A stretch of DNA of 36,701 bases from Lentisphaeria bacterium (GTDB lineage: Bacteria > Verrucomicrobiota > Lentisphaeria > Victivallales > Victivallaceae). Positions 1 through 36,701 of this stretch are shown here, one piece after another; within the stretch, counting starts at the first letter, position 1; each line of letters opens with the position of its first letter. The notes under the pieces are model-generated. The model worked only from the letters and a program-made list of their open reading frames with translations. It was not told the origin of the DNA and ran no database searches. The stretch lies in assembly GCA_017414565.1 (NCBI GenBank), contig JAFQLP010000150.1:1-36701 (forward strand). The letters run 5' to 3'. A program made the position numbers and the translations under genes.

Positions 1-970
1 CCCACGGCAATTCGAGGATCCAGTCCAGATACGAACAGGCGATATGGTATTCCGGAGCCGACTGCGGGATGATCTCCAGCCGCGCCGCTTCCCGCCGTGC
101 CACCCGGGCCGCGGCTTCCGGCAGCTGTTTGAGTTGGATGCGGGCCTCCACATCGGCCAGATCGGGATTGCCGAATTCTTCGCCCAGTTCGCTCCGGATC
201 GCCCGCAACTGTTCACGGAGGAAATACTCCCGCTGCTGCTTGTTCATGGTCTGCTGGACTTCGTTCTGGATCTCGTTGCCCAGACGGCGGAATTCCACTT
301 CGCGGGTCAGGATCTTCAACAGGATCATCATCCGCTCATCCAATTTCTGCCGGGCCAGGATCACCAGTTTTTCGGTGTAATCGAAATTGAGCCCGTCGGC
401 AATCAGATCCGCCAGCCGGTCGGGCGAATTCTGTCCGAGAATGGCCGCTTTCAATTCATCCGGCAACCCGGGCAGATAGGCGGAAATTTCGCCGAACAGC
501 GTCATGGCGGCCTTGACCGCCGCCTCGATTTCCGGCTTACCGCTGTTTTCATCCGGCAGATGGCAGACCCGACCGATCCGCACCTTGCTGTCGCTGACGG
601 TTTCCACATAACGGATACGCCGGATGCCGCGCACCAGGATCCGGGTACTGCCGTCCGGACAATTCATCACCTTCAGGATACGCGCCGCCAGCCCGTGCGC
701 CACCCAGTTGCGTTCCTCCGCCGGAAACAGCGGCAGGGTGCAGTCAAAATCCTTATGCGCCGCCCCGTCCGGGTCCGGTGCCTCAAAAAAGATCGCCACG
801 GTCCGGTCGCGCCGCATGGCTTCCTGCAACGCCTCTTCGTCAATGGCAGTCTCCAAATGGGCCGGTGTCAGAATAAAGGGAAAAATCACCGGTTCCCGCA
901 GCAGCAGCATCGGGTAGGTGATCATCTCCGGAGGCGGTGCCCCAATGGTAAAATTCAGTTTGTCGTTCAT
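1..970 (-). CDS. lon: Lon ATP-dependent protease, N-terminal part (cut by window edge)
   Basis: Reading the minus strand from the ATG at 970 gives 323 residues with no stop before the window edge, so only the 5' part is present. The start reads MNDKLNFTIG, followed by a LON substrate-binding domain (about residues 15-215) with the family's RRDRTVAIF and HGLAARILKV segments. A helical stretch with QREYFLREQLRAI and SELGEE follows, and the last visible residues are DWILELPW, just before where the AAA+ module normally begins. All of these are hallmarks of Lon, the cytosolic serine-lysine protease that degrades misfolded and regulatory proteins. The ATPase and protease domains lie outside the window, so activity cannot be judged. 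The gene starts 15 nt after the folC stop, with only a weak GAAG-type ribosome site, and is probably co-transcribed with tolB-like and folC. Confidence 0.93.
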   Translation of the reverse strand, partial: MNDKLNFTIGAPPPEMITYPMLLLREPVIFPFILTPAHLETAIDEEALQEAMRRDRTVAIFFEAPDPDGAAHKDFDCTLPLFPAEERNWVAHGLAARILKVMNCPDGSTRILVRGIRRIRYVETVSDSKVRIGRVCHLPDENSGKPEIEAAVKAAMTLFGEISAYLPGLPDELKAAILGQNSPDRLADLIADGLNFDYTEKLVILARQKLDERMMILLKILTREVEFRRLGNEIQNEVQQTMNKQQREYFLREQLRAIRSELGEEFGNPDLADVEARIQLKQLPEAAARVARREAARLEIIPQSAPEYHIACSYLDWILELPW

Positions 971-985
971 ACCGATCTTCGTTCC

Positions 986-2278
986 TCAATCCATCTGCCC
1001 TGCCGGGGCAGTCAATCTCAATATCTCTCCGGCCAGATACAACGATCCGGCCACCAGCACCCGGCCGGGCTGTTCCAGTGCCGCCGCCAGTGCCGCCGCC
1101 GGGTCCGGTTCGTCAATATACGGCATACCGGGTGCGGCCTCTGTCAGCATCGCGGCCAATTCATCGCCTGACCACACCGGCCGGTCGCCCCTCACGCCGG
1201 TCAACACAAACGACCGGGCCAACGGAGCCAGCAGCCGCAATCCCGGCCGCACATCCTTATCGCGGAACCCGCCGAAAACAATGGTAAACTTTTCCCCGGG
1301 ATACGCCTCGGCCAATGCCGCCTGCAACGCGGCGGCCCCATGGGGATTATGGCCGCCATCGACGATCAACCGGGGCGTGACCTCCTGACAACGGGCCGGC
1401 CAGACGGCATCCGCCAATCCATCCAACGCCGCATCCAGCGGAAAACCGTATTGATCCGCCAGCCACACCAGCACCGGATAAACGGTCCGGAAATTTTCCC
1501 GCTGCATCGCACCGGTCAGGCGCAGCCGGATGGTCCGCCCGCGGTGCCGGAACTGCTGAAAAAGCCCCGCCGCATCGCGATCGTAGATCACCTCCGTCGG
1601 CTCCTCCGGGTCCGGATCATGCCAATCGGCCCCGCTGTTTCCGGCATGGGCTGCGATCACCGCTTTGGCCTCCGGCACCAGAAATCCGGTAAAGACCGGT
1701 ACGCCGGGCCGGATGATCCCCGCTTTTTCCCCGGCAATGGCGGCAATGCTGTCGCCCAGATACGCCTGATGATCCAGCGCGATATTGGTGATCAGCGTAA
1801 CCTCCGGCACCACCACCGAAGTGGCATCGCACCGGCCGCCCATGCCGGTTTCCCAAATCACAAAATCCACCCCGGCACGCGCAAAAATCAACGCCGCCAA
1901 TGCCGTGGTGAATTCAAAATATGTCACCGGCCGCCCAACTTCGTGCATTTCCCGGGCGGCCCGGTCCACTTCGGCGAATGCCGCATCGAATTCCGTTTCC
2001 GCCACCGGCGCGCCATTGATCCGGAACCGTTCACACACATCCACCAGATGCGGGGATGAATAAAATCCGGTACGGTATCCGGCTCCGCGCAACGCCGCAT
2101 CCAGCATGGCCCCGCAGGAGCCTTTGCCATTGGTCCCGGCAATGTGCAGATAATGCTGTTCCAACGGGGCACCGCACCGCCGGAACAACTCGGCGGTCTG
2201 CTCCAGACCGAGTTTGATGCCGAACATGTTGAGACTGTCCAGCCGCTCAAGATTCTGCTGATGCTGCTGACGGCTCAT
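986..2278 (-). CDS. folC: Bifunctional folylpolyglutamate / dihydrofolate synthase (FolC)
   Basis: This 430-residue protein adds glutamate to folates (and, in bifunctional members, to dihydropteroate) using ATP in the cytosol. The P-loop GTNGKGS is at about residues 48-54, followed by the SSPHL segment. The Mur-ligase central-domain motifs GMGGRCDAT and NIALDHQAYLG come next, with AGEKAGI nearby, and IVDGGHNPHG sits in the C-terminal domain. Length is normal for the family. I chose the ATG at 2278, which reads MSRQQHQQ. It overlaps the stop of the TolB-like gene as ATGA, and longer in-frame starts would lie inside that gene. Whether both activities are present cannot be told from motifs alone. 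The gene sits between the TolB-like gene and lon, apparently in one transcript. Confidence 0.93.
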   Translation of the reverse strand: MSRQQHQQNLERLDSLNMFGIKLGLEQTAELFRRCGAPLEQHYLHIAGTNGKGSCGAMLDAALRGAGYRTGFYSSPHLVDVCERFRINGAPVAETEFDAAFAEVDRAAREMHEVGRPVTYFEFTTALAALIFARAGVDFVIWETGMGGRCDATSVVVPEVTLITNIALDHQAYLGDSIAAIAGEKAGIIRPGVPVFTGFLVPEAKAVIAAHAGNSGADWHDPDPEEPTEVIYDRDAAGLFQQFRHRGRTIRLRLTGAMQRENFRTVYPVLVWLADQYGFPLDAALDGLADAVWPARCQEVTPRLIVDGGHNPHGAAALQAALAEAYPGEKFTIVFGGFRDKDVRPGLRLLAPLARSFVLTGVRGDRPVWSGDELAAMLTEAAPGMPYIDEPDPAAALAAALEQPGRVLVAGSLYLAGEILRLTAPAGQMD

Positions 2279-3471
2279 TTCCGGACCTGAATACCCGACC
2301 ATGCCGGCATCGACAAATGGTTTTTCGTGGCCAGCAGCTGCCGCACCCCGCCGGTCCAGGTATCGACAATGAACAGCGATGCCCGCGCTCCGTCGGAGCG
2401 TTTGCACACCACCTGCCGGTTGTCCGGGCCCCATGCCGGGGATTCCCAGGTCCCTTTGACATCGGTGGCACGGTAATTTTTGCCGGTGGCCAGATCAAGT
2501 ACCGCCATGGTGTAATCGCCGCCGTACCGGGTGCAATAAACGATCTTATTGTCGCCGGACCAATCCGGTGTCACCGTTTCGCGCCCCACGCTGGGCAGCA
2601 GCCGCCGGCCGGAACCGTCCGCGCCGATGGCGTAGATCCGGGGACGGCCGGATTCATCGCTGACAAAGCAGACCTGTTTGCCATCCGGACTCCAGCAGGG
2701 GGATGCCTCCACGGAACGGCCCTTGGTCAGCCGCCGCAACTGTTTGCCTTGCACCGGCCGGACATACAGATCGACCAGATGATCCGGACTCAAAACCATC
2801 GCCATCAGCGATGTATCCGGACTGATCGCCACCCCGGTATTCAACCCGGCAAACGATGTAAGCACCCGGCTTTCGACCCGGGGGGACAAACGGGTTTCCA
2901 CGATCTGGGTCACGCCTTTGCCGTACTTGGTGTACCCGATCGACTGCCCGCCGGGAAACCAGCACGGCTCCACGCACAACGAACCGTAACGGGTGATCTG
3001 GGTCACATCACCACCGTCGATATCGCAGGAATAAATCTCCTTGATGCCGTCGGCCACATCGGCACAAAATGCGATTTTGGTGCGGCAGATGCCATCAATG
3101 TTGAACAATTTTTTCAACACCGCATCCACCAGTGTTTTGGCCGCGGTCCGGGCATCGGCCCCGCTCACCTGCCACGCGCCCAGCGGAGCCCCGCCGCAAC
3201 GGAGGGTCACCACGGTCTTATTGCCTTCGCAATGCCCGACAAGTTCATAAAACGCATCCGCCCGGTCGATCACATCGAACCAGCCGCAGGCTTTCAGAAA
3301 ACTGTGCAATGCCGCTTTGTTCTCCGCCGGGCCGCTGTTCCAGTTGAAACGCAGTGTCGGATTGGTCTTGCCCTCCACCACGATATTGATCCCTTCATTT
3401 GCCGTCAACGGTGCAGCGAACAACAGGGCGAAGGCGGCCATCAGGCCCGAAAAAAAACGCTTGTACATCAT
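2275..3471 (-). CDS. TolB-like periplasmic beta-propeller protein
   Basis: A 398-residue protein with a Sec signal peptide (basic MMYKR, hydrophobic core, predicted cut after APLTA at about residue 24). It has the two-part TolB layout: an N-terminal domain (about 25-135) with FLKACGWFDVIDRADAFYELVG, matching the TolB_N fold, then a C-terminal beta-propeller (about 145-395). The propeller shows repeated PD40-type blades: CWFPGGQSIGYT, CWSPDGKQVCFVSD, DWSGDNKIVYCT and AWGPDNRQVVCK. TolB works in the periplasm with Pal and the Tol complex in outer-membrane integrity. No pal, tolA, tolQ or tolR is in this window, so the assignment rests on architecture and the gene symbol is withheld. The start is supported by GGGAGA upstream; there are two adjacent ATGs. 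It heads the tolB-like/folC/lon run and has a plausible promoter at 3525-3553. Confidence 0.8.
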   Translation of the reverse strand: MMYKRFFSGLMAAFALLFAAPLTANEGINIVVEGKTNPTLRFNWNSGPAENKAALHSFLKACGWFDVIDRADAFYELVGHCEGNKTVVTLRCGGAPLGAWQVSGADARTAAKTLVDAVLKKLFNIDGICRTKIAFCADVADGIKEIYSCDIDGGDVTQITRYGSLCVEPCWFPGGQSIGYTKYGKGVTQIVETRLSPRVESRVLTSFAGLNTGVAISPDTSLMAMVLSPDHLVDLYVRPVQGKQLRRLTKGRSVEASPCWSPDGKQVCFVSDESGRPRIYAIGADGSGRRLLPSVGRETVTPDWSGDNKIVYCTRYGGDYTMAVLDLATGKNYRATDVKGTWESPAWGPDNRQVVCKRSDGARASLFIVDTWTGGVRQLLATKNHLSMPAWSGIQVRK

Positions 3472-3524
3472 ATTGATCTCTCCCGGAAAATATTGCTGAT
3501 TTTCAGTTTTTTCACCAATAAGGT

Positions 3525-3553
3525 AATATAATACAACACCGTCGAGTTTTCCA
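3525..3553 (-). promoter_or_regulatory. Putative sigma70 promoter of the tolB-like/folC/lon run
   Basis: On the minus strand, TGGAAA (-35) and TATATT (-10) are separated by 17 bp. The predicted start near 3518 gives an untranslated leader of about 46 nt before the TolB-like ATG. The -35 matches consensus at four of six positions, so support is moderate. Confidence 0.5.
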
Positions 3554-3585
3554 CAGGAAAAATGCGTTTTTTTGACAACCGGAAA

Positions 3586-4320
3586 TCAGCGGTGCCGCAA
3601 ATCTGCCACCAGCGGCAGATGATCCGAAAAAAACAGATGCGGCACCCGGAATGCCGTCACCTCCAGATGCGGCGAAATCAGCATGTAATCCAGTTCCCTG
3701 ACCGGGGCCCATGCCGGGTAGGTCGGCCGGTGCAGCAGATTGATGCTCTGCAAACGGCAGCGGGCGCAGAATTCCGTCAATTCCGCCGCACCGCCGAAGG
3801 TGTTGAAATCCCCGGCCAATACGGTGGGTTCACCGGGATCGATCCATTCTGCCAGAGCCGCCAGCTGTGCCCGCCGCACCTCCCGCCGCAATGCCAGATG
3901 CACCAGCATGATGCGGATACCGTTGTAACGCACCGACAGCACCAGCCGTTTCATGCCCAGCGGCAGATATCCCCGTTCCCGGGATTCCGGTTCGCCCCGG
4001 GTCAGCAAAGCATTTCCCTGATACCGCAGATACGGCAGTCTGCCCCATTTGGAAGCCGGGCCGTATTTGTTGCTGCCGAAGGGGATCATACCGCAATACG
4101 AAGCCACTTCCTCCGGCTGGTTCATGCCGCCGGTGCGACGGCTGCCCAGATCGGTCTCTAGCAATCCCGCCACATCCGGTGCGACCGACCCGACGAAACG
4201 CCCGATCTTGCGGAACGGTCGTTCCGGCGCGCTCAAATACCGGTGTCCGGTGACCAGCCGTCCGGGTTCACTGCCGGGACTGCCGGTACCGTAGGCGATG
4301 TTGTATATCAGGATCCGCAC
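3586..4320 (-). CDS. Endonuclease/exonuclease/phosphatase (EEP) family protein
   Basis: A 244-residue single-domain EEP protein. Visible metal and catalytic motifs are the N-terminal RILIYNIAYGTG (Asn), LLETD (metal-binding Glu), VHLALRR, GDFNTFGG (Asp and Asn) and a C-terminal SDHLPLVADL (the Asp-His pair). The superfamily cleaves phosphodiesters in DNA, RNA, phosphoinositides or sphingomyelin; these motifs do not reveal the substrate. I chose the GTG at 4320 because AAGGAG lies six bases upstream and the protein then begins directly with the first beta strand; a longer frame exists upstream but would cross the promoter. No signal peptide is seen, so it is probably cytosolic. It is transcribed away from recN with its own promoter and ends 114 nt before the TolB-like gene. 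Confidence 0.8.
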   Translation of the reverse strand: MRILIYNIAYGTGSPGSEPGRLVTGHRYLSAPERPFRKIGRFVGSVAPDVAGLLETDLGSRRTGGMNQPEEVASYCGMIPFGSNKYGPASKWGRLPYLRYQGNALLTRGEPESRERGYLPLGMKRLVLSVRYNGIRIMLVHLALRREVRRAQLAALAEWIDPGEPTVLAGDFNTFGGAAELTEFCARCRLQSINLLHRPTYPAWAPVRELDYMLISPHLEVTAFRVPHLFFSDHLPLVADLRHR

Positions 4321-4345
4321 AAAAAACTCCTTTTCCTGCGGCAAA

Positions 4346-4373
4346 ACTATAATGCCGAAATGATTTTTTTCAA
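4346..4373 (-). promoter_or_regulatory. Putative sigma70 promoter of the EEP gene
   Basis: On the minus strand, TTGAAA (-35) and TATAGT (-10) have a 16-bp spacer. Transcription would start near 4340, about 20 nt before the GTG start and just upstream of the AAGGAG ribosome site. Confidence 0.6.
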
Positions 4374-4401
4374 TTTGCCGCATATTTTTTGTCCGGGAGG
4401 G

Positions 4402-4430
4402 TTGCGGAAAATGCGGAAATCGTGTAAATT
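4402..4430 (+). promoter_or_regulatory. Putative promoter of recN-rluA
   Basis: TTGCGG and TAAATT with a 17-bp spacer. The -10 ends nine bases before the recN ATG, so the message would be nearly leaderless. The match to consensus is modest. No LexA-type operator was recognised by eye. Confidence 0.4.
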
Positions 4431-4439
4431 GTCAGTATC

Positions 4440-6098
4440 ATGCTGACCTATCTATCTATCGACAATCTGGCGTTGATCGAACACGCCGAAGTGGAATTCG
4501 GCCCCGGCTTCAATGTCGTTACCGGCGAAACCGGTGCCGGCAAATCCGTGCTGTTGGGCGCGGTCCTGCTGCTGCTCGGCGGCCGGGCCGACCGGAATGC
4601 CATCCGGGCCGGTGCGGAACGCTGCGAGATCTGCGGCATCTTCCAACTCCCGCCGGATGCCGCCGCCGAAGTCGCCATTCCGTTGGCCGAAGCGGATATC
4701 CCGTTCGATCCGGAGACCGGGGAACTCCAGTTGCGCCGCATCCTGACCCGGGAGACCGGCCGCTGTCATATCAACGGCACCGCGGTCCCGGCCCGGCTGC
4801 TGCAAACCATCGGCGAACTGGTGATCGATGTCCACACCGCCAACGAACACCAATCCCTGACCGACCGCGGCAAACAACTGGAGATCCTGGACCGTTTCGC
4901 CAACAGTGCCCCGTTGCGTGCCGAATGTGCCCGCATCTGCGCGGCGATCCGGCAACTGCAGTCGGAACTGGAGGAATTTGAAAAAAACATGCCATCCCCG
5001 GCCGAAGCCGAATATCTGGCCTCGATGACCGCCGAGATCGACCGCGTTGCCCCGCAGCCGGGCGAAGATACCGAACTGGCCGCCCGGCACACCCTGGCCG
5101 CCCATGCCCGCGAAGCGGTCGAAAACGCCGCCCGCATTGCCGGATTGCTGGCTGATGCCGAAGATTCAGTCAGCGACCGGATCGCCGAAACCTACCGGCT
5201 GCTGCAGGAACTTGCCCAACTGGATCAGAACCGTTCCGCCGATTTTCTGGAGCGTTGCAGTCTCATCTCCGAAATGGTCCGCGAACTGGCCCGCGATGTG
5301 GCGGATTTCGGCGGCTCGGCAGAATTGGACGAAGCCGCTTTTCAGGAACTGGAACAACGCCTCGGCGACCTTTACACCTTGAAACGGCGGTACGGTCAAA
5401 CGCTGGAACAGGTCATCGAAGAAGGCCACCGCGCCGCCGACCGGCTGGCGGCTTTTCACCGGAGCCGGGAACGCCGTCAGGAATTCACGGATCAACTCGC
5501 CGCCCGGCAGGAGGAACTCCGCACCGCCGCCGGCGATCTGACCCGGTGCCGGCAGCAGGCGGCCGATGCGTTTGCCCGCGCCATCGAAGCCAAACTTCAG
5601 CATCTCGGCTTCCCGGGCGGCCGTCTGACAGCGGAACTGACCGCCGTTGAACCGGGGCCCAACGGGGCCGACCGGCTGGAATTGCTTTTTTCCGCCAATC
5701 CCGGAGAACCGCCGCTGCCCCTGCGGAAAATCGCCAGCAGCGGAGAACTTTCGCGCCTGATGCTGGCATGTAAAACGGTCCTGTCCGATGCCGACCGGAT
5801 CCCGGTGGCGATCTTCGATGAAATCGATGTCAATATCGGCGGCGAAACCGCGGTGCAGGTGGGCCGTGAACTCAAAGCCCTCGGCCGACGCCGTCAACTG
5901 CTGGCGATCTCCCATCTGGCCCAGGTGGCGGCCAACGGGGACCGGCATTTCCGGGTGGAAAAAACGGCCCGCGATGACGGCCGCACCGTCACCGGCATCA
6001 CCCCGCTCACACCGGATGGCCGCCGTACCGAACTGGCCCGGATGCTCGGCGGCGGGACCGCCGCCATGGCACACGCCGCGACACTGCTGGAACCATGA
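4440..6098 (+). CDS. recN: DNA repair protein RecN
   Basis: A 552-residue SMC-like ATPase, the usual length for RecN, which holds and processes DNA ends during recombinational double-strand break repair. The N-terminal half carries the Walker A motif GETGAGKS (about residues 29-36). A long helical coiled-coil middle (about 150-370) follows. The C-terminal half carries the signature SSGELSRLMLA, the Walker B motif IFDEIDVNIGGETA and the switch ISHLAQVAA. The ATG at 4440 gives the canonical start MLTYLSIDNLALIEH, and no Shine-Dalgarno motif precedes it. The stop overlaps the next start as ATGA, so the downstream pseudouridine synthase is translationally coupled. SOS control is common for recN elsewhere, but I see no clear operator here. 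Confidence 0.95.
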   Translation: MLTYLSIDNLALIEHAEVEFGPGFNVVTGETGAGKSVLLGAVLLLLGGRADRNAIRAGAERCEICGIFQLPPDAAAEVAIPLAEADIPFDPETGELQLRRILTRETGRCHINGTAVPARLLQTIGELVIDVHTANEHQSLTDRGKQLEILDRFANSAPLRAECARICAAIRQLQSELEEFEKNMPSPAEAEYLASMTAEIDRVAPQPGEDTELAARHTLAAHAREAVENAARIAGLLADAEDSVSDRIAETYRLLQELAQLDQNRSADFLERCSLISEMVRELARDVADFGGSAELDEAAFQELEQRLGDLYTLKRRYGQTLEQVIEEGHRAADRLAAFHRSRERRQEFTDQLAARQEELRTAAGDLTRCRQQAADAFARAIEAKLQHLGFPGGRLTAELTAVEPGPNGADRLELLFSANPGEPPLPLRKIASSGELSRLMLACKTVLSDADRIPVAIFDEIDVNIGGETAVQVGRELKALGRRRQLLAISHLAQVAANGDRHFRVEKTARDDGRTVTGITPLTPDGRRTELARMLGGGTAAMAHAATLLEP

Positions 6099-7054
6099 CC
6101 GGGCATCCCCTCGATATCCGGGTCATCCGCAGCCGCATCCGGCCGTCCGAAGCCGGAGTGGCCCTGATCGATCACCTCGTCCGCCGCTTCACCTATCGTG
6201 ACCGGGAAAACTGGCTCCAGCGCATCGCGGCCGGGGAATTGCTGATCGACGGCACCACGGCTGCCCCCGATTCCCTGCTGACTGCCGGTATGACACTGGA
6301 ATACCGCCCCACCGACATCCGGGAACCGGAGGTGGATACCGGGTACTCCATCTGCTACGAAGACGATCTGCTGCTGGTCGTTGACAAACCCGGCAATCTG
6401 CCGACCCACCCCTCCGGCATTTTTTATGCCCACACGCTGTGGTATCTCCTGACCAAACGGTTCGGCCCGATCCATCTGGTGAACCGGCTTGACCGGGAAA
6501 CTTCCGGCCTGCTGCTGGCGGCCAAAGATCCCCGCACCGCCGCCAAACTGGCCCGGGCGGTGAAGGAAAAAACCTATCTTGCGCTGGTTGCGGGCCGCAT
6601 GACCGAGCCCATTGATGCGGACGGTTATCTCATTCCCGCCGGAAGCGTGGTCCGGAAAAAACGGGCATTCGTCCGGGAACTGCCGCCGGGGATTTCCGGC
6701 GAAACCGCCCGGACCCGGCTGGAACCGGTCATGACCGGCAACGGTCTTTCACTGATCCGCGCCACGCTGGAAACCGGACGGATGCACCAGATTCGCGCCA
6801 CCTGCTGTTCTCTCGGCTATCCGCTTGCCGGTGACAAACTTTACGGGGTCGATGAAACCTGTTACCTGCGCCTCCGCCACGGCCCGCTGCCGCCGGAAGA
6901 TCTGGCCCGGCTGCAAATGCCGCGGCAGGCACTCCACGCCGCCCGGCTGCGGTTCATCCACCCCGGACACGGCGGTGAATGTGATCTTTTTTCCCCTTTA
7001 CCGCCGGATATGCAGGATTTGATTTGCAAATCGGGTATGCCGCGTTACATTTAG
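6095..7054 (+). CDS. RluA-family RNA pseudouridine synthase
   Basis: A 319-residue protein that isomerises uridine to pseudouridine in rRNA or tRNA. An N-terminal S4-like RNA-binding segment (about 25-80, with WLQRIAAGELLIDG) precedes the catalytic domain. That domain has VVDKPGNLPTHPSG, then HLVNRLDRETSGLLL with the catalytic Asp at about residue 133, and later LETGRMHQIR and GDKLYG. These are the standard RluA-type motifs, but they do not settle whether this is an RluA, RluC or RluD enzyme, so no symbol is given. The start overlaps the recN stop by four bases. A weak TTGCAA/TACATT pair near its 3' end may serve the next gene. Confidence 0.9.
   Translation: MTGHPLDIRVIRSRIRPSEAGVALIDHLVRRFTYRDRENWLQRIAAGELLIDGTTAAPDSLLTAGMTLEYRPTDIREPEVDTGYSICYEDDLLLVVDKPGNLPTHPSGIFYAHTLWYLLTKRFGPIHLVNRLDRETSGLLLAAKDPRTAAKLARAVKEKTYLALVAGRMTEPIDADGYLIPAGSVVRKKRAFVRELPPGISGETARTRLEPVMTGNGLSLIRATLETGRMHQIRATCCSLGYPLAGDKLYGVDETCYLRLRHGPLPPEDLARLQMPRQALHAARLRFIHPGHGGECDLFSPLPPDMQDLICKSGMPRYI
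7024..7051 (+). promoter_or_regulatory. Weak candidate promoter for the repeat-protein pair
   Basis: TTGCAA and TACATT with a 16-bp spacer, inside the last codons of the pseudouridine synthase gene. Each hexamer matches consensus at four of six positions. It is the only sigma70-like pair I find before the 7106 gene. Confidence 0.3.
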
Positions 7055-7105
7055 TATGGAAACAGAGGCGGGCAAACCGCTTCACAACCCAAAAAAGGAG
7101 AAATT

Positions 7106-7561
7106 ATGTACAAAGCAATCCTTCTGTTTCTGTTGCTTTTGATCGCAACCGGCCTGCAAGCCGCCGATCAGACAGCATGGGACCGGAACGCCAGACAACG
7201 CTGGTCCATCGTTCAGCTCGGCCTGCTCCCCGGCGAACCGACCGCCACCCGGCATTCTTCCACTTATGGGGTCAAAGTCGGCGCGCCCATCTGCGATGGT
7301 GCCCCGGTGGTCGGCGTTGAAGCCGCGCTCCTCTATGCCGGCAGCCGTTCCGTCACCGGATTCCAGGGTTCCCTGATCACCGCCGACTGCGATGATCTGA
7401 CCGGGCTTCAGTTCTCGCTGGTCAATTTTGTCCGTGACTGCGCCGGTCTCCAGCTCGGTCTTTTCAATTACGCCACCGGCAAAACGTTCCAGATCGGCAT
7501 CCTGAATTACTGTCAGGATTCCTGGTGTCCCTGGTTCCCGATCGTCAACTTCAAATTCTGA
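7106..7561 (+). CDS. Secreted short GxQ-type repeat protein, small paralogue
   Basis: A 151-residue protein with a clear Sec signal peptide (MYKAILLFLLLLIATGLQA, predicted cut at about residue 19). The mature part contains YGVKVGAPICDG, VVGVEAALLYAG and then short units of the form TGFQGSL, TGLQFSLVNF, AGLQLGLFNY, ending WFPIVNFKF. The alternation of small and hydrophobic residues at a period near 14-19 suggests stacked beta strands, as in LA_2272-type surface-repeat proteins; I recall that family and could not search it. A good AAGGAG site supports the ATG. The following gene shares the same opening, repeat type and ending, so this looks like a tandem duplication that later lost or gained repeats. 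Function is unknown; export to the periplasm or surface is likely. Confidence 0.75.
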   Translation: MYKAILLFLLLLIATGLQAADQTAWDRNARQRWSIVQLGLLPGEPTATRHSSTYGVKVGAPICDGAPVVGVEAALLYAGSRSVTGFQGSLITADCDDLTGLQFSLVNFVRDCAGLQLGLFNYATGKTFQIGILNYCQDSWCPWFPIVNFKF

Positions 7562-7583
7562 ATCAGATAAAGGAGCAAATATC

Positions 7584-8435
7584 ATGAAACTTCTCGTCTG
7601 TTCCCTGTTGGCCGCCGTTTCTTCGTTTGCCGTTCTTCAGGCCGCGGAAGCACCGGCGGAACCCGCCCGGCCGCAGCCCCGTTTCCAGCGTCGCGCCACC
7701 GCGCCCCGGACGGAACAGCAGGCCCGTCCGAACCGGCAACGCCCGCCGCGGCAGAATGTTCCGTTCCAAGCCGCGGAGCCGCAGCCCGATCCGCTGACGG
7801 AATGGAGTCTTTTCCAGGTCGGCATCCTCCCCGGCATCCCGGCGGCCACCATCACCAGCAATGTGTATGGTGTGAAGAGCGGCTGGCCGATCGTCAACGG
7901 CATCGGCAGTGTTTACGGTGTCGAAGGTTCGTGGCTTTATTCCGGCACCGCGGATATCAATGGTATCCAGGCCAGTTTCGTCAGCTGCCGGAACCGGCGG
8001 CTCAATGGGATCCAGGCGGCTTTCGGGGTCTGCCTCAACGAAGAATCGGTGCAGGGCATCCAGGCCTCTCTCGGGGTTTCTGTGGCCGGTGATGTCAAAG
8101 GGGTTCAAGGCACGCTCGGGCTCTGCCACTCCGGCGACATGATCGGGCTGCAGGCGAGTTCACTCAACATTTCCGGCGATGTCACGGGGTTTCAGGCGGC
8201 GGCGGTCTGCAATGTCACCGGCGATGTCACGGGATTTCAGGCTTCGGTCATCTGCAATGTCACCGGCAATGTGGAGGGTTATCAGACGGCTCTCATCAAC
8301 AAAGCCGAATCCGTCAACGGGGTTCAGGTCGGTCTGATCAATGTGTCCGATTCCAAGGGCATCCAGTTCGGTCTGATCAACTACATCAAGGATTCCGCTG
8401 TCCCCTTCTTCCCCATCGTCAATTTCTGGTTGTAA
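7584..8435 (+). CDS. Secreted short GxQ-type repeat protein, large paralogue
   Basis: A 283-residue protein with a signal peptide (predicted cut after AVLQA, about residue 21) and then a Pro/Arg/Gln-rich linker (about 22-70), probably disordered. The rest matches the preceding gene and adds many units: NGIQASF, NGIQAAFGVC, QGIQASLGVS, KGVQGTLGLC, IGLQASSLN, TGFQAAAVCNV, TGFQASVICNV, EGYQTALIN, NGVQVGLIN, KGIQFGLIN, then FPIVNFWL. Near the end the unit is 14-15 residues and two copies are also alike at DNA level (8173-8262). The pattern suggests a short beta-solenoid or membrane-associated beta stack. An AAAGGAG site lies upstream of the ATG; the gap from the first paralogue is 22 nt. A strong terminator follows. 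No enzyme motif is seen, so no function is assigned. Confidence 0.78.
   Translation: MKLLVCSLLAAVSSFAVLQAAEAPAEPARPQPRFQRRATAPRTEQQARPNRQRPPRQNVPFQAAEPQPDPLTEWSLFQVGILPGIPAATITSNVYGVKSGWPIVNGIGSVYGVEGSWLYSGTADINGIQASFVSCRNRRLNGIQAAFGVCLNEESVQGIQASLGVSVAGDVKGVQGTLGLCHSGDMIGLQASSLNISGDVTGFQAAAVCNVTGDVTGFQASVICNVTGNVEGYQTALINKAESVNGVQVGLINVSDSKGIQFGLINYIKDSAVPFFPIVNFWL
8173..8262 (+). repeat. Two adjacent 45-bp coding repeats
   Basis: The blocks 8173-8217 and 8218-8262 are in register and differ at about six positions. Each encodes one 15-residue unit of the large repeat protein (the two TGFQ...CNV units). Such near-identity suggests recent unit duplication by slippage or unequal crossing-over. 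Confidence 0.75.
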
Positions 8436-8455
8436 AGGCCCTTCCATCCGGGCCG

Positions 8456-8491
8456 CGCGGCATACCACTCCGGTCATGCCGCGTTTTTTTT
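8456..8491 (+). terminator. Rho-independent terminator after the repeat-protein pair
   Basis: An 8-bp GC-rich stem (CGCGGCAT pairing with ATGCCGCG) with a 12-nt loop, followed at once by eight T residues (8484-8491). It lies 20 nt after the stop of the large repeat protein. Confidence 0.9.
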
Positions 8492-8545
8492 GCGGCCGCT
8501 CAATCCACGGCCGGCAGACAACGGAGCGATAGTATGATGCCGCCG

Positions 8546-8614
8546 CCCGTCGCACGGGTCCTCTACTGTTGCGGCAACGGAGCAATGACATCCGTTCGCA
8601 GCCCGTCGCACGGG
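8546..8614. repeat. Twin mini-hairpins at the 3' end of the macrodomain gene
   Basis: The 13-mer CCCGTCGCACGGG occurs at 8546-8558 and again at 8602-8614. Each copy can fold as a 5-bp stem with a 3-nt loop. The first lies just after the macrodomain stop (minus strand), the second inside its last codons. No U-tract follows on the minus strand. Confidence 0.5.
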
Positions 8615-9111
8615 CCCAGCAGACGGCGGTAGATCTGACAGGCTTCTTCGTGGAAACAGCAGAAAATCACCAGTTCCGGTAATACCTCCTGCCATGCCCG
8701 GACCGTTGCCACCGCGATCGCCGCCGCCCGTTCAGCCGGAAAATGGTAAACCCCGGTCGAAATACACGGAAATGCCACCGAGCGGCAATGATGCCCGGCC
8801 GCCAATGCCAGTGAATTGCGATAACTGTTGGCCAACAGTTCATCTTCGTTGGCCCGGCCGCCGTGCCACACCGGCCCGGGGGTGTGGATCACCCATCCGG
8901 CCGGCAGCCGGAATCCGGGTGTGATCCGGGCTTCTCCGGTGGGACAGCCACCGAATTCCCGGCACGCCGCCAGCAGTTCCGGTCCGGCGGCCCGGTGAAT
9001 GGCCCCATCCACTCCGCCGCCGCCCAACAGCGAACAATTGGCGGCATTGACGATGGCATCGACCTCCAGACGGGTGATATCACCGCACCATATCCGGCAT
9101 TCCCGCGTCAT
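8563..9111 (-). CDS. Macrodomain protein (ADP-ribose binding, YmdB/O-acetyl-ADP-ribose deacetylase type)
   Basis: A 182-residue stand-alone macrodomain. Motifs in order: [28 protein letters not shown] with the ADP-ribose-binding VNAAN and Gly-rich loop, [20 protein letters not shown], and the phosphate-loop segment [10 protein letters not shown]. The family binds ADP-ribose and often removes ADP-ribosyl groups or deacetylates O-acetyl-ADP-ribose in the cytosol; the exact substrate is not visible. The start overlaps the stop of the HNH gene as ATGA, so it is translationally coupled, and both follow metG. It could be a housekeeping hydrolase, or together with HNH a small nucleic-acid-related unit; the latter is speculation from the coupling alone. 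Confidence 0.88.
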
Positions 9112-9428
9112 GGCAGTGCTTCCGGCGAATCGTTTTCCGCCTCATACTGCCGCAACAGCATCTCGGCCGGCGTCAGATATTTTTTGGCCTGATTGCAGGG
9201 ACGGCACGCCACCACCAGATTGCCGCGGGTACTGCGTCCGCCCCGGGCGACCGGCACGATATGATCCAGCGTCAATTCCGACTCCGGAAATGTTTTGCCG
9301 CAGTAGTGGCAGATGCCGCGCCGGAAAAGCTCCCGGTAATAGGCACTCTGCCGCAATTCTCTGGCTTTGGCCCGTTCCCGTTTGATATGCCGTTCATCGG
9401 CATGGATCTCGACCCAGTCTTCCATCAT
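9108..9428 (-). CDS. Small HNH endonuclease-family protein
   Basis: A 106-residue protein with a charged helical N-terminus (about 10-38) and a classic HNH module: CHYCG, then [13 protein letters not shown] with the catalytic His, then [19 protein letters not shown]. The two CxxC pairs bind zinc structurally. Family members nick or cut DNA, but many small chromosomal ones have no known target. I chose the ATG at 9428, which shares a base with the metG stop (TGATG); a GTG one codon upstream is possible. It lies between metG and the macrodomain gene, with overlaps on both sides, so the three are read as one coupled unit. Confidence 0.85.
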
Positions 9429-11398
9429 CACCCGACAGAAGCCCCCGGTTCGGCATCGCCATCGACCGTCACCAACTGCAGTTTGTTGCCGGTTTTGGCC
9501 GCCAGCAGCATCCCCTGCGACTCGATCCCGCGGAGTTTGGCCGGTTTCAGGTTGGCCACCACCACGATCGTCCGGCCGACCAGCGATTCCGCGGTGTACG
9601 ACTGGGCGATACCGGCCACGATCTGCCGCTGTTCGGTCCCCAGATCGATCTGGAGTTTCAGAAGTTTATCGGATTTCTCCACTTTTTCCGCCGCCAGCAC
9701 TTTTGCCGTGCGCAACTGGGTGCGGAAGAAATCATCAATGGAGATCAGACCGTCTTCTGCAACGGCCGGAGCAGGGGCCGCCGGTTCCGGAGCCTTGGCG
9801 GGTTTGGCGGCCTTGGCGGCTTTGTCACCGGCGGCGGGCTTGACCGGTTCCGCTGCGGCTTCCACCTGGATACGCGGAAACAGGCCGGTCGTGTCACTCA
9901 CCTGCCGTCCGGTCATCACATCGCCGCCCTGACGGAGATCGGCGATGCGGAGCGCGGCAAAAGCCCCGCCGTCAAAACCGAGAGCCTGCCCCAATTCGGT
10001 CATTTTTTCCGGCATCACCGGCATCAACAGCACCGCCGCCTGATAGATCGCCGTGGCCGCGGTGTGCAGTACGGTGTTCAGACGCGCCGTTTCACCTTTT
10101 TTGGCGAGCGTCCACGGCGCGGTCTTTTCCAGATAACGGTTGCCGGCCCGGATGGACTGCAGCACCGCATCCAATCCCTGATCGATCTTCATATCGCGGA
10201 TCGCCGCCTCCATCCCGGTGATGGCGGCTGCCGCCGCATCCAGCAGTTCCCGGTCATCGTCCTGCCGTTCACCCGGCGCGGGGATCACGCCGCCGCTGCG
10301 CAGAACCATTTTCAGAACACGGCTCAAAAGGTTGCCCAGATCGTTGGCCAGATCGCTGTTGTAACGGGCCACAAAGGCATCTTCCGTAAAATTGGCATCG
10401 TTCCCCAATGTCATTTCGGCCAGCAGGAAATAGCGGAAGGCATCGACCCCGTATTTGTCCACCATTTCCATCGGGTTCACCACATTGCCCAGCGACTTGC
10501 TCATCTTGGTATTGCCGGTCAGCCACCAGCCGTGGGCAAAAATCGTCCGGGGCAGCGGCAGCCCCATGGCTTTCAACATGGTCGGCCAGTACACGCTGTG
10601 GGTGGTCAGGATATCTTTGCCGATCAGCTGGCAGGAGGCCGGCCACCACTTGGCAAAGGCTCCGCCGTCCTGCTTGTAACCGACACTGGAAACATAGTTC
10701 AACAGTGCATCGAACCAGACATAGGTCACAAAATCCTTGTCAAACGGCAGTTCGATCCCCCAGTTCAGGCGCGATTTCGGCCGCGAGATGCAAAGATCGC
10801 CCAGCGGTTTGCGGAGAAATCCGAGCGTTTCGTTGGCCCGGAACGCCGGCTGGATGAAATCGGGATGCGTTTCAATATATTCGATCAGCCAGTCCTGATA
10901 CTTGCTCATCCGGAAGAAATAGTTGGATTCGATGATCTCGCTCACTTCACGGCCGCATTCGGGACATTTACCGTCCACCAGATCTTTTTCCGTGAAAAAG
11001 CGTTCATCGCCCACGCAGTACCACCCGGTGTATTCCGCCCGGTAGATCTCGCCCCGGTCATAGAGGTCCTGCAGCACCTGCCGGACCACGTTTTTATGCC
11101 AGTCGTAAGTGGTCCGCACAAAATGGTCATTGGTGATCCCGAGGCGTTTCCACAATTCCTGAAAACGCAGCACCGTTTCATCGCAATGCTGCTGCGGCGG
11201 CACCTGCCGTTCCGCGGCGGCCCGCTGGACTTTCTGACCGTGTTCATCGGTACCGGTCAGGAAAAAAGTCGGTTCGTTCAAAGACCGGTGATATCTGGCC
11301 AGCACATCGGCCAGGATCGTGGTATAGGCATGACCGATGTGGGGTTTGTCGTTGACATAGTAAATCGGCGTGGTAATGTAAAAGTGATCGCTGTTCAT
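9428..11398 (-). CDS. metG: Methionyl-tRNA synthetase with C-terminal tRNA-binding domain
   Basis: A 656-residue class I aminoacyl-tRNA synthetase that charges tRNA-Met (including the initiator) with methionine. It shows YYVNDKPHIGH with the HIGH motif at about residues 20-23. A zinc-knuckle region follows, with CVGDERF and CPECGREV. The KMSKS motif is at about 298-302 (GNTKMSKSLGN). After the anticodon-binding helices comes an Ala/Pro/Lys-rich linker (about 515-550). It ends in an EMAP/Trbp111-type OB-fold (about 555-656), with DFFRTQLRTAKVLAAEKVEKS and LKPAKLRGIESQGMLLA, which aids tRNA binding and dimerisation. The ATG at 11398 has GGAGG a few bases upstream. A promoter lies at 11440-11467. 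The stop is fused to the HNH start. Confidence 0.96.
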   Translation of the reverse strand: MNSDHFYITTPIYYVNDKPHIGHAYTTILADVLARYHRSLNEPTFFLTGTDEHGQKVQRAAAERQVPPQQHCDETVLRFQELWKRLGITNDHFVRTTYDWHKNVVRQVLQDLYDRGEIYRAEYTGWYCVGDERFFTEKDLVDGKCPECGREVSEIIESNYFFRMSKYQDWLIEYIETHPDFIQPAFRANETLGFLRKPLGDLCISRPKSRLNWGIELPFDKDFVTYVWFDALLNYVSSVGYKQDGGAFAKWWPASCQLIGKDILTTHSVYWPTMLKAMGLPLPRTIFAHGWWLTGNTKMSKSLGNVVNPMEMVDKYGVDAFRYFLLAEMTLGNDANFTEDAFVARYNSDLANDLGNLLSRVLKMVLRSGGVIPAPGERQDDDRELLDAAAAAITGMEAAIRDMKIDQGLDAVLQSIRAGNRYLEKTAPWTLAKKGETARLNTVLHTAATAIYQAAVLLMPVMPEKMTELGQALGFDGGAFAALRIADLRQGGDVMTGRQVSDTTGLFPRIQVEAAAEPVKPAAGDKAAKAAKPAKAPEPAAPAPAVAEDGLISIDDFFRTQLRTAKVLAAEKVEKSDKLLKLQIDLGTEQRQIVAGIAQSYTAESLVGRTIVVVANLKPAKLRGIESQGMLLAAKTGNKLQLVTVDGDAEPGASVG

Positions 11399-11439
11399 AA
11401 AGACCTCCGGGAAAATTCGCTGCCATTTCAAGCCGGTTA

Positions 11440-11467
11440 AATATAGCATGACGACAGGCGATTGCAA
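11440..11467 (-). promoter_or_regulatory. Putative promoter of metG-HNH-macro
   Basis: On the minus strand, TTGCAA and TATATT have a 16-bp spacer, with an extended -10 TGC just before the hexamer. The leader would be about 36 nt and carry the GGAGG site. No T-box-like leader fits in that length. Confidence 0.65.
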
Positions 11468-11508
11468 CTATTCCCGCAGGGAAACCGGCGAAAAACCGCC
11501 GCGGGAAC

Positions 11509-11537
11509 TGGACAGCAGGATGGTTGCGTGGTATATT
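11509..11537 (+). promoter_or_regulatory. Putative promoter of panD
   Basis: TGGACA and TATATT with a 17-bp spacer and an extended -10 TGG. It is divergent from the metG promoter, only about 40 bp away. The leader would be about 38 nt. Confidence 0.65.
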
Positions 11538-11581
11538 ATCCGCTGCGGTATCATTTAAACCAGCAGAAAGCGAATGTTATT

Positions 11582-11962
11582 ATGATGAGAAACATGCTCA
11601 CCGGTAAGATCCACACTGCCCGGCTGACCGGTGCCGACCTTCATTACGAAGGCAGTATGGAAATCGATCCGGTCTTCCTGAAAGAGGCAAATATCCTGCC
11701 CTACGAGCGGATATTGGTGGTAAACCGTACCAACGGTGAACGGCTGGAAACCTATGCCATCCCCGGCGAACCGGGCAAAGGGGCCTTTTGTCTGAACGGC
11801 CCGGCGGCCCTGAAAGGCAAAAAAGGCGATGTGGTAACGATCATGTCTTTCTGTCTGTGTACCGACGAAGAAGCCCGCAGCATCGTCCCCTCTGTCATCG
11901 TACTGGATGAAAACAATCAGATCATCCAGCGCAAAGGGCGCGTCCCGCAGGCCGATTTCTGA
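11582..11962 (+). CDS. panD: Aspartate 1-decarboxylase (PanD) precursor
   Basis: A 126-residue pyruvoyl enzyme that converts L-aspartate to beta-alanine for pantothenate and coenzyme A. The zymogen self-cleaves between Gly24 and Ser25; the site YEGSMEID is intact with Ser at exactly residue 25 when the first of two adjacent ATGs (11582) is used, which aligns MMRNML with the common MIRTML start. GERLETYAI, FCLNGPAA and the late GDVVTIMSF segments are typical of the double-psi barrel. Length equals the usual family length. A weak AGAAAG site precedes the start. No other pan gene is in the window. Confidence 0.95.
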   Translation: MMRNMLTGKIHTARLTGADLHYEGSMEIDPVFLKEANILPYERILVVNRTNGERLETYAIPGEPGKGAFCLNGPAALKGKKGDVVTIMSFCLCTDEEARSIVPSVIVLDENNQIIQRKGRVPQADF

Positions 11963-11984
11963 TATCATATCTGAACGCAAAAAC

Positions 11985-12013
11985 TTGACATTCAAACCGA
12001 CGCGTGATACAAT
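11985..12013 (+). promoter_or_regulatory. Near-consensus promoter of the Flp-like pilin pair
   Basis: TTGACA and TACAAT with a 17-bp spacer and an extended -10 TGA. This is the strongest sigma70-like promoter in the window. It begins 22 nt after the panD stop, so the pilin genes need not depend on panD transcription. Confidence 0.8.
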
Positions 12014-12047
12014 AAGACAGGCGGATGCTCACAACCGCGGAAAAACG

Positions 12048-12206
12048 ATGACCGGAAAAAAACAGAATCGTGGACAGGTCCTGACCGAATATGCCGTCAT
12101 GCTGGTACTGCTGACGGTGATTGCGGCCGCCCTGCTGGGATTCGGGCATGTGTTCTCCCGGTACGGCGGGCATCTGGTTGACATGGTGAGTATTGAATAT
12201 CCCTGA
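12048..12206 (+). CDS. Flp-type prepilin-like small protein 1
   Basis: A 52-residue protein. A short basic leader (MTGKKQNRG) is followed by QVLTEYAVMLVLLTVIAAALLGFG. This gives the Flp/Fap pattern of Gly at -1, Glu at +5 and Tyr at +6, then a single hydrophobic helix and a short polar tail. Cleavage would be expected after Gly9 by a type IV prepilin peptidase; one such enzyme is encoded at 21225-22136. The ATG at 12048 fits the leader; longer frames upstream would cross the promoter. No tad secretion genes are nearby. It could be a structural Flp subunit or a minor pseudopilin. Confidence 0.75.
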   Translation: MTGKKQNRGQVLTEYAVMLVLLTVIAAALLGFGHVFSRYGGHLVDMVSIEYP

Positions 12207-12236
12207 TACGGAACATTTTTGACACGGAGCAGAAAA

Positions 12237-12464
12237 ATGAAAGTAAGACGGCGCAAACAGCGTGGGCAGGCGATTGTGGAGTATGTGATTCTGATTGCCG
12301 TCGTGGCAGTCACCGCGTTTTTTGTGCTGACCATGTTCAGTGACCGCCTCCGGCAGCTGATCTCCGGTGCCACCACCGCACTGGGCGGCGAAAAATCGGA
12401 AACCATGGACCGCACCTCCGAGGAATTGACCAAATCCCTCACCGAAGACGGCGACGTCAACTGA
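12237..12464 (+). CDS. Flp-type prepilin-like small protein 2
   Basis: A 75-residue protein with a basic leader (MKVRRRKQRG) and then QAIVEYVILIAVVAVTAFFVLTMF. It shares the Gly / +5 Glu / +6 Tyr pattern of the upstream gene, with a longer, charged C-terminal tail (about 40-75) that includes EKSETMDRTSEELTKS. GGAG lies eight bases before the ATG at 12237, and the gap from protein 1 is 30 nt, so the pair is one transcript. Processing by the prepilin peptidase at 21225-22136 is plausible but unproven. The stop lies only two bases from the convergent trmO stop. Confidence 0.78.
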   Translation: MKVRRRKQRGQAIVEYVILIAVVAVTAFFVLTMFSDRLRQLISGATTALGGEKSETMDRTSEELTKSLTEDGDVN

Positions 12465-12466
12465 TC

Positions 12467-13264
12467 TTATTCCGGGAAACGCTCCCGGAACATCCGGTGG
12501 AGCATCAGATCGCCGTACCGGTCCGGTGCCCCCGGCGCAACTTCCGCCCCGGTATAATGGGAGCGGACATCCAGCACATGCACCAGGCGTTTCTGCGGAT
12601 CGGCAGAAAACACCAGCCGCCAGGTGCGGCATCCGATCTCCCAGTTGCCATCGCCGCGTTTCTCCAACCGTTTCCGCGAGGCATCCAGCGGGGCATTCAC
12701 CAACTGCACCCGGGCAAAATTTTCCAGATCCGGGCCGCCGTGGCTCACCACAACGCCATTTTTTTCCCGGAAAAGCGATGAGAACTGCAATTCGTAACGG
12801 TCCGCGGCGGCTTCCGCCAGCCACCCCACCTGCGATTCCGGGAACGAATCCGCCGCCGGGATATACGGTTTTACATCCAATACCGGCGTGCCGTCGAGCA
12901 TATCAAAATTCTGAATCTCCAACCCCTCCGGCGATACCCCGGTCAGAGCCACACAACTCAAACCGATGCGGTTCGGCCGGTGGGGGGAACGGGTCGCCAG
13001 CACGCCGATCCGCCGTCCGGGCGGTGCCACCGGCGGTGCCACCCGGAGATTCCAGGTCTGATTCAAATGGAAAAGGAACACCACCCAGATGCGGTCAAAT
13101 CCGGCAAGATCGGCGGCCGCTTCGTGGTAACGGTGGCCGGGGACCCATTCGATCCGGCCGGTATTGGCGGCAAAAACGCCCTGCCGGGGAGCCTCAAAAC
13201 GGTAGCGTTCCCCGCACCGGACATACCCGATGGGAGAAACCTCGAATGTCGCGGGACCGGGCAT
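12467..13264 (-). CDS. trmO: TrmO/TsaA-family tRNA m6t6A37 methyltransferase
   Basis: A 265-residue protein of the UPF0066 (TsaA/YaeB) family. The N-terminal barrel (about 10-155) has the SAM-site motif RSPHRPNRIGLS, then LEIQNFDMLDGTPVLDVKPYIP. In characterised members this domain uses SAM to N6-methylate t6A37 of tRNA-Thr. The C-terminal part (about 170-265, with LDVRSHYTGAE) is also typical of the longer bacterial form. The start has a GGGGAGGAA site directly upstream, and the gene lies 20 nt after pcnB, so nadB-pcnB-trmO appear co-transcribed. It faces the pilin pair tail to tail. Confidence 0.87.
   Translation of the reverse strand: MPGPATFEVSPIGYVRCGERYRFEAPRQGVFAANTGRIEWVPGHRYHEAAADLAGFDRIWVVFLFHLNQTWNLRVAPPVAPPGRRIGVLATRSPHRPNRIGLSCVALTGVSPEGLEIQNFDMLDGTPVLDVKPYIPAADSFPESQVGWLAEAAADRYELQFSSLFREKNGVVVSHGGPDLENFARVQLVNAPLDASRKRLEKRGDGNWEIGCRTWRLVFSADPQKRLVHVLDVRSHYTGAEVAPGAPDRYGDLMLHRMFRERFPE
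12470..12490. other. Hairpin at the pilin/trmO convergence
   Basis: An 8-bp inverted repeat TTCCGGGA / TCCCGGAA with a 5-nt loop lies in the last codons of trmO, just after the prepilin 2 stop. No T-tract follows on either strand, so a termination role is only possible, not shown. Confidence 0.4.
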
Positions 13265-13284
13265 TTCCTCCCCCCTCCGCCGGA

Positions 13285-14523
13285 TCAGTTATTGTTCCGG
13301 GGGGCGTTGTTTTTCTGGGATCCCCGGGACTGCCGGTGCCGCTGCTGGCGTTTCCGGCCCGGTCCGGCGGACGGCCAGAAATCATCCAGCGAATCGATCT
13401 TCCAGCAAACATAATTCTGGATCTGCAAAAGTTCCCGGGCATGGGCATAGCCGTAACGCTCGGTCAGGCCGAAATCTTCTTTCCGCATGGCAAAAAGCTG
13501 CGGCTGCAGCAGCAGCACGCTTTCCGCCGAAGCGATCACGCTTTTGATCATGTTCTGCGGCTGGAACAGCGTTCCCAACAGTTCCCGGATCACCTTCTGG
13601 GCTCCGCGGCGATCCCAGAGATCCCCCGGGGAACAGCCCATAGCCTCCTCCACAAACGGCAGGGCCAGCAGTGCCGCCGCCAGTGAAATGCTGTTGCGGT
13701 AGGCCCCTTCATCGACCCGGTAATTGCGCTCGGTGAAAAGCTGCAGCGCGTAATCCATCTGCGGGCTCCCCCAACGGGCTTCAAAGAACGGCAGGAAATA
13801 CTCCAGAAAACCGTAATCGTGGAATGCCGCCAGATGTTTGTCGCCGTAACTGGAACTCAACACTTTTTCCAACTCCAGCGACAGCCGCGAAGGCGATGCC
13901 TGCCGGATCAGCGGCAAAGACTCAAACAACGCATTTTCGGTAGCGGCATCAAAAGCGAAATCGAACTGGCCGACCAGTTTCAAAGCCCGGAGCATCCGCA
14001 CCGGGTCCTCGGCAAACCGCTGTGCCGGTTCCCCGATCGCCCGCACCATCCCGGCCTCGACATCCGCCAGCCCCATACCGGTATAGTCGATGATCTCCGC
14101 CGTGACCGGATCATAAAAAAGCGCGTTGATAGTAAAATCCCGCCGCTGGGCATCTTCCTGTGCGGTCCCGTAATCGTTATCGGACTGGATCGGACCGGCC
14201 GGTTCGGTTTCGGCCTCGTTCTCCTCCGCCTCCGCCAGCGGCCGTTCCGGATTGCGGCGGAATGTGCTGATTTCGATGATATCCCGCCCCAGATAGAGAT
14301 GGGCCAGCCGGAACCGCCGCCCGATGATGCGGACACTGCGTCGCCCGAAAACCTGACGGACCTCCTCCGGCGTGGCCGAAGTGGCAATGTCATAATCTTT
14401 CGGCTGTTTCTGCAGCAGGATATCACGGATGGCTCCGCCGACGATGTATGTTTCGTAGCCGGCCTCCTGAAGCTGCCGGACGACTCCGATGATCCGGTCT
14501 TCCACCGGAAGCTTTTGTTTCAT
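13285..14523 (-). CDS. pcnB: Poly(A) polymerase I / CCA-adding family nucleotidyltransferase (PcnB-like)
   Basis: A 412-residue class II nucleotidyltransferase. The N-terminal catalytic head shows VGGAIRDILL and PKDYDIATSATPEEV (metal-binding Asp pair at about residues 43-45). It continues with RRFRLAHLYLGRDIIEISTFR and EEDAQRRDFTINALFYDP-like segments, then RFAEDPVRMLRALK. The RRFRLAH block and the basic, Gln/Arg-rich C-terminal tail are features of PcnB rather than of a plain CCA enzyme. PcnB adds 3' poly(A) tails that mark RNA for decay. An acidic insert (about 100-120, AEAEENEAETE) is unusual. A CCA-adding role cannot be excluded by motifs. The ATG follows the nadB stop directly (TGAATG). 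Confidence 0.82.
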   Translation of the reverse strand: MKQKLPVEDRIIGVVRQLQEAGYETYIVGGAIRDILLQKQPKDYDIATSATPEEVRQVFGRRSVRIIGRRFRLAHLYLGRDIIEISTFRRNPERPLAEAEENEAETEPAGPIQSDNDYGTAQEDAQRRDFTINALFYDPVTAEIIDYTGMGLADVEAGMVRAIGEPAQRFAEDPVRMLRALKLVGQFDFAFDAATENALFESLPLIRQASPSRLSLELEKVLSSSYGDKHLAAFHDYGFLEYFLPFFEARWGSPQMDYALQLFTERNYRVDEGAYRNSISLAAALLALPFVEEAMGCSPGDLWDRRGAQKVIRELLGTLFQPQNMIKSVIASAESVLLLQPQLFAMRKEDFGLTERYGYAHARELLQIQNYVCWKIDSLDDFWPSAGPGRKRQQRHRQSRGSQKNNAPRNNN

Positions 14524-16173
14524 TCAGAAATTCCGTTTGATAATGGTGTCTTTGCCGTCCCATTCCGGATCAAGGTAGGGATAATCGGCGTTGTAATTCA
14601 GACCGCGGCTTTCGTGACGGCGCAGTGCCGACTCGATGATCAATTCAGCAACGGTCGCGATATTGCGGAGTTCGATCAGATCGGTGGTGATCAGGAAATC
14701 CCAATAATATTTTTCGATCTCTTTCCGGAGCAGTTTGATCCGGGCCTGCGCCCGCTCCAGCCGTTTGTTGGTGCGGAAGATCCCCACATAGTCCCACATA
14801 AAGCGACGGATCTCGTCCCAGTTGTGGGAAATCAGCACCCGTTCATCGGAATCGGTCGCATTGCCGCAAACCCACACCGGCACCTGTTCCGGTGTCAACC
14901 GCAGGTGGTTGAGTTCCGCATAACATTCTTCGATGTGCCGGGCGGCGGCTTTGCTGACCACGGCCGCCTCCAGCAGGCTGTTGCTGGCCAGCCGGTTCGC
15001 CCCGTGCAGACCGGTGCAACCGGATTCCCCGACGGCGTACAGCCCGGTGATACCGGTATAGCCGTTGGTATCGGTTTTAACACCGCCGCAAAGGAAATGG
15101 GCCGCCGGGACCACCGGGATCGGTTCTTCGGCCATATTGATCCCGGCCTCCAGACAACGCTGGAAAATATTGGGAAACCGCAACCGCAACCGTTCTTCCG
15201 ACAGATGCGTGATATCCAGATACACGCATTCGGCACCGGTGCGTTTCATTTCGTTGTCGATGGCGCGGGCCACCACATCACGCGGGGCCAGACTTTTCAT
15301 CGGGTGATATTTGTGCATGAATTCGCGGTAGGAACCGTCGGATTCCCGGTATTTCAGCACCGCTCCTTCGCCGCGCAATGCCTCGCTGATCAGAAACGAC
15401 CGCTCGGTCGGATGGTACAGGATCGTCGGATGGAACTGGATGAATTCCATGTTGGCAATCGCGGCACCGGCCCGGTATCCCATGGCCACCCCCGATCCGC
15501 AGGAAATATCCGGATTGCTGGTGTAAAGATAAACTTTGCCGATCCCGCCGCAGGCTACGATCACGCTGGCGGCCAGAAATGTTTTGACCACATTGTTGTC
15601 ACTATCCAGCGCGTACGCCCCGCAGCAGCGGTTTTTGCCCGGCAGACCGAAATGCCCGGTCATGATCAGATCGATGGCGGTATGATTTTCAAAAATGGTG
15701 ATATTGGATTTACCGCGGCAGGCGGCGATCAGAGCACGCTCGATCTCCGCTCCGGTGATGTCCCCGGCATGGAGAACGCGCCGTTTGTGATGCCCGCCCT
15801 CCCGGCCGAGATCGAATGCATCGGAATCCTGTTCATACCCCAATTCGCCCCGGGTGGTGAAACGGGTACCGATTTCGATCAATTCCTGCACCGCCGCCGG
15901 ACCGGCCTGAATGATCGTCATCGCGGCTTCGGGATCACAAAGACGGCCGCCGGCCGTCAGCGTGTCCTGCAAATGTTCTTCAAAGGAATCGCCGATATCG
16001 GTCACGCAGGCGATCCCGCCCTGAGCGCAACGGGTATTGCACTCATCCACACTCCGTTTGGTCAGCACGCCCACCCGGCGGCCGGACGCCGCCAGAGCCA
16101 AGGCTGAATTCAAACCGGCAAGACCGCTGCCGATAATCAAATGATCGAATTCCAATGTTTTTGTCGTCTTCAT
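14524..16173 (-). CDS. nadB: L-aspartate oxidase (NadB)
   Basis: A 549-residue flavoprotein that oxidises aspartate to iminoaspartate, the first step of de novo NAD synthesis. The FAD-binding GSGLAG is at about residues 15-20. It continues with TRCAQGGIA, EGGHHKRRVLHAGDITG, HPTILYHP and LISEALRGEGA. The active-site segment LAPRDVVARAID and GVKTDTNGYTGITGLYAVGE follow, then HGANRLASNSLLE. The C-terminal helical domain is present and the length is usual. I chose the ATG at 16173 (MKTTKTLEFDHLIIG); a GTG at 16197 would add eight residues. No strong ribosome site is seen and the minus-strand promoter is unresolved. nadA and nadC are not in the window. pcnB and trmO follow without a gap. Confidence 0.93.
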   Translation of the reverse strand: MKTTKTLEFDHLIIGSGLAGLNSALALAASGRRVGVLTKRSVDECNTRCAQGGIACVTDIGDSFEEHLQDTLTAGGRLCDPEAAMTIIQAGPAAVQELIEIGTRFTTRGELGYEQDSDAFDLGREGGHHKRRVLHAGDITGAEIERALIAACRGKSNITIFENHTAIDLIMTGHFGLPGKNRCCGAYALDSDNNVVKTFLAASVIVACGGIGKVYLYTSNPDISCGSGVAMGYRAGAAIANMEFIQFHPTILYHPTERSFLISEALRGEGAVLKYRESDGSYREFMHKYHPMKSLAPRDVVARAIDNEMKRTGAECVYLDITHLSEERLRLRFPNIFQRCLEAGINMAEEPIPVVPAAHFLCGGVKTDTNGYTGITGLYAVGESGCTGLHGANRLASNSLLEAAVVSKAAARHIEECYAELNHLRLTPEQVPVWVCGNATDSDERVLISHNWDEIRRFMWDYVGIFRTNKRLERAQARIKLLRKEIEKYYWDFLITTDLIELRNIATVAELIIESALRRHESRGLNYNADYPYLDPEWDGKDTIIKRNF

Positions 16174-16186
16174 AAACGGACCACGC

Positions 16187-16215
16187 TTGATAAACACAAT
16201 CGGTTATGATACATT
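16187..16215 (+). promoter_or_regulatory. Putative promoter of lnt-DUF89-protease
   Basis: TTGATA and TACATT with a 17-bp spacer and an extended -10 TGA. The leader to the lnt ATG would be about 35 nt. It overlaps the region that must also drive nadB in the other direction. Confidence 0.65.
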
Positions 16216-16256
16216 ACACCCGGATTTGAATTTTTGCAATTTTTTACCGGAAAACC

Positions 16257-18002
16257 ATGAACCTTTTTCAACATTCCACAAACCGTTTCATCCTCCCGCC
16301 GGGCGAGGTGAATGAAGTCGGCCTGATCGCGTTCCGGCGGATGGCGGCCCGGGCCCTGCTGGCAATGACCGGCGGGCTCCTGCTGGCCCTGGCTCTGCCG
16401 CCGTGCGGCCTGTGGTTTCTTGCCCCGTTTTCGCTGACTCTGCCGGTGCTGGCGTGCTGGCGGCGGAAATGGCCGACCGGCTTTCTGCTGGGCTGGCTGT
16501 GGGGACTGGGATGGGGGTTGCCCGGTTATTGGTTTCTGCGCGAAATCGACCCGGCGGTCCCCTGGCTGCTCGCGCCGGTCACGGCCTTGTGGCCCGGTGT
16601 CTGGGGGGCGATGCTGCCGGGATTGCTGCGCAGTGCCGGTTATCCGGCAGAGATCCGGCTGCAGGGGGCGGCGGAAATGGCTTCGTACCGGCCCGCGCCC
16701 TGGCGGCTGTGGCTGATCGCGGCGGCGGCGGCCGGATGGTGGGTGGTACTGGAGTACACCCGTTCCACCATGCTGCCGTGGAACAATCTTTCGACCCCGA
16801 TGTGGCGTTTCCCCGTCATTTTGCGTATCGCCTCGGCTGCCGGTCAGTACGGGATCGGTTTTTCGCTGGGCTTTGCCGGTATCCTGACGGCTCTGTGTCT
16901 TTTGTTCCGGGGCAATGGCTCCTTCCGCTGGCGGCCCTGGCTGATGGCCCCGGTCCCGCTGCTGGCCCTGCTGGCACTGGCAACGATCTGCCGACCGGCG
17001 ACCGGCCCGGCGACCGGCCCCGCCGCCGCCCGCACCTTCCGGATCGCGGCAATCCAGGGGGATATCTCCCAGCGGCGCAATGCCGACCGCGATCAGGCGG
17101 CGGAGGCACTGGATATCTATCTGGAATTGACCCGGCAGGCGTTGCGGCAGGACCCGCCGCCGGATCTGATCATCTGGCCGGAAACCGCCGTGCCGTATGC
17201 CTACCGGGGGGATCACCCGGTTTGCGCCCGTTACCGCCGGGAACTCCGGGAACTGACCGGGAACGGCACCCCGATGCTGATCGGTACCATTGATTTCCTG
17301 CCGCTGGACCCGTTGAAAACCAGTTGGGGCATCACCAACAGTGCCCTGCTGATCCGCCGCGGCGAACTGGCGGCCCGTTACGACAAAAACCACCGGGTCC
17401 CCTACGGCGAATACATCCCGTTCCGCTCCTGGTTGCCGGATTGGCTGGTCCGGCAGATCGACATGAACCGCGACCTGACGCCGGGCCGGAGTCTGCAACC
17501 GGTGGAGATCCTGCCGGGTGTACGGGCCGGTATCGCCATCTGTTTTGAAAGCGTTTTTCCGGAAATTGCCCGGGCGGAAGCGCGCCGCGGCGCGAATCTG
17601 CTGGTGGTGATCTCCAACGACGCCTGGTATCCAACCAGTTCGGAACCGGAACAACATCTGGCCAATGCCGTTATGCGCTCGGTGGAGACCGGCCTGTTTT
17701 CGCTCCGTTGCGGCAACAATGGCGGGACACTGCTGATCGCCCCTGACGGTTCGCTCTCCCAGGTGGCCGAAGTGCCGGGCAACGGCGCACCGGAACTCCG
17801 CCGCGGCCGCGGTATCGGCAACTTCATCATTACCGTCCCGGACCGGCCGCCGATGACATGGCACACCCGCTTCGGCAACTGGTTCGTGGTGCTGACGGCA
17901 CTGCTGGCGGCCGCCGGATGGGGGCTGGCCGCATTCAGCCGGTATCAGGAACAGCGTCAACTGGCGGCCCTGCTCTGCCCCGCTGACTCAACAACACACT
18001 GA
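16257..18002 (+). CDS. lnt: Apolipoprotein N-acyltransferase (Lnt)
   Basis: A 581-residue inner-membrane enzyme that N-acylates the lipid-modified cysteine of lipoproteins, the last step of their maturation. The first 250 residues form several membrane helices (for example LLALALPPCGLWFLAPFSLTLPVLA and WLMAPVPLLALLALATI). The periplasmic carbon-nitrogen hydrolase domain follows. Its triad is intact: Glu at about 309 (IIWPETAVPY), Lys at about 377 (YDKNHRVPYGEYIPF) and Cys at about 429 (GIAICFESVFPE). NDAWYP and a final membrane helix (about 540-562) are also typical. A GGAAA site precedes the ATG. Two lipoproteins in this window (19636-20199 and 22195-22665) could be clients. Confidence 0.95.
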   Translation: MNLFQHSTNRFILPPGEVNEVGLIAFRRMAARALLAMTGGLLLALALPPCGLWFLAPFSLTLPVLACWRRKWPTGFLLGWLWGLGWGLPGYWFLREIDPAVPWLLAPVTALWPGVWGAMLPGLLRSAGYPAEIRLQGAAEMASYRPAPWRLWLIAAAAAGWWVVLEYTRSTMLPWNNLSTPMWRFPVILRIASAAGQYGIGFSLGFAGILTALCLLFRGNGSFRWRPWLMAPVPLLALLALATICRPATGPATGPAAARTFRIAAIQGDISQRRNADRDQAAEALDIYLELTRQALRQDPPPDLIIWPETAVPYAYRGDHPVCARYRRELRELTGNGTPMLIGTIDFLPLDPLKTSWGITNSALLIRRGELAARYDKNHRVPYGEYIPFRSWLPDWLVRQIDMNRDLTPGRSLQPVEILPGVRAGIAICFESVFPEIARAEARRGANLLVVISNDAWYPTSSEPEQHLANAVMRSVETGLFSLRCGNNGGTLLIAPDGSLSQVAEVPGNGAPELRRGRGIGNFIITVPDRPPMTWHTRFGNWFVVLTALLAAAGWGLAAFSRYQEQRQLAALLCPADSTTH

Positions 18003-18016
18003 AAGGTTTTCTGCTC

Positions 18017-18877
18017 ATGGATCTCAACAGCACCTGTTGGCAATGTGTCATGGCCCCCTTGACCGATACTGTCCGGCGCGCTCTGCCCGATGAACCCGGC
18101 CGCTCCCGGCTGTTCCGGCGGATGCTGGCCAATCTGGCAACGCTCGCTGATAATGCGTCCCCGCCGGAGGCCTCGGCGGTGATCCAGTGCGCGATCAAAG
18201 CGACCATCGGCGACCATGATTTCTACCGGGAGATCAAGGACCGCTCCACCGATCTGGGATTGTCCATGCTGCCGACCCTGCAGGAATTGGTGGACCGCTC
18301 CGACGATCCTTTTGAAACGGCGGTCCGGCTCGTGATCGGCGGCAACATCATCGACTACGGCTGCCATCCCGATTTTGATCTGAATACGGCGGAAACCCAG
18401 ATCCGCGGCGTATTGGATCTGCCGCTGGACAGGACCGCCCTGAACCGGGCCCGGCAATTGATGGAAAATGCCGGTTCGATCCTTTACATCCTCGACAATT
18501 GCGGCGAAGCGGTGCTGGACCGGCTGCTGGTGGAACGGTTTGCCGGTAAAATCACCATCGGGGTGCGCGGCGAAGCGATTTACAACGATGTGACCCGTTA
18601 CGATCTGATCCGGTCCCGCTATCCGCAACTGCCGGTCATCGACACCGGCGACTGCACCCCCGGGGTCGCCCTGCGCCGGGCCTCGGCGGCATTTCAGCAA
18701 ACCATGCGGCAGACCGATCTGGTGATCGCCAAAGGTCAGGGCAATTACGAGACTCTCGACCGTTACGACCGGCCGATCATCCATCTGCTGCGGATCAAAT
18801 GCCCGGTCATCGCCAATCTGCTCGGGGCTCCGCTCGGCGCGTTGCAAATACTGGTACGCAATGCGGAGGATCTTTAG
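18017..18877 (+). CDS. DUF89 (ARMT1-like / damage-control phosphatase) family protein
   Basis: A 286-residue protein of the DUF89 fold. Visible marks are the N-terminal CWQCVMAP, the metal-site block ILYILDNCGEAVLDRLL (Asp-Asn), GVRGEAIYNDVT, and KGQGNYETL near the end. Known members are metal-dependent phosphatases that remove phosphate from damaged or surplus sugar phosphates and related metabolites; the substrate here is unknown. The N-terminal Cys pair and size fit the prokaryotic subfamily. It starts 14 nt after lnt with an AAAGG site and overlaps the following protease start by 17 nt, so the three genes form one run without obvious metabolic connection. Confidence 0.85.
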   Translation: MDLNSTCWQCVMAPLTDTVRRALPDEPGRSRLFRRMLANLATLADNASPPEASAVIQCAIKATIGDHDFYREIKDRSTDLGLSMLPTLQELVDRSDDPFETAVRLVIGGNIIDYGCHPDFDLNTAETQIRGVLDLPLDRTALNRARQLMENAGSILYILDNCGEAVLDRLLVERFAGKITIGVRGEAIYNDVTRYDLIRSRYPQLPVIDTGDCTPGVALRRASAAFQQTMRQTDLVIAKGQGNYETLDRYDRPIIHLLRIKCPVIANLLGAPLGALQILVRNAEDL

Positions 18878-19769
18878 CATTGCCGCCGGGCTGCTGTTCG
18901 TTTTGACAGCAACGGCCCGCGATTTTTCGGTACTGACCCTGCTGACACCCGAAGGCCGCCCCGCCGGATGCGGTTTTTTCATACCGTTTGAGGATGGGGA
19001 ACGGCTCTTCACGGTGCGTCATCTGCTGGCTCCGGCCGATGCGGCACCGCCGGTGGCCCGCACGGTAAACGCCGCCATTGCCATCACCCCGGACCGGCTC
19101 GACCGCCGGGCGGACCGGATGTTGTTCCGGGGTCAGCGGCCCGCTGATTGCCGGTTGTTTCTGCCGACCCCGCCGCCGCCGGACGGCACGCCGGTGCGCA
19201 TTGTTTCCGCCGCCGGCAGCAAACCGGGGATCTGGCGGCACGATGGCACGGTACTGCTGACCGGGGGCAACCGGCTGGAGCCGGGGGAATCGGGTGCGCC
19301 GGTGATTCTGGCGGACGGACGGGTGATCGGAGCCGCGGTGGGACGGATCGGTCCGGCGACGGCCGTTGTACCGATCGGTCCGGCGGATTGGGAAACGGTC
19401 CGGCCGGACATATTGGCGGCGGAATTGCGGAAACTGGGCGGCCTGAAACGGCTGTTACGCGCTTTTGACCGGCTGCTGGCACCGGGAATGCCCCGGTTGC
19501 AGGTCCAATTTCTCCGGTTGGCATTGCCGCCCGCCCCGGAGCCGATGTATCACACGGCACTCGAAACGGACCGGCAACAACTCTGTCAGGCGATCCTGCG
19601 CCGGGCCGCCCGGTTGAATGATCCCCCTTTCGGGATCAGAGTTTATTGGGATTGTAGTTCCGGTAATTTTTCCGGGCGTATTTCTCCACGCCCCGCGCCG
19701 TCACTTCATCGATCGGGTAACGCACGGCCACCCACTCGGCCTCCTCATCCGCCAGCGGTTCCGGATTGA
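18861..19769 (+). CDS. Secreted trypsin-like serine protease homologue with an anomalous C-terminus
   Basis: A 302-residue frame with a signal peptide (MRRIFSIAAGLLFVLTATA, about 1-19). The next 240 residues resemble a divergent chymotrypsin-fold protease: AGCGFFIPF followed by FTVRHLL (candidate catalytic His), DCRLFLP (candidate Asp) and GESGAPVILADGRVIGAA (candidate Ser in a GxSGxP context). The triad assignment is by pattern only. From about residue 259 the frame runs antisense to the convergent lipoprotein gene and turns into a Pro/Arg-rich tail. Both other frames have stops at 19615-19621, next to a hairpin, so the real end may be there after a one-base shift. The N-terminus overlaps DUF89 by 17 nt. 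Substrate unknown. Confidence 0.62.
   Translation: MRRIFSIAAGLLFVLTATARDFSVLTLLTPEGRPAGCGFFIPFEDGERLFTVRHLLAPADAAPPVARTVNAAIAITPDRLDRRADRMLFRGQRPADCRLFLPTPPPPDGTPVRIVSAAGSKPGIWRHDGTVLLTGGNRLEPGESGAPVILADGRVIGAAVGRIGPATAVVPIGPADWETVRPDILAAELRKLGGLKRLLRAFDRLLAPGMPRLQVQFLRLALPPAPEPMYHTALETDRQQLCQAILRRAARLNDPPFGIRVYWDCSSGNFSGRISPRPAPSLHRSGNARPPTRPPHPPAVPD
19619..19638. other. Hairpin at the protease/lipoprotein convergence
   Basis: A 7-bp stem TGATCCC / GGGATCA with a 6-nt loop, overlapping the lipoprotein stop codon. There is no T-tract on either strand. It could be a weak bidirectional terminator or 3' stabiliser. Confidence 0.4.
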
Positions 19770-20199
19770 AACTGCCGATGTAATGGTTGTCAAGGAACAA
19801 CGCCACCTTTTCCTCGCTGAATTTGAGAGCCATCAAGGTCCAGATACGGCAGCCGGATTCGGTCAACCGCAGTTTCAGATCGTAACGGTCCGGCTGATCG
19901 ACCCGCTGTTCCAGCCGGACTTCCCGGATATGCTTGCTGCTCATCAACTGATTGGTATTGATCCAGATTTTTTTGCCGTCAAAGGTGGTGATCTCCTTTT
20001 CCAGTTCACCGGCCCGGGGATACCGGACCTCTTCAAAGAACGCGATCACATACTTCGGCGTATATTCTTCGCCAAAGATGTTCAACCCGGCACCCGCATC
20101 CTGACTGAAACTTTCCTGCAGGGCTTCTTCCAATATTTCGCACCCGCACACCCCCAGCATCAACGCCGCCATTGCCAAACCGATCACTGACCGTTTCAT
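19636..20199 (-). CDS. Predicted lipoprotein of unknown function
   Basis: A 187-residue protein with a lipoprotein signal: MKRSVIGLAMAALMLGVCGC, with the likely lipidated Cys at residue 20 (V-C-G-C box). The mature part is mixed alpha/beta with charged, aromatic strands such as YVIAFFEEVRYP, KIWINTNQLMSSKHIREVRLEQ, YDLKLRLTESG and KVALFLDNHYIGSFNP. I do not recognise a family; the later part is reminiscent of a substrate-handling or SecDF-P1-like fold, but this is only an impression. The second of two adjacent ATGs (20199) sits seven bases from a perfect AGGAGG. A good promoter lies at 20250-20278. The 3' end overlaps the protease frame by 134 nt on the opposite strand. Confidence 0.8.
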   Translation of the reverse strand: MKRSVIGLAMAALMLGVCGCEILEEALQESFSQDAGAGLNIFGEEYTPKYVIAFFEEVRYPRAGELEKEITTFDGKKIWINTNQLMSSKHIREVRLEQRVDQPDRYDLKLRLTESGCRIWTLMALKFSEEKVALFLDNHYIGSFNPEPLADEEAEWVAVRYPIDEVTARGVEKYARKNYRNYNPNKL

Positions 20200-20249
20200 C
20201 ATCCGACCTCCTTGAGCCCTACCGGCCCGCACATCTGTTTTTCCGTTTT

Positions 20250-20278
20250 ACTATATTCCGGTGTTGCTGAAATAGCAA
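20250..20278 (-). promoter_or_regulatory. Putative promoter of the 20199 lipoprotein gene
   Basis: On the minus strand, TTGCTA and TATAGT have a 17-bp spacer. The leader would be about 45 nt and contains AGGAGG. Confidence 0.65.
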
Positions 20279-20370
20279 ATTTTCTCCTCCGGGAATTTGG
20301 CGAAAATACCTTTTTGATGTATTGTATGGCAATATTCATTCCGGCTGTGCCGGTAAATCCATGGAGAAAC

Positions 20371-21231
20371 ATGCTGTCTTTCGAATCATTACAGAATTGC
20401 CGTTACACGGTGATCGGAGACCCGATCGGGCACACCCGGTCGCCCGCGCTCCAGAACGCCGCCTTTGAAGCGTTGGACATGGGCCGTCCCTACGGTATGC
20501 TGCATGTCCGTCCGGACGAACTGCCGCAGTTTGCCGATTGGGCCGCCCGGCATCTGGACGGCTTCAATCTGACATTGCCCCACAAAACCGCCATCCTGCC
20601 CATGCTGGCCACAGTGGAACCGGCGGCGGCGGCGGCGCGGAGCGTCAACACGGTCTGCTGCCGTGATGGCAGGCTTCACGGTTTTTCTACCGACGGTTGG
20701 GGACTGGAAATGGCATTGCGGGAATCGTTTGACCTGCCGCTGGCGGGGGCGCGCATTCTTTTTCTCGGGTGCGGCGGGGCGGTCCGGGCCACTGCCTTTC
20801 ACCTGGCGGCATCCGGGGCGGCGGCGATCCGGCTTCTGAACCGCACGGTCAGCAAAGCCGGAGAACTGGCGGCGGATCTGCGCCGGTTCGCGCCCGGGCT
20901 CACGGTTGACTGCGTGGCGGCGGACGATCTGCCGCTGGCGGCGGCATTCTGGCGGGATTCCACGGTGATCATCCAGGCGACCAGCGCGGAATTGCAGGGC
21001 ATGGCGGCCCCGGCCATGGAACTTCTGCCGGAATGCCCGGCCATTCCGTGTTTTGACATGGTCTATCCGCACTCTGAATTTGTCCGGCAGGCGCAAAACC
21101 ACGGACATCCGGCGGCGACCGGTGCATCCATGCTGCTCTATCAGGGGGCGAAATCCTTTGAAATCTGGACCGGCCGCCCGGCACCGGTCGAAACCATGCG
21201 TATTGCGCTTCAAGCGAGTTTGACATGCTGA
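20371..21231 (+). CDS. aroE: Shikimate dehydrogenase (AroE)
   Basis: A 286-residue NADPH-dependent enzyme that reduces 3-dehydroshikimate in aromatic amino acid synthesis. The shikimate site is intact: VIGDPIGHTRSPALQNAAF, NLTLPHK with the catalytic Lys at about residue 72, and STDGWG with the partner Asp at about 108. The cofactor domain has FLGCGGAVRA and LLNRTVSKA. TGASMLLYQGAKSFEIWTG near the end is typical. I chose the ATG at 20371, which has GGAG seven bases upstream; the longer frame upstream crosses an intergenic region. A weak TTGGCG/TATTGT pair at 20297-20325 is the only promoter candidate. The stop overlaps the prepilin peptidase start by seven bases. Confidence 0.95.
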   Translation: MLSFESLQNCRYTVIGDPIGHTRSPALQNAAFEALDMGRPYGMLHVRPDELPQFADWAARHLDGFNLTLPHKTAILPMLATVEPAAAAARSVNTVCCRDGRLHGFSTDGWGLEMALRESFDLPLAGARILFLGCGGAVRATAFHLAASGAAAIRLLNRTVSKAGELAADLRRFAPGLTVDCVAADDLPLAAAFWRDSTVIIQATSAELQGMAAPAMELLPECPAIPCFDMVYPHSEFVRQAQNHGHPAATGASMLLYQGAKSFEIWTGRPAPVETMRIALQASLTC

Positions 21232-22136
21232 ATCTGACATCTGTTCCCGGACTCACAGAAGACACCAGCAACTGGTGGATCCGGATGGCTGATTTTGAAG
21301 GCTGGTGGAGTTGGGGATTTTTCTGTTTCTGGGCATTTGTCTTCGGCGGCTGTATGGGCAGTTTTCTCAATGTCTGTGTGTTGCGCATCCCCCGCGGGGA
21401 ATCACTGCTCACGGCACCGTCGCACTGTCCGGTCTGCGGCACCAACATCCGCTGGTACGACAATCTGCCGATCCTCGGCTACCTGAATCTGCGCGGACGG
21501 TGCCGCGCCTGCCACACCCGCATCCACCCCCGTTACCTGATCATGGAGGTGGTGTGCGCCCTGCTCTTCACGGCGATCCTGATGAAGGCCGGCTGGAGCG
21601 GTCAACCGGCGGCGGTCCTGCTGCTTTATTACCCCATGGCATCGCTGGCGGTGACGACATTTCTGATCGACCTGCGCTGGCGGATCATTCCCGATGCCAC
21701 GACCTGGCCTGCCATGGCCGTCGGACTGCTTTTTGCCACGGTTTTTCCGGCGGCAAACGGCATGACCGAATGGTACGCATCCGGCCTGTACGCGCTGATC
21801 TCGCTGGTCATCGTGGGCGGCGGACTGGCCCTTTTTGCCATCATCGGCCGTCTGCTGGCCCGGCAGGAGGTATTCGGCTGGGGCGATGTCAAATTCATGA
21901 TGGCGGCGGCGGCACTGCTGGGATTGCCGGGGGCTTTGTTCACGCTGTTTGCCGGATCACTGGCCGGTTCCGCCTACGGGATCGCGCTGGCCTGCCGCCG
22001 GAGCGGCCGTCGCCGGTCATTGCATATTCCGTTCGGTCCGTTTCTGGCAGTCAGTGCGCTGTTGTGGATCTTTGCCGGGGAAAAACTGCTCCGGCTGTAT
22101 CTCTCACTGCTGCCCGATCCCGGTGCGGGCATGTAA
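21225..22136 (+). CDS. Type IV prepilin peptidase (PilD/GspO family)
   Basis: A 303-residue polytopic inner-membrane aspartic protease that removes prepilin leaders and may N-methylate the new N-terminus. After the first membrane helix comes GCMGSFLNVCVLRIPRG. The cytosolic zinc domain follows with two CxxC pairs (about 68/71 and 93/96: CPVC and CRAC). The catalytic Asp residues are at about 149 (TFLIDLRWRIIPD) and 221 (FGWGDVKFM, the GxGDxK motif). Both are intact, and the methylase-type zinc module is present, unlike in TadV. The ATG overlaps the aroE stop; an internal ATG (21285) would remove a polar stretch and is possible. The Flp-like prepilins at 12048-12464 are candidate substrates. 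No assembly ATPase is in the window. Confidence 0.93.
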   Translation: MLNLTSVPGLTEDTSNWWIRMADFEGWWSWGFFCFWAFVFGGCMGSFLNVCVLRIPRGESLLTAPSHCPVCGTNIRWYDNLPILGYLNLRGRCRACHTRIHPRYLIMEVVCALLFTAILMKAGWSGQPAAVLLLYYPMASLAVTTFLIDLRWRIIPDATTWPAMAVGLLFATVFPAANGMTEWYASGLYALISLVIVGGGLALFAIIGRLLARQEVFGWGDVKFMMAAAALLGLPGALFTLFAGSLAGSAYGIALACRRSGRRRSLHIPFGPFLAVSALLWIFAGEKLLRLYLSLLPDPGAGM

Positions 22137-22142
22137 CGCCGG

Positions 22143-22170
22143 TTGAAACGCGCACCGGCCATGATATATT
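22143..22170 (+). promoter_or_regulatory. Putative promoter of the 22195 lipoprotein gene
   Basis: TTGAAA and TATATT with a 16-bp spacer and an extended -10 TGA, starting seven bases after the prepilin peptidase stop. A GGAGG site follows before the ATG. Confidence 0.7.
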
Positions 22171-22194
22171 AACGGTATCAGGAGGATGATTTTT

Positions 22195-22665
22195 ATGAAA
22201 AACAAACATCTTTTTTCGCTGTTGATTGCCGCGTGGCTTTGCGGCGGCTGTGTTACGGAACCCCCGGCGGTACCGGACCCCGCGACTGATCCGCAGCTGG
22301 CCACCGGCATCGCCACCGGCAATGCCATGCTGGAAGCGTTCCGGACCGATGATGCGGCAGATTTTCTGGCGCAACTGCCGGAAAATTCCACCGCCCAGTT
22401 CGGAGAAAAAGAATTCAAGGCATCCCGCAAAAACATGATCGACACCATGGGGGAACTCAAATCCTATGAATTCCTGTGCTGTCTGGAAATGCCGCAACCG
22501 GCCGCCGTCAATGGCAAACAACCGCTGCTGCGGCCGCTGATCTGGAAGGTCCGCTTCCTGCGGAAAACGGTTTCCGGGCGTGACGTCTATCAGGAAATGC
22601 TCTTCCGGGCCGTGGTCGGTCAGCTCGACGGCAAACCCTATGTATTGAGTTTCGGATTTCTCTGA
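22195..22665 (+). CDS. Small predicted lipoprotein (SnoaL/DUF-like)
   Basis: A 156-residue protein with a lipoprotein signal: MKNKHLFSLLIAAWLCGGC, likely lipidated at Cys19. The rest has a helix (GNAMLEAFRTDDAADFLAQL), then FKASRKNMIDTMGELKSYEFLCCLEM, and ends in beta strands (WKVRFLRKTV, QEMLFRAVVGQLDGKPYVLSFGFL). The layout recalls NTF2/SnoaL-like or DUF3887-type small secreted domains, but no family is certain. GGAGG nine bases upstream selects the ATG at 22195 over one at 22186. The 3' end overlaps the convergent RNase R gene by 28 nt. Confidence 0.82.
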   Translation: MKNKHLFSLLIAAWLCGGCVTEPPAVPDPATDPQLATGIATGNAMLEAFRTDDAADFLAQLPENSTAQFGEKEFKASRKNMIDTMGELKSYEFLCCLEMPQPAAVNGKQPLLRPLIWKVRFLRKTVSGRDVYQEMLFRAVVGQLDGKPYVLSFGFL

Positions 22666-24635
22666 TCGCGGCGGTTTCTGACCGCACAGAATTCGGCGCT
22701 GTTCCGTACCGGATCGATCCCGGTCAACCGGAGCAGCACCGGATCGCCGCAGTTGTATCCGGCGGTATCGGCGATATCCAACTGCCGCCGCCGGAACCCG
22801 GATGACGGAGAATACCGCGGTTTCGGCACGAATCCGTGCATTCCCAGTTCCGGCAGATCCACCACCAGCCCGGCCGGGATGATCCGCACCACCAATCCCT
22901 GATAACATTTCTCCGGATCGCGTTCCTGACACTCCATCAGGTAACGCAATTTCAACCGGTCGCAGGCGGCAAAATACGCGCTGTCGTTGTTTTCCTCTTT
23001 CAGCGAACAGGAAACGGCCAGCCGGGCCATGGCTGACTGACCGCGGGTGCGTCGGTTCTGATCAAAATTCCACAACTGCTGATGAACGGTCAGATCCGTA
23101 TAACGGCGGATCGGACTGGTAAAATGGCAATAACCGGTTTTCCCCAATCCGTAGTGCAGTTCCGGCAATTCGCGGTAACGCGCATGGGGCATCGCCCGGA
23201 GCAGATACCCCAACAGCAGCGGGCGCAACGGTCCCTCCGGCAATCGGGCAATGAATACCAGCATGTTGCTGCGGTTCGTCAAATCGCCGGTGGCGATCCC
23301 GAAATCCGACTCCGCCATCGCGGAAAATTCTTCCAGTTTCTCCGGCGTCGGTTCTTCATGCACCCGGTACACCCCGGGAATCCCCAGCCGCTGCAGTTCC
23401 GCCCCGACCGCACTGTTGGCGGCCAGCATACATTCCTCCACGATCTGCTCCGCGGTCCGCGGCTCCCTGACCGATATGCCCCGTATTTGATCCGCATTCT
23501 CATCACAGATCAACCGCACCTCCGGCAATGCCAGATCAATGACTTTTTCGGCCGCCAAACGCCGTTGCCGCATCATGCCGGTGATCTGGGCCAGCAATTT
23601 CAATTTTTCGCAGGCTTCATCCGGCCAGCCGCCATTATCCCGCCCGTGTTCAAGAAATTGCTGTACCGCATCGTAATGGAGCCGGTGCCGCACCCGGATC
23701 GTGGTATGACAGCGGCGGCTCTCCAGAACCCGCCCGGTGGATCGCTCCACCTGCAAAATCACCGAATGTGCGGGACAATCCCCGCCTTCATGCAAACTGA
23801 TTTTGGAGGTCAGAGCCGCCGGCAGCATCGGCAATGTCCGCCCCGGCAAATAGGCCGTAAAGGCCCGTTCTGCCGCGGCCCGGTCAAATACGCTGCCATG
23901 GGGAACAAAGGCCGCCACATCGGCGATATGGACCCCGATCTCCCAGGTATTCCGATCATTGCCGGGGGCAATACTGACGGCATCATCGTAATCTTTTGCA
24001 TCGGCCGGATCGATGGTCATGCAGTAACGCCCGGTAAAATCCTCCCGCGGGACCGGTTCCGGCTCCAGCAGGGCGGCCGCGCGGTTTTCCTCTCCGGTAT
24101 AGGGCGGCGGCAGATCAAATTCCTGACAGACGGCATCCAGATCGCCGCGGATCGAACCGGCGGCACCGATGACCCCGGCGATACCGGCCCGGTTGCCGGC
24201 CGGATCACGCAACAGTTTGAAATGCACCCAATCGCCGATGCGCGCGCCTTTGCGCCCGCCGACCAACGGGAAATCCCCGCCCACGCGCCGGTTCAGCGGC
24301 CGCACCATGCCGCCCGGCAAAACTTCGCCCACGGCACTTTCGCGGGCGGCTTTCACAACAGCAACGACGGCACCGGCCGGGCCGGGATCGCCCCGCCGGG
24401 GCGGCAGGGGGCGGATCCGCACGGTATCGCCATCGAGGGCACCGCCCAGATATTTGACCGGAATGAACACATCGGGCATTTCCTGTTCCGTATCGACTTT
24501 GACAAAACCGAATCCGCCGCCGGCCATCTTCAAAACGCCGGTCCATTCCGCGCCGGTCAGTTCCGGTCCATTCAGCGTCTGCCGTTCCCGTCGCTCCCGC
24601 AACCGGCGGAGACGCTTTTTTTTCTCTTTTCTCAT
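22638..24635 (-). CDS. rnr: RNase R/RNase II-family 3'-5' exoribonuclease
   Basis: A 665-residue exoribonuclease of the RNR family. It opens with a very basic segment (RKEKKKRLRRLRERRER). A cold-shock domain (about 30-75, with GGGFGFVKVDT and DVFIPVKYL) and a second OB region follow. The catalytic RNB domain (about 195-525) has TIDPADAKDYDDAVS with the metal-binding Asp cluster, GVHIADVAAFV, RTLPMLP and HFTSPIRRYTDLTVHQQL. A C-terminal S1 domain (about 570-655) closes the protein. It is shorter than the E. coli enzyme because the N-terminal helix-turn-helix region is absent. RNase R degrades structured RNA and could work with the PcnB-like polymerase encoded here. Assignment to RNase R rather than RNase II rests on the basic tail and S1 layout. 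Confidence 0.88.
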   Translation of the reverse strand: MRKEKKKRLRRLRERRERQTLNGPELTGAEWTGVLKMAGGGFGFVKVDTEQEMPDVFIPVKYLGGALDGDTVRIRPLPPRRGDPGPAGAVVAVVKAARESAVGEVLPGGMVRPLNRRVGGDFPLVGGRKGARIGDWVHFKLLRDPAGNRAGIAGVIGAAGSIRGDLDAVCQEFDLPPPYTGEENRAAALLEPEPVPREDFTGRYCMTIDPADAKDYDDAVSIAPGNDRNTWEIGVHIADVAAFVPHGSVFDRAAAERAFTAYLPGRTLPMLPAALTSKISLHEGGDCPAHSVILQVERSTGRVLESRRCHTTIRVRHRLHYDAVQQFLEHGRDNGGWPDEACEKLKLLAQITGMMRQRRLAAEKVIDLALPEVRLICDENADQIRGISVREPRTAEQIVEECMLAANSAVGAELQRLGIPGVYRVHEEPTPEKLEEFSAMAESDFGIATGDLTNRSNMLVFIARLPEGPLRPLLLGYLLRAMPHARYRELPELHYGLGKTGYCHFTSPIRRYTDLTVHQQLWNFDQNRRTRGQSAMARLAVSCSLKEENNDSAYFAACDRLKLRYLMECQERDPEKCYQGLVVRIIPAGLVVDLPELGMHGFVPKPRYSPSSGFRRRQLDIADTAGYNCGDPVLLRLTGIDPVRNSAEFCAVRNRRDQRNPKLNT

Positions 24636-24689
24636 GAAATATCTCTCACCTGCACCTGCCCTGGCGGGACACGCCCGCTCTCCTGTGAA

Positions 24690-24717
24690 AATATATCCGG
24701 CACCGCGATGATTGCAA
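24690..24717 (-). promoter_or_regulatory. Putative promoter of rnr
   Basis: On the minus strand, TTGCAA and TATATT have a 16-bp spacer. The leader of about 48 nt contains a short GC-rich inverted repeat (GGCGGGA... with ...TCCCGCC) that could form a small hairpin. Confidence 0.6.
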
Positions 24718-24757
24718 GAGTGAAAATGGAAAAAGCGGAAAAACCATCTCTCTCTGC

Positions 24758-24786
24758 TTGCTATTCGGGCCGCGGCTTGTTATATT
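24758..24786 (+). promoter_or_regulatory. Putative promoter of wecE-ATP-grasp
   Basis: TTGCTA and TATATT with a 17-bp spacer and an extended -10 TGT. It is divergent from the rnr promoter, with the two -35 boxes about 40 bp apart. Confidence 0.7.
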
Positions 24787-24834
24787 AAGTCCGCCGTACA
24801 GGCTGTCGAGACCCATATTCATCAGGAGATCCGG

Positions 24835-25977
24835 ATGTCATTCATACCTTTCAACAAACCCTGTATTGCCGGGCAGGAACTGTGGAACATCGCCCAGGCG
24901 GTACAGCGGGAACATCTGTCCGGCGATGGATGGTTCACCCGGCAATGTTGTGAATGGATGGAACAGCAGTTCCATGCCCGCAAAGTCCTGCTGACCCACT
25001 CCTGCACCGCCGCACTGGAAATGGCGGCGATCCTCTGCGACATCCGGCCCGGCGATGAATTCATCGTACCGAGTTACACCTTTGTCTCCACCGCCAATGC
25101 CTTTGTCCTGCGCGGCGGGGTGCCGGTGTTCGTCGATATCCGTCCCGACACCCTGAATCTGGATGAAACCCTGCTGGAACGGGCCATCACGCCCCGCACC
25201 AAAGTCATTGTCCCGGTGCATTATGCCGGGATCGCCTGCGACATGACCGCGATCATGGAAATTGCCCGGCGGCACCATCTGCCGGTGGTCGAAGATGCGG
25301 CGCAGGGCGTGGGCTCATCCTGGCGCGGCCAATATCTGGGGACCATCGGCCATCTGGGCTGTTACAGTTTCCATGAAACCAAAAATTTCATCTCCGGCGA
25401 AGGCGGAGCTCTGGTCATCAACGATGAACGGTTCCTGGAACGCGCGGAGATCATCCGGGAAAAAGGAACCGACCGCAGCCGTTTTTTCCGCGGCATGGTG
25501 GACAAATACACCTGGGTGGATATCGGCTCCAGTTACCTGCCCGGCGAACTGACCGCCGCGTTTCTTCATGCCCAGTTGATGGAATCCGGCAAAATCACGG
25601 AGCGGCGGCTGGCGATCTGGCAGCATTATCACGAAAATCTCGCGCCGCTGGAACAGCAGGGGCTGATCCGCCGCCCGGTCGTCCCGCCCGGCTGCTGCCA
25701 CGGCGGCCACATGTACTATCTGCTGACCCGCACTCCGGCGGAACGCGCCGGCTTGATCGCCTGGCTGGCGGAACGGCAGATCGAAGCGGTCTTCCACTAT
25801 GTGCCGCTCCACCAATCGCCCATGGGGCGGCAACTGGCCCCGCACACCCCGCCGCTGCCGGTCACCGAAGATCTCCATGCCCGGCTGTTGCGGCTTCCCT
25901 GTTTCTGCGAACTCCAGCCCGGCCAGATCGACCGGGTCTGTGCGGCCGTAACTGATTTCTTTGCCCGGTCATCGTGA
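24835..25977 (+). CDS. wecE: dTDP-4-amino-4,6-dideoxygalactose transaminase (WecE/RffA type)
   Basis: A 380-residue PLP-dependent DegT/DnrJ/EryC1-family aminotransferase. It resembles WecE along its whole length from memory: IPFNKPCIAGQEL, LSGDGWFTRQC, VLLTHSCTAALEMAA, VPSYTFVSTANAFVLRGG, VPVHYAGIAC, VVEDAAQGVG, CYSFHETKNF with the PLP Lys at about residue 183, EIIREKGTDRSRFFRG and YTWVDIGSSYLPGEL. WecE aminates dTDP-4-keto-6-deoxyglucose to dTDP-4-amino-4,6-dideoxygalactose for enterobacterial common antigen or other surface glycans. AGGAG precedes the ATG. No other wec gene is in the window. It is paired with an ATP-grasp gene four bases downstream. Confidence 0.9.
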   Translation: MSFIPFNKPCIAGQELWNIAQAVQREHLSGDGWFTRQCCEWMEQQFHARKVLLTHSCTAALEMAAILCDIRPGDEFIVPSYTFVSTANAFVLRGGVPVFVDIRPDTLNLDETLLERAITPRTKVIVPVHYAGIACDMTAIMEIARRHHLPVVEDAAQGVGSSWRGQYLGTIGHLGCYSFHETKNFISGEGGALVINDERFLERAEIIREKGTDRSRFFRGMVDKYTWVDIGSSYLPGELTAAFLHAQLMESGKITERRLAIWQHYHENLAPLEQQGLIRRPVVPPGCCHGGHMYYLLTRTPAERAGLIAWLAERQIEAVFHYVPLHQSPMGRQLAPHTPPLPVTEDLHARLLRLPCFCELQPGQIDRVCAAVTDFFARSS

Positions 25978-25981
25978 TATC

Positions 25982-27109
25982 ATGGCTCTCCGGGGGAAAA
26001 AACTGACGGTACTCGGTGCCGGCTATCTGCAACGGCCGCTGATCCGGCGTGCCCGGGAACTGGGTGTCCGCACCATCTGTTTCGCCTGGGAAAACGATGC
26101 GGTCTGCCGCGACGAAGCCGACCGTTTTTACCCGGTTTCGATCCGCGAAAAAGAAACCATCGCCGCCATCTGCCGCGACGAAAAAATCGACGGCATAACC
26201 ACCATTGCCTCGGATGCGGCGGTACCAACCATGACTTTTGTTGCCGATGCGCTCGCACTGCCCGGCAATTCCCCGGCATCCGGCCAGCGAACCACCCACA
26301 AAGGGATCATGCGGGAAATCCTCGCTTCCGCCGGATTGCCCTGCCCGCCATTCCGCCGGGTACGCACCGCCGGTGATATCCATGCCGCGGCGGCGGAACT
26401 CGGTTTTCCGCTGGTCGTCAAACCGTGTGACCGGTCCGGCAGCCTCGGCGTGTGCCGGGTCACGGATCTGCCGGAACTGCTTGCCGCATCCGAAACGGCC
26501 ATAAACTGTTCATTCACCCGCGAAGCCGTGATCGAAAAAGCCATTGACATCGCCCGGGAATTCAGTGTGGAGGGCATCTCATGGCAGGGCGAATACCATC
26601 TGCTGGCCTTCACCGACAAAGAAACCTCCGGCCCGCCGCATTATGTCGAGATCGGCCACCGGCAGCCATCCACACTGCCGGAAACGGTCCGGCACGAAAC
26701 GGCGCAATTTCTGACCCGCGCCCTGCCCGCCCTCGGCATCACCTGCGGAGCCAGCCATGCCGAATGGATGCTGTCCGCCGACGGCCAACTTTTTGTCACC
26801 GAGATCGCGGCCCGCATGGGTGGTGATTTTATCGGGTCCGACCTGGTGCATCTCTCCACCGGCTACGATTTCCTGCGCGGGGTCATGGAAACCGCACTGG
26901 GGGAATTTTCCGGGGTTTCATTCACCCGTTCCCGTTCCGCCGGTATCCGGTTCTGGACACCCGTCACGCCGGAGGTGAAAACCTGGCTGGAAACCACACC
27001 GCGGCCCGACTGGATCGTGACCGGCGAACTCCATCCGGATTCGCTCAAACCGCTCACCTGCAGCGGCGACCGGGCCGGTTATCTCATCTGCTGCGGCCGG
27101 GAGGAATGA
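25982..27109 (+). CDS. ATP-grasp family ligase, probable partner of WecE
   Basis: A 375-residue ATP-grasp enzyme. The N-terminal Rossmann-like domain shows KLTVLGAGYLQRPLIRRARELG, then DGITTIASDAAVPTM. The ATP-binding lobe has GFPLVVKPCDRSGSLGVCRV, with the Lys at about residue 147. The metal and ATP site has FVTEIAARMGGDFIGSDLV (Glu and Arg, as in carbamoyl-phosphate synthase and PurK/PurT relatives). Such enzymes join a carboxylate to an amine or thiol through an acyl phosphate. The substrate cannot be read from the sequence. The gene begins four bases after the wecE stop, without a clear ribosome site, so coupled translation is likely. Joining an acyl or amino-acid group to the 4-amino sugar made by WecE is a reasonable inference. 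Confidence 0.87.
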   Translation: MALRGKKLTVLGAGYLQRPLIRRARELGVRTICFAWENDAVCRDEADRFYPVSIREKETIAAICRDEKIDGITTIASDAAVPTMTFVADALALPGNSPASGQRTTHKGIMREILASAGLPCPPFRRVRTAGDIHAAAAELGFPLVVKPCDRSGSLGVCRVTDLPELLAASETAINCSFTREAVIEKAIDIAREFSVEGISWQGEYHLLAFTDKETSGPPHYVEIGHRQPSTLPETVRHETAQFLTRALPALGITCGASHAEWMLSADGQLFVTEIAARMGGDFIGSDLVHLSTGYDFLRGVMETALGEFSGVSFTRSRSAGIRFWTPVTPEVKTWLETTPRPDWIVTGELHPDSLKPLTCSGDRAGYLICCGREE

Positions 27110-27202
27110 AAAAAGCGGCTGTTGCCAAATGGCTTTGCGGGGAAGACACCTTTTTGAAAAAAGGTTATCTTCCCCGCACCCCATCTTCCCGAAACTTTCA
27201 GC

Positions 27203-27248
27203 GGAATTGTTTTTATCGTCACCGATAAAAGCAATTCCAACTTTTTTT
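27203..27248 (+). terminator. Rho-independent terminator of wecE-ATP-grasp
   Basis: A 16-bp stem with a single G-U pair and a TCAC loop (27203-27238), followed after three bases by seven T residues (27242-27248). It lies 93 nt after the ATP-grasp stop. Confidence 0.85.
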
Positions 27249-27350
27249 ATGAAATCTCAAAATCCATGTCTCCTCAAACGGAGTGTCTGAACATAAGCCG
27301 GCATTTTCTCCGGTTATGACTTATGATACGACAATATTCCGTTCAAACAA

Positions 27351-27395
27351 TAAAAAAAGGCTGTTGCCCACCTTTTTTAAGGTTTGGCAACAGCC
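27351..27395 (-). terminator. Rho-independent terminator of yajC-secDF
   Basis: On the minus strand, GGCTGTTGCC pairs with GGCAACAGCC, with an inner ACCTT/AAGGT pairing, followed by seven T residues (27358-27352). The stem starts 24 nt after the secDF stop. Confidence 0.88.
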
Positions 27396-27419
27396 CCTCT
27401 GCCGCAATATGGTGTCCGG

Positions 27420-29981
27420 TCACCGGTTGAGGTTGGCGACCCGGCGATGCCAACGGGCCACAAACGGCGCGGCGATGAACATCGAGGAATAGGTGCCGAC
27501 GATTACACCGAGCAGCATGATCAGCACGAAGTCGTTGATCGCCACCCCGCCCCCGAAGAAGAGGAACAGAATCACGATCAGGGTGGTGATGCTGGTGAGC
27601 ATGGTACGGCTCAAGGTGTTGTTGATCGAAATGTTGACGATATCCAGGTAATTGTTGGAAAGGCCGAGATTGACACTTTCGCGTACCCGGTCAAAGATCA
27701 CCACTTTGTCGTTGACGGAATAACCGATAACGGTCAGCACCGCCGCCACCACCGTCAGACTGATGGTGCGGCCCAGCAGAGCATAAATCCCCAACGTCAC
27801 GATCACGTCGTGCGCCAGAGCCACGATACTGGCCGTGGCATACGAGAATTCATAGCGCAGCGTCAGGTAGGCACCGATCCCGATCATGGAGAAGAAGATC
27901 GCCCAGAACGCCGCCCGGATGAAGACCTGACCGATCAGGCCACCGACCGAACTTTCCAGACCGCCGCTGAATTTGGCTTCCGGGAAACTCGCGGTCAGAT
28001 GACCGAGGATGACTTCTTTCGGATTGTTGACCTGCGCGGTCATATCATCGCGGATCAGGATCTCGATCTTCCGGGAATCCCCGGCGGAGGTGGCGTCGAA
28101 TTTGTAAGTCGCCTGGGCCGTGATCCCATTGGCCTTGAGAACCGATTCCACTTTGGCCACCGGCACCTGCTGTTCGCAATTGAACGTCACCTGCGTACCG
28201 CCGGTGAAGTCAACGCTCAAAAAGTCTTTCCCGCGCCAGCAGAAAAGGCCGATGCTCACCAGACAGCAGACCAGAGAAAGCGGCACCCCGATCTTCCAGA
28301 GTTTCGGAAAATCGATCCCGGAAATCTTGAAGAACTGGCGCATTTTCAGCGTCTTCATATTCGGGCAGTAGTTGTAGAGGTAGTCAAAGATCAGCCGGGT
28401 CAGGAAGACCGCCGAGAAGAGAGTCGTCAGGATACCGATACTGAGGGTGACAGCAAAGCCTTTGATGGCACCGGTACCGACCGACATCAGGATCAGCGAG
28501 GTAATCAGCGTGGTCAGGTTGGCATCGACCACCGCCGAAAGCGCGCGGCTGTAACCGGCATCGATCGCAGCAAACAGATTCCGGCCCGCCCGCAATTCCT
28601 CGCGGATGCGTTCAAAAATCAGCACATTGGAGTCCACCGCCATACCGATCGTCAGCACGATACCGGCGATACCCGGCAGTGTCAGCGTGGCATCAAACGC
28701 GGCCATGGCCCCCATGATAAGCACCAGGTTGATGATCAGCGCAAGACTGGCGATCACCCCGCCCAGCAGATAATAGGCGCACATGAAGACGATCACGGCC
28801 ACCATCGACCAGATCCCCACCCAGATACCATTGCGGACATTGTCCGCGCCGAGTTTCGGGTCGGTATCGAAAACCGCATCCACCTTGATCTGGAAGGGGA
28901 AACTGCCGCTGACCAGGGCATCCGCGATGTTTTTGCATTCTTCATCGGAGAAATCCCCCGAAATCGAGGCCGTACCGCCGGTGATCGGCTCGTTGATGTT
29001 CGGCGCGCAATACAGTTTACCGTCGAGAACGATCGCCAACTGACGGTTGACATTCTCCGTGGTGATGCGGGCAAACTGCCGGGCACCGTCACTGTTGAAA
29101 CTCAACTGGATCTGCCGCTGACCATACTGGTCGCGGCCGCCGTAAGCGGAAGTGACCGTTTTGCCGTCCATGGCAGTCCGGTTTTCCACAAAATAGTACC
29201 GGACGATCGGTTTGTCGCCGCTGCGGAATTCGCTGGTCGAAAGCAATTCATAGCCGACCGGCGTCACGAAAGCGAGCGGATTCGCCAGATATTCCTCCAC
29301 CAGCCGGTCATTTTCGGGATGGACCAGCCGGAAACGGAGCTTGGCACTCATGGAGATCAGATTCAGCAGTTTGACTTTTTCATCCTTGGCCACGATCGGG
29401 GCCTTGATCGAAATATAGTCACTGCCGGAGGGCGAAATTTCCGCCTCAAAGATCTTCTGCGATTCAAGCCGCTTGCGGAGGATCTCAATAGCGATGTCGC
29501 GGTAGCGGTCAAATTCATTTGCCATGCGTTCCTCGGCCTCCTGACGGCTGGAACCATCGTTCTGACCGATGGATTCCAGTTTGGCCAGGAAATCTTCATC
29601 CGGGATCAACTGCAGCATGAATTCCACACCGCCGTTGAGGTCAAGCCCCAGACGGATGGAACTGGAAGCTTCCTTGCGGACGGCACTCATCACGTCGCGG
29701 TTATCCTGCACCGAAGTGATGTCCATCAACTTGGCCAGTTCGACACCTTTGGCATCGGCCGCGGCAAGCAGTGTCTGCGAAGCGAAAAGCGACGGGTCCT
29801 TGGCTTCCATTTCCTTGGCATCGGCGATCACCGCCGCCGCCACCGCATCATCGGGGTCCTTCAGCATGGACCGGAATGTATCGTAAAAATTCCGCTGCGA
29901 AAGCGGATACATCGATACACCGAAAACGGCGATCACGACCAACGCGATCACCGTCCGCAAAAACAGGGGTCGTTTATTCAT
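27420..29981 (-). CDS. secDF: Fused protein translocase subunit SecDF
   Basis: An 853-residue inner-membrane protein in which SecD and SecF are one chain. They use the proton gradient to help pull exported proteins through SecYEG. The SecD half has an N-terminal helix, a long periplasmic P1 region (about 30-380, with RLGLDLNGGVEF and LAIVLDGKLYCAPNINEPI) and the MAVDSNVLIFERIREEL motif. The SecF half starts near residue 555, with SVDFTGGTQVTFN, and carries GYSVNDKVVIFDRVRE. Twelve membrane helices are expected. An AAGGAG site precedes the ATG, 24 nt after yajC. A strong terminator follows. The wide spread of signal peptides in this window fits an active Sec pathway. Confidence 0.96.
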   Translation of the reverse strand: MNKRPLFLRTVIALVVIAVFGVSMYPLSQRNFYDTFRSMLKDPDDAVAAAVIADAKEMEAKDPSLFASQTLLAAADAKGVELAKLMDITSVQDNRDVMSAVRKEASSSIRLGLDLNGGVEFMLQLIPDEDFLAKLESIGQNDGSSRQEAEERMANEFDRYRDIAIEILRKRLESQKIFEAEISPSGSDYISIKAPIVAKDEKVKLLNLISMSAKLRFRLVHPENDRLVEEYLANPLAFVTPVGYELLSTSEFRSGDKPIVRYYFVENRTAMDGKTVTSAYGGRDQYGQRQIQLSFNSDGARQFARITTENVNRQLAIVLDGKLYCAPNINEPITGGTASISGDFSDEECKNIADALVSGSFPFQIKVDAVFDTDPKLGADNVRNGIWVGIWSMVAVIVFMCAYYLLGGVIASLALIINLVLIMGAMAAFDATLTLPGIAGIVLTIGMAVDSNVLIFERIREELRAGRNLFAAIDAGYSRALSAVVDANLTTLITSLILMSVGTGAIKGFAVTLSIGILTTLFSAVFLTRLIFDYLYNYCPNMKTLKMRQFFKISGIDFPKLWKIGVPLSLVCCLVSIGLFCWRGKDFLSVDFTGGTQVTFNCEQQVPVAKVESVLKANGITAQATYKFDATSAGDSRKIEILIRDDMTAQVNNPKEVILGHLTASFPEAKFSGGLESSVGGLIGQVFIRAAFWAIFFSMIGIGAYLTLRYEFSYATASIVALAHDVIVTLGIYALLGRTISLTVVAAVLTVIGYSVNDKVVIFDRVRESVNLGLSNNYLDIVNISINNTLSRTMLTSITTLIVILFLFFGGGVAINDFVLIMLLGVIVGTYSSMFIAAPFVARWHRRVANLNR

Positions 29982-30005
29982 ACGGGGTTTACTCCTTGCG
30001 GCAGA

Positions 30006-30338
30006 TCATTTGCCGGGAGCGGCATCAGCCGTTTCCGCCGGCACGATTTCCACGATCCCGTTGGTCAGGACCTCATTGCGGGAACCGTCGAAGTTTTCGA
30101 CGATGCAGCGGTTGGCCTTGATTTCGACGATCTTGCCGATAATGCCGCCGCCATAGACCACCTGGGTGCCTTTGGTCAGTTTATCCAGCATTTCCTGCCG
30201 CTTCTGCTGCTGCTTTTTCTGGGAACGGAAAATGAAAAACATGAAAACCGCCAGGATGATAAACATCGGCAGCATACCGAGAAGACCACCGCCCTGCGCA
30301 GCCGGAGCCGCCCCATCAGCCAGAATCAAATGCATCAT
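30006..30338 (-). CDS. yajC: Preprotein translocase accessory subunit YajC
   Basis: A 110-residue protein with one N-terminal membrane helix (about 20-40, LLGMLPMFIILAVFMFFIF). The family motif RSQKKQQQKRQEMLDKLTKGTQVVYGGGIIGKI and the final VEIVPAE are present. YajC binds SecDF in the inner membrane. GGAG lies upstream of two adjacent ATGs; I use the first (30338). It is followed by secDF after 24 nt, the usual order. The promoter region at 30401-30428 is extremely AT-rich, so strong transcription is likely. Confidence 0.93.
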   Translation of the reverse strand: MMHLILADGAAPAAQGGGLLGMLPMFIILAVFMFFIFRSQKKQQQKRQEMLDKLTKGTQVVYGGGIIGKIVEIKANRCIVENFDGSRNEVLTNGIVEIVPAETADAAPGK

Positions 30339-30400
30339 TGTAATTTCTCCTTCTATCATTTTTAAGAATTGACTCTTTTCGACACTGGTATAATATATAT

Positions 30401-30428
30401 AATATAGTCCCTCTGCCGCATCTTTCAA
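30401..30428 (-). promoter_or_regulatory. Putative promoter of yajC-secDF
   Basis: On the minus strand, TTGAAA and TATATT have a 16-bp spacer. A second TATTAT register at 18 bp also fits, because the region is a run of alternating T and A. It begins only five bases from the terminator of the upstream moxR run. Confidence 0.65.
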
Positions 30429-30432
30429 GCCG

Positions 30433-30473
30433 AAAAAAACGGCAGGGGACTCCCCGGCACGCAAAATCGCCGT
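30433..30473 (-). terminator. Putative terminator of moxR-DUF58-DUF4381-BatA
   Basis: On the minus strand, ACGGC (30473-30469) can pair with GCCGT. An inner GGGG-AGT-CCCC hairpin sits near the end, then seven T residues (30439-30433). The inner stem is short, so efficiency is uncertain. Confidence 0.6.
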
Positions 30474-30477
30474 CAAT

Positions 30478-31503
30478 TCACGGCAGTCGCAATTTCCAGG
30501 TATGCCCGATCCCCCATCCCAGCAGGATCAACAGCAATGCCAGCACCGCCAGACGCGGCCCCTGTTCCCGGAATTCCACCAGTTTCGGCTGTTCAAAATT
30601 GGTGGTCTCAAGTTGGTTGATCGCTTTCATCACCTGCGCCATGCCATCGGCATCGGCCGCGTGGAAATATTGTCCGCCCGATCCGGCGGCAATGGCTTTC
30701 AGCGCGGCTTCGTCAAAATCATTGACCACCGGCTGGTAAACCGTGCGCCCCCAGGCATCCTGTCCCCGGAACAACGCCTGACGGCTGCCGATCCCGACCG
30801 TATGGACGATCACCCCGGCCTCTTTGCCCAGCCCGGCGGTCTGTTCCGGTGTCAGCCGGTCCTCAACATTGTTGCGGCCGTCGGTAAAAAGCACCATCAC
30901 CCGCCGGGGCGCAGAAGATGCCTGCAACCGGTGAATCCCGGAGGCCAGCGGGGCGGCGATATTGGTGGAATCCCCGATCATGCCCGGCTGCAGCCGTTCC
31001 AACTGACCGATCAGCCAGCTGTGATCCAATGTCGGCGGGACCAGACTGTACGCCATCGGCGCAAATACGATCAGACCGATGCGGTCATTGGGCCGCCCTT
31101 CGACAAACCGGGTCAACTCCGTTTTAGCGATCTCCAACCGGCTCCGGATGGAACCGGCGGCGATCTGTTTTTCCAGTTTCCCCCGGTCCTCCACCGCATC
31201 CGGCACATCCAGCGACCCCATACTGCCGGAAAGATCGAGTGCCAGAATGATATCAATCCCCTGCGCCCGTACCAATGTCCGTTCATCTCCGAACCGGGGC
31301 CCGGCCAATGCCACGATCAGCACCAGCGAACCGGTATGCAGCAGCAGTTTCACCACATCGATCCGCCGTTTCCGGGCAAACCGGAACGGTACCGCCGAAG
31401 CCACCTTCAAAGACGGTTCCCGCTTGCGGAAAAGATCATAAACCAGCACAGCAGCCCACACTGCCAGCAACAGCAGCACCCACGGGCAGGCAAATTCAAA
31501 CAT
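30478..31503 (-). CDS. BatA-like von Willebrand factor A membrane protein
   Basis: A 341-residue inner-membrane protein: two N-terminal helices (about 5-22 and 47-65), a vWA domain (about 85-285) and a C-terminal helix (about 318-335). The MIDAS metal site shows DLSGSMGS (DxSxS), with GDSTNIAAPL and FTDGRNNVED for the remaining loops. It matches BatA proteins of MoxR operons, whose role in envelope stress tolerance or complex assembly is only partly known. The ATG at 31503 has AGGAGGGGGGAG just upstream and overlaps the DUF4381-like stop by eight bases. BatB, the usual second vWA partner, is absent here. Confidence 0.87.
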   Translation of the reverse strand: MFEFACPWVLLLLAVWAAVLVYDLFRKREPSLKVASAVPFRFARKRRIDVVKLLLHTGSLVLIVALAGPRFGDERTLVRAQGIDIILALDLSGSMGSLDVPDAVEDRGKLEKQIAAGSIRSRLEIAKTELTRFVEGRPNDRIGLIVFAPMAYSLVPPTLDHSWLIGQLERLQPGMIGDSTNIAAPLASGIHRLQASSAPRRVMVLFTDGRNNVEDRLTPEQTAGLGKEAGVIVHTVGIGSRQALFRGQDAWGRTVYQPVVNDFDEAALKAIAAGSGGQYFHAADADGMAQVMKAINQLETTNFEQPKLVEFREQGPRLAVLALLLILLGWGIGHTWKLRLP

Positions 31504-32446
31504 CTCCCCCCTCCTTCTCCGATGATTCCGCCGGTACACTCTGCTGTACCAATCCGCGGGCTTCCTCAACCGCCCGGAGCAACGGCTCCTCCTCCGGCTC
31601 CTGCCGGGCAAATTTCACCAGATCGGCAACCGCCAGAAAACGGCTCAAAAACGGCCGGAATTCCATCGGCAGCGGACTGTCACGCCGCCCCAGCGATGCC
31701 AGAAATTCCCCGGTCGTCTGCACCCGCGCCGGCAGCCGGTAGCGTTCTTCCAGATAACGCCGCACCACCTCCGTCAACTGCCCGAAAGCGACCGGCAATG
31801 CCACCCGCTTTTCCCGGACCGCCGTTTCCAGCGACTGCAATTCCCGGTCGGCCCGTTCCCACACCGGCAGATCCCGGACCGTTTCCCGGCAACGGCGGCA
31901 CCAGAACCAGATCGCACCGCCCGCCGCCGCCAGGATCACCGTCGCCGCCGCCGCGTACCACCACAACCGCCCGGAAGACGGCTCCGGCAACGCATCCGCC
32001 AGCAACGGGTCCCCCCGATCCAACGGCAGTCGCTCCACCGTCCAGCCGGGCAGCGCGAGCGTTGCGGTATCATCCCTGACGGCAACAACCACCTGACCGC
32101 CGACCGCGGCTCCGGGCCGGACCGGCCGCAGGACCGTCTGACAGGTCCAGCGGTTCCGGCACCACCGCCAGGCGCGTTCCACCTGCGGAGCCCCTGCTGT
32201 CACCATATTTTCCGGCGGTGTCACAGTCACCACCGGAGCCGGGGCCCAGAGCGGCAGTTCGCAGACCGTGGACACGGTCACACTGCCGCCCAGTTCCGCC
32301 GTGCCATCCGGACGGCAGACCAGCGGCTCCGGCTGCAACACCACCGGCAATGTCAGCGAATAGAAATACCCGGCGGGCCAGACCGCGGCAGCCGATACCG
32401 CAAGAATGATCCCCCACCACCAGAGAATGCGCTTTTGGAATGTCAT
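31496..32446 (-). CDS. DUF4381-like membrane protein with an N-terminal beta domain
   Basis: A 316-residue protein. A signal-anchor helix (about 10-28) is followed by a beta-rich extracytoplasmic domain (about 35-155, VLQPEPLVCRPDGTAELGGSVTVSTVCELPLW). A second membrane helix (about 165-183) then leads to a cytosolic helical domain (about 190-300) with LTEVVRRYLEERYRLPARVQTTGEFLASL and VADLVKFARQEP. The last part matches the DUF4381 family found in MoxR/vWA operons. The extra N-terminal beta domain recalls a reduced BatD-like region; this is inference. AGGAGG precedes the ATG. It is packed between DUF58 (two bases) and BatA (overlap). Confidence 0.78.
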   Translation of the reverse strand: MTFQKRILWWWGIILAVSAAAVWPAGYFYSLTLPVVLQPEPLVCRPDGTAELGGSVTVSTVCELPLWAPAPVVTVTPPENMVTAGAPQVERAWRWCRNRWTCQTVLRPVRPGAAVGGQVVVAVRDDTATLALPGWTVERLPLDRGDPLLADALPEPSSGRLWWYAAAATVILAAAGGAIWFWCRRCRETVRDLPVWERADRELQSLETAVREKRVALPVAFGQLTEVVRRYLEERYRLPARVQTTGEFLASLGRRDSPLPMEFRPFLSRFLAVADLVKFARQEPEEEPLLRAVEEARGLVQQSVPAESSEKEGGDV

Positions 32447-32448
32447 GA

Positions 32449-33333
32449 TCAGATCCTCCTGATGCGGCCTTTGCGGCGTTCAAAAAAGCGGATCAGCGGC
32501 CGCAACAGATCATCGCCGCAACGCAGATCGATCAAATCCACCTTGGCCGCCTCGCAAATGGCTTCCGACCGGCGCAGTTCCGCGGCCGCCGCTTCGGCAA
32601 AAGCGCGCCGTTCCGCCGCCGAGCCGCTCAACTGGATCACTTCGCCGGTTTCCGCATCACAGACCCCGGTCCCCAGCATGGTTTCCCACGCCAGTTCCGA
32701 GCGGTCCCGGATACGCACGGCGATCACATCGTGCCGCCGGTTCAGCACCCGCAGTCCGGCCGCATAATCGCCGCCTTCGATGAAATCGCTGATCAGAAAA
32801 ATCACACAGCGTTTGTTCAACAACCGGTCCGCTTCGGCCACGGCCCCCGCCAGATCCGTACCGTGTCCCTGCGGCTGAAATGCCAGCAGATCACGGATCA
32901 ACCGCAATGTATGGGTCCGTCCGGAACGCGGGGCCAGCATCAGTTCGCGGCGGTCGCTGAAAAGCAACAGCCCGACTTTGTCCCCATTCCGTCCGGCACT
33001 GAATGCCAGCAGGGCGGCCAGTTCCGCCGCCGTCTGCCGTTTGGTCCGCCGGCCGGTCCCCACGGAACCGGAGGCGGAAACATCCACCATCAGCAGAACA
33101 TTGAGTTCCCGCTCTTCGATGTATTTTTTGATGTATGGCGTGTTCATCCGGGCGGAAACATTCCAATCGATGTCGCGCACGTCATCGCCCTCGGCATATT
33201 CGCGCACTTCCTCGAATTCGATCCCGCGCCCTTTGAAAACACTGTGATACGCGCCGCCGATCAATTCATCGACAACGCGATCGGTCCGGATCTCCAGTTT
33301 CCGGATCTCTCTGGCCAGTTCCGGCGGCAGCAT
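32449..33333 (-). CDS. DUF58 family protein with vWA-type MIDAS
   Basis: A 294-residue cytosolic protein of the DUF58 family. The diagnostic block FKGRGIEFEEVREYAEGDDVRDIDWN (about 35-60) is followed by KKYIEERELNVLLMVDVSASGSVG with a DxSxS metal site, then LLLFSDRRELMLAPRSG and CVIFLISDFIEGGD. DUF58 proteins almost always follow moxR and are thought to be assembly partners of the MoxR ATPase; their biochemical role is unknown. It starts 21 nt after the moxR stop, with an AAAGGAGG site, and is followed two bases later by the DUF4381-like gene. Confidence 0.9.
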   Translation of the reverse strand: MLPPELAREIRKLEIRTDRVVDELIGGAYHSVFKGRGIEFEEVREYAEGDDVRDIDWNVSARMNTPYIKKYIEERELNVLLMVDVSASGSVGTGRRTKRQTAAELAALLAFSAGRNGDKVGLLLFSDRRELMLAPRSGRTHTLRLIRDLLAFQPQGHGTDLAGAVAEADRLLNKRCVIFLISDFIEGGDYAAGLRVLNRRHDVIAVRIRDRSELAWETMLGTGVCDAETGEVIQLSGSAAERRAFAEAAAAELRRSEAICEAAKVDLIDLRCGDDLLRPLIRFFERRKGRIRRI

Positions 33334-33354
33334 AACTGCACCTCCTTTACGGCA

Positions 33355-34377
33355 CTACGGTGTCCGCAATTCATCGAGCAGCATCCGGATCACCGCATCC
33401 TGATCGACGTTTTCCGCTTCGGCCTCGTAGGAGAGAATCAGCCGGTGCCGCAGCACATCGGCCGCCACATCCTTGACATCCTGCGGCACCACATAGGCCC
33501 GCCCGGCCAGAAATGCCGCCCCGCGCGCCGCCACTGTCAGCGCGATCGAAGCCCGGGGGGATGCCCCGAATGACAACATCTGCCCGATATCATCAAGCCG
33601 TGCCCCGGCCTGCCGTTCCGACAACTGATCCCGCCGCCCCGGCCGGGTGGCAAAAACCAGGTCCAGAATGTACGACACGATCTTTTCATCCAGATAAATC
33701 TGATCCACCAGTGTCCGCGCCCGCTCAATGTCTGCCAGATGGCCGACCGCGACCGCTTCGACCGAGGCTCCGGGATGGGCCATCCGGCGGATCACCAGTT
33801 CCTCTTCGGAGCGCATCGGATAATTGACCCGGAGTTTGAACATGAAACGGTCCAACTGGGCTTCCGGCAGCGGATAGGTTCCTCCCTGTTCGATCGGGTT
33901 CTGGGTGGCCAGCACCAGAAACGGTTTGGGCAACGCGAAACTTTCACCGGCGATCGTCACCTGTTTTTCCTGCATGGCTTCCAGCAGCGCGCTCTGCACT
34001 TTGGCCGGGGCGCGGTTGATTTCGTCAGCCAGCACGATATTGGCAAAAACCGGCCCCAGTTTGGTGGAAAATTCGTGCGTGGAGGCATTGTAAATGCGGG
34101 TCCCGATCAAATCCGCCGGCAGCAGATCCGGTGTGAATTGCAGCCGGGCAAAAGATCCGTTCAATGTCTGCGCCAATGTCCGCACCGCCAGGGTCTTTGC
34201 CAATCCCGGCACGCCCTCCAGCAGGACATGTCCATCGGCAATGAGGGCAAGCAACAGACGATCGACCAATTTTTCCTGCCCGACAATGATCCGGCCCATT
34301 TCGGTACGGATCAGTTGAAAACTGCTCTGCGCGGCCCGTACTTCTTCCTGAAGTCTTTGGATGTCTTGATTTTCCAT
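33355..34377 (-). CDS. MoxR-type AAA+ ATPase
   Basis: A 340-residue AAA+ ATPase of the MoxR group. It shows the Walker A motif GVPGLAKT, LPADLIGTRIYN, the Walker B segment VLADEINRAPAKVQSALLEAMQE, sensor 1 ATQNPIEQGGTYPLPEAQLDRFMF, and the C-terminal lid with SFGASPRASIAL and GRAYVVPQDVKDVAADVLRHR. MoxR proteins act as chaperone-like ATPases with vWA proteins. It leads a four-gene run (moxR, DUF58, DUF4381-like, BatA) and has a near-consensus promoter at 34436-34463. GGGGGAAAGG lies upstream of the ATG. Confidence 0.94.
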   Translation of the reverse strand: MENQDIQRLQEEVRAAQSSFQLIRTEMGRIIVGQEKLVDRLLLALIADGHVLLEGVPGLAKTLAVRTLAQTLNGSFARLQFTPDLLPADLIGTRIYNASTHEFSTKLGPVFANIVLADEINRAPAKVQSALLEAMQEKQVTIAGESFALPKPFLVLATQNPIEQGGTYPLPEAQLDRFMFKLRVNYPMRSEEELVIRRMAHPGASVEAVAVGHLADIERARTLVDQIYLDEKIVSYILDLVFATRPGRRDQLSERQAGARLDDIGQMLSFGASPRASIALTVAARGAAFLAGRAYVVPQDVKDVAADVLRHRLILSYEAEAENVDQDAVIRMLLDELRTP

Positions 34378-34435
34378 AGCCTTTCCCCCTTTTTTTCCCC
34401 TCCAAAAACGGCTCTTTCCGTTTCTGTCGCTGCTG

Positions 34436-34463
34436 AATGTAACACATCAGCCTGTATTGTCAA
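34436..34463 (-). promoter_or_regulatory. Near-consensus promoter of the moxR run
   Basis: On the minus strand, TTGACA and TACATT have a 16-bp spacer and an extended -10 TGT. The leader would be about 50 nt. Confidence 0.75.
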
Positions 34464-34474
34464 GCACATCCATT

Positions 34475-34517
34475 GAAAAAAGAAACGCCCGGCTCGCCGC
34501 GATCGCGGGTCCGGGCG
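34475..34517 (-). terminator. Rho-independent terminator of the GH78-like gene
   Basis: On the minus strand, CGCCCGG pairs with CCGGGCG around an 18-nt GC-rich loop that contains the palindrome GCGATCGC, followed by TTTCTTTTTTC. It lies 31 nt after the gene's stop and just upstream of the moxR promoter. Confidence 0.85.
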
Positions 34518-34547
34518 GAAAATTGCCGTTCCGGCAAGGCGGTCAGA

Positions 34548-36701
34548 TCACACTTCCTCCTCCATGATCGTGACTTTTTCACCGGCATCAAAAACGGCCC
34601 GGCCGCGCAGTTCTTCCGGCAGTACCGGCAACACCCGCACCGGATAGGTGGAATCCACCGTCACCTGGAATTCTCCGTTTTCAAGGTGTTCCCAGCGGAT
34701 CTCCAGTTTTCCCGATGCCGTGTGGACTGTGCTGGAAACCCACCGGGTCAACTCGGTCGCCGGCCGGAAAAAGATCGTAGTGAACGCCGGGTCGATCGCC
34801 CGCACCCCGCCCAATTCGCGCACCATGAAGACATTGGGCGAAACCACACAGCCGTCGCTGAAACGCATGGTCTGGGGATTCGGCTCCCCTTTCCACGAAA
34901 GCCACGCCCCGGCTTCGCGGCCGTTGCGGGCCTGCCAGTATTCGCGCAGATAACGGCAGCCCCAATTGTGCTTCCCGATGTTGAACAGCGTGTCCATGAA
35001 AAGGAAATGGATGTACGGATTCCGGGCTTCCTCCGTGCAGTCAAACGGCGATTCCTGATTGAAATAGGTATCAAAGAAATTTTCGATCTCCGCTTCGGAC
35101 AGGATCCCGCTGTACAACACCGTAAAGTTCGCCCACAGATTGTGTTCCGGCTCCGGCACATTGCCGTCGCGCAGGGTTTTGCGGTAATACAGTTTCGCCT
35201 CCGGATCGTAATTCCGCCGCTTGAGTTCCGAAGCCACCTCGTTGGCTTCATCCTCCAGATCCTGCGCGGTCTCCTCATCGCCCACCAGACGGCAGATCTC
35301 GCCGGTCGTGGTGAGGAAACGACAGAAAAGCGCGTTGACATAGGTCGGGATGCTGTCCGGATCGAAAACCCCGTCGCTGATGCGGCTCTTCAATTCAAAA
35401 CGGGTATCGATCTCTCCGATCAGACCGATTTCGGGGTCCACCAGCGATTCGTAAAATTCCAGTGTCCGCATCAAATGCGGATAACACCGTTCCAATTCAT
35501 TGAAGTCACCGGTAATGCGGTAGTTGTACAGGATCCACTCGGGCAGGAAAAACAGGTGATGCACCTGCGACAGGGTCTCCCCGCTGAAACTGCGTACCGG
35601 GATATCGCCATTTTCATACTGGGCCGCCAGAAATTGCCGCAGATGTTCGACACAGTATCCCCGGTCCCCGAACACGGCATTGCGGTTGACCGCATCGATA
35701 TACGCATCCAGCAGGTAAATGCCCTGCCGGAGCAGATGCGGCTCGCTCTGGGGAACATAGGCGGCAGAACGGCGGAGCGTGTGTTCCCCGATCTTCCACA
35801 ACAGATTGAGTTCTTCATCGGCACATTCAAACGAAGTGCGGGTGCGGACATTGCGCACCAATTCCAGCATTCGGGTCCGGGCCACGTGGACACCTTTGCG
35901 GGTGTAACGCACCGAGATCATGATATCGTGGATCTCCCGGGGATGGAAAAGCATGAACACATTGTGCCCTTCGCGGCAGCGCAGCGTATGGGTAGAACGG
36001 ATCCCGCTGCCCCGGGTCGGCATCCCGTTGCTCCGCAAATACTGCCCCATCGTCAGGTCAATGATATCGCCCTCCGAGGCATCCACTTCCACCAGCGGCA
36101 CCCCGTACCGGAGAATATCCAGCGACAGCCGCAAAAAATCCCCGCGCTGCAGGATCGGCATATCCCCCGGGGCTTCATCCGACACCTCCATCTGCGCCAG
36201 TTTGAAAAGCGTATAAAGGTCCATCGGATGCAGATTTTCCGGAATATAAGGCATATTTTCGATCGTATCGAAGCGCAACCGCGGCGACAATTGTTCCAGC
36301 GGCAGTTTCAGCGGCCCGATCACCACCCAGCCGGCCTCCGCCGCTTTATCGGGACGGCAGTTACAAATCAGCCCGCCTTCGATAAAATCGGGAAACAGCA
36401 GAAACACGCCCATCGAATTTTCGCCGGGATTCTGGCCCACCAGCAACCGGTTCCACCCCGGCTTCAGCACCATCTCCAGATCCCGGTTCCCCATCGAAAA
36501 TTCACCATGCGAAACCAGTTCATCATTCACAAAGAACCGGTACCGGGAATCGCAGGAAAGCCGGAACCGGAGCCGGCCGCCCTTTTCACTGAAAAGAAAT
36601 GTTTCCGCCGCACACGCCGAATGCCGGTTGTCATGACACTGATTGAAAACCACCTGCGTCCACGCCCGCAATCCGGCGATACGCCCGCGCACCCGGGAAC
36701 G
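34548..36701 (-). CDS. GH78-like six-hairpin glycosidase-related protein (5' end cut by window)
   Basis: 717 residues are visible and the frame is open at the window edge, so the true start may lie outside; a GTG at 36692 is possible but has no evident ribosome site. The N-terminal beta domains resemble alpha-L-rhamnosidases (RLRFRLSCDSRYRFFVNDELVSHG). The middle is an (alpha/alpha)6 barrel (about 285-615, with FECADEELNLLWKIGEHTLRRSAAYVPQ). A beta-sandwich ends the protein (ASGKLEIRWEHLENGEFQV). The usual GH78 general-acid block with ERxxW is not present; the aligned region reads VPQSEPHLLRQG. No signal peptide can be judged. It may be an inactive or altered-specificity relative, so no activity is assigned. 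Confidence 0.72.
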   Translation of the reverse strand, partial: RSRVRGRIAGLRAWTQVVFNQCHDNRHSACAAETFLFSEKGGRLRFRLSCDSRYRFFVNDELVSHGEFSMGNRDLEMVLKPGWNRLLVGQNPGENSMGVFLLFPDFIEGGLICNCRPDKAAEAGWVVIGPLKLPLEQLSPRLRFDTIENMPYIPENLHPMDLYTLFKLAQMEVSDEAPGDMPILQRGDFLRLSLDILRYGVPLVEVDASEGDIIDLTMGQYLRSNGMPTRGSGIRSTHTLRCREGHNVFMLFHPREIHDIMISVRYTRKGVHVARTRMLELVRNVRTRTSFECADEELNLLWKIGEHTLRRSAAYVPQSEPHLLRQGIYLLDAYIDAVNRNAVFGDRGYCVEHLRQFLAAQYENGDIPVRSFSGETLSQVHHLFFLPEWILYNYRITGDFNELERCYPHLMRTLEFYESLVDPEIGLIGEIDTRFELKSRISDGVFDPDSIPTYVNALFCRFLTTTGEICRLVGDEETAQDLEDEANEVASELKRRNYDPEAKLYYRKTLRDGNVPEPEHNLWANFTVLYSGILSEAEIENFFDTYFNQESPFDCTEEARNPYIHFLFMDTLFNIGKHNWGCRYLREYWQARNGREAGAWLSWKGEPNPQTMRFSDGCVVSPNVFMVRELGGVRAIDPAFTTIFFRPATELTRWVSSTVHTASGKLEIRWEHLENGEFQVTVDSTYPVRVLPVLPEELRGRAVFDAGEKVTIMEEEV

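Follow-up and report, generated by a model that had tools for sequence, protein, structure and literature searches.

A wecE gene followed by an ATP-grasp ligase gene in a Lentisphaeria bacterium, and a possible route to an N-acylated envelope amino sugar

We analyzed a stretch of 36,701 nucleotides from a Lentisphaeria bacterium (GCA_017414565.1, contig JAFQLP010000150.1, positions 1 to 36,701 of the forward strand; hereafter the window), in which a wecE gene is directly followed by a gene encoding an ATP-grasp ligase. In enterobacteria, according to PMC7439462, the 4-amino group is acetylated by WecD using acetyl-CoA, and the locus raises the question of what a ligase does in this position. 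Our preferred reading, to which we give a probability of roughly 0.6, is that the two enzymes catalyze successive steps in the making of an envelope amino sugar, the ligase acylating dTDP-4-amino-4,6-dideoxygalactose (dTDP-Fuc4N) in WecD's stead before the product enters a lipid-linked route. The WecE pathway itself is known, and the ATP-grasp gene in the place of WecD beside wecE is new: a literature search reaching few subscription papers found no paper that names both ATP-grasp and WecE or describes this pairing.

The two-gene unit and its WecE

The wecE gene (24835-25977, + strand, 380 amino acids) ends with a TGA codon (25975-25977) that is separated by four bases (TATC) from the ATG of the ATP-grasp gene (25982-27109, + strand, 375 amino acids from this ATG), exactly the spacing that an earlier note on this DNA had reported. 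The list of open reading frames offers an alternative start for the ligase at TTG 25961; an alignment of 8 orthologues favors ATG 25982. Both flanking genes, encoding an RNase R-like RNB protein (22638-24635) and SecDF (27420-29981), lie on the opposite strand, so that the pair is isolated as a transcription unit. Downstream, a search for stems followed by T-runs located an intrinsic terminator (27203-27248, + strand) with a stem of 16 pairs (27203-27238) followed by AACTTTTTTT; its RNA fold has an energy of -20.6 kcal/mol (z -6.4), equaled by none of 200 shuffles, in agreement with the single strong terminator previously proposed. Between the ATP-grasp stop codon and this terminator lies a GC-rich hairpin that is not followed by a T-run (27136-27178, + strand; z -5.6 for 27115-27185). 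Upstream, the single + strand sigma-70-like site (24758-24786, TTGCTA-17-TATATT with a TG before the -10 hexamer) is a weak candidate promoter with 9 of 12 consensus matches. As 4 such sites were found in the 3-kb region against 1.2 expected, the promoter is plausible as a consensus match only. Of the earlier proposal of one promoter and a complete two-gene unit, the isolation by opposite-strand genes therefore stands, whereas the promoter amounts to that consensus match.

We also observed that GGCTGTTGCC occurs three times within 280 bases downstream of the pair (27110-27126, 27352-27368 and 27386-27395) and is otherwise absent from the window (0.15 expected), two of the copies forming a hairpin at the end of secDF. 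Elsewhere, the window encodes a macro-domain protein (8563-9111) and an ARMT1-like damage-control phosphatase (18017-18877).

The window WecE matched PF01041 (6e-87), TIGR02379 (565 bits, cut-off 434.85) and NF008687 (588 bits, cut-off 375), passing both NCBI cut-offs and bearing out its earlier assignment as WecE-type. Its best solved relatives are the WecE structures 4PIW and 6BLG, and its PLP lysine (K183) lies in an HETKN motif aligned with that of 4PIW. From its family, the product is predicted to be dTDP-Fuc4N. The genome carries one rmlB (495 bits) and one rmlA (490 bits), both above cut-offs and side by side, so a supply of dTDP-4-keto-6-deoxyglucose is present.

The first enzyme is thus shared with the enterobacterial WecE-WecD (RffA-RffC) pair, the wecE copies in Enterobacteriaceae records being 57-58% identical to that of the window; in Enterobacter, rffC adjoins wecE, as the N-acylating candidate adjoins wecE here. 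The second enzyme differs: WecD is an acetyl-CoA-dependent GNAT, whereas an ATP-grasp ligase occupies its position in the window. No WecD-like GNAT was found in the window genome by profile search at 1e-10, and the gene adjoining wecE in the window is the ATP-grasp gene rather than a GNAT of the WecD type (TIGR02382/NF008212).

Family, fold and active site of the ligase

The ligase matched ATP-grasp_4 (PF13535) with 57 bits (cut-off 27). Its nearest solved relative in sequence is the L-amino-acid ligase BL00235 (E 1.5e-28 alone, 3.5e-44 with a profile), and BacD also aligns; close homology to an ATP-grasp enzyme of unrelated known function, which the earlier note had named as grounds for abandoning the idea, was not found. 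An AlphaFold model (pLDDT 86.4, pTM 0.85) gave as fold matches, in order, 4DIM, which is annotated as a phosphoribosylglycinamide synthetase, then 3VOT (BL00235, 26% identity in the fold alignment), RizA and YwfE/BacD. Residues E223, E261, E274 and R278 align with E275, E313, E326 and R330 of BacD (chain numbering), which we take to be its catalytic residues. These four, together with K107 and K147, are invariant in 8 of 8 aligned orthologues. The protein thus has one trait expected of an L-amino-acid ligase, an ATP-grasp domain with intact acids and arginine. Because of this fold and the aligned invariant residues, it looks like an intact and active carboxylate-amine ligase.

The window ligase has the fold and the aligned active-site acids and arginine in common with the L-amino-acid ligases BL00235/3VOT, BacD/YwfE and RizA, but it is only about 17-26% identical to them, is encoded with sugar-nucleotide genes and has no match to the LAL_C2 domain (PF18603) at E 0.001. 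This domain was matched in the second ATP-grasp unit of genome G418 and in G133 and G168.

Orthology to PurT or PurK was rejected (51.4 bits against a cut-off of 339 and 46.1 against 318, respectively), as was orthology to D-Ala-D-Ala ligase or carbamoyl-phosphate synthase, for which scores fell far under the cut-offs. A search in phages returned no match.

PurT, which joins formate to glycinamide ribonucleotide, is nevertheless a distant relative (PRK09288, 51 bits; fold match 1kj8), and N-formylated 4-amino sugars are described in PMC3210612. The ligase might accordingly join formate or acetate in a PurT-like way and yield Fuc4NFo or Fuc4NAc ATP-dependently. With PurT at 51 bits against 339 and the L-amino-acid ligases scoring higher in sequence, we hold this to be quite improbable.

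Distribution of the ligase and exchange with an acetyltransferase

We counted ligase orthologues above 500 bits, which excluded G133 and G168 from the class rows; in a phylum sample of 387 genomes, the matches that came after the orthologues, at 244 bits and below, were not counted, nor were GNAT matches under 300 bits (G071, G122, G139 and G158). Among 137 genomes of the order, wecE is present in 16, a ligase orthologue in 8 (>350 bits) and a GNAT in 9, with three further ligase matches of at most 136 bits and one further weak GNAT match. Among 197 genomes of the class, the corresponding counts are 19, 9 and 9 (WecD-like GNAT). wecE and the ligase orthologue occur together in 6 class genomes (Fisher p 2.5e-5, or 2e-4 at genus level, phylogeny being ignored), wecE and the GNAT in 9, and the ligase orthologue and the GNAT in none (p 0.008 given wecE, 0.0009 at order level, again ignoring phylogeny). 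The GNAT lies within about 1 kb of wecE on the same contig in all 9 genomes that have it, and for the 3 of these that were scanned its full-length NCBIfam match is WecD (PRK10975, 54-69 bits, cut-off 219). The earlier note had asked whether genomes with the ATP-grasp gene lack WecD homologues, and the GNAT is indeed found in 0 of the 9 class genomes with an orthologue. This exclusion, with the co-occurrence with wecE, argues for the suggested different modification, an ATP-driven attachment of an acyl group or amino acid.

The other 4 wecE genomes have a methyltransferase (G003, G138) or a hexapeptide transferase (G155, G168) near wecE, G168 also having a distant ATP-grasp. A SAM-methyltransferase gene adjoins wecE at 2185-3000 of L089 and at 1257-1958 of L110, in genomes with neither GNAT nor ligase orthologue, and possibly serves another modification of the amino sugar.

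Thirteen genomes have an orthologue that scores above 500 bits. A full-length wecE lies within about 4 kb in the same cluster in 6 of them and elsewhere in 3 (G063, G064 and G086), a wecE fragment lies 3 kb away in one, and no wecE was found in the remaining 3 (G065, G069 and G170), the completeness values of these three being 78%, 83% and 64%. The orthologue therefore lacks an adjoining full-length wecE in 7 of 13 genomes. The wecE-less genomes are weak points of the association, as is the context in G063-G065, where a WecA-like Glycos_transf_4 gene immediately precedes the ligase; in G069 the ligase comes after a TPR/DUF4236 gene. The WecA-like protein of this genus (g3) is about 650 amino acids long (L034 8103-11241, L035 and L036) and was matched by Glycos_transf_4 only at residues 98-246.

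The adjacency in the window could be a coincidence, with the ligase belonging to an unrelated metabolism, and both the three wecE-less genomes and the TPR neighbor speak for it. We consider it very improbable, since the co-occurrence over 197 genomes has a p of 2.5e-5, wecE shares a cluster with the ligase in two families of the order and also in remote members of the phylum, and the three genomes in question are 64-83% complete. Conservation of the ATP-grasp gene without wecE nearby, which the earlier note had seen as a possible refutation, did not materialize.

In other genomes, the pair sits in a larger cassette with a GT2 glycosyltransferase, SMR flippase-like genes and often an SDR, so that the description as a two-gene unit holds in the window but not there. 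Within genus g47, the WecE proteins of G044, G049, G050 and G055 are 90-92% identical. Genomes G044 and G049 have a compact run of ATP-grasp, SDR, GT2, a pair of SMR-type genes and wecE, whereas G050 and G055 carry SMR, GNAT, GT2 and wecE, and the GT2 types of the two arrangements are only about 47% identical. The partner genes of G049 have a G+C content of 44-49% against 55% for its own wecE, a difference suggesting that wecE was already in place when the partner block arrived next to it. Outside the class, the phylum sample of 387 genomes contained four more orthologues above 500 bits, all in comparable cassettes, the next match having 244 bits. Their gene orders are ATP-grasp, SDR, DegT-like, GT2, SMR, SMR and wecE (G256); ATP-grasp, GT2, sulfotransferase, SMR, SMR and wecE (G324); ATP-grasp fused to a second ATP-grasp, GT2, DUF1796 and wecE (G418); and ATP-grasp, SDR, GT2 and SMR, with a wecE match of only 40 residues (G265). 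The second unit of the G418 fusion (L133 8300-10813) matches the C-terminal domain of L-amino-acid ligases, and the fusion suggests two successive ligations.

The SDR was rejected as a required partner, since it was found in only 2 of 137 order genomes and has no match in the window genome at 1e-30. A close homologue of the cassette GT2 was not found in the window genome either: it has two matches, of 28% and 27% identity, for neither of which a link to wecE was seen. One of them, judged by eye, lies in another sugar cluster with CDP-glucose-dehydratase-like and acetolactate-synthase-like genes.

Known L-amino-acid ligases yield free dipeptides, according to PMC6920838. The enzyme might likewise form a dipeptide or another amide for later attachment, or it might act on a lipid-linked or polymerized sugar rather than on dTDP-Fuc4N itself; its place after the WecA-like gene in G063-G065 and the G418 fusion with its L-amino-acid-ligase C-terminal match speak for such a reading. 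We regard this as unlikely, because the ligase occupies the place of a nucleotide-sugar acetyltransferase beside wecE and never occurs together with it.

Proposed pathway and related loci

In the pathway that we favor, acylation of the nucleotide sugar by the ligase, WecE would convert dTDP-4-keto-6-deoxyglucose to dTDP-Fuc4N. Using ATP, the ligase would phosphorylate a small acid, most probably an amino acid, at its carboxylate. It would then form an amide between the activated acid and the 4-amino group of dTDP-Fuc4N, and so take over the task of the acetyl-CoA-dependent WecD. We infer this from the missing acetyltransferase and the amide-forming ligase in its place, in the whole genome here and at the level of the cluster in several relatives, which together point to a different acid being attached to this amine. 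That the acid is an amino acid is favored by the nearest relatives of the ligase, by the second ligases that occur in tandem or fused form, and by the known aminoacylated 4-amino sugars. In relatives with a full cassette, the ArnC/PgfS-like GT2 would transfer the N-acylated sugar to undecaprenyl phosphate, and the ArnE/ArnF-like SMR proteins would flip the lipid-linked sugar. This undecaprenyl-phosphate-sugar route is proposed because the cassette GT2 matches the models of ArnC and PgfS, and the small proteins those of ArnE/ArnF, all below cut-offs. The cassette is in this respect similar to the Arn (Ara4N) pathway, which likewise has an aminotransferase, a GT2 and SMR proteins of these types; it differs in having WecE for ArnB, with all scores against Arn models below cut-offs, and in an ATP-grasp that presumably stands in for the formylation step of ArnA.

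To find similar loci elsewhere, we opened plasmid records, namely 4 of the 200 that matched ATP-grasp and 3 of the 45 that matched wecE. A DegT aminotransferase lies near the ATP-grasp in 3 of the 4, in named sugar or capsule loci; the fourth, from Providencia, is not a sugar locus. The Bacteroides finegoldii record shows DegT, ATP-grasp, ATP-grasp (37% identical), SDR (43% identical to the G049 SDR) and GT. In the Parabacteroides distasonis record and an Enterococcus hirae plasmid, an LAL-like ATP-grasp occurs with a DegT aminotransferase and adjoins a sugar transferase, recalling PglC/PglD/PglE-type diamino-sugar cassettes, where the usual neighbor is PglD. The aminotransferases of these two loci are only 26-27% identical to the window WecE, so the sugar differs. 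Among the genomes, the G133 cluster has DegT, two ATP-grasp genes with LAL_C2 matches and a protein of Glyco_transf_56, presumably the family of WecF, and a DegT aminotransferase with an LAL-like ATP-grasp was also found in G115. Of the three wecE plasmid records, one has rffC adjoining, and two, from alphaproteobacteria, list neither GNAT nor ATP-grasp beside wecE.

To our knowledge, the enzymes that attach amino acids to the amino sugars of O-antigens and capsules are mostly unassigned. PMC3210612 describes the 3- or 4-amino-6-deoxy sugars of these polymers as often N-acylated with alanyl, N-acetylalanyl, N-acetylglycyl or hydroxybutyryl groups, and PMC4431377 ties linked peptide ligases, in a general way, to O-antigen among other products. 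The ligase described here points to a candidate class of enzymes behind the aminoacylated 4-amino sugars of O-antigens. More tentatively, and with odds that we put below even, LAL-like ATP-grasp ligases (single, tandem or fused) may form a widespread branch that decorates the amino groups of nucleotide sugars with amino acids or short peptides and is swapped, as a cassette, with versions that use an acetyltransferase; such a branch could account for the aminoacyl-amino sugars of O-antigens and capsules, and here for an aminoacylated Fuc4N on undecaprenyl phosphate. The natural exchange of GNAT and ATP-grasp within one genus, combined with a known substrate, dTDP-Fuc4N, makes this a two-enzyme system that can be tested directly. 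The 2020 survey of complete genomes in PMC7725333 reports Fuc4NAc only in Gammaproteobacteria, whereas wecE occurs with a WecD-like GNAT in 9 of the 197 class genomes, which extends WecE-type chemistry beyond that group.
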